From: Chloroflexota bacterium
GTDB taxonomy: Bacteria > Chloroflexota > Anaerolineae > Promineifilales > Promineifilaceae
DNA: 64,000 nucleotides
Assembly (NCBI GenBank): GCA_022616275.1
Contig: JAKEFB010000036.1
Span: 1 to 64,000 of the forward strand
Direction of reading: 5' to 3'
The position numbers and the translations under genes were made by a program. Positions 1 through 64,000 of this stretch are shown here, piece by piece. Under the pieces are notes generated by a model. That model was not told the origin of the DNA, ran no database searches, and saw only the letters and a program-made list of their open reading frames with translations. Positions within the stretch are counted from its first letter, which is position 1; every line of letters begins with the position of its first letter.

Positions 1-1893
1 GGCATGTTTAACATTGGCGACGGCCTGCTGCCGACCGACCTGGATGGCCAGGCCCTGCCCCCGCCTGGGACACCCAACTTCTTCGTCGGCTCCATGGACA
101 ACGGCGGGCCGTACGGCGCTCCCATGGACGCCTTGACAATGTGGGAGTTCGACGTGGACTTCGTCACCCCGCCCAACTCGACCTTCACCCTGGCCCACAC
201 CCTGTCTGTCGCCGCCTTTGACTCCATTTATCCCTGCACGCCTACATCGCGCGCCTGCATCCCCCAACCAGCCACGGCCAACAAGATTGACATCCTCTCC
301 TACCGGCAGCGGCCGATTCACCGCCTGGCCTACCGCAACTTCGGCACTCACGAATCGCTGGTCACCAACCAGTCGGTCGAGGCCGCGGCCAACGTCGCCG
401 GCACCCGCTGGTATGAAATCCGTGACCCCAACGGCTCGCCGCCGGTCATATACCAGCAAGGCACCTACGCTCCGGGCACGGTGGACGGCATCCATCGCTG
501 GATGGGCAGCATCGCCATGGACCGCGTCGGCAACATGGCCCTGGGCTACAGCGCCTCTGACGGGATCAGCACCTTCCCCAGCGTCTGGTACACCGGCCGC
601 CTGGTCACCGACACGTTGGGCACCATGCCCCAGGGCGAAGAGTCCATTCACGACGGCACCGGCTCCCAGACCGGTTCCAACCGCTGGGGCGACTACACCT
701 CCATGAACGTGGATTCGGTGGACGACTGCACCTTCTGGTACGTCAACGAGTACCTCCCCGTTACCAGCGGCAACGGCTGGCGGCTGCGCATTGGCGCCTT
801 CACTTTCCCCGGTTGCGCCATTCCCGATTTTACCCTATCGGCCGACGCCTACACCCAGCAGATCTGCGCTGGCGATGACGCCGTCTACGACCTTGACGTC
901 GGCTCCCTGCTTGGCTATTCAGATTCGGTCACGCTCAGCGCCAGCCTGAACCCGGCCGGCACGACGACCAACTTCAGCGTCAACCCGGTCACCCCGCCTG
1001 GCTCCAGCCAGTTGACGGTCGGTAACACCGGTTCCCTGGCCGCCGGGACCTATTCCGTCCAGGTGACCGGAACGGCTCCCACCTCCACCCACGCCCTGGG
1101 CCTGGGCCTGAGCGTCACTACTGCGCCGGGTGCGCCGAACCTGATCTCGCCGGCCAATGGGGCCACCAACGTCAGCGTCACCCCGGCCCTCACCTGGTCG
1201 GCCGTCGGCGGAGCGACGAGCTATGACCTGGAGATAGCCACCGACGTCGCTTTCACCAACGTCGTCTACACCGCCACCGTCAATAGCACTTCCCACACGG
1301 TCGGCAGCCCCCTCGACACCGGCACGACCCACTACTGGCACGTCCGGTCCAACAACGCCTGCGGCGGCGGCAACTACTCGACCGCCTTCAACTTTACCAC
1401 CATCGCCGCCCCCGACGCCGGCGTCTCCCCCACCAGCCTCAGCAGCACCCAGGCCCCCAACACCTCGGTCAGCCAGCCGCTAACAATCAGCAACAACGGC
1501 GGGCAGAGCCTGAGCTGGAATCTGACTGAGTCAGTTGACGAATGTGCCACGACGGCCGCTATCCCCTGGCTCAGCGCCAATCCCACCTCAGGCAACGTGG
1601 CCGGCGGGGCCAACACCTCAAGCAACGTGACCTTCGACAGCACCGGCCAGACGCCTGGCGTCTACACCGGGACCTTGTGCTTGAACAGCAACGATCCCGG
1701 CGACCCGACTATTCCCGTGCCCGTCACCCTGACGGTGGAACTCAATGCGCTGTACCTGCCGGTCATCATCCGGCCGGCTGCGGCCGCGCCACCATCCGGC
1801 AACGGCCTCGCGTCGCAAACCGGGCTCTTACTCCCGGCCGTCGCCCTCCTCCTGCTCCCCCTCTGGGCCAGGCGGCGTCAGCCCACCCGGTAA
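1..1893 (+). CDS. Secreted multidomain repeat protein, 3' part only
   Basis: The reading frame is open from the first base, so the gene begins upstream of the window; the Met at position 4 need not be the start. The first 270 or so visible residues look like the end of a sialidase/propeller-type domain (Trp- and Gly-rich, with 'GNMALGYS' and 'NRWGDYTSM'). A fibronectin-III-like module follows (about residues 370-465, 'PALTWSAVGGATSYDLEI'), then a BACON-like module (about 470-580, 'PWLSANPTSGNVAGG'). The C-terminus has 'LYLPVIIRP', a hydrophobic segment and a basic end (ARRRQPTR), which resembles a membrane-anchoring or sorting tail. The protein is probably exported and surface-held. Its substrate cannot be read from the sequence. 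Confidence 0.8.
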   Translation, partial: GMFNIGDGLLPTDLDGQALPPPGTPNFFVGSMDNGGPYGAPMDALTMWEFDVDFVTPPNSTFTLAHTLSVAAFDSIYPCTPTSRACIPQPATANKIDILSYRQRPIHRLAYRNFGTHESLVTNQSVEAAANVAGTRWYEIRDPNGSPPVIYQQGTYAPGTVDGIHRWMGSIAMDRVGNMALGYSASDGISTFPSVWYTGRLVTDTLGTMPQGEESIHDGTGSQTGSNRWGDYTSMNVDSVDDCTFWYVNEYLPVTSGNGWRLRIGAFTFPGCAIPDFTLSADAYTQQICAGDDAVYDLDVGSLLGYSDSVTLSASLNPAGTTTNFSVNPVTPPGSSQLTVGNTGSLAAGTYSVQVTGTAPTSTHALGLGLSVTTAPGAPNLISPANGATNVSVTPALTWSAVGGATSYDLEIATDVAFTNVVYTATVNSTSHTVGSPLDTGTTHYWHVRSNNACGGGNYSTAFNFTTIAAPDAGVSPTSLSSTQAPNTSVSQPLTISNNGGQSLSWNLTESVDECATTAAIPWLSANPTSGNVAGGANTSSNVTFDSTGQTPGVYTGTLCLNSNDPGDPTIPVPVTLTVELNALYLPVIIRPAAAAPPSGNGLASQTGLLLPAVALLLLPLWARRRQPTR

Positions 1894-1900
1894 TTTTCCA

Positions 1901-1974
1901 AACCCCGCAGGTCGGGGGCACGAACTATTGTGCCCGGGGCACGAAGCGTGCCCTCAAGACCTGCGGGGTTTTCC
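1901..1974. terminator. Stem-loop repeat with GGGCACG core, likely terminator
   Basis: A 13-bp inverted repeat (AACCCCGCAGGTC at 1901-1913 with GACCTGCGGGGTT at 1958-1970) encloses two smaller hairpins built from GGGCAC/GTGCCC pairs. A TTTT run ends the element. It lies directly after the stop codon of the first gene. A shorter relative is found at 13072-13121, so this is a dispersed element used at gene ends. Confidence 0.6.
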
Positions 1975-2225
1975 CTGCCTCTATCGTAAATTTTATATTC
2001 TTCCGGCACAATTTACCGGATTCGCGGCGCGCGGGTCGCCTGCTATGGGCCTCTGCCCCGCTGCCAGGAGGAGCTGGTCGGCCGGCGCGCTAACAGGTGC
2101 TTTTCGTCACCCGAAACGGTGCGGAAAAGCACTTGGCCCACGCGCCGTTCGGTCCACAATGGTGTGGTAGGCGCGGTTTCCCTACGGCGCATGATTTGGA
2201 AATCGCGGCTACAGCACGATACGCC
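1975..2225. other. Intergenic region with short inverted repeat
   Basis: No gene is visible here. An 11-bp inverted repeat with one G-T pair (AGGTGCTTTTC at 2096-2106, GAAAAGCACTT at 2124-2134) lies about 90 bp before the metal ATPase gene and could be an operator or a hairpin. A GTG at 2097 is in frame with the ATPase, but it lies inside this repeat and has no well-spaced ribosome binding site. Confidence 0.35.
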
Positions 2226-4673
<2,448 letters not shown>

Positions 4674-4818
4674 TATCGAGAATCTATAGCTCGAAATGCC
4701 CTGGGAACGCGGATATCCTGTCCGCAGAGGCAGGCAAGATGCCTACGTTCCAATGCGATCTACTGAGAATGGACATTATCAAGAGCTATCGGCTATAATT
4801 TCAGGTGAGGTGTCAACA

Positions 4819-5091
4819 ATGACTAGAGCCGGAACCTGCGCTTTTCCTCATCTGGAACAGTTACCAGAATCCATGCCCCGCGATGGCGCTATTAGCATTA
4901 CGTTGGAAGAGGGTGTGCCTGTTTTTCGAGCTTCCACGGCTGTACTGGCGCGTATTGAGGCGCTCCTGCGCAAACAGCGAACAACCGGCCTCGCAGCTAA
5001 GGAAGAGGAAGAACTTGACCGGTACGAGGAAATTGACGACTATCTCAGCCATCTAAACCGCGTCGTTCGTAATCTCCTCCAGACCAATTAA
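4819..5091 (+). CDS. Small acidic protein, partner-type gene of HNH endonucleases
   Basis: This is a 90-residue protein with an AGGTGAGG ribosome binding site nine bases before the ATG. The C-terminal half is a charged helical stretch ('EEEELDRYEEIDDYLSHLNR'). From memory, proteins of this kind are encoded immediately 5' of, and overlapping, HNH endonuclease genes in cyanobacteria and Chloroflexi. That fits here, because the following bases encode only the C-terminal part of such an endonuclease. The frame stays open further upstream, but no ribosome binding site supports a longer protein. Function is unknown; an antitoxin or accessory role is speculation. Confidence 0.6.
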   Translation: MTRAGTCAFPHLEQLPESMPRDGAISITLEEGVPVFRASTAVLARIEALLRKQRTTGLAAKEEEELDRYEEIDDYLSHLNRVVRNLLQTN

Positions 5092-5287
5092 TCCCAGGCA
5101 GGACATCTGGAATGAACACTTTATCTGGTCGGCCGACAGGTTGCGGATTATTGGTCTGACACCTATCGGCCGTGCCACCGTGGACAGTCTGATGTTGAAC
5201 CGGAAACGGGTTATTCAACTTCGTGCCGCTGATCTGCTTGTTAACCGCCACCCACCAAAGGGCGATCCTGTACAAAGTCTGGACTGA
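5069..5287 (+). pseudogene. HNH endonuclease remnant (C-terminal end only)
   Basis: Read in the third frame, these bases encode 'NPRQDIWNEHFIWSADRL' and then 'RIIGLTPIGRATVDSLMLNR', ending at the TGA at 5285. This matches the conserved tail of small HNH endonucleases ('NPR..xWxEHFxW...RIIGLTPxGRATV..L..NR'). The HNH and Cys-pair catalytic region that should precede it is absent. The frame instead runs back into the end of the small gene at 4819-5091. An internal deletion has therefore removed the nuclease core and left the partner gene intact. Confidence 0.7.
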
Positions 5288-5297
5288 CTTTAAGCAA

Positions 5298-5867
5298 TCA
5301 GGAACTCTCTGCTACCCGCCAATAGAACCCACTCTCCCGCTGCATGAGGCCCATATCTATCAGATAGCGGCGCAGCGAGGCGTGGTCGGGGTGGTATTGC
5401 TTGAGGAGGGCGTTTATTTCCGGCTCAGTGTAGCGCCGGCCGCTCTCAAATTGCTCCACCAGCCACTGCAAGACGATCCGCCGCTTCTGGTAGCGGGCCG
5501 GGATCTCCTTGATGCGCCGACCGTCCAGGAACGTCTGCAACACCTTGTCCTCCTGGTCCACTTCCGCCTGCTCTTGGACCAGCTCGGCCAGGCCGCTCTT
5601 GGAGAAAATGTCTTTGCTCATCTTTTCCAGCGCGCTGGTGTCCAGCCAGTAGATGTGCGTGTTCCTTTCCGCCCGGAACTCAACAAGCCCAAGTTCCTTC
5701 ATCATCGCCAGGTGGTGCGAGACGGTCGGCTCCCTCACACCCAGTAAGTCGGCCAGCTCACCCACACTGCGCTCCTGGTTGGCCAGCAGCCCCAGGATTT
5801 TCAGCCGGCTCTCGTTACCCAACACTTTAAAAAACTGTAACAACTCGTTGAATTGGTGCTCAGTCAT
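5298..5867 (-). CDS. ArsR-family regulator with DUF2087-like C-terminal domain
   Basis: This is a 189-residue protein. The N-terminal winged helix (about residues 5-85) contains 'LGNESRLKILGLLA' and a recognition helix 'GVREPTVSHHLAMMKELGLV', typical of ArsR regulators. The C-terminal part ('KRRIVLQWLVEQFESGRRYT' onward to 'DHASLRRYLIDMGLMQR') matches the DUF2087 domain seen in a subset of ArsR-like regulators. No metal-binding Cys cluster is visible, so the signal is unknown. It is divergent from the protease fusion at 6005 and shares with it a symmetrical operator at 5894-5935, so it probably controls both itself and that gene. Confidence 0.88.
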   Translation of the reverse strand: MTEHQFNELLQFFKVLGNESRLKILGLLANQERSVGELADLLGVREPTVSHHLAMMKELGLVEFRAERNTHIYWLDTSALEKMSKDIFSKSGLAELVQEQAEVDQEDKVLQTFLDGRRIKEIPARYQKRRIVLQWLVEQFESGRRYTEPEINALLKQYHPDHASLRRYLIDMGLMQRESGFYWRVAESS

Positions 5868-5893
5868 TTCTTATTCCTCAACAAAGGTAATTT

Positions 5894-5935
5894 GATAGAT
5901 TTCTAATTAGAAGAGCATCTAATTAGAATTCTATC
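5894..5935. promoter_or_regulatory. Palindromic double operator between divergent genes
   Basis: Two identical palindromes, TCTAATTAGA, lie at 5902-5911 and 5918-5927 with 16-bp spacing. They are flanked by GATAGA (5894-5899) and TCTATC (5930-5935), which are reverse complements. The whole 42-bp block is therefore symmetrical, and it is AT-rich in a GC-rich neighbourhood. This is the expected layout for an ArsR-type dimer pair. It sits 27 bp from the regulator start and 70 bp from the divergent gene. Confidence 0.7.
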
Positions 5936-5992
5936 GAAATAGATTCTTCTTGTCAAGAGGGTTCTTCGCTTCACTCAGAACTTATCCTGAGC

Positions 5993-5998
5993 TATACT
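5993..5998 (+). promoter_or_regulatory. Possible -10 box of a leaderless transcript
   Basis: TATACT ends six bases before the ATG at 6005, and no ribosome binding site precedes that ATG. A leaderless mRNA would explain both. The -35 region is weak, so this is tentative. Confidence 0.3.
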
Positions 5999-6004
5999 AT
6001 CTCT

Positions 6005-9000
6005 ATGTCAGAAGCGGAGGAGGCGCGCCAGGAAAGCTTTTGGTCGGCCGTAGACGCGGCCGTGGATTCCGGCGTCTACAGGCCGGCGCGCTGCGACAAT
6101 GTCGTCGCCGCCCGGCTCAATGGGCGCGCCGAGCCATACTACGTCCTCAAACAGCCCGAATGTAAAACCTACCTGCGCCTGTCCGAGCAGGATTACACCC
6201 TCTGGTGGCAAATGGATGGGCAGAAAACAGTCAAGGATCTGCTCTTTTACTCCCTCATGCGCTATGGCTCCCTGCCCATCGGCCGGTTCAGCACCCTGGT
6301 GTCCAACTTGCGCAACGGCCGCTTCCTCGACGACCGGCCGACCAACCTCTACCGCCAGGCCCAGGCGGCGCTAATTGCCCGCGCCCCGGCCAGCCGCGGC
6401 CGGCGCATCCTCAACGCCCTGGTCAACACCGAATTGAGCGTCACCAGCCTGGACCCGTTCTTCACCCGGCTGTACCGCTTCCTGAAGCTTCTCTTTTCGC
6501 CAGTGGTCCAGGTGTTACTGCTGGCCGTCGTGTTCGCCGGTGGTCTCCTGTTTGCCCGCCTCTTTTTCCAGGGTAGCTACTCTCTCTCCGGCGGCGCGGC
6601 CGGCTTTGGTCTGGGCTTCATCAGCCTTTTCTTGGCTAATCTGCTGGTCATCGGCATTCACGAGCTGTCCCACGGCCTGGCGGTCAAGCACTTCGGCCGG
6701 GAACTGGACCGGGGCGGCTTCCTCATTTACTGGGGTTTCCCGGCCTTCTTCGTGGACACCCGGGACATCTGGCTGTCGCCTCGCCGGGCGCGCATCCTCG
6801 TCTCCTGGGCCGGTCCCCACTCCGGGCTGATCCTGGGTGGGCTGGCCGGGTTCATCTTGACCGCCGTTTCCCTTCTCTCCCCAGACAGCGCCAACACCCT
6901 GTGGGCCAGCTTTATCTACCAGGTCGGCTTTATCGCCTTCTTTAGCGTCTTCATTAACATCAACCCATTGTTGGAGTTAGACGGCTACTTCATCCTCATG
7001 GACTGGCTGGAGATGCCCGGCCTGCGCCAGCGGGCCTTTGCCTTCCTGCGCCGCGACTTCTGGAGCAAGCTCCGGGCCAACCCGGCCCCCCCCCGCTTCT
7101 GGCCCAGCCTCAATTCGACGGAGCGCGTTTTCACCCTTTTTGGCCTGGCGGCCGTCGTCTATTCCGTTTACGCCCTGGCCTTTGCCCTCTACTTCTGGCA
7201 AACGCGGCTGTGGCCCTTCGTTGGCCACCTGTGGCAGAACTATGGTCTTCCCGGCCGGCTGCTGGTGCTCCTGGTCACGGCCGCCATTCTCGTGCCCACG
7301 ATCTACTTCGTCGGCGCTTTTGTCTGGAGCCGGGTCCAGGCCGGCCTGGAGTGGCTGGCCCGCCGCGATTTGCTGGCCCGGCCCGACGTCTTAGCTCTGC
7401 TCATCAGCGTGCCCCTGACGGCCGGCGGCATCTTGAGCTTGCTGCTGGGCGGCCTGGCCTACGACCTGGCCACGTTGCTGGCTCACCTGAGCGCGGCCCT
7501 GGCCCTGGTAGGCGTGGCCTGGCAAATTCGTGGCTCCCGCTTTCAATGGGCGCTGTGGGCCATGGCCATTGTCCTGTTGGAGATGACCCTGGCCTTCCTG
7601 GCCCAATCCACATCCTGGAACAGTTCCAGCCTGATCATCAGCGCCGGCGTGCTCCTGGCTGTGGCCGGAGCTATCACCTGGCTGTTCGTCTGGCCTGTCC
7701 GGCCGCTGCGGCTGACGCTGGCCGACCAGTTGCTCATGGCTTTCCTGGTCCTGGTCGAGCTAGGCAACGCCGCCGCCCTGGGTTTTGCCGCAGCCGGCTA
7801 CCCGTTTAATATTCCTATACCGGCTGCCCTGGTGCTGCTGCTGACGGCCGGCGGGCTGGCGCTGCTGGCCCCCATGTTATTGAATTTCTGGTACTCCCGC
7901 TTTGCCTTTCCCTGGCTATTACTGGTCCTGGCCGTCCTGGCCCTGCCCTGGTTGGTCCCCTTCCCCATTCTGCACGGGCCGGTGGCCGGCCTGTGGCTTT
8001 TTGCCGGCCTGCTCTACCTGGCGCTGGGGCTGCTGACCCAATTTCCCCGCCACGCCGTTGCCCCGCAACCGGCCGCCAGTGAGCGCGAGCGGCTGGTCAA
8101 CGGCTTCAGCCACTTCTTGCAGGCCCTCTTCGCCACCTACGAAGGGGTCTTTGGCGGCCGGCGGCTGGCCGCCATCCAGGAACAACTGGTGGCTCTGGGC
8201 TTCCTGGACCGGGAATCGAGCATCCTGGAAATTGCCGATTATTGCCGGACAGCCGTGCTGCTGGCCGTGGACCGGCTGGACGACCTGGCCGGAACGGCCT
8301 TCACTGCCCGGGCTGGCCAGGCGGCCTACGACAGCCTGCCCTGGCTGGAAGCAGAAGCGCTGGCCCGCCACGTCCTCTCTCAGACCGAGTGGGCCGGCCA
8401 ACTGGCCGAAGACTCCATCCGCCGCTTTGACCGCTGGGCCGAGCTGATTCGCCAGGCCGACGTTTTTGCCGGCTTTGACCAGGAGGACATTCGTGCGGTC
8501 CTGCAGGTAACCCGGCCGTGGCATAGCCGGGCCGGCGCGACCATTGCCGAAGACGGCCGCGAGGCCACCCGCTTCTTCCTGGTCGAGTATGGTCAGGTCG
8601 GCGTCTACGAAAACGGCGAGCAAACAGGCGTGCTGACGTCCGGCGGGTCTTTTGGTACCTACGCCCTGTTGGACCGGGGCATTTACCAGGCCACCTACCG
8701 GGCGTTGACCGACGTGCGGGCCATTGTCATTGACCGCCACCGCTTTGACCCACTATTGCGAGCCGACACGACCCTGGCCTCCCAGGTAAGCGGCGGGGCC
8801 AAGGAACGGGCGCTGCTAAAGCGGATGCCGCTCTTCGCCACACTTAGCCCGCAGCAACTGGCCGCTGTAGACGCCCGCCTCCGCCGCCTGTCCGTGCCGG
8901 CCGGCCGGGTCATTGCCAGGCGTGGCCAGCTCCGCACCGACCTCTTTATCGTCCTGCGCGGCCAGGTGGAGGCCAGCCAGCCCGGGCCGGCTGGCCAGCC

Positions 9001-9238
9001 CATCGCCGAACGTTACGGCCCCGGCGAGCACTTCGGCGAATACGCCCTCTTTGCCGACAGTCCTTACACCGCCACTTACCAGGCGGTCAGCGACACGGAA
9101 CTGCTACTCCTGGACGAGGTCACCTTTGACGACCTGGTGGCCCGCTGCGAGCGCATGTCCCATTACGTCGAGCAAATCGGCAGCGGCCGGCTCATCGAGA
9201 CCCGCCGCCGGTTGGGGTTAAGTGGGGTGGTTGGGTAA
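6005..9238 (+). CDS. PqqD-like / M50 metalloprotease / double cNMP-binding fusion
   Basis: This is a 1077-residue membrane protein. Residues 20-110 resemble the PqqD-like domain of peptide-maturation proteases ('YVLKQPECKTYLRLSEQDY', 'GQKTVKDLL'). An M50 (site-2-protease-like) core follows, with H219-E-L-S-H223 in a membrane helix and the downstream 'LELDGYF' metal ligand at about 322-327. Many further transmembrane segments run to about 690. The C-terminus holds two cyclic-nucleotide-binding folds (about 815-940 and 945-1065; 'GEHFGEYALFADSPYTATY' in the second). Intramembrane proteolysis or peptide handling gated by a nucleotide or other ligand is an inference. The ArsR-type regulator next to it probably controls it. 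Confidence 0.85.
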   Translation: MSEAEEARQESFWSAVDAAVDSGVYRPARCDNVVAARLNGRAEPYYVLKQPECKTYLRLSEQDYTLWWQMDGQKTVKDLLFYSLMRYGSLPIGRFSTLVSNLRNGRFLDDRPTNLYRQAQAALIARAPASRGRRILNALVNTELSVTSLDPFFTRLYRFLKLLFSPVVQVLLLAVVFAGGLLFARLFFQGSYSLSGGAAGFGLGFISLFLANLLVIGIHELSHGLAVKHFGRELDRGGFLIYWGFPAFFVDTRDIWLSPRRARILVSWAGPHSGLILGGLAGFILTAVSLLSPDSANTLWASFIYQVGFIAFFSVFININPLLELDGYFILMDWLEMPGLRQRAFAFLRRDFWSKLRANPAPPRFWPSLNSTERVFTLFGLAAVVYSVYALAFALYFWQTRLWPFVGHLWQNYGLPGRLLVLLVTAAILVPTIYFVGAFVWSRVQAGLEWLARRDLLARPDVLALLISVPLTAGGILSLLLGGLAYDLATLLAHLSAALALVGVAWQIRGSRFQWALWAMAIVLLEMTLAFLAQSTSWNSSSLIISAGVLLAVAGAITWLFVWPVRPLRLTLADQLLMAFLVLVELGNAAALGFAAAGYPFNIPIPAALVLLLTAGGLALLAPMLLNFWYSRFAFPWLLLVLAVLALPWLVPFPILHGPVAGLWLFAGLLYLALGLLTQFPRHAVAPQPAASERERLVNGFSHFLQALFATYEGVFGGRRLAAIQEQLVALGFLDRESSILEIADYCRTAVLLAVDRLDDLAGTAFTARAGQAAYDSLPWLEAEALARHVLSQTEWAGQLAEDSIRRFDRWAELIRQADVFAGFDQEDIRAVLQVTRPWHSRAGATIAEDGREATRFFLVEYGQVGVYENGEQTGVLTSGGSFGTYALLDRGIYQATYRALTDVRAIVIDRHRFDPLLRADTTLASQVSGGAKERALLKRMPLFATLSPQQLAAVDARLRRLSVPAGRVIARRGQLRTDLFIVLRGQVEASQPGPAGQPIAERYGPGEHFGEYALFADSPYTATYQAVSDTELLLLDEVTFDDLVARCERMSHYVEQIGSGRLIETRRRLGLSGVVG

Positions 9239-9242
9239 GCAA

Positions 9243-9359
9243 CCTTTGTGGTAACTGCTCAGGCTGGTCTCTGACCGAGCCTGGGGTGGCCGTGGCTGGA
9301 AACCAGCCATAGTCAGGAGACCGGCCACAACTAGAGAGCCTGAGCAGTTACCCTTTGTG
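9243..9359. mobile_element. MITE-like insertion with 15-bp TIRs and 8-bp target duplication
   Basis: Perfect 15-bp terminal inverted repeats (GTAACTGCTCAGGCT at 9251-9265, complement at 9337-9351) bound a 101-bp element. The flanks carry an 8-bp direct duplication, CCTTTGTG, at 9243-9250 and 9352-9359. The interior is largely self-complementary (GGTGGCC/GGCCAC, GGCTGG/CCAGCC) and has no coding capacity. The 8-bp duplication and ends starting GTAA suggest mobilisation by an IS66-type transposase. That link is inferred. Confidence 0.75.
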
Positions 9360-9379
9360 AAAAAATAGACCGATAATGC

Positions 9380-9409
9380 TTGCCTATTAGAGGCAGGGTG
9401 ATTTATACT
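9380..9409 (+). promoter_or_regulatory. Putative sigma-70-type promoter
   Basis: TTGCCT (9380-9385) and TATACT (9404-9409) are separated by 18 bp. Transcription from here would give a leader of about 235 nt before the gene at 9652. Confidence 0.4.
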
Positions 9410-9415
9410 GTCACG

Positions 9416-9651
9416 TGGGGTCGGCCGCTGTTCTATTGTTGGTTACAAAATGGGTGACAGCCATACGCCTCCAGCCTTCTTACGCGCCCTGGCGCTCCAA
9501 ACGAGGTAGCCTGTTTGGACGGTGACGGCTGGACATACGGTGTAGGAGTGGTAAAGGAGGTGAGGTCCCGCTTGTAAAATCCCTGAAAAGTTCAGCCGCA
9601 ACAATCTCATTGGACAGGCTTTGTATAAGTAAGGAAGAAGGAGGACAACCA
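9416..9651 (+). other. Long, possibly structured 5' leader
   Basis: No gene is seen between the putative promoter and the ATG at 9652. The stretch has a 7-bp hairpin (TCCAAAC 9496-9502 with GTTTGGA 9513-9519) enclosed by CCAGCC (9471-9476) and GGCTGG (9527-9532), and GTCAC/GTGAC pairs further 5'. It matches no riboswitch class I can recognise. Confidence 0.3.
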
Positions 9652-12126
9652 ATGACCCGGAAATTGAAGCGCACTTTGCCTGTGCTGATTCCTATGCTTT
9701 TGCTTGGTATCTTGATCAGTATGAGAACACAGGTAAACGCGGCTTTACAGCCGTTACCGGACGATTGTGAGGACCTGCCTGATGATGGTAAGGGACTGTC
9801 TGCTTGCAAGCATCAGCAGGAAAAGGGGCACGACGACGACCACCATACCGACGATTATGAACCGACGCATGATTTAGAGGCGCTGGCGGCCGTGCCGTGC
9901 GTCAGCGGGTCGGCCGGCGGGTATCCGTGCAACAACGTGGACCTGCTTGCTTTTATGCCCCTGGCCAACATTGGCGGCGGCCAGGGCAACGACATCTGGG
10001 GCTGGACTGATCCCCAAACGGGCAAAGAGTACGCTCTGATGGGCCGGACCAGTGGCAGCTCTTTTGTAGACATCAGCGATCCAGAGAACCCCATTTACCT
10101 GGGCAACCTGCCCACCCACACCAGCAACTCCACCTGGCGCGACATCAAGGTCTACAACAACCATGCCTTTATCGTCAGCGAGGCCAGCGGCCACGGCATG
10201 CAGGTCTTTGACCTAACCCGGCTGCGTACAGTGACCAGCCCGCCGGTGACGTTTAGTGAGTCGGCCCACTATCCTAACTTCGGCAACGCCCACAACATTG
10301 CCATTAACGAGGCCAGCGGCTACGCTTACGCCATCGGCTCCAACACCTGTTCCGGCGGCCTGCACATGGTCAACATCCAAAACCCAACCAGCCCAACCAG
10401 CGCAGGCTGCTATAGCGGGGATGGGTACACGCATGACACCCAATGCGTCATCTACAACGGCCCGGATACGCAGCACCAGGGCAAAGAGATCTGCTTCAGT
10501 TCCAACGAAGACACACTGACGATTGTAGACGTTACCACCAAGAGCGCTCCCATCATGCTCTCGCGGACGGGATATGCCGGTTCCGGCTATACCCACCAGG
10601 GCTGGCTGACAGAAAACCACCGTTACTTCTTGTTGGACGACGAGCTGGACGAACAGCAAAACGGGCACAACACCCGGACTTACATCTGGGACGTGGCCAA
10701 CCTGGATAGCCCTACGCTGATTGGTAACTACACCGGCCCTACCCCAGCGATTGACCATAACCTTTACATCAAGGGCAATTTTGCCTACGAGGCCAATTAC
10801 CGCGCCGGCCTGCGAATTCTGGATATAACCAATATCGGCAGTGGCTCCCTGGTAGAGGCAGGCTACTTCGACATCTATCCGTCCAGTAACACCGCCAACT
10901 TTAACGGGGCCTGGAGCAATTACCCCTTCTTTAACAGCGGCGTGGTCATCGTCAGCGGCATTGAACAGGGGCTTTTTGTCTTGCAGCCAAACCTCGGCCC
11001 CCAGCCGCCCACACCCACGCCGACCAATACGCCCGTCCCGCCGACCCCCACCAACACGCCAACGCCGCCACCCAGTGGAGACGTCTTCTTCGATAACTTT
11101 GAGACCAACCTGGGCTGGACGGTCAACCCCAACGGGAGCGATACCGCCACCACCGGCCAGTGGGAGCGCGGCGACCCTCAAAGCACCAACAGCAGCGGCC
11201 CCAAACAACTGGGCAACACGGTCAGTGGCCTTAATGACCTGGTGACCGGCGGCCTGGCCGGCAGCAGCGCCGGCAGCTACGACATAGATGGCGGCGTTAC
11301 CTCGATCCGCTCCCCCAACGTTGCCTTGCCCGCCAGCGGCAACATTACTTTGTCGTTCAGCTACTACCTGGCGCACGGCAGCAACTCATCCACGGCCGAC
11401 TACTTGCGGGTCAGCGTCGTCGGCGGCACGACACAGCTCGTCTTTGAGGAACTGGGCGCCAACAACGACGACGATGCTGCCTGGGCAACTTTCAACACCA
11501 GCCTGAACAGCTTCGCCGGCCAGACGGTCTACCTGTTGGTCCAGGCCGCCGACAGCGGTGGGGCCAGCCTGGTGGAGGCGGCGCTGGACGACGTGCGCAT
11601 CACCGCCGACACAACCCCACCGCCACCTACCTCGACGCCAACCCCAACCCCGCCGCCAGGCGCCTGCGTGACCTACACCAGCAGCGATGTGCCTAAAAAC
11701 CTACCCAACGGCACAACCACCATTAGCTCTAACCTGTCCATCAGCGGGGCAGGAACCATCGGCGACCTGGAGGTTAGCCTGAATATGGACCACGCCTGGG
11801 TTGGCGATTTGAGCATGGTCTTGCGCCACCAGGACACGGGCACGGCCGTGACCATTCTTGACCGGCCGGGAGTGCCTAACAGCACCTATGGCTGCTCCGG
11901 TGACGACATCCTGGCGACGTTGGACGACGAAGCGGCGGCCCCGGTGGAAAACCAATGCGCCGGCAGTGTGCCGACCATCAATGGCACCTTCAGACCGAAC
12001 AATCTCTTGAGCGCCTTTGATGGCCAGAGTGGCAACGGCGCCTGGGTGCTGGAAGTGACCGATCATTACCCCTCGGCCGACGCAGGCGTGCTCCTTGGCT
12101 GGAGTATCGAAATTTGCAGTCCCTAA
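9652..12126 (+). CDS. Secreted choice-of-anchor B protein with C-terminal P-domain
   Basis: This is an 824-residue exported protein. The ATG at 9652 follows GAAGGAGG and a clear signal peptide (TRKLKRTLP, then a hydrophobic core to about residue 30). An acidic and His-rich stretch comes next. Residues of about 80-440 form a LVIVD-type beta-propeller of the 'choice-of-anchor B' family ('GWTDPQTGKEYALMGRTSG', 'DISDPENPIYLGNLPTHT'). After a Pro/Thr linker there is a jelly-roll/MAM-like module ('FFDNFETNLGWTVNPNG'), a second linker, and a proprotein-convertase P-domain ('MDHAWVGDLSMVLRHQDTG', 'GNGAWVLEVTDHYPSADAG'). It is probably a surface or extracellular adhesive protein. No catalytic site is evident. 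Confidence 0.85.
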   Translation: MTRKLKRTLPVLIPMLLLGILISMRTQVNAALQPLPDDCEDLPDDGKGLSACKHQQEKGHDDDHHTDDYEPTHDLEALAAVPCVSGSAGGYPCNNVDLLAFMPLANIGGGQGNDIWGWTDPQTGKEYALMGRTSGSSFVDISDPENPIYLGNLPTHTSNSTWRDIKVYNNHAFIVSEASGHGMQVFDLTRLRTVTSPPVTFSESAHYPNFGNAHNIAINEASGYAYAIGSNTCSGGLHMVNIQNPTSPTSAGCYSGDGYTHDTQCVIYNGPDTQHQGKEICFSSNEDTLTIVDVTTKSAPIMLSRTGYAGSGYTHQGWLTENHRYFLLDDELDEQQNGHNTRTYIWDVANLDSPTLIGNYTGPTPAIDHNLYIKGNFAYEANYRAGLRILDITNIGSGSLVEAGYFDIYPSSNTANFNGAWSNYPFFNSGVVIVSGIEQGLFVLQPNLGPQPPTPTPTNTPVPPTPTNTPTPPPSGDVFFDNFETNLGWTVNPNGSDTATTGQWERGDPQSTNSSGPKQLGNTVSGLNDLVTGGLAGSSAGSYDIDGGVTSIRSPNVALPASGNITLSFSYYLAHGSNSSTADYLRVSVVGGTTQLVFEELGANNDDDAAWATFNTSLNSFAGQTVYLLVQAADSGGASLVEAALDDVRITADTTPPPPTSTPTPTPPPGACVTYTSSDVPKNLPNGTTTISSNLSISGAGTIGDLEVSLNMDHAWVGDLSMVLRHQDTGTAVTILDRPGVPNSTYGCSGDDILATLDDEAAAPVENQCAGSVPTINGTFRPNNLLSAFDGQSGNGAWVLEVTDHYPSADAGVLLGWSIEICSP

Positions 12127-12132
12127 AAGATG

Positions 12133-12173
12133 AAAAGGAGGCAGCCGGAATGTCTGCCTCCTTTTCTGTCCGC
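12133..12173 (+). terminator. Rho-independent terminator
   Basis: A 12-bp perfect stem (AAAAGGAGGCAG at 12133-12144, CTGCCTCCTTTT at 12154-12165) ends in a T-rich tail, seven bases after the preceding stop codon. Confidence 0.85.
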
Positions 12174-12257
12174 GAAACCTTAAAGGCGACTAATTATTTT
12201 TGTGCAAATCCGGGCAATAAGGTACGCTCCCTCTAGAAGTTTTGATGGAGGATAGCC

Positions 12258-13052
12258 ATGAACCGGGCAGGCGTTGTCAAAATGCTGCTCATAACCGGGG
12301 GCATGATTGGTTTTCTTCTTGGTTGCCAACCAGCTCCTTTCCCGGCCGCCGGGCCAACAACCGGAAGCGTTGCGCCAGCCTTAACAGCCACACCGGCGCC
12401 TGGCAACGATACTTCTGGCCCGGCCGCAGATATTTTTATTCGCCATCCAGGACCTGACGACGGCAAAGCGCGGGCAACGGCGACGGCTCTGGCCGTCCGG
12501 CCGGTTGAGATTCCCCTGGAGGAGGCGCCTATCAAAGGCGACCCCAGGGCCTCGGTTACCATCCTCGTCTACTCTGATTACCAGTGCCCGTTCTGCTGGC
12601 AGCACTGGCAGGAGATCAGGCCCCAATTACAGCCTTACATAGATGCCGGCCAGGTCCGCATTGCCTTCAAGGACTTCCCCAATCACACTTTGCACCCCCA
12701 GGCGCAAAAGGCCCACGAAAGCGCCCGCTGCGCCCGCGAATTAGGGGGCGACGAGGCTTTCTGGGCGATGCACGATCTACTTTTTGCCAGCCAGAGCCAA
12801 TGGGCCGGCAACCCAAACGCCGGGGACGTCTTCAAGGCGCTGGCGGCCGAAGGCGGGCTGCTTCCCGAACCCTTCGGCGAGTGCCTCGACAGCGGCCGGT
12901 ACGAAGAAGTGCTTAACGCCGATTTTGCCGAAGCCCAGCAGTTGGGTATTACCGGCGTGCCCACCTTCTTCGTCAACGGCCGGCTGGTCCTTGGCGCCCA
13001 GCCCTTCTCTGTCTTTCAACGGATCATAGACAACGCCTTGCCCGTTGACTAA
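12258..13052 (+). CDS. DsbA-like thioredoxin-fold lipoprotein
   Basis: This 264-residue protein starts at an ATG behind GGAGG. A lipoprotein signal peptide ends at 'GFLLGC', so the mature protein is lipid-anchored on the outer face of the membrane. A Pro/Thr/Ala-rich spacer follows. The thioredoxin-fold domain (about residues 85-262) carries the redox motif C110-P-F-C113 in 'YSDYQCPFCWQHW', and the cis-Pro loop 'GITGVPTFFVNG' near the end. This is the DSBA-like family that makes or shuffles disulfides in exported proteins. Secreted multidomain proteins and c-type cytochromes nearby are plausible clients. Confidence 0.88.
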   Translation: MNRAGVVKMLLITGGMIGFLLGCQPAPFPAAGPTTGSVAPALTATPAPGNDTSGPAADIFIRHPGPDDGKARATATALAVRPVEIPLEEAPIKGDPRASVTILVYSDYQCPFCWQHWQEIRPQLQPYIDAGQVRIAFKDFPNHTLHPQAQKAHESARCARELGGDEAFWAMHDLLFASQSQWAGNPNAGDVFKALAAEGGLLPEPFGECLDSGRYEEVLNADFAEAQQLGITGVPTFFVNGRLVLGAQPFSVFQRIIDNALPVD

Positions 13053-13071
13053 ACAAAAGCTGTGCCCACCT

Positions 13072-13121
13072 CCGCAGATTTCCAAGGGCACGTCCCGTGC
13101 CCTAACCTGCGGGGTGTTTTT
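13072..13121 (+). terminator. Stem-loop terminator, GGGCACG family
   Basis: CCGCAG (13072-13077) pairs with CTGCGG (13107-13112) and encloses GGGCACG (13086-13092) pairing with CGTGCCC (13096-13102). A GTTTTT tract follows. It shares core and ends with the element at 1901-1974. AT-rich words built from AATTACCCA fill the remaining DNA up to 13215. Confidence 0.6.
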
Positions 13122-13235
13122 CCTAAAGCATCTCGCCGCAATTCCACCTCTTGGATAAAATCCAGGCACAACCTGACACCTGGTAATTACCCATTACTCA
13201 ATTACCCAATTACTTCATAGCAACGGAGAACCAAC

Positions 13236-13541
13236 GTGCCCGAAAGCGACATCAGTAAATTACAAGGCAAAAGGACGGTCGTCGGCCAGACGCCTACGAC
13301 GACTCGGGTAGGAGAAGCCGAACATTCGGCCGCCTATCAGCGCGAGGTGCTGGACAAAATTCGCAAGGGCCTGGCCACCAAGGTGCGCATCCTGGCCAAC
13401 CATGATAGCTGCCCGGTCTGCCGGGCGGTCGAGGGTGCTTACGACTTTGACGAAGTGCCGGAACTTCCCCTGGAAGGCTGTTCCCACCCCATGGGCTGCC
13501 GCTGCTACTATGCGCCTGTTCTGGACCTTTTTGGACCGTAA
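13236..13541 (+). CDS. Small Cys-rich protein, probably metal-binding
   Basis: This is a 101-residue protein starting at GTG, nine bases after CGGAGAA. The C-terminal half contains 'SCPVCRAVEGAYDFDEVPEL' followed by 'GCSHPMGCRCYY', five Cys and one His in a short span, typical of a small zinc-binding fold. A related Cys pattern occurs at the ends of some phage Mu-F-like head proteins ('C..C...G..y.....PPLHP.CRC'), but nothing else here is phage-like. It is followed after three bases by the cytochrome c gene, so the two are probably co-transcribed. Function is unknown. Confidence 0.6.
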   Translation: MPESDISKLQGKRTVVGQTPTTTRVGEAEHSAAYQREVLDKIRKGLATKVRILANHDSCPVCRAVEGAYDFDEVPELPLEGCSHPMGCRCYYAPVLDLFGP

Positions 13542-13544
13542 AAC

Positions 13545-13949
13545 ATGGCCGTCTTTTCGCCCTTTATCAGGCAGCCTGGCCTGGCGCTGCTTGGGCTGCT
13601 GCTATTTTTTCTGGCCACCTGTAGCGCCCCGGGCAGTGCCAGCCAGCCGACGGCCACAGTAGACCCCCTGGTGGTCCAGGGAGAAATCACTTTCAAGCAG
13701 AACTGCGCCACCTGCCACGCCGTCGAACCGGAGACCATCATCGTCGGCCCCTCCCTGGCCGGCCTTGCCGGCCGGGCTGGTTCGCAGGCGGAGGGCCTGG
13801 ACGCCCGCCTGTACATTGAAACCTCCATCCTCAAACCCAGTGCCTACCTGGTCGAGGGGTTCAGCGATGTGATGCCCGATACCTTTGGCACGCGGTTGAG
13901 CGGCGAAGAACTGGATGCCCTGGTGGCTTATCTTCTGACACTCGATTAA
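13545..13949 (+). CDS. Monohaem cytochrome c lipoprotein
   Basis: This is a 134-residue protein with a lipoprotein signal peptide ('LFFLATCSAP'). The haem attachment motif is C54-A-T-C-H58, and the probable axial Met lies in 'DVMPDTF' (about residue 109). 'SGEELDALVAYLLTLD' is the usual last helix of class I cytochromes c. It should be an extracytoplasmic, membrane-tethered electron carrier. The di-haem peroxidase gene begins 59 bp downstream, so the cytochrome is a plausible electron donor to it. Confidence 0.88.
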   Translation: MAVFSPFIRQPGLALLGLLLFFLATCSAPGSASQPTATVDPLVVQGEITFKQNCATCHAVEPETIIVGPSLAGLAGRAGSQAEGLDARLYIETSILKPSAYLVEGFSDVMPDTFGTRLSGEELDALVAYLLTLD

Positions 13950-13952
13950 ATA

Positions 13953-13987
13953 GAGGGGCCAGGCACTTTTAAAATGCCTGGCCCCTC
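13953..13987 (+). terminator. Strong hairpin between cytochrome and peroxidase genes
   Basis: A 13-bp perfect stem (GAGGGGCCAGGCA at 13953-13965, TGCCTGGCCCCTC at 13975-13987) has an AT-rich loop. No T tract follows, and an AGGAGGG ribosome binding site comes 10 bases later. It may attenuate transcription, protect mRNA ends, or be an imperfect terminator. Confidence 0.55.
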
Positions 13988-14008
13988 AGGCATTTATAGG
14001 AGGGCACT

Positions 14009-16291
14009 ATGTCCCGAATCTGGAAGTGGCTGGGGCGCATCGTCCTGTTCCTTTTACTGGTGATCGTTATCCTGGCCATCGTCGCCGCCGTCTTGCCCGT
14101 TCCGGCCGACCCGGAAGTGCCGGCCGAGCAGCACGGCGCGGGGGCCAGCAGCGTCGAACCGTCCTACTCCGGTCTGCAGCGGGCCTTTCCGCCGCTGAAT
14201 GAGCCGGCCGACAACCCCACGACGGACGAAAAAGTCGAACTCGGCCGGCTGCTCTTCTTTGACCCGGTGCTCTCGGCCGGAAACGACATCACCTGCGCTA
14301 CCTGCCACCACCCCGACTACGGCTTTAGCGACGGCCTGCCCCAGGCCGTTGGTGCCGGCGGCGTTGGCGCTGGGCCGGAACGGAACGGCGGCGTGGTCCT
14401 GGCCCGCAGCGCGCCCAGCCTGTGGAACGCCGGCTACGCCCAGAGCCTCTTCTGGGACGGCCGGGAAAGCGCCCTGGAAGCGCAACTCCTGGTCCCCCTG
14501 ACCCACGCCGACGAAATGGCCGCCGATAGCGAGGAATTGCTGGCCGAACTGGCTGCCATTCCCGAATACCAGGCCCTCTTTGCCGCCGCCTTTGGCGACG
14601 GCGAGGCCATAACCCTGGAAAACGTGCAGCGCGCCCTCGCTGCCTTTGAGCGGACGCTGGTCAGCGACGACAGCCCCTTTGACCGCTACGCGGCCGGCGA
14701 TTTCGAGGCCCTGACCCCGGCCCAGCGGCGCGGGCTGGTGCTCTTTCGCTCGGCGGCCACGCGCTGCTTTGAGTGCCACGCCGCGCCGACCTTTGCCACC
14801 AATACCTACCGGGTCATTGGCGTCCCGGCCGCGCCCGGCCAGCCGTCCGACCCCGGCCGGGCGGCCGTGGCCAACGACGCCCCGGAGGGCGCTTTCAGGG
14901 TCCCCTCGCTGCGCAACGTGGCCCTCACCGCCCCCTACATGCACAACGGCCAGTTGGCCACGCTGGAGGAAGTCATTGACTTTTACGCCCAGGGCGGCGG
15001 CCGGGCCGATGGCGCGGCCAACGTAGACCATTTTATCCTGGGCTTCGAGCTAACCGGCCAGGAAAAGGCTGACCTGATCGCTTTCCTCTACGCCCTGACC
15101 GACGAAAGCAACTTGCCGGCCATCCCTGAGGCGGTGCCGTCCGGGCTACCGGTCGTGCCTTCGTTGGACAACCCGGCCCGCGAGTTGGTGGCCCAGTTCA
15201 ACACGGCCAGCGCCGCCGGCGCGCCGCCGGAACGGCCGCCAATGACCATTCGCGTCCAGGACGGAGAAACGATCCAGGCGGCCGTGGACCGCGCCCAACC
15301 CGGCGATACGATTGAAGTGCCCTACGGCCTTTATTACGAGCGGGTGGTCGTAGACATGAGCGACATCACCCTGGCCGGCATCCCCAACGAGCAGGGCGAG
15401 TGGCCCATCCTGGACGGCCGGGGTGAACTACCTGACGGCATTATTTCCTCCGGCAACAACTTCACCGTCGGCAACTTTCACATCCGCAACTTCAAAGACA
15501 ACGGCGTCCTGGTCGAAGGGGCCACCGGCGTCCACTTCCACGACATCTTTGCCGAGAACACCGGCACCTACGGCGTCTATCCTGTCCAGAGCACCGGCGT
15601 GCTCATTGAACGGGTCGAAGTGACCGGGGTGGATGACGCCGGCATTTACGCCGGCCAGTGCGAGAATGTCGTCGTCCGTGACAGTGTCGCTTACGGCAAC
15701 GTCATCGGCATTGAGCTGGAAAACACCCTTAACGGCGAGGTCTACAACAACCACACCTATGACAACTCAACCGGCATTTTTGTCGTCCTGTTGCCTAACC
15801 TGACCTCTAAGATCTCGGCCCAGACGAAGGTTTACAACAATATCAGCGAGGATAATAACCATCCCAACTTTGCGCCGGAGGGGGCTACGGCCAGGCTGTT
15901 GCCGCCGGGCGTGGGTATTCTGTTGCTGGCCACCGACCATAGCGAGGTCTACAACAACACCTTGCGGGACAACAAGAGCAGCGGCATTGCCGTCTTCAGC
16001 CTGACCAGCACCGGCGCGTTCGAGAACGTAGACGTCGGGCCCATCCCCGAACACAACTGGCTGCACGACAACGTCTTCGAGAACAATGGCTTTGACCCCG
16101 ACCCCTACGTGGCCGACCTGGGCATCCCGGCCGGCGACATCCTCTGGGACGTCTCCGGCATGGGCAACGTCTTTGACGAGCCCGACGCCAGCGGCGGCTT
16201 CCCGCCCCTGCTACCCGGCAGCAACTGGCCCGGACCACTACAGAAAGTCTACTGGCGCGCCCTGAACACGCTCATTGGCCTGGTATCCTGA
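14009..16291 (+). CDS. Di-haem cytochrome c peroxidase / beta-helix fusion
   Basis: This 760-residue protein has an N-terminal membrane anchor (residues 8-30). Residues 50-370 form a CcpA/MauG-type peroxidase with two haem motifs, C96-A-T-C-H100 and C253-F-E-C-H257, plus conserved '[19 protein letters not shown]'. The second half (about residues 400-720) is a right-handed parallel beta-helix of NosD/pectate-lyase type ('[20 protein letters not shown]' and Asn-ladder repeats such as '[15 protein letters not shown]'). The peroxidase would reduce H2O2, or oxidise a partner, outside the cytoplasmic membrane. The beta-helix could bind polysaccharide or protein. The fusion is continuous, with no stop or frameshift. 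Confidence 0.87.
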
Positions 16292-16308
16292 TTATTGGAC
16301 GATAGACA

Positions 16309-16539
16309 ATGGCTTCACAACTGTTCAATCCCTTTGACAACCCCGATGAACAATTGAAGCAGAAGGCCCTGCTTCACATGAAAAAAGAATTGGTTAACGA
16401 AAAAATGATGGCCCTTACCCAGGATGCTTATGCTGAATTCCTACGACGTGAAACTATTGTTGTTACACGGAATGAAAAGAGAAGCTTGTTTCGCGCCATG
16501 TTAAAAGAAATGTTTGATGATATGTTGGCCAATCTTTGA
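16309..16539 (+). CDS. Small hypothetical protein
   Basis: This is a 76-residue, mostly helical, charged protein ('NPDEQLKQKALLHMKKELVN') with no Cys, membrane segment or recognised domain. Base composition is distinctly lower in GC than in its neighbours. Its stop codon (TGA at 16537) overlaps a possible TTG start of the YitT gene, and the YitT ATG lies two bases further on, so the two are likely translated from one mRNA. Function is unknown. Confidence 0.5.
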   Translation: MASQLFNPFDNPDEQLKQKALLHMKKELVNEKMMALTQDAYAEFLRRETIVVTRNEKRSLFRAMLKEMFDDMLANL

Positions 16540-16541
16540 TT

Positions 16542-17423
16542 ATGCGCCGTTTTTCTGTAAGCCCTATCTGGCAAACTACCCAACGCGTGATAGTGTTGGT
16601 TCTGGGCGCGCTGGTGGTCGCCCTGGGCTACAGCCTCTTCCAGATCCCGTTCAACATCGCCGCCGGGGGCGTTAGCGGCATCGGCATCATCGTCAATCAC
16701 TTCACTGGCTGGCCGGTCGGGGTGATGTACCTGGTCATGAACCTGCCCCTGTTGGTGTTGGGCTACTTTCACCTCGGCCGGTGGCGCTTCCTGACCCAAA
16801 CCGTCGTCGCCGTGTTGATCTTTTCCACGGCCACCGACCTGTTCACCCGCTACCTGCCCGGCTGGCTGGACCAATTTCCGCTGACCAACGACATCCTGCT
16901 CAGCGCCATCTACGGCGGCATCGTCGGTGGTGTGGGCGCTGGGCTGATTTACCGCAGCGGCGGGACTATGGGCGGCACCAGCATCATCGGCCGCATTCTC
17001 CAGCATAAAACCGGCGCGCCGCTCAGCCAGGTCTTTTTGTACACTGACGGCCTGATCATTCTCACCGCCGGGCTGGTCTTTGGCTGGGAAATCGCCCTCT
17101 ACGCCCTGCTGACCCTGTTCCTCAACGGCGTCGCCTCCGACTATACCCTGGAAGGGCCGAGCAGCGTGCGCACGGTGACGATCATCACCGACCGGCCGGA
17201 CGAATTAAGCCAGGCGCTCATCCAGGGGCTCGGCCGGGGCCTCAGCCGCTGGCAAATTACCGGGGCCTACACTGGCGACACCCATACCATGCTCCTCTGC
17301 ACCGTCTACCGGCCGCAGGTCAATGAGCTGAAGCGCATCGTCGCCCGGATAGACCGCCGGGCCTTCGTCGTCATCGGCACTGCCCACCAGGCGCTGGGCT
17401 ACGGTTTCACCCCCTTGAGGTAG
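16542..17423 (+). CDS. YitT family membrane protein
   Basis: This 293-residue protein has five or six N-terminal membrane helices (to about residue 205). They include the conserved 'GYSLFQIPFNIAAGGVSGIG' and 'GLIYRSGGTMGGTSIIGRIL' that define the YitT/DUF161 family. A cytosolic DUF2179 domain follows ('SSVRTVTIITDRPDELSQAL', 'RRAFVVIGTAHQALG'). Family members are probable transporters whose substrate is not established. The ATG at 16542 is preferred over a TTG at 16536. Confidence 0.88.
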   Translation: MRRFSVSPIWQTTQRVIVLVLGALVVALGYSLFQIPFNIAAGGVSGIGIIVNHFTGWPVGVMYLVMNLPLLVLGYFHLGRWRFLTQTVVAVLIFSTATDLFTRYLPGWLDQFPLTNDILLSAIYGGIVGGVGAGLIYRSGGTMGGTSIIGRILQHKTGAPLSQVFLYTDGLIILTAGLVFGWEIALYALLTLFLNGVASDYTLEGPSSVRTVTIITDRPDELSQALIQGLGRGLSRWQITGAYTGDTHTMLLCTVYRPQVNELKRIVARIDRRAFVVIGTAHQALGYGFTPLR

Positions 17424-17448
17424 AGACGTTGCATTGCAACGTCTCTAC
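17420..17448. repeat. 29-bp palindrome at gene end
   Basis: GTAGAGACGTTGCA (17420-17433) is followed by an overlapping reverse complement ending at 17448. It overlaps the YitT stop codon. I recall very similar palindromes being abundant in cyanobacterial genomes. It could act as a terminator or be a dispersed repeat. Confidence 0.6.
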
Positions 17449-17560
17449 CCAAACGGCCATTATCTTGTAGAATAGAGTTATCAAACGCATTGTTGCGTGT
17501 TGCTTGTGCAGTTGGGGGAATGGCAGCCGGCAAAAATAGAAACTGAAGGCAAGGTAAGAT

Positions 17561-18955
17561 ATGGCCTGGCAACAAAAAAATGGCTTTCACCAGCCAAAGG
17601 AAAACAGCGCCCCCATTCCCGGCCGGTGCGACGTGGTCGTCATCGGCGGTGGGCCGGGCGGCAGCAGCGCCGCCACCCGGCTGGCCAGGCAGGGTTTTCA
17701 CGTCGTCCTTTTTGAGAAGGAGAAGTTCCCCCGGCCGCAGGTAGGCGAAAGCATCATCCCCCACATGTGGCGCTACGCCGACCTGCTTGGTGCGACTGAA
17801 AAAATTCAGCAAGAAAGATTTCTGGCCAAGGCAGGCGGCATCATTGCCTGGGACGGCCGGATACACCAGCTTCGGTTTTCCAGTTTTGGCTACACGGATC
17901 CCGAACGGGTGGGGCTGCACGTTGAGCGGGACATTTTCGACGACATCTTGCTGCGCCACGCGGCCGGCTGTGGGGCGCAGGTTTTTGAAGAAGTAGCTGT
18001 GCGCCAGGTAGACTTTTCAGATGCCCAATGGCCGGTCGTGGACTATATGGACCGGCGCGGCGGTGGCCTGGGCCAGAGATCTATTGCTTGCCGCTACGTG
18101 GTAGACGCCAGCGGCCACGCCGCTCTCCTGGCCCATCAGTTTAACGCCCGGCGGCTGGTCAGCCAGGAAGTCAATTACCTGGGCCTGTGGGGTTATTACA
18201 AAAATTCCCTCTATCTGGGGGCTGACCGTCAGAGCCACCCCCCCGAGCAGGCGCCCTTCGTCAAGTCGGTAACGTTTATAACTTCATTTGAGGATGGCTG
18301 GATCTGGCACATCATTTTGCGTGAAAGCACCAGCGTGGGTCTGGTGATGAACCGAGGCAAGGTCCGCGGTATGGGCAAGGAGGTCCAGGAAGCGTACTTC
18401 CGGGAAACGTGCGCCAGCGTGCCCATTATTCGGGAATTACTGGCCCCGGCCACCTTCATTGAAGGCTCCCTGTTCTTCCGGCCGGACTACTCCTACTACT
18501 CCGAGAAAGTGACCGGCGAAAATTTCTACTGCATCGGCGACGCCGGAGCCTTTGTCGATCCTATCTTTTCCCAAGGGGTGGTTGCGGCCATGTACAACGC
18601 TGCCGTATCTGCCTGGGCCATTCAGTCGTCGTTTGCCAAGGAGAGTCGCCGGGCATTCTATAGCAAGGTGGCCGAAAACAGTATGCTCCAATATTATGGC
18701 TTCTCTCGCCTGCTGGCCCTGGGCGATTTTGGTAGTGAGGGTGTAGACCCTGCGCTGGTAAAGGCCATGATGCGTGCTTTCCGCAGGAACGAGCTAGAAC
18801 TGGCGTTGGCCGCGGCCATGACTACCAGCCGCTCCGGCAATCTGCACCGCATGGCCCGCGAGGCAGGCATTTATGAGGAGTTTGGCGAGGATTTTGGCGC
18901 GAACAAGCTCGACGTCATCACAGAACTTAACCTGCAACCACCGGTCCCGTGGTGA
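17561..18955 (+). CDS. FAD-dependent oxidoreductase, flavin-halogenase-like
   Basis: This is a 464-residue flavoprotein. The dinucleotide-binding motif is 'VVVIGGGPGGSSAATRLARQ' (about residues 26-45), followed by 'PRPQVGESIIPHMW' (about 57-70), characteristic of the tryptophan-halogenase/geranylgeranyl-reductase group. 'FYCIGDAGAFVDPIFSQGV' is the second FAD motif. Flavin-dependent halogenases carry WxWxIP; here the equivalent is 'GWIWHIIL', lacking the Pro, so halogenation is uncertain. It is followed directly by the GDPD-like gene (overlapping GTGA possible), which suggests co-transcription. A hydroxylase, reductase or halogenase role all remain possible. Confidence 0.75.
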   Translation: MAWQQKNGFHQPKENSAPIPGRCDVVVIGGGPGGSSAATRLARQGFHVVLFEKEKFPRPQVGESIIPHMWRYADLLGATEKIQQERFLAKAGGIIAWDGRIHQLRFSSFGYTDPERVGLHVERDIFDDILLRHAAGCGAQVFEEVAVRQVDFSDAQWPVVDYMDRRGGGLGQRSIACRYVVDASGHAALLAHQFNARRLVSQEVNYLGLWGYYKNSLYLGADRQSHPPEQAPFVKSVTFITSFEDGWIWHIILRESTSVGLVMNRGKVRGMGKEVQEAYFRETCASVPIIRELLAPATFIEGSLFFRPDYSYYSEKVTGENFYCIGDAGAFVDPIFSQGVVAAMYNAAVSAWAIQSSFAKESRRAFYSKVAENSMLQYYGFSRLLALGDFGSEGVDPALVKAMMRAFRRNELELALAAAMTTSRSGNLHRMAREAGIYEEFGEDFGANKLDVITELNLQPPVPW

Positions 18956-18960
18956 GAAGC

Positions 18961-19860
18961 ATGCATCGCCTGCGCCAGAGCCGGCTTATTCGAGTCCTGC
19001 TAGTCGTCGTTGCTATACTGATGTTCCTTTATGGTGCGTTGGCACTGCTGGCCCGGCCGGCCCCCGACCACATCTTCTTCACCCAGGGGCCGGCCCGGCC
19101 GCTGGTCATTGCCCACCAGGGCGGCGACGGTCTCTGGCCGGGGGACACCCTCTACGCCTTCGAGCGGGCGGCCGGGATGGGGGTGGACGTACTGGAAATG
19201 GATGTCCACAGCACGGCCGACGGCGCCCTGGTGCTCATGCACGACGACACCGTAGACCGGACGACCGACGGCGCCGGCAAAATCAACAGCCTGACCCTGG
19301 ACGAGCTAAAAAGCCTCGACGCCGGCTACGACTGGTCGCCGGACGGCGGCCAGAGCTTTCCCTACCGTGGCCAGGGCATTACCGCCCCCACCTTAGAAGA
19401 AATCTTTACCACCTTCCCCAGCCAGTGGATGGTGATTGAAATCAAGCAGGTCGAGCCGCCCATTGTCGAGCCTCTTTGCCAGATGATTCGCCAGTACGGT
19501 CTGGCGGACAGGGCATTGGTGGCCTCATTCCACAAACAGACAATGGCAGCGTTCCGCACCGCCTGTCCGGAGGTAGCCACCTCGGCCGCCGAAGACGAAA
19601 TACGCCCCTTCTTCATTCTCAACACCCTCTTCCTGGGCGCCCTCCATAGCCCGCCGGCCCACGCTTTCCAGGTACCGGAGTACAGCGGTAGCCTGCACGT
19701 GCTAACCCCCCGTTTTGTGCGCGGCGCCCACGGCCGCAACCTCGAAGTCCACGCCTGGACTATCAACGAAACAGCCGATATGCAGCGCATGCTTGATCTG
19801 GGGATAGATGGTATCATCACAGACTATCCAGACCGGCTGTTGGAATTGTTGGACCGCTGA
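18961..19860 (+). CDS. Membrane-anchored glycerophosphodiester phosphodiesterase-like protein
   Basis: This is a 299-residue protein with one N-terminal membrane helix (about residues 8-30) and a GDPD-type TIM barrel. 'VLEMDVHSTADGALVLMHDD' and 'TVDRTTDG' are conserved. The first active-site motif, normally HRG....PENT, reads HQGG...PGDT here, so the Arg and the metal-ligand Glu are replaced. The C-terminal 'HAWTINETADMQRMLDLGID' and 'GIITDYPDRLLELL' are typical. It would hydrolyse glycerophosphodiesters outside the membrane if active. GTG codons at 18949 and 18952 are alternative starts; the latter overlaps the previous stop. Confidence 0.82.
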   Translation: MHRLRQSRLIRVLLVVVAILMFLYGALALLARPAPDHIFFTQGPARPLVIAHQGGDGLWPGDTLYAFERAAGMGVDVLEMDVHSTADGALVLMHDDTVDRTTDGAGKINSLTLDELKSLDAGYDWSPDGGQSFPYRGQGITAPTLEEIFTTFPSQWMVIEIKQVEPPIVEPLCQMIRQYGLADRALVASFHKQTMAAFRTACPEVATSAAEDEIRPFFILNTLFLGALHSPPAHAFQVPEYSGSLHVLTPRFVRGAHGRNLEVHAWTINETADMQRMLDLGIDGIITDYPDRLLELLDR

Positions 19861-20001
19861 GGAATTGCCGGTACGAGAGTTCAGAGTTCCGAGCCAGAGC
19901 TAGAGGTTTGATCACTTTTTCCTCTCCTCACTCTTGCTCTCGCGCTCGCTCTAGCTCCTCTGGTTCCAAGCCCTACCAAGTTATTGTATGAGGTAAATTC
20001 C

Positions 20002-22698
20002 ATGAAGCGCGCTGCTTTCCTTCTCCTTTTAACCCTGTTCATCTTAAGCCTGGCCCTGGGGCTGGCCTTTCAAGACGCCCCGGCCGGCCAGGACCCCGTT
20101 TTTGAATATGACTTCGTCGTCGTCCGCGCCTACTTTGACGATCCGGCCCTGGTGCTGCAACTGGCTTCCTGGAAGGAACCCTGGGAAGTCCATTATGACA
20201 AAGGCTACCTGGTAACCGACGTCACTGCCGCCCAGTATGAACAGATGCGGCAAATGGGTTTCCGGCTGGAAATTGACGAGGAGTTAACCGCCCAACTAAA
20301 CGAGCCGCGCCAACCGTTACCTGGCCAGGGGGGTGGTATCCCCGGCTTTCCCTGCTATCGCACCGTCGAAGAGACCTTCGCTACGGCGACCGATATTGTC
20401 GCCAACTACCCCCAACTGGCTACCTGGACTGACGTAGGCGATAGCTGGGAAAAGGTTTCGCCAGGCGGCCTTCCTGGTTACGACATGCTGGTCCTGCGCC
20501 TGACCAATAACACCACTCCCGGCCCCAAGCCGAAATTGTTCGTGATGAGCGCCATCCACGCCCGCGAATACACCACCGCCGAGTTGAACACCCGCTTTGC
20601 CGAGTACCTGGTCCAAAATTACGGCAGCGACCCGGACGTAACCTGGCTGCTCGACTACCACGAAGTTCACCTGCTGCTGCACGCCAACCCTGACGGCCGC
20701 AAGAAAGCCGAGACCGGTCTGTTGTGGCGCAAAAACACAGACAACAATTACTGCGCCAACACTGATTCTCGGGGCGTAGACCTGAACCGCAACTTCGAAT
20801 TTCAGTGGGGTTGCTGTGGTGGCTCCAGCAGCAACCAATGCTCCGACACTTACCGTGGCCCCAGCCCGGCTTCCGAGCCAGAAACCCAGGCGGTCCAAAA
20901 TTACGTCCAGTCCATCTTCCCCGACCAGCGGGCTGATCCCATCGGCGCGGCCGCGCCAGTAACGGCCACCGGCGTCTTTATAGACATTCACAGCTACAGT
21001 GAGCTGGTCCTGTGGCCCTGGGGCTTCACGGCGACACTTACTGGCAATGGCACCGCCTTGCAAACGCTGGGCCGTAAATTCGCTTACTTTAACAATTACT
21101 TCCCGGAACAGGCCATTGGCCTTTACATCACCGACGGCACTACCGACGATTTTGCTTATGGCGACCTGGGTGTGGCTGCCTACACTTATGAGCTGGGCAA
21201 CAGCTTCTTCGAGAGCTGTGGTGCTTTCGAAAATACGATTTTGCCCGACAATATGCCTTCCCTGCTCTATGCCGCCAAAGCGGTCCGCACGCCCTATCTG
21301 ACCCCGGCCGGGCCGGATGCCTTGAGCGTGCTGTTGAGCGACAACGCCGTCGCCCCCGGCGACGCAGTGACCGTTACGGCCACCCTCAACGACACCCGCT
21401 TTAACAACGATAACGGCGCGGAGCCGGTGCAAAACATTGCCGCCGCCGAGTATTACCTGGATACGCCGCCGTGGGTGACGACCACCGTGCCTATTTCTGT
21501 ACCGATGGTCCCGGCCGATGGTACGTTTAACACATCGGTGGAAGGGGCTGTAGGCGTCATTGACACCACCGGCCTACCCAACGGCCGGCACATGGTCTTT
21601 GTGCGTGGCCAGGACGTGGCTGGCAACTGGGGAGCAATCAGTGCCGCCTTCCTTTTCGTCATTGACCCGGCCGTCGCGCCAACTATCCAGGGCACGGTCA
21701 CTGCCGCCGATACGGGCCTGCCCCTGGAGGCCACCGTCATGGCCGGCAGCCTCTTCTCGACCGAGACCAGCCCGGCGACCGGCGAGTACGAGATGCAGGT
21801 CATCAGCGGCACGTACGACCTGACCGCCGCGCCGGCCTCGCCTGACTATGCCCCAGCCACCGTTAATGACGTCGTCGCCCATGATTTCCAAACGGTGACG
21901 CAAGATTTTCTCCTTTACCCTTACTGTGAAGTTTTCAGCGACGACGTTGAATCGGGGGCTAACGGCTGGACGGCCCAGGCGCCGTGGGCTATCACCACTG
22001 AAAACGCCCATAGCCCCACCCACTCCTGGACGGATAGTCCCGGTGGCCCTTATAGCAACAACCGCAACGTCTCCCTGACCTCGCCGGTGCTGGATATGAC
22101 CGGCCAGCAAGGGCTGCTCCTGAAGTTCTGGCAAATCTGTGACACCGAAGCCGGCTACGACTACTGCCACGTGGAACTGTCTGACGATGGTGGGACTAAC
22201 TGGACGACCATCGCCTCTTACGACGGCAACAGTAGCCAATGGGAAGAAATCAGCCTGCCCGCGCCTATACTGGATAACCAGCCCGATGCCCGAATCCGTT
22301 TCCGCTTTACCTCGGATAGTTTCATTACTGAGGATGGCTGGCACGTGGACGACATTCGCCTGGTAGGCGCCGGCCCGGCCTGCATTGGCCAGCTCCCACC
22401 AACGGCCGCTTTCACCTCCTCCAGCCCGGACCTGCTGGGCACGACGACGGTTTTTACCAACACCTCGACCGGCACCAGCCTGAATTTCGTCTGGGACTTT
22501 GGCGACGGCAGCCTGACCAGCACGCAAGCCAACCCTAGCCATCTTTACCTGGCCGCCGGCACCTACACTGTCACCCTGACCGTCACCAACACCCTGGGCA
22601 CGGATGTGGCTGTTGGCCTGGTCGAAATCACTGAGTCCGGCGCAGTCTGGCTGTACCTGCCCATCGTTAAGGCGCCGCCGGTGGCTAACAAGCCGTAA
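20002..22698 (+). CDS. Secreted M14 zinc carboxypeptidase with PKD domain
   Basis: This is an 898-residue exported protein. The ATG at 20002 starts a signal peptide (KRAAFLLLLTLFILSLALG). The M14 peptidase domain spans about residues 115-440. Its zinc ligands are H186 and E189 in 'IHAREYTT' and H330 in 'DIHSYSELVLWPWG'. Substrate motifs are 'NPDGR' and 'DLNRNF', and the catalytic Glu is about E397 in 'YTYELGNSFFE'. Then come a carboxypeptidase-regulatory-like repeat, a MAM-like module ('DDVESGANGWTAQAPWAITT'), a PKD domain ('FVWDFGDGSLTSTQANPSHL') and a C-terminal 'LYLPIVKAPP' tail. It should trim C-terminal residues from extracellular peptides. Confidence 0.9.
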   Translation: MKRAAFLLLLTLFILSLALGLAFQDAPAGQDPVFEYDFVVVRAYFDDPALVLQLASWKEPWEVHYDKGYLVTDVTAAQYEQMRQMGFRLEIDEELTAQLNEPRQPLPGQGGGIPGFPCYRTVEETFATATDIVANYPQLATWTDVGDSWEKVSPGGLPGYDMLVLRLTNNTTPGPKPKLFVMSAIHAREYTTAELNTRFAEYLVQNYGSDPDVTWLLDYHEVHLLLHANPDGRKKAETGLLWRKNTDNNYCANTDSRGVDLNRNFEFQWGCCGGSSSNQCSDTYRGPSPASEPETQAVQNYVQSIFPDQRADPIGAAAPVTATGVFIDIHSYSELVLWPWGFTATLTGNGTALQTLGRKFAYFNNYFPEQAIGLYITDGTTDDFAYGDLGVAAYTYELGNSFFESCGAFENTILPDNMPSLLYAAKAVRTPYLTPAGPDALSVLLSDNAVAPGDAVTVTATLNDTRFNNDNGAEPVQNIAAAEYYLDTPPWVTTTVPISVPMVPADGTFNTSVEGAVGVIDTTGLPNGRHMVFVRGQDVAGNWGAISAAFLFVIDPAVAPTIQGTVTAADTGLPLEATVMAGSLFSTETSPATGEYEMQVISGTYDLTAAPASPDYAPATVNDVVAHDFQTVTQDFLLYPYCEVFSDDVESGANGWTAQAPWAITTENAHSPTHSWTDSPGGPYSNNRNVSLTSPVLDMTGQQGLLLKFWQICDTEAGYDYCHVELSDDGGTNWTTIASYDGNSSQWEEISLPAPILDNQPDARIRFRFTSDSFITEDGWHVDDIRLVGAGPACIGQLPPTAAFTSSSPDLLGTTTVFTNTSTGTSLNFVWDFGDGSLTSTQANPSHLYLAAGTYTVTLTVTNTLGTDVAVGLVEITESGAVWLYLPIVKAPPVANKP

Positions 22699-22714
22699 TT
22701 GGTTGTTAGTTAAA

Positions 22715-22770
22715 AGTTGGTAGTAGGTAGTTCAACCGTCAACCATCAACTATCAACCATCAACTACTAA
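22715..22770. repeat. Short-word inverted repeat between genes
   Basis: Words of the type GTTGGTAGT/AACTATCAACC form an imperfect inverted repeat. The right arm consists of tandem CAACYATCAA units. It is probably a hairpin between co-directional genes and belongs to the short-word hairpins seen at many gene borders in this window. Confidence 0.5.
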
Positions 22771-22775
22771 CCTGA

Positions 22776-23183
22776 ATGGCTCACCAACTGGCCAGGGCCG
22801 GCGAGGCGGTCCTGCTGGCCCTGGCCCGTTCACCCGCCGGCCGCATGTTCGCCGGCCGTCTCTTGGCCCACATGAGCTTTGCCATCCCCGTTCGCCGGCT
22901 GCGTGAAACCGAGACCTTGCTGGCTTTCCCCCATCCCCGGCCGGGCTATCCGGTCCACATCCTGCTCGTGCCCAAGAAGGCGTTGGGCAGCCTGGCCGAC
23001 CTGACTCCGGCCGATACGCCCTTCCTGGCCGACCTCTTCGCCACCGTCCAGAGCCTGGTCGCCGAGCTGGGACTGGAAGAAAACGGCTACCGCCTCATCG
23101 CCAACGGCGGCCGCTACCAGGATGTGCCCCACCTGCACTTCCACCTGGTTTCTGGCCTACCACAAGCAGAGGCGTCGCCGTGA
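22776..23183 (+). CDS. HIT-family protein
   Basis: This is a 135-residue protein. The catalytic HIT motif H119-L-H-F-H123 lies in 'VPHLHFHLVSG', preceded by 'ENGYRLIANGGRYQ', so it belongs to the histidine-triad nucleotide hydrolases/transferases, close to the HinT group. The N-terminal 45 residues are longer than in a minimal HinT ('AGEAVLLALARSPAGRMFAG', then 'SFAIPVRRLRE'). A likely activity is hydrolysis of AMP-linked substrates in the cytoplasm. Its neighbours give no clue to a specific substrate. Confidence 0.88.
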   Translation: MAHQLARAGEAVLLALARSPAGRMFAGRLLAHMSFAIPVRRLRETETLLAFPHPRPGYPVHILLVPKKALGSLADLTPADTPFLADLFATVQSLVAELGLEENGYRLIANGGRYQDVPHLHFHLVSGLPQAEASP

Positions 23184-23195
23184 AAAGAATTTTGA

Positions 23196-23278
23196 CGCAA
23201 AGGCGCAAAGACGCGAAGAATTAAATAAAATCTTTGCGCGAACTTTGGCCTTGCCAAAGTCTGCGTCTTTGCGTCATA
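23196..23278. repeat. Composite hairpin with nested TTTGGCCTTGCCAAA core
   Basis: A first inverted repeat is made of TGACGCAAAG (left) and CTTTGCGTCA (right). A second, perfect hairpin at 23242-23260 (ACTTTGGC, loop CTT, GCCAAAGT) is inserted inside it. Related cores are found at 35915, 50438 and 59915. Confidence 0.65.
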
Positions 23279-23290
23279 TTATTTGATGGA

Positions 23291-24172
23291 ATGACCGAAG
23301 CCCAGGCTCACACCGACGTATTTACCCAACACCGGCCGCTGCTCTTTGCCATTGCCTATGAGATGTTGGGCAGCGTGATGGAGGCCGAGGACATTGTCCA
23401 GGAGAGCTACCTGCGCTGGCAGGGCACGGCCGGCGAGGCCATCCGCTCACCCAGGTCGTACCTGGCTACCATCGCCACCCGGCTGAGTATAGACCGGCTG
23501 CGCTCGGCCCAGATGCAGCGCGAGGAGTACGTTGGGCCGTGGCTGCCGGAGCCGTTTGTCACTGGCGCCTTCCCGGGCGCGGCCGAGTGGGCGACCACAA
23601 CCGAAGCGCTGTCTGTGGCTTTTATGGTCCTGGTGGAACAACTCTCGCCGGTAGAGCGGGCCGTTTTTCTGCTACGCGAGGTCTTTGACTACGAGTACGA
23701 GGAAATCGCCGCCATTGTCGAGAAAAGCGAGGCCAACTGCCGCCAGATGTTCAGCCGCGCCCGGCAACGGCTGGGGGCTGGCCGGCCCCGCACCCAAGCC
23801 CGGCCGGAAGAGCAGGAACGGCTGATGCAGCAATTCCTGGACACCTGCGCCACCGGTGACCTGCCCGGCCTGCTCCACGTCCTGGCTGAGGACATCACCG
23901 TCTATTCCGACGGTGGCGGCCGGGTGGCCGCCGCCCGCCGGCCGATCCACGGGGCAGACAAAGTGGCCCGCTTCCTCTTTGGCCTGATGCGCCTGGCCCC
24001 GCCGACCACCGACTACCACCCGGCCTGGGTCAACGGCCGGCCGGGCATGGTCGTCTACGTAGACGGCCGGCCCTTCAACACCCTATCCGTAGAAGTCAGT
24101 GACGGCCGGATTCAAGCCATCTACATCGTCGTCAACCCCGACAAGCTCCGCCACTTGCCTCCCCCGGCCTGA
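23291..24172 (+). CDS. SigJ-like ECF sigma factor with SnoaL-like C-terminus
   Basis: This 293-residue protein starts at ATG 23291, giving 'MTEAQAHTDVFTQHRPLLFA'. Sigma region 2 is visible ('AYEMLGSVMEAEDIVQESYL', then 'YLATIATRLSIDRLR') and so is region 4 ('LSPVERAVFLLREVFDYEYE', 'ANCRQMFSRARQRL'). The C-terminal third is a SnoaL/NTF2-like domain ('DITVYSDGGGRVAAARRPIH'), the signature of the SigJ (ECF41-like) group, in which this domain regulates the sigma factor. No partner carboxymuconolactone-type enzyme gene lies next to it, which is less usual for the group. Confidence 0.88.
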   Translation: MTEAQAHTDVFTQHRPLLFAIAYEMLGSVMEAEDIVQESYLRWQGTAGEAIRSPRSYLATIATRLSIDRLRSAQMQREEYVGPWLPEPFVTGAFPGAAEWATTTEALSVAFMVLVEQLSPVERAVFLLREVFDYEYEEIAAIVEKSEANCRQMFSRARQRLGAGRPRTQARPEEQERLMQQFLDTCATGDLPGLLHVLAEDITVYSDGGGRVAAARRPIHGADKVARFLFGLMRLAPPTTDYHPAWVNGRPGMVVYVDGRPFNTLSVEVSDGRIQAIYIVVNPDKLRHLPPPA

Positions 24173-24260
24173 AGATCCTTGGTGTAAAGTGGGGTCTGGG
24201 TTGCCTTTTTGAAGATCATCCACCACAATCCACCCGATAATCTCAAGAACGGAGATAGCA

Positions 24261-25130
24261 ATAGGCGAGAAAGATATCAGCGGCAAGTTCCTGATTGACC
24301 GTGACCCGGAAGGCTGGGTGCGCTGGTTGTTGGACGACCCAACGCTCGTCGTCACCAACGTGCTCTCCACCGAATTCCAGTTCGTCGCCCGGCGCGGCGA
24401 TTCGCTGCTCCAGGTGCAACGGCCGGACGGCCAGACCTTTGGCGCCCTGGCCGAACTCCAGCTCCTCTACGACGCCAAGATGCCAGCCAGGGTCCAAAAC
24501 TATACTGCCATGGCCCGGCAGAAGTTTGAGATGCCCATCGTGCCTATTGTCGTCTACTTGACCGAGCCAGGACCGGATACGGAAGTCGTCACCGCCTATC
24601 ACAGCGAGTTCATGGGCCTGGTAACCCACCAAGACTTCAAGGTCATCAAAATGTGGGAGTTGGATGCCCACGAGGCCCTGGCGCAGAACTTGCCGGCCAG
24701 CCTGATTCCTTACGTCCCGTTGATGGCCGGGGCCGATGAGGCGGTTCTCCGCGAGTGTGTCCGCCGTATCCGGACCGAACCGGATCATGAAGAGTTGGAG
24801 ACTATCCTGGCCTTGTTTGCTATGATAAAATTGGATCCAGCAGTAGTCGAACGCATTGTGAGGTGGCACGTGACTCTACTAGAAAAATCGCCAATCTACC
24901 AAGAAATCCTGGAAAAGGGTGTCGAACAAGGGCTTGAACGAGGACTCGAATGGAGTATCGTGCGGGTGCTGCAGCGCCGCTTTGGCGAGGTTCCGGCCAG
25001 CGTTCGCCAAAGCCTTGAACAGACTCCCCTCGAAAAGCTGGAAGCTTTGTTAGACGAAGCCCTTGTCGCCGCTGATTTGGACGCCTTTCAGGAACGACTG
25101 GCAGCTATGAAACAAGACAGGCAGGATTAG
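24261..25130 (+). CDS. Rpn-family (PD-(D/E)XK) nuclease-like protein with non-standard start
   Basis: The protein resembles the Rpn/DUF4351-type nuclease family common in Chloroflexi and cyanobacteria ('NVLSTEFQFVARRGDSLLQV' carrying a D/E...Q.. core, 'MPIVPIVVYLTEPGPDTEVV', and a C-terminal 'SIVRVLQRRFGEVPASVRQS' segment). The conserved N-terminus 'DISGKFLIDRDPEGWVRWLL' starts upstream of the first usable codon, GTG at 24318. In frame, GGAG at 24251 is followed six bases later by ATA at 24261, with a stop at 24210. The gene therefore either uses ATA, has lost its ATG, or starts late at 24318. It may be a decaying mobile-type nuclease gene. Confidence 0.6.
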   Translation: MGEKDISGKFLIDRDPEGWVRWLLDDPTLVVTNVLSTEFQFVARRGDSLLQVQRPDGQTFGALAELQLLYDAKMPARVQNYTAMARQKFEMPIVPIVVYLTEPGPDTEVVTAYHSEFMGLVTHQDFKVIKMWELDAHEALAQNLPASLIPYVPLMAGADEAVLRECVRRIRTEPDHEELETILALFAMIKLDPAVVERIVRWHVTLLEKSPIYQEILEKGVEQGLERGLEWSIVRVLQRRFGEVPASVRQSLEQTPLEKLEALLDEALVAADLDAFQERLAAMKQDRQD

Positions 25131-25148
25131 ACCCAACGGTTATTCAAA

Positions 25149-26942
25149 ATGAAAAAACGAGAACCCTGGTATCGCGTATCCCAGACGCTGGTGGACGTGG
25201 CCATGGGCCGGCGCCCGGCCGACCTGGTCATTCGCAACGGCCGCTGGGTCAACGTCCATAGCGGGGAAATCATCCCCAATACCGATGTGGCCGTGGCCCG
25301 CGGCCGCATCGCCTACGTGGGGCCGAACGCCGAACACACCATCGGCCAGGAGACCCACGTGATTGACGCCGACGGCCGCTACCTGGTCCCCGGTCTGTGC
25401 GACGGCCATATGCACGTCGAAAGCGGCATGGTCACTGTGACTGAGTTCGCCCGGGCCGTCATTCCCCATGGCACGACCAGCATGTTCATTGACCCGCACG
25501 AGATTGCCAACGTGCTCGGCCTGGAAGGAGTGCGGCTGATGCACGACGAAGCCTCGACGCTGCCCATCAACGTCTACGTCCAGGTTCCCAGTTGCGTGCC
25601 CAGCGCCCCCGGCCTGGAGACCCCCGGCGCCTCCCTCGGTCCGGCCGAAGTGGCCGAAGCCATGACCTGGCCAGGCATCATCGGCCTGGGTGAGGTCATG
25701 AACTTCCCCGGCGTCTACATGAATGACGTCAAGATGAACGCCGAAATCGTGGAGACGATCAAGGCCGGCAAGACAGTCGGCGGCCATTACGCCTCGCCCA
25801 ACCTGGGGCTGCCCTTTCACGGCTACGTGGCCGGCGGCCCGGCCGACGACCACGAGGGCACGCGGCTGGAAGACGGCATTGCCCGCGTCCGCCAGGGAAT
25901 GAGAGCCATGCTCCGCCTGGGCTCGGCCTGGTACGACGTGGCCAGCCAGGTCAAGGCCATTACCGAGCTGGGGGTAGATAGCCGCAACTTCATCCTCTGC
26001 ACCGACGATTGCCATTCGGGTACCCTCGTCCATGATGGCCACATGAACCGGGTGGTGCGCCACGCGATTGCCCAGGGGCTGCGACCGGTGACGGCCATTC
26101 AGATGGCCACCCTGAACACCGCTCAACACTTCGGCCTGGAGAAAGAGATTGGCAGCATCACGCCCGGCCGCTACGCCGACATCCTCATCAGTCGCGATTT
26201 GACCAGCCTGCCCATTGAGGTGGTTATTGCCGCCGGAGAAGTGGTGGCGGAAGACGGCCGGCTGCTGGTAGACCTGCCTCCCTTTGTCTATCCCCGGCTG
26301 GCCAAAGACACCGTCCGGCTGGGCAAGGAACTTACCCACTTTGACTTTGACGTGCCCGCGCCCAGCCCCGAACCGTGTAAGGTCCAGGTAGTCGGCGTGG
26401 TCGAAAACCAGGCTCCCACCCGCGCCCTGATGCGGGTCCTACCGGTGCAGGACGGCGTCGTCCAACTGGATACCCGCCAGGATGTAGCCCACCTGGCCCT
26501 GGTCGAGCGCCACCGGGGCACCGGTGGCGTGGTCAACGGTTTTGTGAGCGGCTTTGGCTTCAGTGTGCCCTGCGCCGTGGCCAGCACCGTGGCCCACGAT
26601 AGCCACCACATGATCGTCGCCGGCACCAGCAAGCACAACATGGCCCTGGCCGCCAACCGGCTGGGCCAGGTTGGCGGCGGGGTGGTCGTCTACAAGGACG
26701 GCCAGGAAATCGCCCTGGTCGAGCTGCCCATTGCCGGCCTGATGTCTGACGAGCGAGCTGAGATTGTAGCCGCCAAGGCCGAGCGCATGGTCCAGGCCTT
26801 TATAGAGTGCGGTTGCCAGCTCAACAACGCCTACATGCAGTTGAGCCTGTTGGCCCTGGTCGTCATTCCCGAGCTGCGTATTTCGGATATGGGCATCGTG
26901 GACGTCAACGAATTCGCCATCGTGCCCTTATTTGTGGACTAA
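25149..26942 (+). CDS. ade: Adenine deaminase
   Basis: This 597-residue amidohydrolase is of the length usual for bacterial adenine deaminase, which converts adenine to hypoxanthine. The N-terminal 'DLVIRNGRWVNVHSGEIIPN' and 'YLVPGLCDGHMHVESGMVTV' give the metal-binding HxH. 'FIDPHEIANVLGLEGVRLM', 'GHYASPNLGL' and 'CTDDCHS' are typical of Ade. The C-terminal Ade domain is also present ('GFVSGFGFSVPCAVASTVAH', 'GCQLNNAYMQLSLLALVVIP'). The next gene begins two bases after its stop, so it heads a catabolic operon with a YgeY hydrolase and a carbamoyltransferase. Confidence 0.93.
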   Translation: MKKREPWYRVSQTLVDVAMGRRPADLVIRNGRWVNVHSGEIIPNTDVAVARGRIAYVGPNAEHTIGQETHVIDADGRYLVPGLCDGHMHVESGMVTVTEFARAVIPHGTTSMFIDPHEIANVLGLEGVRLMHDEASTLPINVYVQVPSCVPSAPGLETPGASLGPAEVAEAMTWPGIIGLGEVMNFPGVYMNDVKMNAEIVETIKAGKTVGGHYASPNLGLPFHGYVAGGPADDHEGTRLEDGIARVRQGMRAMLRLGSAWYDVASQVKAITELGVDSRNFILCTDDCHSGTLVHDGHMNRVVRHAIAQGLRPVTAIQMATLNTAQHFGLEKEIGSITPGRYADILISRDLTSLPIEVVIAAGEVVAEDGRLLVDLPPFVYPRLAKDTVRLGKELTHFDFDVPAPSPEPCKVQVVGVVENQAPTRALMRVLPVQDGVVQLDTRQDVAHLALVERHRGTGGVVNGFVSGFGFSVPCAVASTVAHDSHHMIVAGTSKHNMALAANRLGQVGGGVVVYKDGQEIALVELPIAGLMSDERAEIVAAKAERMVQAFIECGCQLNNAYMQLSLLALVVIPELRISDMGIVDVNEFAIVPLFVD

Positions 26943-26944
26943 TT

Positions 26945-28156
26945 ATGAATGCATTGATACAAGAACTAAATGCTCGTGTGGTCGCGGCCGAAGGGGACAT
27001 TCTTCGCTTTTTCCGCGAGATTGTGGCCATCCCCAGCATGGACAGCGACATCGAGGAGGTCGGCCGGCGGGTGGGCGCGGAAATGGAGCAATTAGGCTTC
27101 GGCCAGGTCCACGTGGACCGTTATGGCTCCATCGTCGGCCGGATTGGCAGCGGGCCGACTACCCTGCTCTACGACAGCCATCTGGACACGGTCGGCATTG
27201 GCGACCCGGCCCAATGGCCGTGGGACCCATTTGAGGGCAAAATCGAGGATGGGCTGTTTTACGCCCGGGGCGCGCTGGACGAGAAAGGTAGCACGCCCGG
27301 CATGGTTTACGGACTGGCCATGGCCCGTGACCTGGGCCTGCTGGACGGTTACACCGCCTACTACCTGGGCAACGTCGAGGAGTGGTGCGACGGCATCGCC
27401 TGCCAGGCCTTTGTTGAATGGGAGGGCGTCCGGCCGGATTACGTTGTCATTGGCGAGCCGACCAACATGAAGGTCTATCGCGGCCATAAGGGACGCATTG
27501 AGCTGGAAATCACCGCCAAAGGCAAGAGCGCCCACGCCGCCAGCAACCAACTGGGCGACAACGCCATCTATAAGATGCTGCCCCTCATTGCCGGCATCCG
27601 CGACCTGAATGACCGGCTCCCCAGCCACGATTTCCTCGGCCAGGGGCGCATCACCGTGACCCGCGTTTCCAGCGTCAGCCCCAGTGACAACGCCGTGCCC
27701 GACGAATGCCGCATCTTCGTGGACCGCCGGGTGACGTTTGGCGAGACCCGCGACGGCGTGGTCCAGGCCATCCGTGAGCTGGTTCCTTCGACGCAGCAAG
27801 ACGGCTTCCAGGTCCACGAGCTGGTCCACAGCCAGCCTAGCTACACCGGCGCTGTTTTCATTTACGAAAAATATTTCCCGGCCTGGGCGCTGGAGGAGAG
27901 CGATCCTTTCGTTCAGGCCGGCCAGGCGACCATTGAAACGCTATGGGGCCGCCGCGAACCGGCCGGCAAGTGGGACTTTTCCACCAACGGCAATTACTGG
28001 CGGGGCAAGGCCGGCATCCCCAGCATCGGCTTCGGCCCCGGCGACGAAATCTACGCCCACGCCGTCAACGAGCACGTCCCGCTGGCCGACGTGGTCGAAG
28101 CGACCAAGTTCTACGCGCTGCTGCCCCACTTTCTCAAAGAGGAGATTAGAGATTAG
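26945..28156 (+). CDS. ygeY: YgeY-family M20 hydrolase
   Basis: This 403-residue M20-type metallohydrolase is the same size as E. coli YgeY. Metal-binding motifs are 'LLYDSHLDTVGIGDPAQWPW', 'ARGALDEKGSTPGM', 'NVEEWCDGIACQ' and 'IGEPTNMKVYRGHKGRIELE'. The start is the ATG at 26945, two bases after the adenine deaminase stop. YgeY is named for a cluster tied to selenium-dependent purine catabolism, but its substrate is not settled; peptidase or amidohydrolase activity on a purine-derived or amino-acid product is plausible. Together with ade and the carbamoyltransferase it forms a likely nitrogen-salvage operon. Confidence 0.85.
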   Translation: MNALIQELNARVVAAEGDILRFFREIVAIPSMDSDIEEVGRRVGAEMEQLGFGQVHVDRYGSIVGRIGSGPTTLLYDSHLDTVGIGDPAQWPWDPFEGKIEDGLFYARGALDEKGSTPGMVYGLAMARDLGLLDGYTAYYLGNVEEWCDGIACQAFVEWEGVRPDYVVIGEPTNMKVYRGHKGRIELEITAKGKSAHAASNQLGDNAIYKMLPLIAGIRDLNDRLPSHDFLGQGRITVTRVSSVSPSDNAVPDECRIFVDRRVTFGETRDGVVQAIRELVPSTQQDGFQVHELVHSQPSYTGAVFIYEKYFPAWALEESDPFVQAGQATIETLWGRREPAGKWDFSTNGNYWRGKAGIPSIGFGPGDEIYAHAVNEHVPLADVVEATKFYALLPHFLKEEIRD

Positions 28157-28210
28157 AGATTGGAGATTAGAGATTGACCAATCCCCAATCTCTAATCTCC
28201 AATCTTCCAA
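28140..28210. repeat. AGATTRGAG word-repeat hairpin
   Basis: Tandem 7-mers (GAGATTA, GAGATTG) are followed by their reverse complements (CAATCTC, TAATCTC), giving a long hairpin between ygeY and the carbamoyltransferase gene. It overlaps the ygeY stop codon. The same words reappear at 32655-32735. Confidence 0.65.
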
Positions 28211-28225
28211 AATTCGGAGGATTAT

Positions 28226-29203
28226 ATGCAAACCCACTTACGCGGCCGGGACATGATCACGACCCAGGAATGGACCAAAGACGAAATTGACACCGTGTTG
28301 GACGTAGCCATGGACCTGAAGCGCAAGCGGGCGCTGGGCGAGCCGCACCCTTACCTGCGCGACAAGGTGCTGGCTATGCTCTTCTTCTTCACCAGCACCC
28401 GCACCCGGGCCAGCTTCGAGGCCGGCATGGCCCAGTTAGGTGGCCACGCCCAATTTATTGACAGCGAAACGACCCAGATCAGCCACGGCGACACGGCCAA
28501 AGAGATTGGCGAGATTCTCGGCCGCTACAACGACGGCATCGCCATTCGCCAATGTGATTGGGGCTTCGGCAACCAGTACATCCGCGACGTGGCCGCCGCC
28601 TCTCGCGTGCCGGTCCTCAACATGCAGTGCGACGTCTACCACCCCTTCCAAATCCTGGCCGATCTGATGACCATCATCGAGAAAAAGGGCGACCCGCGTG
28701 GCCTGACGATTAACGTCAGTTACGCTTACGCCAGCAGCTACCAGAAACCGATCAGCGTGCCGCAAAGCCTCATTCTGCTGATGACCCGCTACGGCATGAA
28801 CGTCCGCCTCAGCCACCCGCCGGAGTTCAAGCTGATGCCGGACATCGTTCAACAGGCCAGAGACAACGCCCGCCAGGCCCGTGGCTCCTTTGAGATCCTG
28901 GACGACTTCGACGCCGGCTTCCAGGACGCCGACATCATTTACGCCAAGAGTTGGGGGGCTATGCTCACCACCACCGACCACGAAGAAAGCGCCCGCATCG
29001 GCCGTAAATACACCAACTGGATTACTGACGAGCGGCGTATGGCCCTGGCCAAAGAGGACGCCATCTACATGCACTGCCTGCCGGCCGACCGCAACATCGA
29101 GGTCACCGACGGCGTCATTGACGGCTCCCAGAGCGTCGTCTACGACGAAGCCGAAAACCGGCTGCACGTACAAAAAGCGGTCATGGCCTTGACCATGCGC
29201 TAG
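28226..29203 (+). CDS. YgeW-like knotted carbamoyltransferase
   Basis: This is a 325-residue aspartate/ornithine-carbamoyltransferase-fold protein behind a GGAGG ribosome binding site. The carbamoyl-phosphate loop is 'FFFTSTRTRASFEAGMAQLG'; 'MQCDVYHPFQILADL' and 'YMHCLPADRN' are also conserved. 'SSYQKPISVPQSLILLMTRY' and 'PDIVQQARDNARQARGSF' align with YgeW and with the acetylornithine/succinylornithine group, but an insert present in E. coli YgeW is absent. The position after ade and ygeY argues for a catabolic role, producing carbamoyl phosphate from a purine-derived carbamoyl compound. The exact substrate is not known. Confidence 0.82.
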   Translation: MQTHLRGRDMITTQEWTKDEIDTVLDVAMDLKRKRALGEPHPYLRDKVLAMLFFFTSTRTRASFEAGMAQLGGHAQFIDSETTQISHGDTAKEIGEILGRYNDGIAIRQCDWGFGNQYIRDVAAASRVPVLNMQCDVYHPFQILADLMTIIEKKGDPRGLTINVSYAYASSYQKPISVPQSLILLMTRYGMNVRLSHPPEFKLMPDIVQQARDNARQARGSFEILDDFDAGFQDADIIYAKSWGAMLTTTDHEESARIGRKYTNWITDERRMALAKEDAIYMHCLPADRNIEVTDGVIDGSQSVVYDEAENRLHVQKAVMALTMR

Positions 29204-29289
29204 AAAATAATTATGTTACAATCGTTGTTGTTGACAGTCGCAGTGCGCAGGACTTCAACCGGACTGTTCGCGTTTTAGTTCCGGGCGTT

Positions 29290-29667
29290 ATGATGGCCGA
29301 AGGCAAAGGGCCCCGCGTTTATTTCAATCCAGATGGTTATATAGAGTTGGTGTTGGCCGGCACGGCCGACGCCACTGCGATCCGCCAGTTAGCCGACCAG
29401 GCCATTGTTCTCGTTGAGGAAAATGGCCCGGTTGGTGGCCTGATTGACGGCCGCCACGGCAACATCATCCGCAACGTGGAAACCCTACGCGTCTTGCAAA
29501 GCCTCCAGATACCCAAGCTCAAGCGGCTGGTTATCTTGCTCAGCAGAGACGACCCGGCCGGCATTCGCAAACCATCCATTGTCATGTCCATTTTTACGGC
29601 CGTGTTCGGTTTTCGCCCTATTTACGTAGATGACGAAGCCGAAGCCCGCGCCCTGGCCGCTAATTAG
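29290..29667 (+). CDS. Small STAS-like paralogue 1
   Basis: This 125-residue soluble protein has alternating strands and helices ('GYIELVLAGTADATAIRQLA', 'LKRLVILLSRDDPAG', 'PIYVDDEAEARALAAN') resembling STAS/SpoIIAA-like folds. It is clearly related to the next gene: 'GGLIDGRHGNIIRNVETLRV' matches 'VVINGRRGRITRNPQSFRAM', and both end in 'DDEAEAR'. The pair is a tandem duplication. No catalytic motif or membrane segment is seen, and the function is unknown. Confidence 0.6.
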   Translation: MMAEGKGPRVYFNPDGYIELVLAGTADATAIRQLADQAIVLVEENGPVGGLIDGRHGNIIRNVETLRVLQSLQIPKLKRLVILLSRDDPAGIRKPSIVMSIFTAVFGFRPIYVDDEAEARALAAN

Positions 29668-29683
29668 TGTCGAAGGGGAAGTA

Positions 29684-30088
29684 GTGCCGGAAGCAGAAAA
29701 ATCCCACGTTTTTCAGCACCCCGCTGGTTACCTGGAAGTCGTCCTGTTGGGTCTGGTCTCATCGGAAGAGATTCAACGGCTCATTGCCGAAGCCACGGCT
29801 GTGCTGGAAACAATGGAGCCAACCTGTGTTGTCATCAACGGCCGGCGCGGCCGGATTACCCGCAATCCCCAAAGCTTCCGAGCGATGCGCGACATGGCCC
29901 ATCCCAAGATGAAGCAGATGATTGTCGTTACCGGCCGGGACCATCCCCACGGCTCCAGGGGGGGCATCGTCGTCTCCATCATCACCTCCATTCTCGGCTA
30001 TAAGCCGATGTACTTTGACGACGAGGCCGAGGCGCGGCGGGTCGCCGTTTACATTAACCAGGAAGGGAGCGCCCCTGCAAGGATATAG
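29684..30088 (+). CDS. Small STAS-like paralogue 2
   Basis: This is a 134-residue protein starting at GTG 29684, preceded by GAAGGGGAAG; a longer frame starting at 29630 would overlap the first paralogue. 'FQHPAGYLEVVLLGLVSSEE', 'MKQMIVVTGRDHPHG' and 'KPMYFDDEAEARRVAVY' align with the first paralogue over the whole length. Being co-directional and 16 bp apart, the two are probably co-expressed and may form a heterodimer. Function is unknown. Confidence 0.6.
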   Translation: MPEAEKSHVFQHPAGYLEVVLLGLVSSEEIQRLIAEATAVLETMEPTCVVINGRRGRITRNPQSFRAMRDMAHPKMKQMIVVTGRDHPHGSRGGIVVSIITSILGYKPMYFDDEAEARRVAVYINQEGSAPARI

Positions 30089-30102
30089 GGTTATTGGTTA
30101 TT

Positions 30103-30124
30103 GGTTATTGGGTGGCCAATAACC
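30103..30124. terminator. Inverted repeat between convergent genes
   Basis: GGTTATTGG (30103-30111) and CCAATAACC (30116-30124) form a 9-bp stem, preceded by extra GGTTATT words. It sits between the ends of convergent genes and could stop transcription from both sides. Confidence 0.5.
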
Positions 30125-30150
30125 GGAGGTGGCAGCCAACTCTAACCACT

Positions 30151-31359
30151 CTAATACTTCGCTATCGAAGGGTCCACCTCGTCGGCCCAGCGGTTAATTC
30201 CCCCCTCCAGGTTGTACAGCTTGCTAAAGCCATGCTGCCGCAACAGGCGGACGATTTCGGCGCTGCGCACGCCGGTGCGGCAGTGGACGACGATCTCCTG
30301 GGCCGTGTCCAGTTCGTTCATCCGCTCCAACACCTTGCCCTTGGGAATCAGCACCGCGCCCAGGTGGGCCAGGTTGGAGATGTCCCACTCGTGCGGTTCA
30401 CGCACGTCCAGAATGAACGGCCGCTCGCCGGCCGCCAACCGGGTGTTCAGCGTCGCCGGGCTCATTTGCGGCACGTCCTGGAAGTTGTCGCCGTTCAGGC
30501 CGGCCGTGTACAGGCTGCGGTCATGGGCCGGCATGCCGCAGAACTGCTCGTAATCAATCAGCTCGGTCAGAGTCGGATTTTCGCCACAGACCGGGCACCT
30601 GGGATTTTTGCGCAGCCTGACCTCGTCGAAGCTCATGCTCAGGGCGTCGTAGAGAAGCAGCCGGCCGATGAGCGACGTACCGCTGCCCAGGATGAGCTTA
30701 ATCGCCTCTGTAGCCTGGATAGCGCCGATGGTGCCCGGCAGCACGCCTAAGACGCCTCCTTCAGCGCAACTGGGCACCAGGCCGGGCGGCGGCGGTTCCG
30801 GGAACAGGCAGCGATAGCACGGCCCTTCCTTGGCGTAAAAGACCGAGGCCTGGCCTTCAAAGCGGAAGATACTGCCGTAAACGTTGGGCTTGCCCAGCAA
30901 AACGCAGGCGTCATTGGTCAGGTAGCGGGTGGGGAAGTTATCCGTCCCGTCAATGATCACGTCGTAAGGGGCAAACAGTTCCAGGGCGTTGTCGGACATC
31001 AACGGTACTTCGTAGGTGTCCACCTGGATGTGGGGGTTGATGTCCACGATGCGCTCTTTGGCGCTGGCCAGCTTCGGCCGGCCCACGTCCTTGGTGCCGT
31101 GGATAATTTGCCGCTGTAAATTGGTGTAATCCACCACGTCATAATCCACCAGGCCAATCCGGCCGACGCCGGCCGCCGCCAGGTACATGGCCAGGGGCGA
31201 TCCCAGGCCACCGGCTCCAATGAGCAGGACGCTGGCCGCCTTGAGCTTCTTCTGCCCGGCCATGCCCACTTCCGGCATAATCAGGTGACGGCTGTAACGA
31301 CGGATCTCTTCGTTCGACAGCTCTATCGCCTCGGGGGTAATCAATTCTCTGATACTCAT
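30151..31359 (-). CDS. moeZ: MoeB/MoeZ-type adenylyltransferase with rhodanese domain
   Basis: This is a 402-residue E1-like enzyme. The ATP-binding loop is 'VLLIGAGGLGSPLAMYLAAA' (about residues 44-63), with 'DYDVVDYTNLQRQIIH' and 'DGTDNFPTRYLTNDAC'. 'PSCAEGGVLGVLPGTIGAIQ' contains the conserved Cys, and zinc Cys pairs occur at 'CYRC' and 'CPVC'. The C-terminal rhodanese domain (about 290-400) has the active loop 'CRTGVRS'. It should adenylate and thiolate the C-terminal Gly of a ThiS/MoaD/CysO-type carrier. It lies last in a six-gene sulfur-transfer operon that encodes such a carrier. The start overlaps the stop of the upstream thioredoxin-like gene by four bases. Confidence 0.92.
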   Translation of the reverse strand: MSIRELITPEAIELSNEEIRRYSRHLIMPEVGMAGQKKLKAASVLLIGAGGLGSPLAMYLAAAGVGRIGLVDYDVVDYTNLQRQIIHGTKDVGRPKLASAKERIVDINPHIQVDTYEVPLMSDNALELFAPYDVIIDGTDNFPTRYLTNDACVLLGKPNVYGSIFRFEGQASVFYAKEGPCYRCLFPEPPPPGLVPSCAEGGVLGVLPGTIGAIQATEAIKLILGSGTSLIGRLLLYDALSMSFDEVRLRKNPRCPVCGENPTLTELIDYEQFCGMPAHDRSLYTAGLNGDNFQDVPQMSPATLNTRLAAGERPFILDVREPHEWDISNLAHLGAVLIPKGKVLERMNELDTAQEIVVHCRTGVRSAEIVRLLRQHGFSKLYNLEGGINRWADEVDPSIAKY

Positions 31360-31733
31360 AACACTTTCTCCACTTGTCGGACCAGCCTGGCCACGTCTGT
31401 CAGACCGTAATTGATATACTTCACTGTGCCGGCCGGGCTAACGACCAGCGTCGTCGGCAGGGTAAAAACGCCGTACCGGGTCGCCTGCTCCACCTCCTGA
31501 TCAGCGTCAATTTTCCGGACCACCAGCCGGCCGTCAAAACGCTCCTCTACCTCCTGAACGTAATGCCCTTGAGCCAGGCAGGGGGCGCAGGCGGCGCTGC
31601 GAAAGTAGAGCAGGACCGGCCGGTCGCCGCCCGCCGCCCGCCCGGCCAGCCGCCGGTGCCAGATAGTAAAGACCCACCAGGCCCCGATGCCCATGAGGAT
31701 AAGCAACGCGGCAATAACCAACCGTTCAATCAT
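31356..31733 (-). CDS. Membrane-anchored thioredoxin-like protein
   Basis: This 125-residue protein has one N-terminal membrane helix (about residues 3-23) and a thioredoxin fold with the redox pair C49-A-P-C52 in 'RSAACAPCLAQ', plus the cis-Pro loop 'VFTLPTTLVVSP'. A four-base overlap couples it to moeZ. The DUF4395 membrane protein gene next to it is a frequent partner of thioredoxin and rhodanese genes. Delivery of reducing power or sulfur to the carrier pathway is plausible but inferred. Confidence 0.82.
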   Translation of the reverse strand: MIERLVIAALLILMGIGAWWVFTIWHRRLAGRAAGGDRPVLLYFRSAACAPCLAQGHYVQEVEERFDGRLVVRKIDADQEVEQATRYGVFTLPTTLVVSPAGTVKYINYGLTDVARLVRQVEKVL

Positions 31734-31805
31734 AGATCTTTTACCACCGGACTCCGACGACTGCTTGAGACACAGGAAAAATTACCCAATGACTCCAATT
31801 ACCAA

Positions 31806-32267
31806 TTACTGTTTGATAGGACCATACCGAAAACCAGGCACGTGCAGCCGGTTAAGCTGGTAGTACAGAAAACAGCCGGCGCAAAAACCCAGAAACAGGT
31901 TGAGGGCAGCCAGAGCGACCACCAGCCAGGCCAGCGCCCAGCCGAGCACCGCCTGGCCGGCCAGCAATGCGGCCACACTCAGCGCCACGACCACGCCGCC
32001 AAAGCCCTGGGCAAAGCGGTGCGGTTCCGGGTTGTCCGTCACCATCTGGGGTTTCATCAGCCCAGCCGGCCGCAAAATACGCTGGTAGACTTGCTTGAAC
32101 AGGGCCAGAGATGGAACGGCCGTGCCCAGCAACATGACCAGGCCAACAAAGGCCGCGATCAGCCAGTTGTCCAGGACAAAGGCCACAATGAGCAGGCTGA
32201 TGATAAACGCCTGGTTAACTTTAAGAGCCGAGTTATCCACCCGGCGAGTTGTTTCTTGTTTGATCAT
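31806..32267 (-). CDS. DUF4395 membrane protein
   Basis: This is a 153-residue integral membrane protein with four hydrophobic helices. 'VDNSALKVNQAFIISLL' near the N-terminus and 'NLFLGFCAGCFLYYQLNR' at the C-terminus, with two conserved Cys, mark the DUF4395 family. The Cys pair near the membrane face could be redox-active or bind sulfur. Its place in a cys/moeZ/thioredoxin operon supports a sulfur-related function, but the family has no established activity. Confidence 0.8.
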   Translation of the reverse strand: MIKQETTRRVDNSALKVNQAFIISLLIVAFVLDNWLIAAFVGLVMLLGTAVPSLALFKQVYQRILRPAGLMKPQMVTDNPEPHRFAQGFGGVVVALSVAALLAGQAVLGWALAWLVVALAALNLFLGFCAGCFLYYQLNRLHVPGFRYGPIKQ

Positions 32268-32345
32268 CTCTAAGCTTCCTTACCAAAATAGCCTCGTAGC
32301 CCAGGCTGTCGAGTTTGTGTCCTCAGCGCAGGCTAACAGCCTGCA

Positions 32346-32627
32346 CTACAGAAGAGGGCTACCTCCGGCAATCGAGGGAATAATCATCAAGGTATCATTT
32401 TCACCCACGGCCGTCTCAACCCCATTCGTGTAGCGGATGTCTTCCTGGTTCAGGTAAATGTTGACGAAACTGCGCAGTTCCCTGCCGTCAAACAGGTGCT
32501 GGCGCAGGTCGGGGTATTGTCGGGTCAGGTCGGTTAGCGCCTGGCCAACCGTCTCTCCTGACACGGCCACGTGACTGTTCCCCCCGGCGTACGGCCGCAG
32601 AGGGGTGGGAATACGAAATGTAGGCAT
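32346..32627 (-). CDS. cysO: CysO-like ubiquitin-fold sulfur carrier with capped C-terminus
   Basis: This 93-residue beta-grasp protein resembles mycobacterial CysO ('IPTPLRPYAGG', 'LRSFVNIYLNQEDIRY', 'NDTLMIIPSIAGG'). Its Gly-Gly (residues 88-89) is followed by four extra residues, SPLL. A carrier must end in Gly-Gly to be adenylated by an E1-like enzyme, so the tail has to be cut off first. The adjacent JAMM/M67 protease gene could do this, as in the QbsE/QbsD-type systems known elsewhere. The carrier thiocarboxylate would then supply sulfur to CysM for cysteine synthesis. Confidence 0.85.
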   Translation of the reverse strand: MPTFRIPTPLRPYAGGNSHVAVSGETVGQALTDLTRQYPDLRQHLFDGRELRSFVNIYLNQEDIRYTNGVETAVGENDTLMIIPSIAGGSPLL

Positions 32628-32654
32628 AAAATACTCCTCAATGATTAGTTGCGT

Positions 32655-32735
32655 ATAGAGATTGGAGACTGGAGATTGGAGATTATAAGCCCGCTGCCTA
32701 TCAATCTCTAATCTCTAATCTCCAATCTCCCTCTC
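32655..32735. repeat. AGATTGGAG word-repeat hairpin
   Basis: Left-arm units (GAGATTGGAGA, GACTGGAGA) are matched by right-arm units (CAATCTCTAATCTC, CCAATCTCC), forming a long hairpin between the carrier and protease genes. The words are the same as at 28140-28210. It overlaps the end of the M67 gene. Confidence 0.6.
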
Positions 32736-33164
32736 CTCGCTTATCTCAACTACTTCTTCCACAAAACCCGAACGATCGGGCAACAACTGCCAGGAGCGGC
32801 TGAGCCATGGCTGGCCCTGGCGTACCTCGGTAATCAGGTAAGAATAGCCCGGCCAGGTCGCCCAGGCCAGGTCGCGCGGCGAGGCGATGGGCGGGTGGTC
32901 GGGATGGCTGTGGTAGATGCCGATCACGTCCAGCCCCTGGCCGGCCGCGGCCAGTTCCGCTTGCAGCATATCCTCGCTGCTGATCTGGAAGCGCTCGACC
33001 TTTTCTGCCTCGACCGCCCAGCGGTTGGTCGCCGGGAACAGGCCGACGACCACGTTGGCCTCGTTCTCCACACGCCCCAACAGCAGGCCGCACCCTTCGT
33101 AAGGATAAGCCGCCGCGCCCTGGGCGTTAATTTCCTCTTGCAACTGGGACATTAGCTTAAGCAT
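32715..33164 (-). CDS. mec: M67 (JAMM) metallopeptidase, Mec-like
   Basis: This 149-residue JAB/MPN-fold protease has the full JAMM set: E23 ('PYEGCG'), H85 and H87, S95 and D98 ('YHSHPDHPPIASPRD'). In mycobacteria the equivalent Mec protein releases cysteine from the CysO-cysteine adduct. In other bacteria such proteases trim capped sulfur carriers. Both activities would be useful here, because the carrier is capped and cysM is adjacent. An alternative start is the Met at residue 5. A weak ribosome binding site suggests coupling to cysM, 55 bp upstream. Confidence 0.88.
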   Translation of the reverse strand: MLKLMSQLQEEINAQGAAAYPYEGCGLLLGRVENEANVVVGLFPATNRWAVEAEKVERFQISSEDMLQAELAAAGQGLDVIGIYHSHPDHPPIASPRDLAWATWPGYSYLITEVRQGQPWLSRSWQLLPDRSGFVEEVVEISEEREIGD

Positions 33165-33219
33165 GGTGTACTCGATAACTTTCGGTTGTGGAAACCGCCT
33201 CTATCGTCCGTCGTCTCTT

Positions 33220-34182
33220 TTAACCCTTCCAAAACCTCTCGCTCAGATATTTTAAACCATTATCCGGCAAAATGGTCACCACGACACCTCGTTCCAGGGT
33301 GCGGGCCACCTCGACGGCCGCAATCACCGCCGCCGCGGCCGAGATGCCCACAAACAACCCTTCCTGCCGGGCCAGTTGATGGGCCATGTCGTAAGCCGCC
33401 TCCGTCTTCACGGTCACGTTGGCGTCGGCCAGATATTCGTCGTAAATGCCGGGCTTGATAGCCGTGGGCATGTGCTTCAGCCCTTCCAGGCCGTTAAAGG
33501 GGCTATCTGGCTGCATGGCCACGCACTGGATAAAAGGGTTAAGCTCTTTCAACCGGCGGGTAGTGCCGACAAAGGTGCCGCTGGTTCCCAGACCGGCCAC
33601 AAAGTGAGTCACCGCCTGGCCGGTCTGGGTCCAGATTTCGTTGGCCGTGGTGAAGTAATGGGCCTGCCAGTTGGCCGGGTTGTTGTACTGGTTGGCGTAG
33701 TAAACGCCTTCCGGCGCTTCGGCCGCCAGCCGGCGCGCCTCGCGAATGGCCCCGTCTGATCCTTCCATCGGGTCGGTAAAGATAACCTCCGCTCCGTAAG
33801 CGCGCAAGATGGCCACGCGCTCCGGGCTGGCGTTACCCGGCAGCGCCAGCTTCACCCGGTAACCCCGCGCTGCGCCAAACATGGCGTAGGCGATACCCAT
33901 GTTGCCGGAGGTTGAATCCAGTAGCGTCATCCCCGGCCGCAACAGGCCCTGCCACTCGGCCGTGCGAATAATGTTCAGCGCCGGCCGGTCTTTCACCGAG
34001 CCGCTGGGGTTAAACCACTCTGCCTTGGCGTACAAATGGACCGTCTCCGGCAGGCCGGCCGCTGCGGCCGTGCGTTCCAGGTGTAATAGAGGCGTATTTC
34101 CAACCTGGGCTTCCAGGCTTGTCGGCCGGGAAATGGGGGTAGAAAAGAGGGGTTTTTCGGTTTTTTCAATTGTTGGCAACAT
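33220..34182 (-). CDS. cysM: Cysteine synthase, CysM type
   Basis: This is a 320-residue PLP enzyme of fold type II. The PLP lysine is K64 in 'FNPSGSVKDRPA', the substrate loop is 'DSTSGNMGIAYAMFG' and the phosphate-binding loop is 'GLGTSGTFVGTTRR'. With a CysO-like carrier, a JAMM protease and a MoeZ-type enzyme following in the same operon, it most likely uses the carrier thiocarboxylate to make cysteine, as M. tuberculosis CysM does with O-phosphoserine. Whether it takes O-phosphoserine or O-acetylserine cannot be read here. It is the first gene of the operon, behind a long structured leader. Confidence 0.88.
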   Translation of the reverse strand: MLPTIEKTEKPLFSTPISRPTSLEAQVGNTPLLHLERTAAAAGLPETVHLYAKAEWFNPSGSVKDRPALNIIRTAEWQGLLRPGMTLLDSTSGNMGIAYAMFGAARGYRVKLALPGNASPERVAILRAYGAEVIFTDPMEGSDGAIREARRLAAEAPEGVYYANQYNNPANWQAHYFTTANEIWTQTGQAVTHFVAGLGTSGTFVGTTRRLKELNPFIQCVAMQPDSPFNGLEGLKHMPTAIKPGIYDEYLADANVTVKTEAAYDMAHQLARQEGLFVGISAAAAVIAAVEVARTLERGVVVTILPDNGLKYLSERFWKG

Positions 34183-34194
34183 CGTGCTATGCTT

Positions 34195-34362
34195 CCTGAA
34201 AGTGATACCGGCTGTTGTGCCGGTATGAAATCATCCTGATAGACAACAAAAAACGGTGGCTTTATGCCCTACCAGCGCGAGACTGCGAGGGTAGTCGCCA
34301 CCGTTCGTCTATCAGAAGATTGCTCTTTCAGGTTACGAGACGAAGGTGGCTAACTCCCTCGC
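34195..34362 (-). promoter_or_regulatory. Structured leader RNA of the cysM operon (candidate attenuator)
   Basis: On the minus strand this leader can fold with five nested or adjacent stems: CCTGAAAG/CTTTCAGG (34325-34332 with 34195-34202), CTGATAGAC/GTCTATCAG (34307-34315 with 34236-34244), AACGGTGGC/GCCACCGTT (34297-34305 with 34252-34260), CTACC/GGTAG inside it, and ATACCGGC/GCCGGTAT near the start codon. The AACGGTGGC stem ends in a T run, like a terminator. A mutually exclusive helix pairs 34338-34362 (GCGAGGG, GCCACC, TTCGTCT) with 34285-34310, like an antiterminator. It matches no riboswitch class I know. Confidence 0.6.
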
Positions 34363-34429
34363 CTCATACACATGCATGTTGCTAACACCGAATTAACCTC
34401 AAAATGTTGATAAAAATTCAATCTGGGCC

Positions 34430-34458
34430 AGTATAGCTATAGGCAGGATTGATGTCAA
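34430..34458 (-). promoter_or_regulatory. Consensus promoter of the cysM operon
   Basis: Read on the minus strand, TTGACA (34458-34453) and TATACT (34435-34430) are separated by exactly 17 bp. Transcription should start near 34423, giving a leader of about 240 nt before the cysM ATG. Confidence 0.8.
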
Positions 34459-34616
34459 GTAAGAATTTGATAATCGCCAAGAGCCCGAATAGGCCAATAA
34501 CGCGATGAAATATAAAAATATTCGCGCCATTCGTGAAGCGTTGTACGCTCATTCGCGTTATTCGCGATTCTTGTGCTTGCAACATTTTTGGCCTCGGACT
34601 GTATAAAAGGGTAGAA

Positions 34617-35192
34617 ATGTTGGCAGCAGGCGACGAAGAGCTGGCCCGGCGCGCCAGGGAAGGCGACCACGCCGCCTTTGGCGAAGTTGTTCGCCGCCAC
34701 CAACAGGCCGTTTTTAACGTCGCCTACCGCCTGCTCGGCAACCGGCGTGACGCCGAAGATGCAACCCAGGAGGCTTTTTTGCGCGCCTTTCGCGCCTTCC
34801 ACACCTTTGACCCGGCCCGGCCGCTGGCCCCCTGGCTCAAGCGGATTGCCGCCAACGTCTGTCTCAACTGGCTGGAGACGGCCCGCGTCAAGCCGCTGCT
34901 GGTCGCCAGCGACGTGGCCCGGCCGGACGAGACGACCCTGGACCTGGAAGAGCTGGCCCATAGCCAGCCCTCGCCCGAACAGGCCCTGGCCGCCCGAGAA
35001 ACGGCCGGCCGGGTCCGGGCCGCCATCCTGAAGCTGCCGCCCCACTACCGGGTGGTCATTGAATTACGCCATTTCCAGGATTTGAGTTACGATGAAATGA
35101 CTCAGGCGCTCGGCCGGCCGCTTAGCAGCGTCAAAAGCGACCTCTTCCGCGCCCGCAAACTGCTGGCCGAATGGTTGGGACAGGAAGAATGA
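34617..35192 (+). CDS. ECF sigma factor
   Basis: This 191-residue sigma factor starts at ATG 34617 after GGG at 34609. Region 2 reads 'VVRRHQQAVFNVAYRLLGNR' and 'RDAEDATQEAFLRAFRAFHT'. Region 4 reads 'LKLPPHYRVVIELRHFQDLS' and 'SSVKSDLFRARKLLAEWL'. This is a standard RpoE-type ECF sigma factor. The next gene encodes a zinc-binding anti-sigma protein, its probable partner. TATAAA at about 34602, close to the start, suggests a very short leader. Upstream DNA (34470-34600) holds ATTCGCG word repeats and no gene. Confidence 0.92.
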   Translation: MLAAGDEELARRAREGDHAAFGEVVRRHQQAVFNVAYRLLGNRRDAEDATQEAFLRAFRAFHTFDPARPLAPWLKRIAANVCLNWLETARVKPLLVASDVARPDETTLDLEELAHSQPSPEQALAARETAGRVRAAILKLPPHYRVVIELRHFQDLSYDEMTQALGRPLSSVKSDLFRARKLLAEWLGQEE

Positions 35193-35204
35193 GAAGAAAG
35201 AACG

Positions 35205-35284
35205 CGAATGACGCAAATAGGCGAATAACCCGAATAAATATTTTAAAATTCGCGTCATTCGTCCATTTGCGCTATTCGCGATTT
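35205..35284. repeat. CGCGAAT/ATTCGCG word-repeat hairpin
   Basis: CGCGAATGACGCAAATAGGCG-type words on the left are matched on the right by ATTCGCGTCATTCG and GCGCTATTCGCG, around an AT-rich centre. Similar words are at 34495-34570, 53450-53470 and 53718-53745. It forms a hairpin between the sigma and anti-sigma genes. Confidence 0.55.
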
Positions 35285-35310
35285 TTTAGAGGTCATTTTT
35301 AGACAGTCCG

Positions 35311-35868
35311 ATGGTTCATATAAGTGACGACACGCTGAACGAATACCTGGATGGGGTTCTGGACGAGGTGGCGTACCGGGCTGCCCAGGAGCACCTGGCC
35401 GGCTGCCCGGACTGCCGCCAGCGGCTGGAGGCTCTTGGCCAGCTCTTTACGGCACTGGCCGGCCTGCCAGAGGCGGCGCTGGCGGCCGACCTGTCGGGGC
35501 GGGTGGTGGCCCAACTGGCGGCCGCAGCCCGGCCGTGGCCAGTTCCGGCCTGGCTGCGGCTGGCGCTGGCCGTCCAGAGCGCGTCCGCCCTGGTCATGCT
35601 GGCCGTCTTGTGGCCAACGGCCTGGGCGCGGCTGGCCGAAGCCGGCCGGGCGCTGCCCGAGGTCCTGGCCTTGCTGCCGGCCTGGTCTCCAGCGGCCCTC
35701 CTGGAATCGGCCGGCGCGGAGATAGCCCGCCTGGACGCCTGGCTGCAAACCATCCGGCCGGAGACAACCCTACCCGCCACCCAACTACTACTCCTGGCCG
35801 GCCTGGCCCTCCTCGCCTGGCTGGCCGGCAATGGCCTGCTGCTCACCCAAAGAGGAAACAGACGATGA
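35311..35868 (+). CDS. Zinc-binding anti-sigma factor
   Basis: This is a 185-residue protein with an N-terminal ZAS-type motif, H28-x3-C32-x2-C35 ('EHLAGCPDCRQRL'). One or two membrane helices follow (about residues 85-110 and 148-170). Such proteins hold an ECF sigma factor at the membrane until a signal releases it. The cognate sigma factor is almost certainly the product of the gene just upstream. The extracytoplasmic part is short, so a proteolytic or redox signal is possible. Confidence 0.85.
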   Translation: MVHISDDTLNEYLDGVLDEVAYRAAQEHLAGCPDCRQRLEALGQLFTALAGLPEAALAADLSGRVVAQLAAAARPWPVPAWLRLALAVQSASALVMLAVLWPTAWARLAEAGRALPEVLALLPAWSPAALLESAGAEIARLDAWLQTIRPETTLPATQLLLLAGLALLAWLAGNGLLLTQRGNRR

Positions 35869-35879
35869 GGATTTTGGAT

Positions 35880-35945
35880 TTTAGATTGCTCATCACTCAT
35901 TGCTCATCGCTCACAGTTGGCCTTGCCAACTACGCTCATTGCTTT
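35880..35945. repeat. GCTCATTG word repeat with nested TTGGCCTTGCCAA hairpin
   Basis: Tandem words (CTCATCACTCATTGCTCAT) are interrupted at 35915-35931 by the perfect hairpin AGTTGGC, CTT, GCCAACT. After the hairpin the CTCATTGCT words resume. The same arrangement occurs at 59895-59965. Confidence 0.65.
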
Positions 35946-35957
35946 TCTGGAGGCTGA

Positions 35958-36479
35958 ATGGGTGAATTGATTGGTGCTCTTATTCTGGCGGTGGCCGGAG
36001 GGGGTACGGTGGCGGCCCTGCTGGCTACCCTATCCTTGTTGATGCCTGGCCTGGCCGGCCGGGCCGCCCACGCCCTGGACGCCTGGCCCGGCCGCTCCTT
36101 CCTGTTGGGCGCGGTCAATTTCCTTTTCTTCCTGGCCGTGGCCTTTATCCTGGCCCAAATTGGCGGCAACCTGCCCGGCGGGCTGGGCGGGCTGTTCAAC
36201 CTGGCGGCGCTAACGATTGCCCTGGGACTGCTGCTGCTGGCCATGATCGGCCTGACCGGGCTGGTGGCCCTGCTGGCCGAGCGGATGAGCGGCGGCGCGC
36301 CGCCCACCGCCGGCCGGACGCTGCGGGCCGGCATTTTGCTGGTCGCCGCCGCCTTGGCCCCCGTCGCCGGCTGGTTCGTTCTCGTCCCCCTGGCCATTCT
36401 GGCCGCTCTGGGCGCCGCCATCATCGCCCTGGCCCAATGGGGCCGTTCCTTCCTCTCCCGCACCAAAGAACCGGCGTGA
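35958..36479 (+). CDS. Hypothetical multi-pass membrane protein
   Basis: This 173-residue, very hydrophobic protein has four predicted membrane helices, rich in Leu, Ala and Gly, with short basic loops. No transporter or enzyme motif is visible. It follows the sigma/anti-sigma genes on the same strand and may be a target or a third member of that regulatory group, but the sequence does not show it. Confidence 0.65.
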   Translation: MGELIGALILAVAGGGTVAALLATLSLLMPGLAGRAAHALDAWPGRSFLLGAVNFLFFLAVAFILAQIGGNLPGGLGGLFNLAALTIALGLLLLAMIGLTGLVALLAERMSGGAPPTAGRTLRAGILLVAAALAPVAGWFVLVPLAILAALGAAIIALAQWGRSFLSRTKEPA

Positions 36480-36530
36480 AATATTTCGGCCGAAATCGAG
36501 GATGGGCAAGGTCTATATCCCGGCCACGGC

Positions 36531-36792
36531 TTAACCGGATTTTGTATACTTGTGAAGCTGCTCGATGGCTTGCTCTACGATGGTCTTGGTGACAAAAAGA
36601 GTACTCGTCTCGTGTAGAGAGGTGATGTGGTCCTCTGCCTCAACAAACGAAATGTGCCCTTCGCGGTAAGCTCTAACAACGATCCCCAGTGAGCCAACTG
36701 GCGTCAGTCTCAGGCGTTTGGCTGACTCTCGCGCAGAGGGCGTTAATCTCCGCTAAGTGGACAAGCGGGCCGGCGTCAGATACGGCGCTTAC
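36531..36792 (-). pseudogene. DUF3368 (VapC-like) toxin remnant
   Basis: On the minus strand the start region encodes 'AVSDAGPLVHLAEINAL', the conserved N-terminus of DUF3368 PIN-type toxins. The frame then runs into a stop. After a frame change the bases encode 'ESAKRLRLTPVGSLGIVV', 'RAYREGHISFVEAEDHIT' and the tail up to a TAA at 36531, which is the family's C-terminus. Roughly 90 middle residues, including acidic catalytic positions, are missing, and no ATG, GTG or TTG start remains. It overlaps the end of the antitoxin gene, as in intact modules. Confidence 0.7.
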
Positions 36793-37037
36793 CCCTCCAA
36801 TGCCCACGTAATGTCCTCCATCATCGCTTCGTGCTGGCGCTCCGCCAATTCAACCCAATCAATCCCTACCGCTTCTATAGCCTCCTCGCGGGAAATATCG
36901 TGGCGTAAGTAACGCCCCAAAATATGCTCTCGCCACAATTGCCGCAGACCGATTTGAAAGGCCATTGTCAGGACCTCGGCTTCTGATTTGTGAGTTTCGC
37001 GGGTAAGTGTTTCTAAATAGCCTAGTATACTTTCCAT
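36789..37037 (-). CDS. Antitoxin-like protein, partner of DUF3368 toxins
   Basis: This 82-residue protein has the C-terminal pattern 'LRHDISREEAIEAVGIDWVE' and 'EAMMEDITWALEG' typical of the small genes that precede DUF3368/VapC-like toxins. The N-terminus ('HKSEAEVLTMAFQIGLRQLW') is helical. The usual basic DNA-binding N-terminus is not obvious, so it may be shortened. The toxin gene that overlaps its end is destroyed, so this looks like an orphan antitoxin. Confidence 0.65.
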   Translation of the reverse strand: MESILGYLETLTRETHKSEAEVLTMAFQIGLRQLWREHILGRYLRHDISREEAIEAVGIDWVELAERQHEAMMEDITWALEG

Positions 37038-37172
37038 AACTTATCCTTAATGGGCAAACGGTGTTTGCCCTCACGCCCGCTCAAAAAGGAGGTCATAGTG
37101 ATTATCTGATCACCCTCTATTGTAAATCAAAAGGAGCATGGGCACGCATTAATAGTGCCGAGTTGTGCTTAT

Positions 37173-37201
37173 TTGACCCTAATCATCCCGTCGGTTATAA
37201 A
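37173..37201 (+). promoter_or_regulatory. Promoter of the ykkC/EamA transcript
   Basis: TTGACC (37173-37178) and TATAAA (37196-37201) are spaced by 17 bp. A start near 37209 places the riboswitch at the 5' end of the mRNA. Confidence 0.65.
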
Positions 37202-37235
37202 TGCCTTGGATAAAGTAAATGTTTGTGTCAACCGC

Positions 37236-37327
37236 GTGACTAGGGTTCCGCCGGCCGCCGGGCCTGGACCAAGCGTCACGTAAGCCGTAACGGCGAGCAC
37301 CTGAGAGGATAAAAGCCTGGAGGGGGT
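37236..37327 (+). ncRNA. ykkC-family riboswitch (probably guanidine-I)
   Basis: The sequence carries the ykkC consensus in order: CTAGGGTTCCG (37240-37250), GGCCTGGACC (37261-37270), an ACGGCGA segment (37290-37296), and 'GAGAGGATAAAAGCCTGGAG' in the 3' part (37303-37322). It lies between a good promoter and an EamA-type exporter gene, and export genes are common targets of the guanidine-responsive subtype. Subtype assignment (guanidine versus ppGpp or PRPP variants) is inferred from context. The G-rich 3' end is followed by a hairpin at 37322-37359 that may act as the expression platform. Confidence 0.75.
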
Positions 37328-37378
37328 AGGTTGGCGCCAGTTTTGGCGTTCCTATCCCTGGATCCTTGGAGGTGCTTT

Positions 37379-38314
37379 ATGTTTTTCAAGAGGCTATCGC
37401 CCCACGCCCGCGCCGTGCTGCAGGCGATGTTCGTCACCTTTCTCTGGGCCACGTCCTGGGTGCTGATTAAAATTGGCCTGGAGGATATCCCCGCCCTTTC
37501 CTTTGCCGGGCTGCGCTATGCCCTGGCCTTCCTGGTCTTGCTCCCCCTGGTCCTCCGGCCGGCCCACCTGGCGACCTTGCGTGGCCTCTCCTGGCGTGCC
37601 TGGCTGCGGTTGGCGGTGTTGGGACTGCTCTATTACGCCATTACTCAGGGCTCCCAGTTCGTGGGGCTGGCTTACCTGCCGGCCATCACCACCAGCCTGC
37701 TGCTCAGCTTTTCCGCCGTCCTGGTCGCCCTCCTGGGCATCGTCACCCTGGGCGAGCGGCCGGTGCCGCTACAATGGGCCGGCACGGGCCTGTACCTGGT
37801 TGGGGTGCTGATTTACTTCTACCCGGTCGTGCTGCCGGCCGGGCAGACGGTGGGCATCGTGGCCACATTGGTCGGCGTCGCCGCCAACGCGGTCTCGGCC
37901 GTGCTCGGCCGGTACGTCAACCGCAGCCTGACCCTGGCCCCGATGGTCATCACCGTCGTCAGCATGGGCATTGGGGCTATTGTTCTTCTGGTTAGCGGGG
38001 TCGCCGTCCAGGGCCTGCCGCGCCTCACCTGGAGCGGCCTGGCCATCGTCCTCTGGCTGGCCGTCGTCAACAGCGCCTACGCCTTCACCCTCTGGAACCA
38101 CACCCTGCGCACCCTCTCGGCCATGGAGTCGTCCATCATCAACAACACCATGATGATCCAGATCCCCATCCTGGCCTGGCTCTTCCTGGGCGAGGAGCCA
38201 ACCGAACGGCAAATTGTGGGCATGGTGGCGGCCGGGGTGGGCATCTTCGTCGTCCAGCTCCGCCGGCAGCAGAAAGCCTCAACGCCGCCTGTTGACGCAA
38301 AGGTTGAAGCTTAA
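37379..38314 (+). CDS. EamA-family drug/metabolite exporter
   Basis: This 311-residue protein has ten membrane helices arranged as two EamA repeats ('FVTFLWATSWVLIKIGLEDI' and 'LAVVNSAYAFTLWNHTLRTL', with 'ILAWLFLGEEPTERQIVGM' at the end). The ATG at 37379 follows GGAGGT by five bases. An upstream ykkC-type RNA would turn the gene on with its ligand, so guanidine or a related compound is a possible export substrate. No partner gene follows on the same strand. Confidence 0.88.
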   Translation: MFFKRLSPHARAVLQAMFVTFLWATSWVLIKIGLEDIPALSFAGLRYALAFLVLLPLVLRPAHLATLRGLSWRAWLRLAVLGLLYYAITQGSQFVGLAYLPAITTSLLLSFSAVLVALLGIVTLGERPVPLQWAGTGLYLVGVLIYFYPVVLPAGQTVGIVATLVGVAANAVSAVLGRYVNRSLTLAPMVITVVSMGIGAIVLLVSGVAVQGLPRLTWSGLAIVLWLAVVNSAYAFTLWNHTLRTLSAMESSIINNTMMIQIPILAWLFLGEEPTERQIVGMVAAGVGIFVVQLRRQQKASTPPVDAKVEA

Positions 38315-38381
38315 GCTACGAACGTCGCAAGAAAGAAAGCGCCTTGGCTCCTGTGTTATGGTTACAGAAGCCAGAGCAGAC

Positions 38382-41300
38382 TCAGTCTTCGCCCTCTTCG
38401 GGGGTTGCGGGTGCATCCGGTCCGGCTACCACGCGCACTAACGCCTCATAAATCACGTCGTGCAGCGGACCGACGCGTTCGCCATCGCTACTCTTTCTAA
38501 AATCGTAGACGATGCGCTCGGCGAGCGGGTCGTCCAGCAGTTGCACCAATTCATCGGCCACGCGCTTACGCCCCGCGCGCCCCAGCTCTTCGGAGCGGCT
38601 GAAGCCCAGTTCGCCCAGGAGCAACGCCGCATGATAAGCCACAGTGATACTGGGGTTGCTGATGGCGGCAGTGAGCCGCTCCAGGCTGCCGGGGCCAAAA
38701 ACCTTGAACTTGCTCACCGCCTTGCGTGTCTCGCGGTAGACATCACCCACATCCTGGCAGGCGGCGAAAAAGACATCGGCCACCTGGTCGGTCAGTTGCT
38801 GCAGGTTGCCCAGGGCGCGGATAGCAAAGCGGCGAGTGTTGTAACTGTCGAGGTCGGTGGCAGCACGGGCAAAGAGGGCTACTACATCCGCCGGGTCGCG
38901 TGTGCGGGTGAAGGCGTGGTAGGTCAGCCGCTCACTCAGCTCGGCCAGGACAGTGACGAGGGCGCGGCGGGCGGGCCAGCCACTATATGGGTCGGTGAAC
39001 TTGTCATCGTTATCATCATCTTGATTTTCCATTCCAACCATTGCTTTTTCTAGGTCGTCCAGCATCCCCGCAATGAGCCGGGTGCGCTCCTCTGACGGCC
39101 GGGCTTCCACCCAGCCCACAATCTGCTTGACCGCCCACAGATGAGGGCTGACCCCGGGCCCGTCCTCATCGCCCCAAGAGTCAAGATCCGTGACAGCATC
39201 CAGCATCGCCTGCAGTGGAGCAGAATCAGATAGCAAGTCACTCAGGCGAGCCGGGCGGTCGTCGTCGCCGTGGTAAAGGCGGGCCAGGGCGCAGGCAGCA
39301 GTGCGGCGCATGGCCGGTTCCGGTGTGGTGAGTAGGGCTTCCACTTGGGCAATTGCCGCCGGCAAATGTGGCAGCGTTTCCAGCCAGGAGCGGCGGAGCT
39401 GCCACTCCTGCCTGGTGTTCTGCAGCAGTTTGTCCCATTCCTGGTCACCGCGCAGCCGGGCAGCGATCTCTTCAGACAAGCCAAGGGTATCGGGATGGAC
39501 CAGCGCGTCCAGGATGGCATCGGCATCTGGTGTTTCCTCAAGGACCGGGAGATTGGGCAGTTGTTTGACGGCTTCGGTAATGTCAGCGCGTCCGAAAAGG
39601 CTGCGTTCTGCTCCCTGGGCCTCCAGCCAGCGGAACAACGCCTCTTTGGAGACATCCGCATCCCGGAAGCCGCGCACGACGTGTAACACGGGCCCCAGCG
39701 AGCGCAGAGCCAGGCAGCGCGTTTCCTCGTCGGAGTCGGATTGAGTGGCCCGCAGCAAGGCTTGGGCCACCGGCCATAAGGTATGGCCGGTGGCCCATTG
39801 CAGCGCGTAGGCGGCGCTACGACGGATGTCTGTATCAGGATCGTCCAGGACAGCGGTCAGGGCGGTATGGATAGTAGTATCGGCCCGCTGGTTGGCGTTG
39901 GACCGCATAATCTCGCCAAGCGTATCGGTGACGGCGCGGCGCGCGGCGAGGGGTCGGGTGATATCGGTCAGCGTGGTACATAAGATGGACAGCACGTCCG
40001 TTGAAACTTGATAGACCTCGTTCAAGTCTTGACGCGCCACATCGCGCGCTACCTCATCTTCCTGCTCCAGTGCCTCCAGCCAGCGCGCCACCCAGAAAGG
40101 CTGTGTGTGATTTATGAAACCCAGCGCACTGGCTGAGACTGTCCCCAAATGCCAGTCCTTATTAGCGTTGGCATCTCGCCTGAAGTCCAGCAGTGTCTGT
40201 ACTGCCTCCGTGCTGCCATCGGTGGAGAGTTGGCTGCACACGTCACACAATTCTTGTGTACCTTTCACCCGCACTAGGTCGTTTGGCGACTGTACCGTTT
40301 CCAGCAAAACCGTCACCAGCAACGCCGGCAAATCGGTGGCGAGCAGAGCCAGGGATGCGGCCAGGCGGACCTCGGCTTCGTCAGTAATGAGCAAGTGAGC
40401 CAACGCAGGCACAGGCGCATTCGGGACCAGGCCATGGGCAGCCAGGGTTTGGCGCAGCCACACGGCCAGAGGCAGGTCGTTCTCGGGCGTACTCAGGGCG
40501 CGCAGCCAGGGGTAAAGTCCAGCCGGGGGCTGCTTGACCTGCAATAACAGCCCCAAAACAGCCAGCCCTTCTTCGACCTCCGCCGGCTGATCCAGATAGC
40601 GCGCCGCCAGCGTCTCGGCCATCGCAGCTTGCAGCGCTTCGTGGTCGTAAAGCAGGGCTAACGCCATCAAACGGCGTTCTCGGACGGCGGACTTAAATGC
40701 TTGGGTGAGCGCCGTGACAACTAGAGATTGCTGGTCTTGTTGGTTTGCTAGCCTCGACAGTGTAGCGAACCAAACCTTGTCATCAGCACCTTCCAGGGTG
40801 GCTTGCAAGGTCATGGCGGAAACCGGCGTGATGGCTTCTTGGCGGATGGCAGCAGCAAGTATGGCTGTCTTGACGCGTAGCAGTGGCAGTGTGGCCGATT
40901 GCGCCAGGAGCGCGTCTATCTGTTGGCTAATTTCCTGCTGGACAACGGCGATGTGCTCTGTCTGCGGCGCGCCTTGGACTGTATCGCCTTCCAGTTCGGT
41001 CAAGCGGGCGGCGGCGTGCCGGAAGGTGGGGATCAGGAGGTGGCCGAACTCGGCTTTCGCCAGTAGCCAGCGGATGCAGTCCTCGCTCTCCGGGTAGGTA
41101 CGAAAACTCCCCCAAAACTCAGTGGGATGCTCCCGGTCAACGTATGGCTCTGCCGGCTGAGCCACCCACAGTTGCGTCAGGGCGTCGTCCCAGCCTTGCA
41201 GCCACAGTCCGCTGAGCAGCCGTACCAGGGGGGCATCACCGCACAACACGGCCCAACTCGCGCCGGTGGCTTTCAACTCATGTTGGACGGCTGTGACGAG

Positions 41301-44300
41301 CACAGCGTGCGGCAAAGCCAGCAGATCGTCCTGACTGGCCGGCAGCAATGCCGCCAGATGGCGCACCTCGGTGTCCTCGTCCACCAGCCAGACCAGGGAC
41401 TGGGCAAAGGTATCGCTTTCCTGCCAGGAAATCTTGCGCAGCAGTTCCAGACTGATGGTACGCAGGGCCACATCACGTCGGCCCTCGTCCAGCAACGCCA
41501 GGAGTGGCCGGTCGCCTTCGATTTCTGTGACCCCGTCTAGTTTCTCACGCACTGCCTCGGCCAGCGGGTGATCGGGGCGGCGCAGGACCGCCCAGCACCA
41601 GGCAAGCAGGTCGGAGGTGAGACCGGTGGCGAAGAGTATATCCAGGGCCGGTGTAGCCTGGTCGGCAGGCGCGTCCAGCAGGCCCAGCAGCAGCTCAACC
41701 TGGGCGTCAGTGAACTCGACGTGCTCGCGGACAGGCGGTTTTGTCAACGCCTGCAAGGCCAAGCGGCGGCGTTTGACATCTATACCTTCTATATCCGCAC
41801 AGACAATGGATACCATTTCTGCTTGGAGCCGGTATTCTTCACTATCAGAAGAAATTGATTGCCAGGGTTCAGTTATGGGAAACGAAAGAAATAGAACTGC
41901 ATCTTGATACTGCTGTATATCGGTAGTTGATCGAAGCATGTCCAGCAAGGTGTGGCCAATGGCGGCCTGAATCGTTTCCACGCTGGCGCGTAATGCTTCA
42001 TCATCCGGTAGAGGGTTCAAATTCGCCAGGCGTCCAGCAGCAGTCACAAATATTGGCACAAGCGTATGGCCAGCCGAGATATCCTTCAATAGATAAGAAC
42101 CGGCGCGCTGAAACACATTAGACCAATCGAGATCTGAAACAGCACGCTCCTGTTCGCGTACTACGTTCTGAAACCGGATAAGTGCTTCACCTATTAGTAG
42201 AGTGTCCACCTCTATTGGTTCACGAGATGACGTAAAGCCCGTCCTAAATGACAAGAAAAGACGGAGTGTGGCCGCCACATCCCTGGTTTCATCACTACCT
42301 TGAAACCATCCTGCAACCGCCCGTATTAATTGCTCGGTTGCCGCTTCTAGGTCGCTGTCCTTAGGCGAAGTTTGCCAAATCGTCCGTAACGATTCTGAAA
42401 TAGCTTCCCAAAACTCGGTCTCACGTCGGTAATTTGGAGTGTCGCTAAACCGTTGTGAGAATTGATTTGCTAAACCCACGGCCCGATAGATTGACAGGGA
42501 GTGTAGTTCACGGGTCGCGTTATCACAAGTCGCCTGAGGAATTCCAAGGCTTGACGGCAAATACGCACGCCAGTCATAGCACCACATCACACCCAACAGC
42601 CGGGCCAGGGCAGCATCCTCCCGCACCATGTCCCAATCGGCCGGCGTGGGACGCATCCCGTTACTGTTGGCCGGCAGGCGCGCCTGTACCGCGCGCAGCA
42701 GTTCTTGACCGCGGGGCAGCACGCCCAACTCGGGGCAGGCAGCCAAGGCGTGGGCAACGGCCGGCGTGCGCGCTTTGAGCCAGTCTACCACCTCTAAAGC
42801 GCAAGCGAGGGCGCTGCGGTTGGGGCAGCCCATCAATGTATTGGCCAGCGCGGCCTCCACTGCCACATCTCCTTGGTCGTTGCATAGCATCAGTAGGGCA
42901 TCTTTAACCTGGCTTTGCAGCAGCCGGTAGCGTCCAGCGCGGCGGCGGTCGCAGTAGAGCGCCAGCAGCCGTCCGCCAATCTCCTGGCGCAGCACAGAGG
43001 CTACGTTGACGCTGTCGCCAACGCAGGCAGCGGCGAAGAGCAGGTCGCGGTGCAGTACCGGCTCGTAAAGGCTGCCTGCATCCAAAATGGTCCGCAGCAG
43101 GTCGTCAGCGTCAGCGTAGAACTGTTTGCTCAACGAGCCGACCGCCAGCAAGATGGGTTCGCGCCAGCGGGGTAGATGCAGCCGCTTAAAGATTTCCGAG
43201 CGTGCCTGGGCTGAACTACTGACCAAGTGGCGGGCAGTGAAATATTCCTCAAAGGTCAAGTGCATAAAACCGTACAGCCCCTGGCCACGCTCCAAGAACA
43301 AGCCGCTGTTCTGGTGCACCGCCTCCAAGAATTGTTGCACCGCCTCGCGCGTCTCCAACAACGGCTGCTCCGGGTCTTTTTCGCCCCGCTCAATGGCCAG
43401 AATACGACCCAGGAAGCGTTCAGTCTCTCCTTTGCTGAGAAAGCCGCTGGAGTAGTTTTCGTGGATGTAGAACGCCAGCGGGCCCAGCAGACTCATCGCC
43501 TTCTCCTCGTCAATCGCCGCGCCTTTGGTGCCACGCTCCCGGTGCCAGTCGCGCAGCAGGGTGACGGTGGCCGTCTCGTAAAGTTCCACCCGGCGATGGG
43601 GCAGGTGGGACTCGCCGCGGTGGATGAGGGCCAGGATGCGCAGAAGCAGGGGGTTCCTGGCCATTTCGAGAACGCCGGGCAAGGTATCCACTGCTTGTAG
43701 GATGCCACCGATCTCACGGCGGGCGCGCTGTTCCACTTGGACTGGGTCGGGCGATTTCGTAAGGTGCCGTTCCACCGCGGGACACCATTTCTCTAAGAAC
43801 AGTTTGATGTCGTCCAGGCTCATCCGGCGGATAGTGTAATGCTCAAACTCGCCGGGCACACCGGCAAAGTGGTAGCCAGCGATGCGGCAGGTGACTACAA
43901 AATGGTTGCCTATGTGAGCGTAGCGCACCTCGTTCAGTAGATCCCAGGCCAGTTGTATAGCCCGATCATGTCGCCGCTGCCTGCGCCGTTGTTTGATTTG
44001 CTTCTCCCATTCCTGGCGCACATCTTCCGGTACGCTTTTGTCCCACGGGATGACCATACTCTCCGCCTCATCATTCCCACTGTTGGCTTCCGGCTTTGCC
44101 TCGACACGCGTCTGAATGAATGTCAGTGAGCGCGTCAGCCAGCCTGGCAAGCCCGTCTCACGAAAGACGTCGGCGAACCGGCCGATAGCAGCGGCAATGT
44201 TGTGCCGGTCAGTGTAGTCTCTAATCTCGTCAAGGCCATCCAGTAGCACCATACAGCGGCCTTCCTCCAATAGCCGTTGGAGGAGCGGCCCCAACTTGTC

Positions 44301-45986
44301 GGCATGGGGTACTTGCAGCCCGGCAAAATAGCGCGGTAGATAATCCAACAGCGCCAGGTCTGGTTCCTTCTGGCGCGCCTCGGCGTAGTGGGAGATCCGT
44401 AGCAAAATGGGCAAGCGTACCGGCCCGAGGTCAGGCAGCCGCCAGGCGTTCTTGTCATCCCACCACGCCTGCGGCTGAAAGATGCGCTCAGGTTCGGCCA
44501 GGATGGCAAGGGCAAAGCGTAGCGTCAGGTAGCGTAGCAGCGTAGTCTTGCCCGAGCCTGGTTCGCCCAGGATGACGACCTGCCGGTGGCGCTGAACGAT
44601 GTTGGCGAGTTCCTCGCGTGGGCTGGAGATCTCCAGTGCTTGCTCAAGTGGGTGTGCCTGACTAGCCCAGATTCGATATTGTTTCTCGCGCTCCTTGGGA
44701 TCTTCTACGCGCTCCAGGCGTTTATTGATCTCGTCCAGTTCTTCCTGCATCACCCGACGGTCCACGTCGGGGCGGTCGTGGGCGGCCTGCAAACCCACAT
44801 AGATTTCATCCAACGGCAACACCACTTGCACTTTGGTTTGTTTGATGCCGCCCGGCTCCAGGTGAGTGTTGTTTCGCACCAGAGCGTGGAGATAGCCTTC
44901 GAGTACCATCCGTTCACGCTCAAAGTGCGGGGGAGGTGGAACTTTCAAAGGCGCTGACGATGAAGTGCCTGGTTCAGGTTTTTTTTTACCCAGCGCTTTA
45001 GGCAGGGTATCCAACGTGAATTTGCCACCCGGATGTGAATCTATATCTTCTATCCATTCGTTCCGCTGTTCACTCCAACGCCGCAAGTAAACTGTGCCAT
45101 GTGCGGCGTCGAAATCAAGATGGACGAAGTTATAGGCATTGGTATAACGTGAATCTTCGGCCACACGGCGCTTGTAACTAGCCCCGGCGGGGATGATGAC
45201 ACAATCGCCTGTTGTGCCCTTTACCACGTGAACCTGAGGATTATGTACATGACCGTGCAGGATGAAGTGGCACGCGCGGCCTAGCCTGGCTTCGGTGCGA
45301 TTGCGATCAAACTCGCTTAGCCAGGCAAACGGGTGATGGACAACAGCAATGCGTAGTTCGGCATCGGCGATCTTCGCCAAGGCATCGTGGATCTGCGGTT
45401 CACCGATCAAGGTGTAACCGTAGTCATTGACCTCACCGTTAGCATCCTTGTTACGAGCGTTCATCCAGGCGGAGTTGAGGCCCAGTAGTCCGACACGCTT
45501 CCCACCTGCTTCCAGTTGGAGAATGGAAGCGTAATCAGGGGAAGGTTGATTTGTGTATCCGGCGACAAACTCACGATATGCCTCAAACGGATCTAACACC
45601 CGTTTAAGCTTTCTCGCATCAATTAGCCAAGTTTGCACCAGTGTGTCGGAATCAAGCGGCTTTTGCAGGGCTGGCGGCAGCATCTCATAGATCGTTTCCC
45701 GGCTTAAATCGTGGTTGCCCGGTATACAGAAAAGCCGGTTTGGCGGCAAGCTCAGAGCTTCCAACACCGGTTCAAATAGATATTCTCGAGCAGCTTCATA
45801 CTCAGCAGGCTGGCCGCTGAAGGCAATATCACCACTAAAGACGACAAAGTCAACCTGTGTCAGAGCTAGATTGATGGTTGCCCGGTCACGAATATCTTTA
45901 ATGAGAGCATCGCGCACCACCTTCCGGTCGAAGTCTGCCCCTTTTTGGTGCCAATCCGAGAGATGAAGCCAGGTTAATCCTGTCAT
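38382..45986 (-). CDS. Calcineurin-like phosphoesterase / NACHT NTPase / HEAT-repeat protein
   Basis: This is a 2534-residue STAND-type protein. Residues 1-320 are a metallophosphoesterase with all metal motifs: D11-x-H13, G-D53, G-N91-H92-D, H217-H218 and G245-H-x-H248. A linker with a coiled-coil-like stretch (about 405-445) follows. The NACHT domain has Walker A 'GEPGSGKTTLL' (474-484) and Walker B 'MVLLDGLDEI' (579-588), then a winged-helix region and 'YGFMHLTFEEYFTARHLV'. Residues of about 980-2530 are HEAT/ARM-like helical repeats, presumably the sensor. Bacterial NACHT proteins include antiphage defence proteins. The effector here would be a nuclease or phosphodiesterase activated by oligomerisation. 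GGCCGG-type words are sparse compared with neighbours, suggesting transfer. GGAGG precedes the ATG. Confidence 0.9.
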   Translation of the reverse strand: MTGLTWLHLSDWHQKGADFDRKVVRDALIKDIRDRATINLALTQVDFVVFSGDIAFSGQPAEYEAAREYLFEPVLEALSLPPNRLFCIPGNHDLSRETIYEMLPPALQKPLDSDTLVQTWLIDARKLKRVLDPFEAYREFVAGYTNQPSPDYASILQLEAGGKRVGLLGLNSAWMNARNKDANGEVNDYGYTLIGEPQIHDALAKIADAELRIAVVHHPFAWLSEFDRNRTEARLGRACHFILHGHVHNPQVHVVKGTTGDCVIIPAGASYKRRVAEDSRYTNAYNFVHLDFDAAHGTVYLRRWSEQRNEWIEDIDSHPGGKFTLDTLPKALGKKKPEPGTSSSAPLKVPPPPHFERERMVLEGYLHALVRNNTHLEPGGIKQTKVQVVLPLDEIYVGLQAAHDRPDVDRRVMQEELDEINKRLERVEDPKEREKQYRIWASQAHPLEQALEISSPREELANIVQRHRQVVILGEPGSGKTTLLRYLTLRFALAILAEPERIFQPQAWWDDKNAWRLPDLGPVRLPILLRISHYAEARQKEPDLALLDYLPRYFAGLQVPHADKLGPLLQRLLEEGRCMVLLDGLDEIRDYTDRHNIAAAIGRFADVFRETGLPGWLTRSLTFIQTRVEAKPEANSGNDEAESMVIPWDKSVPEDVRQEWEKQIKQRRRQRRHDRAIQLAWDLLNEVRYAHIGNHFVVTCRIAGYHFAGVPGEFEHYTIRRMSLDDIKLFLEKWCPAVERHLTKSPDPVQVEQRARREIGGILQAVDTLPGVLEMARNPLLLRILALIHRGESHLPHRRVELYETATVTLLRDWHRERGTKGAAIDEEKAMSLLGPLAFYIHENYSSGFLSKGETERFLGRILAIERGEKDPEQPLLETREAVQQFLEAVHQNSGLFLERGQGLYGFMHLTFEEYFTARHLVSSSAQARSEIFKRLHLPRWREPILLAVGSLSKQFYADADDLLRTILDAGSLYEPVLHRDLLFAAACVGDSVNVASVLRQEIGGRLLALYCDRRRAGRYRLLQSQVKDALLMLCNDQGDVAVEAALANTLMGCPNRSALACALEVVDWLKARTPAVAHALAACPELGVLPRGQELLRAVQARLPANSNGMRPTPADWDMVREDAALARLLGVMWCYDWRAYLPSSLGIPQATCDNATRELHSLSIYRAVGLANQFSQRFSDTPNYRRETEFWEAISESLRTIWQTSPKDSDLEAATEQLIRAVAGWFQGSDETRDVAATLRLFLSFRTGFTSSREPIEVDTLLIGEALIRFQNVVREQERAVSDLDWSNVFQRAGSYLLKDISAGHTLVPIFVTAAGRLANLNPLPDDEALRASVETIQAAIGHTLLDMLRSTTDIQQYQDAVLFLSFPITEPWQSISSDSEEYRLQAEMVSIVCADIEGIDVKRRRLALQALTKPPVREHVEFTDAQVELLLGLLDAPADQATPALDILFATGLTSDLLAWCWAVLRRPDHPLAEAVREKLDGVTEIEGDRPLLALLDEGRRDVALRTISLELLRKISWQESDTFAQSLVWLVDEDTEVRHLAALLPASQDDLLALPHAVLVTAVQHELKATGASWAVLCGDAPLVRLLSGLWLQGWDDALTQLWVAQPAEPYVDREHPTEFWGSFRTYPESEDCIRWLLAKAEFGHLLIPTFRHAAARLTELEGDTVQGAPQTEHIAVVQQEISQQIDALLAQSATLPLLRVKTAILAAAIRQEAITPVSAMTLQATLEGADDKVWFATLSRLANQQDQQSLVVTALTQAFKSAVRERRLMALALLYDHEALQAAMAETLAARYLDQPAEVEEGLAVLGLLLQVKQPPAGLYPWLRALSTPENDLPLAVWLRQTLAAHGLVPNAPVPALAHLLITDEAEVRLAASLALLATDLPALLVTVLLETVQSPNDLVRVKGTQELCDVCSQLSTDGSTEAVQTLLDFRRDANANKDWHLGTVSASALGFINHTQPFWVARWLEALEQEDEVARDVARQDLNEVYQVSTDVLSILCTTLTDITRPLAARRAVTDTLGEIMRSNANQRADTTIHTALTAVLDDPDTDIRRSAAYALQWATGHTLWPVAQALLRATQSDSDEETRCLALRSLGPVLHVVRGFRDADVSKEALFRWLEAQGAERSLFGRADITEAVKQLPNLPVLEETPDADAILDALVHPDTLGLSEEIAARLRGDQEWDKLLQNTRQEWQLRRSWLETLPHLPAAIAQVEALLTTPEPAMRRTAACALARLYHGDDDRPARLSDLLSDSAPLQAMLDAVTDLDSWGDEDGPGVSPHLWAVKQIVGWVEARPSEERTRLIAGMLDDLEKAMVGMENQDDDNDDKFTDPYSGWPARRALVTVLAELSERLTYHAFTRTRDPADVVALFARAATDLDSYNTRRFAIRALGNLQQLTDQVADVFFAACQDVGDVYRETRKAVSKFKVFGPGSLERLTAAISNPSITVAYHAALLLGELGFSRSEELGRAGRKRVADELVQLLDDPLAERIVYDFRKSSDGERVGPLHDVIYEALVRVVAGPDAPATPEEGED

Positions 45987-46076
45987 CGAGAGCCTCCAAA
46001 TAACTCAAGAGAAAGTAACAGTAACACGACAATCCCAAAGGGAATATACATCGGTTTTATACTTTAGAAAAACCTT

Positions 46077-46121
46077 TTATCCAGCCCAAGAGCAAATTTG
46101 ATAGCCCGTTCCCCGCTTCAT
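46077..46121 (-). pseudogene. MazF-type toxin stub
   Basis: After the antitoxin stop, GTGAGG-AATG opens a frame beginning M-K-R-G, the usual start of MazF toxins. It diverges at once and stops after 14 codons (TAA at 46077-46079). The rest of the toxin is gone, replaced by AT-rich DNA that leads to the phosphoesterase-NACHT gene. Confidence 0.5.
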
Positions 46122-46124
46122 TCC

Positions 46125-46352
46125 TCACCCCCAGGTCTGTTCTGCTTCCCAAATGTCGAATTCTCCTGGTTGCACCGGGTATCGTGCATACCCGGCTGCG
46201 TGCTGCCGTTCCATTTGTTTGATCTCTTATTGTTCAAGGGCAAGTTTTAAGGCTTCCCGGATAAACGCCGAACGGGTCGTGTTCAAATCCTGGCTTACCT
46301 GGTCCACTTTGGCCAGTAACGATTCGTCTATCGTCACCTGAATCGTCTTCAT
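46125..46352 (-). pseudogene. RHH (MazE-type) antitoxin interrupted by a stop codon
   Basis: The ATG at 46352 begins 'MKTIQVTIDESLLAKVDQ', a ribbon-helix-helix antitoxin. An in-frame TAA at 46227-46229 stops translation after 41 residues. Beyond it the same frame continues for 34 codons with the usual C-terminal part ('MERQHAAGYARYPVQPGEFD', then 'IWEAEQTWG') and ends at TGA 46125. The TAA probably replaced a Tyr codon. The truncated product retains the DNA-binding part but not the toxin-binding tail. An operator-like inverted repeat (GTGGATT/AATCCAC) lies at about 46374-46400. Confidence 0.7.
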
Positions 46353-46354
46353 CC

Positions 46355-46726
46355 TCTTCACCTCCACTATGTGGATTGCTCTCCACACAGTAATCCACCT
46401 CCCTTGACAAGTCAAGCCGACTTTTTGATCTCCTTTTTTGAGAAATTCGTGCAATTCGTGTAACTTGTCCTGAGCAATGTCGAAGGATTCGTGTCGAAAA
46501 AAAGTTACCTCTCGTAGCGGGTATTCGAAGCAATTAACAATTCCCCAATTGGTTTAGAAGGCTCTTAGCGCCTTCTGAGCGGTGTCACCAGTTTTGACTG
46601 GGGTTGATAGCTACGCTGAACCCCACAGAGTGCATTTTAGGCCCCTTAGAGGCTCGCAGAATCGCTTCGAATTCCCTAGCCCGCTGCCCTTTTTGGATCT
46701 GATGTTCTACGGGTAAAATTAGCCCC
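46355..46726. other. Intergenic region between antitoxin remnant and recD2
   Basis: Besides the GTGGATT/AATCCAC inverted repeat near the antitoxin start, I see only low-GC DNA, a CTGAGCAATGTCGAAGGA motif at about 46471-46488, and a short imperfect hairpin (GAAGGCTCTTAGCGCCTTC, 46558-46576). No further gene is evident. Confidence 0.4.
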
Positions 46727-49700
46727 ATGACCGGCCGATCCCCAGAGCAAATCAGCGGCTCCGTCGAGCGCATCACCTTCTATAACGAAGAGAACGGCTA
46801 CACCGTCCTGCGGCTGAAGCCCGACTCGCGTTCCATGCTGCCCTACAAGTACCCCGGCCGCGGCCAGGACCTTGTCACCGTCGTCGGCAACCTGCCCGAA
46901 GTCACGCCCGGCGAGTGGCTGAAGCTGACCGGCCGCTGGGACACCCACAGCAAGCACGGCCGCCAGTTCCAGGCCGACACCTGCGAACAAAGCCTGCCGG
47001 CCACCGCCGAAGGCATCAAGCGCTACCTCGGCTCCGGCCTCATTCGCGGCATCGGCCCGGTCATGGCCGAGCGGATCGTCAACAAGTTTGGCGACCAGGC
47101 GCTGGACGTCATTGAGCTGGAGCCCGGCCGGCTGCGCCAGGTGCTGGGCATCGGCCCCAAGCGGATCAAAGGCATCGTCAAGGCCTGGGACGAGCAAAGG
47201 GCCATCCGGGACGTCATGGTCTTCCTCCAGTCCCATGCCGTCTCCACCAGCCTGGCCATCAAGATTTACAAGAAGTACGGCGACGAGTCGCTGGCCGTCG
47301 TCCGCCAGACGCCCTACAAGTTGGTCAACGACATTCGTGGCATCGGCTTCAAAACGGCCGACAAGATTGCCAAAGCCCTGGGGCTGGCCCACGACGACCC
47401 CGGCCGCATTGAAGCCGGCATCGCCTACACCCTCAACCGCATGGCCGAAGAGGGCCACGTCTACGTCCCCCAGCAAGAGCTGGAGCCGGAAGCGGCCCAG
47501 ATTTTGAACCTGGACCCGGCCAAAATCACGGCCGTCATCGAGCAACTGGAAAGCGACGAGCTGATCCGGCGCGAGACGTTGACCTACAAAGTCGAGCCAG
47601 CCCCGGCCGCTCCACCGGCCCCGGCCGCCGTCAAAGAAGAAAAAGCCGTCTACCTGACCCCCCTCTACTACTCCGAAGTTGGCGTCACCAACCGCCTCCG
47701 CCGCATCATTGAGCACCCCACCAGCCGCCTCGCCCCCCTCCGCTCAACCCTCACCAGTAGCCAGCTACTTTCCAAAATCCAAAATCTAAAATCTAAAATC
47801 GAATTCCCCCTAACTCCCCAACAACTCCAGGCCATTCACACCGCCGTCAGCCACAAAGTCACCATCCTCACCGGTGGCCCCGGCACTGGAAAATGTATCC
47901 ACGGAGATGCACTCGTATGGCTGGAGCAAGGTTGGGTTCCGATCAAGGAGATAAAACCAACAAAGGACATGGTTGCCGATACCGCCATCCCTATCTCCGT
48001 AAAGGTTCATACTCGCAACGGTCTCAAGGAAGCAACGCACTTTTACTATGGCGGCGAACAGGAAACGGTACGAATTAGAACTTCTGAAAGATATGAAATT
48101 GAAGGCACGCTCAACCACAGAATCATTGTAGCCACAGAAAACGGCCCTGCCTGGAAACGGCTCGACGAAATTCGTGATGGCGACTATGTTGCTATTTACC
48201 GAAAATATATTCCTGAGGAGGACGTTTTTGATACCTTTGCCTACTTCCTTGGTTTATTTGTTGGCGATGGACATGCTAATAAGAGCGGTGATCTGCCAGT
48301 GACAGGTGTAATAATCACAACGGCCGATCAAGAAATTTGGGACTTTTTAGAAAAGGAAATGCCACAATTAAACTTTACCGTCAAAAATCATGGATATAGC
48401 GGCAAAGCGCGCATGTATTACATTGGACGGTACCGGTGGCACGGTAGAGGTGGCGTCGCGGCGGTGATGCAGGAGTGGGGCTGCAAATTGGCAAAGTCTA
48501 GAGAAAAGAATGTGCCTGTTAAAATCCTTCAAGGCACATTGTCACAAAAACGCTCTTTCCTTAAGGGGTTGCTTGATGCAGACGGAACAATAGATAAACG
48601 TGACGGTTCAGTGGAATTAGGTATGTCTAATTTACCACTACTCCAAAGTGTACAAGTAATACTGCTAGAATTTGGCATCATATCTGTTATCAGGCAAAAG
48701 CCAGATGTAGATTCCTGGCGCTTATCTATCAGGGGAGACGATGCACTCAGATTCTACGAGCGCATTGGATTCAATATTGAACGGAAGCAAATTGGCAGGC
48801 AGTTGCTTAGCAATCGATCAAATGCGAATCGCGACATTGTGCCCTGCCTGGGAACTGGTCTGCTTCGCCGGTATATTGCTCAGACAGGTAAGCACAACCG
48901 TGAATGGTGGTGGAAATGGAAACGAGAAGCGAAAGGGGAACGACGACCACATAGAGACCGCCTCTTAACTCTGATAGATCAATATCAAGTTAACAGTCAG
49001 GAAGAATCCATTATTCGGAGTCTTTCCAATGAGGATATCTTTTGGTCTCAAGTGACTGGATCTATACGTTCAAGAGCAGAAGTTTATGATTTACATGTAC
49101 CGGATGGCAATGAATTCATTGCTAACGGGTTTGTTAATCATAATACCACTACTTTACGCACACTTCTTGATCTATTGGATCGCCACCACCACACCTACGC
49201 CCTGGCCTCGCCCACCGGCCGGGCCGCCAAACGATTATCAGAAGCCACCGGCCGGCCGGCCAGGACCATTCATCGCCTGCTGGAGTTCAATCCCGGCCAG
49301 GGTTTCGGCCGCCACGAAAACAACCCCATCGAGGCCGACCTGGTGGTCATTGACGAGACCTCCATGCTCGACCTGGTCCTGGCCAACAACCTGCTCAAAG
49401 CCGTCAGCCCCGACAGCCACCTGCTGCTGGTCGGCGACGTAGATCAGTTGCCCTCGGTTGGGGCCGGAGACGTGCTCCGCGACCTGATTGACTCCGGCGT
49501 GGCCGCCGTCATCCGCCTGGAGACGATCTTCCGCCAGGCGGCCGGCAGCCTGATCATCCGCAACGCCCACCGCATCAACCAGGGCCAGATGCCGGAGACG
49601 CCCAAGGGGGCCACCGACTTCTTCCTCTTCGTCAAGGACGACCCCGACGAAGCGGCCGAATTGCTGGTGGACATCGTCAAGAGCCGCGTCCCGGCTAAAT

Positions 49701-50245
49701 TTGGCCTCCACCCCTTCGACGACGTCCAGGTGCTCAGCCCGATGTACGCCGGCGGCACCGGCGTTTCCAACCTCAACCAGTTGCTGCAGCAGGCCCTTAA
49801 CCCGCCAGGCAACAAACCGGAAAGACGGCTCGGCGGCCGGGTCTTTCGCCTGGGCGACAAAGTCATGCAGACGGTCAACAACTACGACAAGAACGTCTAC
49901 AACGGCGACATCGGCCGGATCACGGCGATGGACGTGGTCCAGCAGACGATGACGGTCAGCATTGACGGCGCGCCCGTCGTTTACGACTTCCTGGAAGCCG
50001 ACGAGCTGGTCCACGCCTTTAGCATCAGCGTCCACAAGAGTCAGGGCGCCGAGTACCCCTGTGTGGTCATGCCCATCCTGACCCAGCATTACATGATGTT
50101 ACAGCGGAATTTGCTCTACACGGCCGTCACCCGGGCCAAAAAGCTGGTCATCCTCGTCGGCACGCGCAAAGCCATCCAGATTGCCATCCGCAACAACCGC
50201 GTCACCGAGCGCCACACGGCCCTGGACTGGCGCTTGAAGCGGTAA
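46727..50245 (+). CDS. recD2: RecD2 helicase precursor with intein
   Basis: This is a 1172-residue precursor; removal of the intein (residues 390-806) leaves a 755-residue RecD2-type 5'-3' DNA helicase. The N-terminal OB-like part ('SGSVERITFYNEENGYTVLR') and helix-hairpin-helix repeats ('YLGSGLIRGIGPVMAERIV') are typical of RecD2. Walker A is GGPGTGK|TTT, split exactly by the intein. Walker B is 'DLVVIDETSMLDLVL', followed by 'HLLLVGDVDQLPSVGAGDVL' and the C-terminal 'SISVHKSQGAEYPCVV' and 'NLLYTAVTRAKKLVILVG'. The helicase cannot bind ATP until the intein splices. It acts in DNA repair and has no RecBC partners here. Confidence 0.93.
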   Translation: MTGRSPEQISGSVERITFYNEENGYTVLRLKPDSRSMLPYKYPGRGQDLVTVVGNLPEVTPGEWLKLTGRWDTHSKHGRQFQADTCEQSLPATAEGIKRYLGSGLIRGIGPVMAERIVNKFGDQALDVIELEPGRLRQVLGIGPKRIKGIVKAWDEQRAIRDVMVFLQSHAVSTSLAIKIYKKYGDESLAVVRQTPYKLVNDIRGIGFKTADKIAKALGLAHDDPGRIEAGIAYTLNRMAEEGHVYVPQQELEPEAAQILNLDPAKITAVIEQLESDELIRRETLTYKVEPAPAAPPAPAAVKEEKAVYLTPLYYSEVGVTNRLRRIIEHPTSRLAPLRSTLTSSQLLSKIQNLKSKIEFPLTPQQLQAIHTAVSHKVTILTGGPGTGKCIHGDALVWLEQGWVPIKEIKPTKDMVADTAIPISVKVHTRNGLKEATHFYYGGEQETVRIRTSERYEIEGTLNHRIIVATENGPAWKRLDEIRDGDYVAIYRKYIPEEDVFDTFAYFLGLFVGDGHANKSGDLPVTGVIITTADQEIWDFLEKEMPQLNFTVKNHGYSGKARMYYIGRYRWHGRGGVAAVMQEWGCKLAKSREKNVPVKILQGTLSQKRSFLKGLLDADGTIDKRDGSVELGMSNLPLLQSVQVILLEFGIISVIRQKPDVDSWRLSIRGDDALRFYERIGFNIERKQIGRQLLSNRSNANRDIVPCLGTGLLRRYIAQTGKHNREWWWKWKREAKGERRPHRDRLLTLIDQYQVNSQEESIIRSLSNEDIFWSQVTGSIRSRAEVYDLHVPDGNEFIANGFVNHNTTTLRTLLDLLDRHHHTYALASPTGRAAKRLSEATGRPARTIHRLLEFNPGQGFGRHENNPIEADLVVIDETSMLDLVLANNLLKAVSPDSHLLLVGDVDQLPSVGAGDVLRDLIDSGVAAVIRLETIFRQAAGSLIIRNAHRINQGQMPETPKGATDFFLFVKDDPDEAAELLVDIVKSRVPAKFGLHPFDDVQVLSPMYAGGTGVSNLNQLLQQALNPPGNKPERRLGGRVFRLGDKVMQTVNNYDKNVYNGDIGRITAMDVVQQTMTVSIDGAPVVYDFLEADELVHAFSISVHKSQGAEYPCVVMPILTQHYMMLQRNLLYTAVTRAKKLVILVGTRKAIQIAIRNNRVTERHTALDWRLKR
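47765..47801 (+). repeat. CAAAATCTAAAATC words inside recD2
   Basis: The AAATCC/AAATCT words otherwise found in intergenic DNA (for example about 53650-53720) occur in frame here and encode 'SKIQNLKSKIE' in a linker. They probably represent expansion or insertion of intergenic words into a coding sequence. Confidence 0.5.
47894..49144 (+). mobile_element. Intein with LAGLIDADG homing endonuclease
   Basis: This 417-residue in-frame insertion starts with Cys ('CIHGDALVWLEQGWVPIKEI') and ends 'FIANGFVNHN' before Thr, the usual splice junctions (Cys1, His-Asn at the end, Thr +1). The middle contains two LAGLIDADG-type motifs ('LGLFVGDGHANKSG' and 'GLLDADGTIDKRDG'). GC content is clearly lower than in the flanking exteins, which suggests relatively recent arrival. 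It splits Walker A of the helicase right after the Lys. Confidence 0.93.
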
Positions 50246-50490
50246 GAGGAGAATACGGAGAAGCGCAGAGGCGCAAAGGTACACAGGGAGGCCGCAAAGA
50301 AAGAGGCTAGAAGTTAGCAGAAGAAAACGCTATACTGTGTGGCACTGACCATGCGCAAGTCGTGTCAGCCACGGCTGCTTACCTCGTCTAAAGTTAGTGT
50401 GGAGAGGGTGAGTAAAATTCACTCTAACTCTAACCGAGTTTTGGCCTTGCCAAAACCTGACTCTAACTCAAGCTAAAGGAGGAGAAAATC
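50246..50490. other. Intergenic region with TTTTGGCCTTGCCAAAA hairpin
   Basis: CTCTAACTC words (50421-50475) are interrupted by a perfect hairpin at 50438-50456 (GTTTTGGC, CTT, GCCAAAAC). A -10-like TATACT at 50331 may belong to the promoter of the following transporter operon. No gene is seen. Confidence 0.5.
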
Positions 50491-51666
50491 ATGAAACGCC
50501 TGCTTCGTCCCAGTTTTCTGGCCCTCTTGCTTCTGGCCTTGATCACTCTCTGGCTTGCCGGTTGCGGCGGCACGGCCGAAGCGCCAACCGCCGAGAGTGG
50601 CGACGCGCCGGAAGAACCGACGGCCGCCAGCGAAGACGCGCCGGAGGAGCCAACCGCCGCGAGTGAAGCGCCCGAAGAGCCGGCCGAAGTGAGCGGCTCG
50701 CTCACCGTCCTCGATTGGCCCGGCTACGACGCCGCCGATTTCTGGGTTGACTTCCAGACCACCTATCCCGACGTGACCGTCAACTTTGAGATCGGCGCGT
50801 CCGACGCCGACATCTACGCCAAGATGAAAGCCGGCGACCAGGCCGACGTTTTCCACCCCTATACCGGCTGGCTGCAATTTTACGTCGAGGAGGGGCTGGT
50901 CGAGGAAATTGACACCAGCCAGTTAACCAATTGGGACAAAGTGCCGGAGGAATTTAAGGCCATCGGCCAGTTCGACGGCAAGCAATACTTCATTCCCTGG
51001 GACTGGGGCTTTACTTCCATCCTCTACCGCACCGACATGGTCCCGGAGGGGATTGACTCCTGGGCCGCGCTGCTCGACCCCCAGTACGCCGGCCACGTCT
51101 CCATGTGGGACGACGGCCCCGGCGCGGTGACTGTCTCCTCCTACATTCACGACTACGACGAAACCAACATCACGCCGGAACAACTGGAGGCCATTAAACA
51201 GGAGTGGATCGCCCAGCGCGAGGTTAACCTCTTTTACTGGTTTGGCGAGCCGGAGCTGATTGAAGCGATGGCCGCCGGCGACGTCTGGGTCGCCTACGCC
51301 TGGCAGGGGGCCTACGCCACCCTCTTGGGCCAGGGCGTCCCCGTCGCCTACGCCGATCCCGTCGAAGGGCGCAACTCCTGGGTCGGCGTCTATGGCATCC
51401 GCCAGGGGACCGAGAATTATGACCTGGCGCTGCGCTTCCTGGACATGAAGCTGGCCGAAGCCACCGGCAACAACGTCGTCAACCTGTTCTATTACGGCCA
51501 CGCCAACCAGGACGTCATGAACGGCATTACCGACGAAACGCTCAAGGAAGCGTTCTCCATTGACGATCCCGCCATTTTGCAGAATACCAACTTCACCCCC
51601 AACCTGACGGCCGACCAGCGCGACGCCTGGACCGCCATGTGGGCCGAAGTAAAAGCAGCACCCTAG
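50491..51666 (+). CDS. potD: Polyamine-type ABC transporter substrate-binding lipoprotein
   Basis: This 391-residue lipoprotein (lipobox 'WLAGCGG', C25) has an acidic linker made of tandem EEPTAASE-like units (about residues 30-68). The mature part is PotD-like: 'SLTVLDWPGYDAADFWVDFQ', 'YAKMKAGDQADVFHPYTGWL', 'FIPWDWGFTSILYRTD' and 'GDVWVAYAWQGAYATL'. It should capture spermidine, putrescine or a similar cation outside the membrane and hand it to the two permeases encoded downstream. The ribosome binding site is AAAGGAGGAG. The exact ligand is inferred from family resemblance. Confidence 0.87.
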   Translation: MKRLLRPSFLALLLLALITLWLAGCGGTAEAPTAESGDAPEEPTAASEDAPEEPTAASEAPEEPAEVSGSLTVLDWPGYDAADFWVDFQTTYPDVTVNFEIGASDADIYAKMKAGDQADVFHPYTGWLQFYVEEGLVEEIDTSQLTNWDKVPEEFKAIGQFDGKQYFIPWDWGFTSILYRTDMVPEGIDSWAALLDPQYAGHVSMWDDGPGAVTVSSYIHDYDETNITPEQLEAIKQEWIAQREVNLFYWFGEPELIEAMAAGDVWVAYAWQGAYATLLGQGVPVAYADPVEGRNSWVGVYGIRQGTENYDLALRFLDMKLAEATGNNVVNLFYYGHANQDVMNGITDETLKEAFSIDDPAILQNTNFTPNLTADQRDAWTAMWAEVKAAP

Positions 51667-51727
51667 AAGAAGGACTGAGGGGCGAGGACTGAGGACTGAG
51701 TGATCCTCAGTCCTCAGTCCTGTTTTT

Positions 51728-52582
51728 GTGGACCGCCGCGCAACTTTCTGGGTCTTGAGCCTGCCGCCTTTGCTCTGGCTGGGCCTGTTTTTTGTGGCCC
51801 CGCTGCTGCTCATGGCCGCCTTCAGCTTCCGGCCGGACATGCGCGGCGACTTCCTGGCCTGGTACACGCCCACGCTGGACCAATATGCGATAGTGGCGAA
51901 GACCGGCAGCTACGGCCGGTTGCTGGGTATCTCCACGCTCATCGCCCTGGTCGTCGCCCTCAGCGCCACGCTGCTGGCCTATCCCGTCGCCTATTACCTG
52001 GCTTTCCGGGCTGGTGTCCGGGCTGGCTTTTACCTGGTCCTGTTGCTCGTCCCCTTCTGGACCAGTTACCTGCTGCGGATCATGGCCTGGAAAATGATGC
52101 TCGGCTCGGAAGGGGTTATCAACTCCTTTTTGCAGTACACCGGCTTGAGCCAGGAACCCATCCGGCTACTCTTTTACAACCGCGGCGCGGTCATTGTCAC
52201 CCTCGTCTACGTCTGGATTCCCTTTGCTGCCCTGCCCATCCTGGCCGCCCTGCAGCGCATTGAACCAGCGCTGTCCGAGGCCGCGGCCGACCTGGGGGCT
52301 ACCCCCTGGCGCCAGTTCCGGCGGGTCATCTTTCCCCTCAGCCTGCCCGGGGTCTTGGCCGCCTTCTTTATGGTCTTCATCCCCACCGTCGGCGAGTACG
52401 TCACTCCCATGCTGGTTGGTGGCAGCCGGGGCAGCCTGTACGGCAACATCATCCAGGAATTCTTTACCAAGGCCGTCAACTGGCCCCTGGGCGCGGCGTT
52501 GTCCATGATCATGTTGCTGGCCACGCTGATCCTCGTCATCGCGGCCGTGCGCCTGGTGGATTTACGGCGGTTGATCGAATGA
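51728..52582 (+). CDS. potB: ABC transporter permease, PotB type
   Basis: This 284-residue inner-membrane protein has six helices and starts at GTG 51728. The EAA loop that contacts the ATPase is 'LSEAAADLGATPWRQFRRVI'. 'IPTVGEYVTPMLVGGSRGSL' is typical of PotB. The 3' end overlaps the next permease gene by four bases (ATGA), so the two are translationally coupled. GAGGACTGA word repeats at 51675-51720 separate it from potD. Confidence 0.87.
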   Translation: MDRRATFWVLSLPPLLWLGLFFVAPLLLMAAFSFRPDMRGDFLAWYTPTLDQYAIVAKTGSYGRLLGISTLIALVVALSATLLAYPVAYYLAFRAGVRAGFYLVLLLVPFWTSYLLRIMAWKMMLGSEGVINSFLQYTGLSQEPIRLLFYNRGAVIVTLVYVWIPFAALPILAALQRIEPALSEAAADLGATPWRQFRRVIFPLSLPGVLAAFFMVFIPTVGEYVTPMLVGGSRGSLYGNIIQEFFTKAVNWPLGAALSMIMLLATLILVIAAVRLVDLRRLIE

Positions 52583-53415
52583 ACAACGCCCCGACTGCCC
52601 CGGCTCGCTCCCTTTGGCGCCCGCCCCGTCCCTTGCCCCCGCGACGTCCCTTAGGCCCGCCGCTGGGCGCTTATTACCTGGGGCTGCTCATCCTGTTGTA
52701 CCTCCCCCTGGCTGTCCTGTTCCTCTTTTCCATTAACGCCAACACCTCCCTTTCCTTTCCCTTACAGGGGTTGTCCCTCAACTGGTATCGCCAGCTCTTT
52801 GAATTGGAGGCCCTCCTCCGGTCGGCGCGCAACAGCCTGGTCGTCGCCGCTGGCAGTAGCCTGGTGGCCACCTTCCTGGGCGCCACCGTCGCCATCCTCG
52901 TCGTCCGCTACCACTTCCGGGCCAGGAATTTCTTGCTGGCCCTGGCCGTCCTGCCGCTGATCGTGCCCTTCATCGTCCTGGCCGTGGCCTTATTGCTCCT
53001 CTTCGCCGCCTTCAGCGTGGACCGTTCCTTGTGGACCGTGGGCATCGCCCACACCGTCGTCGCTCTGCCCTATACCTTGCTCATCATCATGGCCCGGCTG
53101 GCCGGCTTTGACGCCGCCATTGAAGAGGCGGCCATGGACCTGGGAGCCAACTACCCGACGACCTTGCGCCGTATCGTGTTGCCTCTCATCGCCCCGGCCA
53201 TGGTCTCCGCCTGGCTGACCGCCTTTACCGTTTCCTTCGACGAATTCGCCCTGGCCCTCTTCCTGGCCGGCACTGAGCCAACCTTCCCCGTCTACCTCTT
53301 CAGCCAGCTCCGCTTCGCCAACCGCCTGCCGGTGCTCATCGCCCTGGCCGTCCTGCTGATGATCGGTACCCTCACCCTCGTCTTTATTGCCGAACGTATC
53401 CGCCGAACAGAATGA
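52579..53415 (+). CDS. potC: ABC transporter permease, PotC type
   Basis: This 278-residue protein has six membrane helices after a Pro-rich N-terminus. The EAA loop is 'IEEAAMDLGANYPTTLRRIV', and 'AFTVSFDEFALALFLAGTEP' is characteristic of PotC. It pairs with the preceding permease. No PotA-like ATPase gene is found upstream or downstream in this window, so the ATPase must be encoded elsewhere or shared with another importer. Confidence 0.87.
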   Translation: MNNAPTAPARSLWRPPRPLPPRRPLGPPLGAYYLGLLILLYLPLAVLFLFSINANTSLSFPLQGLSLNWYRQLFELEALLRSARNSLVVAAGSSLVATFLGATVAILVVRYHFRARNFLLALAVLPLIVPFIVLAVALLLLFAAFSVDRSLWTVGIAHTVVALPYTLLIIMARLAGFDAAIEEAAMDLGANYPTTLRRIVLPLIAPAMVSAWLTAFTVSFDEFALALFLAGTEPTFPVYLFSQLRFANRLPVLIALAVLLMIGTLTLVFIAERIRRTE

Positions 53416-53454
53416 GACATGGATTTTGCTGCTAGGGTTTTATCGCGAATAACG

Positions 53455-53545
53455 CGAATTTAGCGAATGACTCGGATGTAGCCCAGGCATTCCCTGACGA
53501 CAATGCAGTCAACGACGCCTTGCGACTCGTATTGCAAATGGCGCG
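53455..53545 (+). pseudogene. Possible fragment of a small antitoxin-like gene
   Basis: A short frame without a start codon reads 'DSDVAQAFPDDNAVNDALRL' and then 'VLQMARIPHKVS', ending in TAA. The pattern resembles C-termini of CopG/BrnA-like small proteins, but the similarity is weak. I cannot exclude chance. Confidence 0.25.
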
Positions 53546-53865
53546 TATTCCTCACAAAGTTAGTTAACGCGTTAGCGCCGGCCCGCCGGCCGGGCTGCGG
53601 GCCATCGCCTGCGCCCTGGCCATGTGGAAGCGGGCGATACGTCTGCTCCAAAATCTAAAATCCAAAATCCAAAATCCTTCGGACTGATGTCCGTCAGGAC
53701 GAAGTCTAAAATCCCTTCATTCGCCCATTCGCGCTATTCGCGATAATCTTCCCAAAATTGGGTGTTATAAATTGGAGCCTTCCTCCGACATACTTCTTAG
53801 GAAGGACAAACGGTTCAAGCCATTTGGCGGTTGCCTGCCGCGGCGGGCGCCCCAGGAGACTGTGC
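53546..53865. other. Intergenic region with AAAATCC and ATTCGCG words
   Basis: CAAAATCTAAAATCC words occur at about 53648-53678 and TCTAAAATCCC at 53704. A hairpin formed by CTTCG...CGAAG (around 53677-53704) lies between them, and ATTCGCGCTATTCGCG words follow at 53727-53742. No gene is seen. AGGAGA at 53854 serves as the ribosome binding site for the sigma factor at 53866. Confidence 0.4.
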
Positions 53866-54462
53866 ATGTTGGCAACGTTGTTGCAAATCGCCATGGAACC
53901 GGCCTCAAAGCCGGTCAATATTGATAGCGACGGCGCGTTAGCCCGGCAGGCGGCCAAAAATCCGCAGGCCTTCTCCGAGCTATACGAGCGTCATGTCAAC
54001 CGTATTTATCGTTATGTGCTGGCCCGTGTCGGCGATGTCCAGGATGCCCAGGACGTGACTTCACAGACCCTCTTAACTGCCCTGGAGCAGTTGCCGCGCT
54101 ATCGCGGCCAGGGCGTTTTTGTGGCCTGGCTCATGGGCATCGCCCGGCACAAAGTCATAGATTACTACCGGCAGCGCCGGCCGGCATTAGACCTAGAAGA
54201 AATAGAGGATCTGCCCGGCAGCAACGAAGATACCGGCGACATTGTAGACCAGCAACTGGCTCTGGAAGCCATCGCCCGCAAGCTGAAAGTCATTGCCCCC
54301 GACCGGGCTGAGGCGCTATCGCTCCGCCTTTTTGGTGGATTAGAAGTAGCCGAAATCGCCGAGGTCATGGGTAAGAACGAAGCGGCCGTACGCATGCTGG
54401 TCTTTCGCGGCCTGCGCGATTTGCAGGCCCAGTTGGATCCCGGGCAGGAGGAATTGCGATGA
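53866..54462 (+). CDS. ECF sigma factor
   Basis: This is a 198-residue sigma factor. The ATG at 53866 is chosen because AGGAGA lies six bases upstream; an ATG at 53893 is an alternative. Region 2 reads 'FSELYERHVNRIYRYVLARV' and 'VAWLMGIARHKVIDYYRQRR'. Region 4 reads 'EALSLRLFGGLEVAEIAEVM' and 'AAVRMLVFRGLRDLQAQL'. The stop overlaps the ATG of the next gene (ATGA), a common layout for a sigma and its regulator. Confidence 0.88.
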   Translation: MLATLLQIAMEPASKPVNIDSDGALARQAAKNPQAFSELYERHVNRIYRYVLARVGDVQDAQDVTSQTLLTALEQLPRYRGQGVFVAWLMGIARHKVIDYYRQRRPALDLEEIEDLPGSNEDTGDIVDQQLALEAIARKLKVIAPDRAEALSLRLFGGLEVAEIAEVMGKNEAAVRMLVFRGLRDLQAQLDPGQEELR

Positions 54463-56429
54463 GCGACAAAGAACAGAACCTGGCCGATAGCTTGGATGCG
54501 TTCTTGACAGCCAAGATGCGGGGCGCGAGCGAACCGGCCCCGGCCGACCTGCCCGAAGCTGAGGCCCGGCTGGCAGCCATGTTACTGGAAGTAGCCCAGG
54601 CTACCGAACCGGATCCTGAGTTCCGGGCAGCGTTGGACGCCCAACTCTATCGGGCCGCCCGGCAGGCGACCGCCTCACGACCTGAACCGATGTCCTTCCG
54701 CGAAAAAATGACATCTTTACAAGGTTGGAGGTTTTTAGACATGAAACGCTTTGTTGGCATATTTGCCGCAGCGGCGGCTATCGTCGCTGTGGCCCTATTC
54801 GGATACTTTATCTGGTCGAACCTTCCTGGGAACCAGGAAGGCCCGATCATTGCCGGCCCGGTGGAAACGCCAACGGGTGAGACACCGCCCGGGACTATCG
54901 AAACGCCTGTAACCGGCGAGCCGCCGGCTCTGGCCGCGCTCCCTCCGCTGCAAGGCCCCCAGGCCGCCGGCGGCTTTGGTGGCGCTGGCGGTGGAGGTGG
55001 TGATGGCGCGCCTCCCGTTACCGAAGCCGGAACAGATATTACTATCTTTGAGCCGGTTGACGTCTTCTCCGGGACTGAATTCACCCTGGGAACAACGCTG
55101 CCCACCGAGCCGGCCAGCGCCCTCGTCCAACAGGAACCCGTGCCGCCCATCGTGGACGCAGCCACGGCCCGCGAGATCGCCAACCGCTTTGGCTTCACCG
55201 GCCCGCTATACACCAATCCGCCCTATGAGCCCCCGCCGGGCGAGCCTGCGCCTGAGATCATCCCCACGTATATGGCTTTCAATGGCCGGGAGGTGGTCCA
55301 GATGGACTCGTTCCTGATTTACTACAGCAACCCGGCCATCACCCCGGACCAGGCTGCCTCGCTGCCTTTTGAGCAGGCTGCTCCGATTGCCGAGAACTTT
55401 CTGCGCGAGCGTGGCCTGCTGACCTTTGCCTACGAGATGCGGCCGGGCTTTAGCCCCGGCGAGGTGCTCTTTTACCGCTTGATTGACGGCCGCCCGGTCA
55501 ACGAAAGTGAAATCTACGTCGGCGTCACCGCTGGCGGCGTCTACTTCCTGAGCTACAACGCCCGTCCCGTCACCGAAGACCTGGGTATCTACCCGCTCCG
55601 CTCGGCCGAAGCCGCCTGGCAGCAACTCCTGGCTGGTGTGGTTGCCCAGCAAATTCCCTGGACGGTGATGCCCAATCAGGCCAATCAGCCAGTCGAGGAA
55701 CCGCTGCCAATTAAGAGCTGGGCCCGCAGCTTCACCCCCGGCGCAGAGGCCCACTTCTACACCTGGCCCGGTGTCCTGATCGCCGTTGAGCCCGGCGGCG
55801 TACCGCGCATCGAGACCTACCCCCTGGCTATCCAGGCTGACGACGATACGCTGCGAGCTATTGGCCAGAACCCCGGCCATCCCTACCACTTCTGGGGTAC
55901 GGTTGGGCCGGATGGCCAGACCTTGCAGGTAGCCGGCTACGAGGTATTAGACGAAGCCACGTTCCAGCCCCTTTTCTTGGAAGGCACTATCCAGCGCAGT
56001 GGCGACCAGGTGCTGTTAAATACGGCTACTGGCGAGACGTACCTGCTCCCCGACGCGCCGGCCGACTTGCCTGACGGGCTGGCGGTGGACGTCTTTGGCC
56101 CGACCACCCGCGACGCCGGCCAGGAATACCCGCTGCTGGAGTGGGACAGCATCAACGAAAAGTATATTGGCCCCGAGCCGACCGAAGGACCGGTGATAAT
56201 CGAACCGGCCCCCTACGAGCCTTACATTTACCAACAGGTAACGGCTAACAGCGTTGAGCTGGCTTACTACCTGACTTACGTCCAGGACGAAGAAGCCCTG
56301 GCCGCCGGCCGCTACGCCCCACCGCTCATCCTCTTCCAGCCGGTGTGGAAGTTCACCGCCACCGCCGAAAACGGCGACGAGCTGATCTTCTACGTCCAGG
56401 CCGTCGAAGCCGGGTTTGTCCAGAACTAA
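54459..56429 (+). CDS. Single-pass membrane anti-sigma-like protein with large outer domain
   Basis: This 656-residue protein has a cytoplasmic N-terminus of about 85 residues, one membrane helix ('RFVGIFAAAAAIVAVALFGY', about residues 90-115) and an outer part of about 540 residues. A Pro/Gly-rich spacer is followed by a domain with repeated 'GxxYFLSYNARPV', 'PLPIKSWARSFTPGAEAHFY' and 'YPLLEWDSINEKYI' segments that I do not recognise. The four-base overlap with the sigma gene argues that its N-terminus binds that sigma factor. No ZAS motif is present. Confidence 0.7.
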   Translation: MSDKEQNLADSLDAFLTAKMRGASEPAPADLPEAEARLAAMLLEVAQATEPDPEFRAALDAQLYRAARQATASRPEPMSFREKMTSLQGWRFLDMKRFVGIFAAAAAIVAVALFGYFIWSNLPGNQEGPIIAGPVETPTGETPPGTIETPVTGEPPALAALPPLQGPQAAGGFGGAGGGGGDGAPPVTEAGTDITIFEPVDVFSGTEFTLGTTLPTEPASALVQQEPVPPIVDAATAREIANRFGFTGPLYTNPPYEPPPGEPAPEIIPTYMAFNGREVVQMDSFLIYYSNPAITPDQAASLPFEQAAPIAENFLRERGLLTFAYEMRPGFSPGEVLFYRLIDGRPVNESEIYVGVTAGGVYFLSYNARPVTEDLGIYPLRSAEAAWQQLLAGVVAQQIPWTVMPNQANQPVEEPLPIKSWARSFTPGAEAHFYTWPGVLIAVEPGGVPRIETYPLAIQADDDTLRAIGQNPGHPYHFWGTVGPDGQTLQVAGYEVLDEATFQPLFLEGTIQRSGDQVLLNTATGETYLLPDAPADLPDGLAVDVFGPTTRDAGQEYPLLEWDSINEKYIGPEPTEGPVIIEPAPYEPYIYQQVTANSVELAYYLTYVQDEEALAAGRYAPPLILFQPVWKFTATAENGDELIFYVQAVEAGFVQN

Positions 56430-56448
56430 GCTGGATTAAAGCGTATTA

Positions 56449-56486
56449 GTAATTGGGTAATTGGTAATTACCAATTACCCAATTAC
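56449..56486. terminator. 38-bp perfect palindrome between convergent genes
   Basis: The left arm (GTAATTGGGTAATTGGTAA, 56449-56467) is exactly complementary to the right arm (56468-56486). CTTTTG follows on the plus strand and TACTAATACGC on the other. It covers the stop codon of the minus-strand regulator gene and could stop transcription in both directions. Confidence 0.65.
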
Positions 56487-59400
56487 CTTTTGTACTACCT
56501 CTTCCAACGTCCCCACCTCTTTCCGAGCCGCCTCAAAAGCCACTTCACCCATTTGTTGGCGCAGCCCGGCCGCCAGGTTCGCCGCCGCATCCCGTGTTTT
56601 CTGGGGGCTGGAGGGACGGCTGGCAATCACGGCCAGGAGGGCCGCCGCCTGATCCTGCTGGCCGGCCGCCATTAGCAGCGCGGCTACCTCCACCAGAATT
56701 TCCATTATCACCGGCGTCGCCTCAATGGCCACTGCCGTTGCCAGCGCTTCCCGGTAAGCCACGCTCGCTTCCACGTAAGCGCCCATTGCCCGGCTGGTGT
56801 TGCCCAGGTGGTTGAGCGCGTAGGCAATGCCCGCCCGGTAGCCAATCTCCCGGCAGGCGGCCAGGCTCTGCCGGTACAGGCTTTCAGCCTGGCTGTACGC
56901 CCGGCGGCCGAAAGCCACGTTGCCCAGGTTAGTGAGGGCGTAGGCAAAACCCTTCCGATCGCCAATCTCCTGAAAAACAGCCAGACACTCCGTCAGCTCC
57001 GCTTCGGCCGTGTCGTACTCCCCCACCAGGAAACTGACGTAACCCAGATTGTTCAGCGAATAGGCTACCCCCCGCCGGTCACCGATGTCGTGCTTGATGG
57101 CCACGCTCTTCTGGTACAATTGGCGGGCCTCGGCGTATTCGCCCAGCGCGTCGGCAATGCTGCCCAGGTTGTTCAGGCAGACCGCCACCCCCCGCCGGTC
57201 GCCAATCTCCCGCCGTTGGGCCAGGCTTTCCCGGTAAAAGAGCCGCGCCTCCTGGTACTGGCCCTGGGCAAAAGCCACGTTGCCCAGCCGCAGGAGAACG
57301 TTGCCGGTACCTCGGCTACTGGCCACGCTCCGGCCGCACTCGCGCCACAAGATCAGGCTTTCCTCTTGCCGGCGCCGGGCTTCGCCGTAATCCCCACCCG
57401 CTTCGGCTACCACGCCCAAAATACTGGTGACGCTCGCCACTTCCGGCCAGGCGGCCACCGTCCGCAACAATTCCAGGCTGCGTTCCAGCGCCGCCCGGCC
57501 TTCGTCTAGCCGCGACAACCGCACCAGCAGCCGCCCCTGGCGCGACAGGGCCCGGCCCAGCGCCAGTTGGTTATCTTCCTGGCCTTCCAACAGGGCTACC
57601 ACCTGGCCAAACGCTTCCACCCCTTCTTGAAACCAGCTTCGTATCTCGTAAAAACGGAACAGGCTCTCCAGGCAGCGGTCTACAACGTCAACCCGGCCGG
57701 CGGCAATCGCCCAACGCCAGGCCTGGCGCACGTTTTCAATCTCTTCGCCAATCTCGGCCAGCGCCCTGGCCTGCTCCTCGCCCAGGATTGCCTCTTCCCG
57801 CTCCTGCAAGAAACGGGCGTAATAGTCGCTGTGCTGCTCCCGGACCGCCTCCTGGGCGGCCGGCGGTAGCTCGGCCTGGAACTTTTCGGTGGCGTACTGG
57901 CGCAGCACCTCGGGCGCCAGGTAACGGCCGTCCGGCCCCCGCTGCAACAAGGACTTATCGGCCAGGGCCATGAGCAGCGGCGGGGAAGCGCCGGTCACGG
58001 CCACGGCCGCCGCCACCACAAAGCCACCGCGAAACACAGACAACTGCCGGAAAGCGGCCCGCTCCTCCTCCGCCAACAACTCCCAGGAGTGCTCAAAGAC
58101 GGCCCGCAGGCTGCGATGCCGCTCCGGCAGGTTGCGCAGGGAAGTAGCCAGAAAATCCAGGCTCTGCTCAATCTGGCCGGCAATCTCCTGACAGGATAGC
58201 ACCCGCACCCAGGTCGAGGCCAGCTCTACCCCCAGGGGCATGCCGCCGACCAGCCGGCAAATCTGGGCCACGTATGGCTTTTCCTCCTCGGATAGCAAGA
58301 AATTGCGCTGCACCTGGCTGGCCCGCTGGACAAACAACTGCACGGCGCTGCTCTTCTCCACGTCCCTGATCTCCCCATTGGGACAGCTCAGGCCGGCAAT
58401 TTCCAGTAACCACTCTTCCATCAAGTTAAGCCGTTCCTGCGAAGTGACCAGCAGTTTCACCCCCGGCGCGCTCTGCAAAATGTTGGCCAGCAGGTCCACG
58501 CCCGCCAGCAAATGCTCAAAATTGTCCAGCACCAGCAGCAGTTCCTTCTGGCGCAGATAGTCCAACAGTTGGGCCTTCGGCTCCGGGCCGTCGGCGTAAA
58601 AGGAGAAGCGCAGAGCGTCGGCTACGTGTGTTGCCAGGTAATCGGCCGCATTGGCTGGTCCCAAAGGCACAAAACACACCCCGTGGGCGAACCGGCCGGC
58701 CTGGCGAATGGCCGCCTCGATGGCCAGCCGCGTTTTGCCGATGCCGCCTGGCCCTACCAGCGTCAGCAACCGGCACTCAGGCCGGCCAAGCAACTGGTTA
58801 ATTTCGGCCAGTTCCATTTCCCGGCCGACAAAGGGCGTCGTCTGAGCGGGGATGGTATAGCGGATTTGTGGCGGGCCGGCCGCTGCCTTCTCCTGTCCCT
58901 TTTCGCCGCCGGGGACCACTTCGCCGGCCAGAATACGCTCATACAGGGCCACCGTTTCTGGTTGGGGTGTTGCTCCCATCTCTTCCCGGAGGATGCGCGC
59001 GCATTCCTGGTACTGGCGCAACGCCGCCGCCCGCTGGTTGCTACGCGCGTACCATTCCATCAGCGCCCGGTGGGCCGCCTCGTCCAGCCGGTCCAACGCC
59101 AGCCAGCGCCGGGTGGCCTCGATGGCTTCGTCGCTACGGCCCTGCTGGCCGTAATAGCGGGCTACCTTCTGCAACGCCCCGGCCAGCGCCCGGCGCAGCC
59201 CCTCGGCCTGGAACAACTGCCAGTCGTCAAAGTCAGGGCTATCGGCCAGCGTAAAGCCTTCCAGGAACTCCCCCCGGACCAGGCCAACGGCCTCGTTGAG
59301 CGCCGGCAGGCAATGGCGGCAGGCGGCCATTGCCTCTCCTTCGTGCCGGTCACAAGGAGCCAGCAGCGCCCGGAAGTGGTCCACATCCACCCACAACCGC

Positions 59401-59690
59401 TCGCCGGCCTCCAGGTTGTCGTTCAGCCCGACCACAGCCCGGTCGGCCGCCAGCCATTGCTTGCCGATAGCCTTATTCAAGGCCGCCAGCGTACGTCGCA
59501 GCGCCGTATAGGCCCGCACCTGGTCCGATTCCGGCCACAGCAACGCAGCCACGGTGGTTCGCGGCTGCGCCTGGCCCGTTACCGCCAGGTAAGCCAGCAG
59601 CGCAATCGCCTTCCTTGTATCCACCTCAATGGGCACGCCGTCTACCTCGATGAGCGGCGGGCCAAGCAAACGGACGGTCAGTGTGGCCAA
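56475..59690 (-). CDS. AfsR/SARP-like regulator: BTAD, NTPase and TPR domains
   Basis: This is a 1071-residue STAND regulator. The N-terminal winged helix and BTAD domain (about residues 1-255) are SARP-type ('LLGPPLIEVDGVPIEVDTRK', 'DEAAHRALMEWYARSNQRAA'). The NTPase domain has Walker A 'LVGPGGIGKTRLAIEA' (about 313) and Walker B 'LLLVLDNFEHLL'. The C-terminal third is TPR repeats of the type 'GNVAFAQGQYQEARLFYRES'. Such proteins activate transcription by binding direct repeats spaced by one helix turn. Four such repeats lie upstream of its start, next to a -10 box facing the peptidase genes. Confidence 0.9.
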   Translation of the reverse strand: MATLTVRLLGPPLIEVDGVPIEVDTRKAIALLAYLAVTGQAQPRTTVAALLWPESDQVRAYTALRRTLAALNKAIGKQWLAADRAVVGLNDNLEAGERLWVDVDHFRALLAPCDRHEGEAMAACRHCLPALNEAVGLVRGEFLEGFTLADSPDFDDWQLFQAEGLRRALAGALQKVARYYGQQGRSDEAIEATRRWLALDRLDEAAHRALMEWYARSNQRAAALRQYQECARILREEMGATPQPETVALYERILAGEVVPGGEKGQEKAAAGPPQIRYTIPAQTTPFVGREMELAEINQLLGRPECRLLTLVGPGGIGKTRLAIEAAIRQAGRFAHGVCFVPLGPANAADYLATHVADALRFSFYADGPEPKAQLLDYLRQKELLLVLDNFEHLLAGVDLLANILQSAPGVKLLVTSQERLNLMEEWLLEIAGLSCPNGEIRDVEKSSAVQLFVQRASQVQRNFLLSEEEKPYVAQICRLVGGMPLGVELASTWVRVLSCQEIAGQIEQSLDFLATSLRNLPERHRSLRAVFEHSWELLAEEERAAFRQLSVFRGGFVVAAAVAVTGASPPLLMALADKSLLQRGPDGRYLAPEVLRQYATEKFQAELPPAAQEAVREQHSDYYARFLQEREEAILGEEQARALAEIGEEIENVRQAWRWAIAAGRVDVVDRCLESLFRFYEIRSWFQEGVEAFGQVVALLEGQEDNQLALGRALSRQGRLLVRLSRLDEGRAALERSLELLRTVAAWPEVASVTSILGVVAEAGGDYGEARRRQEESLILWRECGRSVASSRGTGNVLLRLGNVAFAQGQYQEARLFYRESLAQRREIGDRRGVAVCLNNLGSIADALGEYAEARQLYQKSVAIKHDIGDRRGVAYSLNNLGYVSFLVGEYDTAEAELTECLAVFQEIGDRKGFAYALTNLGNVAFGRRAYSQAESLYRQSLAACREIGYRAGIAYALNHLGNTSRAMGAYVEASVAYREALATAVAIEATPVIMEILVEVAALLMAAGQQDQAAALLAVIASRPSSPQKTRDAAANLAAGLRQQMGEVAFEAARKEVGTLEEVVQKVIG

Positions 59691-59756
59691 CGGATCCCTC
59701 TATTCGGGCACAAATCCATCGTGCCCTCCCTGAATTTTACCTGAAAAAGCCGCCAC

Positions 59757-59812
59757 CGTAACGCTTTCGTAACGCTAACCGTAGCGCTCCCGTAGCGCCC
59801 AACCCTTATCAT
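59757..59812 (+). promoter_or_regulatory. Four 11-bp-phased direct repeats plus -10 box (SARP-type operator)
   Basis: CGTAACGCT occurs at 59757 and 59768, CGTAGCGCT at 59780 and CGTAGCGCC at 59791, giving spacings of 11, 12 and 11 bp. The last repeat ends seven bases before TATCAT (59807-59812). SARP regulators bind such repeats just upstream of a -10 box lacking a good -35. The promoter points toward the S8 and M4 peptidase genes. Confidence 0.7.
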
Positions 59813-59889
59813 GGACAGTGAAAGGCAAGCAAGAGGAATGGACGAGTCTGCGAGTTTGCAACTCTGCAAGTTTGCAAGGGCAGGTGGTA

Positions 59890-59968
59890 AATTCACTCAT
59901 TGCTCATTGCTCGTAGTTGGCCTTGCCAACTGCACTCATTGCTCATTACTCATCACTCATTAGGAGGC
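59890..59968. repeat. CTCATTGCT word repeat with nested TTGGCCTTGCCAA hairpin
   Basis: Tandem CTCATTGCT/CTCATCACT words flank the hairpin AGTTGGC, CTT, GCCAACT (59915-59931). This is a near twin of the element at 35880-35945. It lies in the leader of the S8 peptidase gene. Confidence 0.65.
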
Positions 59969-59974
59969 AAAGAA

Positions 59975-62761
59975 ATGCAATCACATCACTTCAAATCCTG
60001 GCCCAGGCTGGTCCTGGTCTGCCTGGCGCTGGCGCTATGGGCGGCCGGCCTTTTTGCCACGGCCGGACCCGGCCTGCCGGCCGCCGAGGCATCCTCACCC
60101 TTCATAGACGCCAAACTCGACCCGGCCCTGGAGGCGGCGTTGGCCACGGCCCTGCCGGCCGCGCCGCTGGAAGTCGTCATTGTCTTCGACGACCTGGCCG
60201 TTGCTCCCCAGGTGGAAGCGCTGGCCAGCACTTACTACCAGATGCAGGCGCTGCCCATAGCTGGGGCCATCCTGACCAAGAGCCAGATTCAGCAAGTTGC
60301 CGGCTGGCCCGAAATTTACTCCATCACCCTCAATACTCCACTCGAATATTTCCTGGCCGAGTCGGTGCCTCTCATTGGCGCCGACCAGGTCTGGACTACC
60401 TATGGCCAGACCGGCGGCAACGTCACCGTGGCCGTTGTGGACTCCGGCATTGACGCCACCCACCTCGACCTGCTCTACGGCTATAAAGTCGTCGAAAACG
60501 TCAAAGTTTTGCCTTACGGCCCCGGCCTGGAAGGCATCCCCAACACCGACACCTCTTCCGGCCACGGCACCCACGTAGCCAGCACCATTGGCGGCCTGGG
60601 CACGGTTTCCGGCGGTTACTACACCGGCGTAGCCCCCGATGTCAATCTGGTCGGCCTGGGCGCCGGAGAAGTCATTGCCATCCTGACCGCCGTCCAGGCT
60701 TACGACTGGATTTTGCAGCACCACGAACAGTACGGCATCCGCGTCGTCAGCAACTCTTGGGGCTCGACCGGCGGCGAGATTAACCTGCGCAATCCCGTCG
60801 TCCTGGCCACTTACGAGTTGTACCAACAGGGTGTTTTGAGCGTCTTCGCCGCCGGCAACGACGGCGGCTACGACGTCATGAACCCCTACTCATTGCCGCC
60901 CTGGATCCTCTCGGTGGCCGCCGGCGACAAAAGCGGCAACCTGGCCGACTTCTCTTCGCGGGGCAAGGACGGCGACTACTGGAAGCACCCCGACGTCACC
61001 GCCCCCGGCGTTAACATCTACGCCGCCCGCTCTTCGACCATTGGTATCACCGTCCTTGACCCCAATCCCAACTCGGTAAACCCGGCCTGGACGGCACACT
61101 ATACCAGGATGAGCGGCACCAGCATGGCCACCCCCCACGTTTCCGGCGCGGCCGCCTTGCTCTTCTCCAGCAATCCCCAACTCTCGCCCGACCAGGTGAT
61201 TGACCTGCTCACGGCCAACGCCGATCCCATGCCCGGCTACGCCCTGCACGAGGCCGGCTACGGCTACCTGGACGTGCTGGCCGCCTACGAGGCCAGCCGA
61301 ACCGTTACCGGCAACATGCCCGCCTTTCTTGCCGGCGACCAGCTCTACTCGCCAGGCGGCGTTCTCGGTTTTGACCCTGACTCGACTACTTTCCAGGTCG
61401 AAGAGCACACCGGCTTCACCCCGGCCGGAGTCACCGGCATGGACCCCATTGACTACCCCATCACTATTAGCGACGGCGTCCAGTACGTGGACGTCCGCCT
61501 GGCCTGGACGCCCCAGGAAGAAGACGCCTACGACATTGAAATCCTCGACCCGCTTGGCCAGGTAGTTACCACCAGCGGCAACGCCGTCAATGAGCCGGAA
61601 ATGGCCCTCTTCGTCCCCGAAATGACCGGCGACTACACCCTGCGCATCCACCCCTTCGCCGCCGTAGCCAGCGAGTACACCGCCACTGTGACTATCGCCT
61701 ACGGTCCTCAGGCCGGCAACTGGCCGCCCCACACCGACCCCAACTTTGACTACTACCTGGGCGTGGTCGGCGTCTACAAGACTTACGGCGTGCTAGGCAT
61801 TCGCTCCGAATACCTGCGCGGCGGCGATAGCGGCTTTGTAGACTTCACCCTGGCCAGCGGCGACGGCGCGGCCGCGCCCGCCCAGGCAGCCAACCTCCAG
61901 GTCATTTACAGCGACCGCAACGGTAACGTCGCCTATATTGACGGCGATGTTGCCGACACCGGCGCCGGCGCTTACCAGAGTTCCTTTAACCTGGACAACA
62001 ATTGGGCCGGCGCGCCAGGTCCGATCACCATCAGCTTTGCCTGGCAGGGCAGCAGCACGCTGCGGGCCATGCCCACCGGCTTCTACCTGAACCACCTGGG
62101 CGTCACCCTGGCCACGAACGCCACCCACTACGACCCTGGCGACGCCATTACCTTCAACGGCGCGGTCGCCCAGGTCAGCACGCTGGGGACGGGTGAACTT
62201 CAACAAAAGCCCATCGGCGGGGCGGCCGTCACTATCAGTCTACGCGACGCGGCCGGCAACACCCTGGCTTCAACCCAGGCGACGACCGGCCTGCTGGGCG
62301 CCTATAGCGGCGCGCTCGTTGTCCCGGCCGCCACGCGCGGCCAGACCACTCTGGTGGCCGAAGCCACCTACACTGACGCTACCATCCTCACCGGACCGCA
62401 GGAATGGTACGGCGCGGCCAGCGCCGGCCTGACCTTCCCTGGTAATCTGGCTCCTACGGCCAGCCTGACGGCCACGGCCGAGACCGGCCCGCATGAGAAA
62501 TACTTCATCCACATCCACGCCGAGGTCGTCGATCCTGACGGCCTGAACGACATCACCAGCATCAGCCTGGTTCTGGCCGATAGTAAGGGGCGCGTCCTCA
62601 AGCGGTGGACCCAGGACCACTTTACGCCGGTCGAGGATCGCTGGATGTTAACCCGCAGCTACAAAGTTTCCGGCCTGCCCCCCTGGACCCTCACCCTGAC
62701 CGCCACCGACAGCGCCGGCAACCAGGCGGCAACCACCGTAGTGATCGAAGTGAGTCAGTAG
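59975..62761 (+). CDS. Secreted subtilisin-like (S8) serine protease
   Basis: This 928-residue exported protease starts at ATG 59975 after TAGGAGGC. A signal peptide (RLVLVCLALALWAAG) and an inhibitor-like prodomain precede the catalytic domain. The triad is D156 ('VAVVDSGIDATHLDL'), H197 ('SGHGTHVASTIGG') and S383 ('SGTSMATPHVSGAAALL'). The oxyanion Asn is in 'SVFAAGNDGGY'. Beyond residue 450 there are several beta-sandwich modules, among them a Ca-dependent-like 'RLAWTPQEEDAYDIEILDPL' and an Ig-like end. It should degrade extracellular protein. An M4 protease gene follows 80 bp downstream. Confidence 0.92.
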   Translation: MQSHHFKSWPRLVLVCLALALWAAGLFATAGPGLPAAEASSPFIDAKLDPALEAALATALPAAPLEVVIVFDDLAVAPQVEALASTYYQMQALPIAGAILTKSQIQQVAGWPEIYSITLNTPLEYFLAESVPLIGADQVWTTYGQTGGNVTVAVVDSGIDATHLDLLYGYKVVENVKVLPYGPGLEGIPNTDTSSGHGTHVASTIGGLGTVSGGYYTGVAPDVNLVGLGAGEVIAILTAVQAYDWILQHHEQYGIRVVSNSWGSTGGEINLRNPVVLATYELYQQGVLSVFAAGNDGGYDVMNPYSLPPWILSVAAGDKSGNLADFSSRGKDGDYWKHPDVTAPGVNIYAARSSTIGITVLDPNPNSVNPAWTAHYTRMSGTSMATPHVSGAAALLFSSNPQLSPDQVIDLLTANADPMPGYALHEAGYGYLDVLAAYEASRTVTGNMPAFLAGDQLYSPGGVLGFDPDSTTFQVEEHTGFTPAGVTGMDPIDYPITISDGVQYVDVRLAWTPQEEDAYDIEILDPLGQVVTTSGNAVNEPEMALFVPEMTGDYTLRIHPFAAVASEYTATVTIAYGPQAGNWPPHTDPNFDYYLGVVGVYKTYGVLGIRSEYLRGGDSGFVDFTLASGDGAAAPAQAANLQVIYSDRNGNVAYIDGDVADTGAGAYQSSFNLDNNWAGAPGPITISFAWQGSSTLRAMPTGFYLNHLGVTLATNATHYDPGDAITFNGAVAQVSTLGTGELQQKPIGGAAVTISLRDAAGNTLASTQATTGLLGAYSGALVVPAATRGQTTLVAEATYTDATILTGPQEWYGAASAGLTFPGNLAPTASLTATAETGPHEKYFIHIHAEVVDPDGLNDITSISLVLADSKGRVLKRWTQDHFTPVEDRWMLTRSYKVSGLPPWTLTLTATDSAGNQAATTVVIEVSQ

Positions 62762-62784
62762 CTGTGTAGTTGTGTAAGTCTGTA

Positions 62785-62820
62785 AAAAACCACATTACCA
62801 CATTACCACATTACCACAGC
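62785..62820. repeat. ACCACATT tandem repeat
   Basis: Three and a half copies of an ATTACCACATT-type word (period 10) lie between the two peptidase genes. The left arm with the complementary words is missing, so no strong hairpin forms. Confidence 0.45.
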
Positions 62821-62841
62821 TTCACGAGAGGAGAATGGAAC

Positions 62842-64000
62842 ATGAAACCCAAATTGAACCGCCCGCTCATCATCATCGCCGCCGTATTGGCGCTGCTATT
62901 GAGCGGCTTTTTGACCATTGGCCAGGCAGCGCAGGACGACCCCACCCGTGAGGAACTGCTCGACCAACTGGAGACGACCACCGGCGGCCGGCTCACCACC
63001 GGGAGCCACTGGACGGCCGCCAGCCGGGGTCTGAGCAACCTGACCATGATCCGGGCCACCGGGGGCGCACTCCTGGCGGCCGACAACGTCGCCGCGCCGC
63101 CGGAAGCCCGCGCCCTGGCCTTCTTAGAAAGTTATGGGCTGCTACTGGGCGTCGTCAACCCAGCCGCCGAACTCCAGGCTAAGGAGACGCTCCAGGACGA
63201 GTTGGGGACGACTCATGTCCGCCTGGACCAGGTCTACCAGGCCGTGCCCGTCTTTGGCACGCAGGTCATTGTCCACATGAACGGCCGTGGCATTACTGGC
63301 GCGAACGGCTTCTTTATTCCCGGTATTGCCCTGGACACCACGCCAACCCTGGCCGCCGACCAGGCTGTCCAGTCAGTTGTGGCCGCTTTGAGCAAGGAAG
63401 TGCCCGGCGTGACGGCCGCCGTCCAGGGGCTATATGTCTACCGCACCGGGCTGCTGGAAGGCTACGCCGGAGAGAACCGTCTAGCCTATGCCGTGACGGC
63501 CGAAGCCGAGGGGTTGCACGAACAGGTCTGGCTGGATGCTCACAGCGGGGCCATCCTCAACCGCATCCCCCTTGACCATGACGGCTTGCACCGCATCGTC
63601 TACAGCCCCATCTTCGACCCGTCCAACCCGGAGCTGTTCGTCGTCCGTGAGGAGGGCGACCCACCAACGCTGGTTCCGCCCTTTGACAACCTCTACGACT
63701 TTGCCGGGCAGGTCTATAACCTCTTCTTCAACGCCTTCGGCCGCGACTCGTACGACGGCAACGGTATTCCCATGCGCAGCGTTTACCTGGTCAACCAGGT
63801 CTGCCCCAACGCCTACTGGAACGGCCAGGCCACCCACTACTGTCCCGGCTTTGACCTGGACGACGTGGTCGCCCACGAGTGGGGCCACGCCTACACCCAG
63901 TACACCCACGGGCTGATCTACCAGTGGCAGTCGGGCGCGCTGAACGAATCCTATTCCGACATCTGGGGTGAGACCCTCGACCTGCACAACGGCCGGGACG
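62842..64000 (+). CDS. Secreted M4/M36-like metalloprotease, 5' part
   Basis: The gene runs off the window; 386 residues are visible. The signal peptide (PLIIIAAVLALLLSGFLTIG) is followed by an FTP/PepSY-type propeptide ('ARALAFLESYGLLLGVVNPA', 'VYQAVPVFGTQVIVHMNGRG'). The zinc site H345-E-W-G-H349 lies in 'DDVVAHEWGHAYTQYTHGLI', and the third ligand Glu is in 'GALNESYSDIWGE' (about 369). This is the thermolysin-like layout. It probably shares the promoter of the S8 protease gene just upstream. Confidence 0.9.
   Translation, partial: MKPKLNRPLIIIAAVLALLLSGFLTIGQAAQDDPTREELLDQLETTTGGRLTTGSHWTAASRGLSNLTMIRATGGALLAADNVAAPPEARALAFLESYGLLLGVVNPAAELQAKETLQDELGTTHVRLDQVYQAVPVFGTQVIVHMNGRGITGANGFFIPGIALDTTPTLAADQAVQSVVAALSKEVPGVTAAVQGLYVYRTGLLEGYAGENRLAYAVTAEAEGLHEQVWLDAHSGAILNRIPLDHDGLHRIVYSPIFDPSNPELFVVREEGDPPTLVPPFDNLYDFAGQVYNLFFNAFGRDSYDGNGIPMRSVYLVNQVCPNAYWNGQATHYCPGFDLDDVVAHEWGHAYTQYTHGLIYQWQSGALNESYSDIWGETLDLHNGRD

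Follow-up and report, generated by a model that had tools for sequence, protein, structure and literature searches.

A giant phosphoesterase-NACHT-HEAT protein of a Chloroflexota bacterium as a putative NLR-like anti-phage switch with the layout of DS-8

STAND proteins bearing calcineurin domains (PMC8195603) and GTPase systems with such domains (PMC7159879) were reported in 2020-2021; a DGR target that unites a metallophosphodiesterase and NACHT followed in 2024 (PMC10907252). The closest described system is DS-8, a single metallophosphatase-NACHT protein in which, according to the accessible part of its report, mutating either site abolishes phage defence; the same text gives the phosphoesterase target as unknown for both DS-8 and DS-9, the latter of which consists of two genes, includes a HAD phosphatase, and has no fused NACHT in that part of the report (PMC13092281). 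An N-terminal effector, central NTPase, and C-terminal sensor also characterize bNACHT and Avs-type STAND proteins, among which bNACHT25 can sense indirectly, via a host chaperone (PMC12169576). Hma is a named putative defence system present in 26 phyla (PMC8565338). Candidates for defence have been sought among genes lying within Hma (HEC) or within other systems (PDC), and antiviral activity has been demonstrated for several HECs (PMC12988326).

We analysed a window of 64,000 nucleotides from a Chloroflexota genome, in which a single minus-strand frame (38382..45986) encodes a phosphoesterase-NACHT-HEAT protein of 2534 aa, as described in an earlier sequence-only reading of this DNA and as delimited here by the ORF, Pfam matches, and comparison with a full-length relative, L102. 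By sequence, the predicted layout is an N-terminal calcineurin-type phosphoesterase, followed by NACHT motifs that have diverged and by a C-terminal half that is mostly helical, with about 1475 residues C-terminal to the NACHT module. Pfam matches and motifs thereby place effector, NTPase, and sensor in the canonical order, oligomerisation and sensing being putative. The sequence-only reading had set this layout outside the well-studied architectures, a claim that does not stand, as DS-8 (PMC13092281) and calcineurin-STAND proteins (PMC8195603) precede it. The literature searched, which omits most subscription papers, yielded no description of a phosphoesterase-NACHT-HEAT giant, and what is new here is the size, the insert in the NACHT module, the HEAT and C-terminal scaffold, a relative embedded in Hma, and the range of partners of the phosphoesterase.

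The putative effector (residues 1-334, 44985..45986, minus strand) was recognised by Pfam Metallophos (PF00149; 40.5 bits against a cut-off of 21.5, residues 7-250), an AlphaFold model (mean pLDDT 92.6), and a fold search, in which the nearest structure was 9a6c_B, followed by purple acid phosphatases, SMPDL3A, and Rv0805. From knowledge of the superfamily, we take D11, H13, D53, N91, H92, H217, H246, and H248 to be the metal-binding residues. All eight are present, and this full set, together with the Pfam match above cut-off, confirms the complete calcineurin-like metal site that had been read by eye. Seven of them are invariant across a 47-row alignment composed of the window domain and 46 of 90 fetched loci, the exception being H248, found in 90% of rows or more. 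The corresponding minus-strand motifs are D11-x-H13 (45948..45956), GNHD at residues 90-93 (45708..45719), and HH at 217-218 (45333..45338), each invariant in 47/47 rows, as well as GHxH at 245-248 (45243..45254), in which G245 and H246 are invariant. A conserved linker (residues 335-455, 44622..44984, minus strand; 68% identical in L102) leads to the NTPase.

The NACHT NTPase (residues 456-690, 43917..44621, minus strand) was delimited from motifs, an 18-row alignment, and a profile. Its Walker A (GEPGSGKT, 474-481, including K480) and Walker B (LLDGLDE, 581-587) are both in place, as initially noted, though the motifs have diverged, and they align with those of 17 relatives in the 18-row alignment. 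The C-terminal part of the module (residues 691-1060, 42807..43916, minus strand) includes NPLLL and, from 907, FMHLTFEEY, and is supported by conserved blocks in the same alignment and by similarity to L102. With Pfam NACHT the window protein reaches 21.7 bits, under the cut-off of 26.7, and P-loop Pfam models at about 460-500 also remain below cut-off; the NACHT cut-off is passed by the relatives L055, L114, and L208. A profile of the 18 sequences (window protein and 17 relatives) matches chains of NLRP3 (E 3e-12) and NLRC4 (E 1e-9), both of which are outscored in that search by Midasin chains via a short stretch. An insert of about 80 residues (about 609-690) follows Walker B, is shared in the 18-row alignment by L102 alone, and may account for the low Pfam NACHT score.

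Beyond the NACHT module lie HEAT-type helical repeats, the putative sensor (residues 1061-2335, 38982..42806, minus strand), assigned from HEAT_2, a low-confidence model, and comparison with L102. They are followed by a conserved C-terminal module (residues 2336-2534, 38385..38981, minus strand), which is common to other NACHT-HEAT proteins, with similar ends in L061, L082, L087, and others. Pfam HEAT_2 reached 36.9 bits over five stretches, the best at 2015-2097, a statistical signal that covers only some of this stretch. Residues 1340-2534, modelled from a 2-row alignment with low confidence (mean pLDDT 53), came out 71% helical and had zero strands of three or more residues. The earlier estimate of about 1500 residues of helical repeats is consistent with the HEAT_2 stretches and the helical model; because the former are partial and the latter of low confidence, repeats over this whole length are likely but unproven in detail. 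A search of 397 genomes with the HEAT region gave matches in 11, its own included, and no full-length match among these 11.

Like DS-8 (DefensePredictor; NF053861), the window protein combines an N-terminal metallophosphatase and then NACHT in one protein, and the DS-8 model matches its residues 8-309. It differs, however, in score (117.8 bits against a cut-off of 790), in length (2534 aa against a 994-position model, about 2.5 times), and in its long HEAT region, C-terminal module, and NACHT insert. By model score it is thus not a DS-8 member, and the DS-8 cut-off was passed in 0 of 99 related genomes and 0 of 20 records with relatives. The phosphoesterase is also homologous to that of DS-9A (NF053862; 54.6 bits) but does not reach its cut-off of 420. 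It matches PDC-S60, a PADLOC phage-defence candidate for whose model no cut-off is given, with 131 bits over two stretches, the best of which spans positions 4-262 of 1027 and hence the phosphoesterase part only; the 12 PADLOC families found at E up to 1 include no model named Avs. Compared to bNACHT25 and bNACHT32, which carry a PD-(D/E)XK nuclease effector (PMC12169576), the window protein presents a phosphoesterase in the same position. A homologous domain acts as calcineurin-type effector in GASH/GTPase conflict systems (PMC7159879), but these consist of separate genes in a GTPase-centred operon rather than of one NACHT protein. The DGR 7 sensor of Thiohalocapsa PB-PSB1 (PMC10907252) likewise unites a metallophosphodiesterase and NACHT in one protein, with an additional vWA and a DGR-diversified lectin domain, a likeness that is one of published description and not of sequence.

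The full-length relative L102, a 2522-aa frame from Anaerolineales bacterium UBA6092, is 58% identical over window residues 1-2529. Identity amounts to 63% in the phosphoesterase, 77% in NACHT, 76% in the following module, and 72% in the last 200 residues, with 43-54% across the repeats and a minimum of 30% at 1201-1300. Estimates of dN are 0.13-0.15 for the NACHT module and 0.36-0.51 for the repeats, which exceed the NACHT core 2.4-3.9 times; since synonymous sites are near saturation, we claim no ratio. Relaxed constraint could explain why the repeats change faster, and pN is lower than pS in all regions. On its contig, the L102 gene belongs to a plus-strand run of HmaA (673 bits), HmaB (434 bits), two small ORFs, the giant gene, and HmaC (387 bits), an embedding seen at one locus in one assembly. 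The HmaA protein matches DrmD and BrxH models too, and the second small ORF encodes an 8xMP membrane protein, with the giant gene starting 18 bases later. The L102 contig also encodes another phosphoesterase, in a 1479-codon open frame about 12 kb upstream of the giant gene (L207, from 11995, plus strand). While L102 sits between HmaB and HmaC, the window copy is not inside an Hma locus (neighbours scanned, 26.8-64.0 kb), and an HmaB search of its own genome returned weak matches, the best at 45.6 bits. Nor did small membrane proteins show a general association: profiles built from the 8xMP-type neighbour of L102 and from two Nostocales neighbours matched solely these three proteins among 2,555 nearby ORFs at 79 loci.

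The distribution of the phosphoesterase is patchy. Close relatives (E < 1e-49) occur in 6 of 298 sampled genomes of the class, its own included, at 7 places, with weak matches in 11 further genomes, and 0 of 16 same-family relatives within this sample gave a match. With the DS-8 model, one other family member yielded a phosphoesterase with nSTAND6, its TPR signals staying below cut-off, and a genome of the same family (G002) encodes a NACHT protein with the C-terminal module (L061), its start lost at the contig end. A query with the whole protein retrieved zero relatives from scans of genome_contigs and viral_contigs, but alignment-based scans did match. In genome_contigs we followed the best 80 of 468 confirmed matches, i.e., 79 distinct loci, which is not a census. 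Within this best-80 set, 15 of the 70 complete frames matched a NACHT profile that itself contains 12 of these 15, and all 15 measure 1063-1400 aa except L102, at 2522. Of 594 pattern matches in viral_contigs, 11 proved to be phosphoesterase relatives, at 21-32% identity, and a search of 50,697 phage records gave no match at 1e-5. A phosphoesterase-NACHT-FGE gene (L180) was observed on an IMG/VR contig classed as viral, and is perhaps a prophage-carried defence gene. At 1e-10, 27 of 72,556 plasmid records matched, 20 of which are typed conjugative. A GASH gene lies downstream of the phosphoesterase relative, in GASH/GTPase operons, at 4 of 10 opened plasmid loci, and one such operon ends beside rdrB of RADAR.

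Across these relatives the phosphoesterase is found with a range of partners, including NACHT and FGE (L055, L171, L180), NACHT and a wHTH domain (L114), nSTAND6 (L059), an ORC/CDC6-like domain (L058), NB-ARC and TPR (L104, L112, Methanothrix), SIR2-like (L107, L111, Nostocales), and TIR (L108, an archaeon), and it is C-terminal instead in L054 and L056. The scaffold of the window protein is itself found with other N-terminal parts, as L082 carries a related NACHT, HEAT, and C-terminal module after a trypsin-like domain, and EAD7 or FGE occurs in other NACHT relatives. A shorter phosphoesterase-NACHT-HEAT protein (L208, 1789 aa; 42% identity over residues 1-605) comes from Siccirubricoccus, in the genome of L119. 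In this genome (Siccirubricoccus sp. G192), the phosphoesterase-NACHT-HEAT segment is present twice on one contig (L208 and L209), with one frame intact and the other shifting frame near its start. A quick phosphoesterase tree of 47 rows has long terminal branches, and 17 of its 44 inner branches are open; in it, the window domain falls within a 20-row clade (SH-aLRT 99) in which NACHT, NB-ARC, SIR2-like, and TIR partners are mixed. The six partner labels need five changes on this tree, a count for which 19 of 47 rows were unlabelled and rows unlabelled or labelled "other" were excluded. Five changes being the minimum for six labels, the tree shows partner change but not repeated swapping. That relatives of one enzyme recur on many scaffolds, in bacteria, in archaea, and on plasmids, suggests one effector serving many sensors. 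As a separate observation, the genomes of L161, L167, and L169 (two Aminicenantes and one Acidobacteriota) have 10, 6, and 9 places above 100 bits with the DS-8 model, an NLR-like expansion of phosphoesterase effectors.

The gene also differs in composition from the native genes around it. In the codon-usage comparison proposed in the sequence-only reading, its distance from 26 pooled native genes is 0.163, outside the 0.039-0.097 spanned by 40 length-matched, overlapping native blocks, and its GC3 is 0.655 against 0.778. Four of the 26 native genes are individually as far or farther (0.164-0.197); one of these has 1072 codons and the other three are short. The word GGCCGG occurs 12 times in the gene, counting both strands, where 53 are expected from the rest of the window. 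At least 33 occurrences were found in each of the 83 other 7.6-kb window steps, and at least 22 in each of 88 equal-length steps from four other stretches of the genome. The depletion noted earlier is thus real relative to neighbours, and it is not absolute: the gene's own dinucleotides predict about 9, which means that the gene lacks a word over-used by the host, and restriction avoidance was dropped as a reading of the count. The host's heavy use of GGCCGG shows in densities of 5.4-9.3 per kb in the stretches L204, L205, L206, and L067 of its genome and, for the window without this gene, of 7.0 per kb, or about 4 times the dinucleotide prediction for window positions 1-38381. This unusual composition suggests, at the level of sequence statistics, that the gene was acquired, and we read it as an addition between ordinary genes.

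Its flanks are an EamA transporter and RecD2. RecD2 was found at 1e-60 in 23 of 31 genomes searched, its own included, and in all 8 relatives having both flanks, EamA and RecD2 were matched on separate contigs. As first described, the gene stands alone: the neighbours scanned (26.8-64.0 kb) are ordinary genes and form no recognisable defence island around it. The degraded toxin-antitoxin locus reported beside it was recovered in part, as an upstream RHH (CopG-type) antitoxin remnant (46227..46454, minus strand; PF01402, 33.2 bits, cut-off 20.5) that is probably outside the system, with no toxin recognised there. Two more distant small ORFs (36673-37037, minus strand), neither of them recognised by Pfam, resemble by eye an antitoxin and the beginning of a PIN-type toxin. 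The RecD2 helicase gene (46727-50245, plus strand) contains an intein bearing a LAGLIDADG domain, which splits it directly behind Walker A; RecD2 frames measure 377-806 aa in 22 relatives against 1172 in the window, so the intein looks absent there. A BTAD-TPR regulator with an NTPase part (56475-59690, minus strand), NB-ARC just under cut-off, also has codon usage unlike its neighbours (0.176).

Taken together, we favour, with a probability of about 0.7, a one-protein, NLR-like switch against phages (or plasmids) that is laid out like DS-8 and has a putative phosphodiesterase-type effector. In such a switch, the HEAT region would bind or monitor a sign of infection, upon which the NACHT module would exchange nucleotide and assemble, and this assembly would switch on the N-terminal metal-dependent phosphoesterase. 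The latter would hydrolyse a phosphodiester or nucleotide, a small nucleotide being likelier than duplex DNA, and thereby halt the infected cell. We infer the trigger, assembly, substrate, and cell arrest by analogy to DS-8 and bNACHT work. The case for defence rests on relatives, namely the DS-8 precedent, the exchange of partners, and L102 in an Hma-type locus. What had been proposed from the sequence, a phosphoesterase in the effector position of a NACHT switch, is therefore retained with its link to defence, and without the claimed novelty of layout. A variant that keeps the defence role, in which the phosphoesterase is a Mre11/SbcD-like nuclease acting on phage or host DNA or RNA, is possible but considerably less likely.

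Roles outside defence would fit the position of the window copy among ordinary genes, and a STAND signalling protein in development or stress, with the phosphoesterase tuning a second messenger, would also recall the over-representation of NTP-dependent and TRADD-N relatives in bacteria with a multicellular habit, which the authors, in the accessible part of their report, read as conflict systems. We nevertheless consider such a role unlikely given the patchy distribution, the unusual composition of the gene, the full-length relative within an Hma-type locus, and the DS-8 data (PMC13092281). Homologues confined to core positions with housekeeping neighbours were not what we found, although the window copy itself does lie among genes of housekeeping type. 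The fold relation to Rv0805 and to SMPDL3A, which cleaves cGAMP according to PMC13092281, could instead point to a brake that removes a signal nucleotide, the protein then working with an unlinked effector rather than killing by itself. However, protection by DS-8 requires its phosphoesterase (PMC13092281), and the domain is N-terminal on several scaffolds, making a brake improbable. Finally, an antitoxin remnant adjoins the gene, as might be expected of a decaying, functionless insertion next to a broken antitoxin, but a 7.6 kb open frame with all catalytic residues kept, and with pN < pS in every region against L102, leaves this reading very little room.

More speculatively, and going beyond the anti-phage switch that we favour, the window protein and L102 might represent a giant NLR-like family in which an exchangeable phosphoesterase effector, acting on an essential nucleotide or a new signal, is combined with a HEAT solenoid that exceeds 1200 residues and reads a large phage assembly. 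Such a family would move between lone sites and Hma loci, maybe cooperating with the Hma helicase, methylase, and ATPase; we regard this scenario as doubtful at present. Little is understood of phosphoesterase effectors in bacterial immunity, and the window gene and its relative L102, conserved in effector and switch but diverged in their repeats, make a natural pair for domain swaps.
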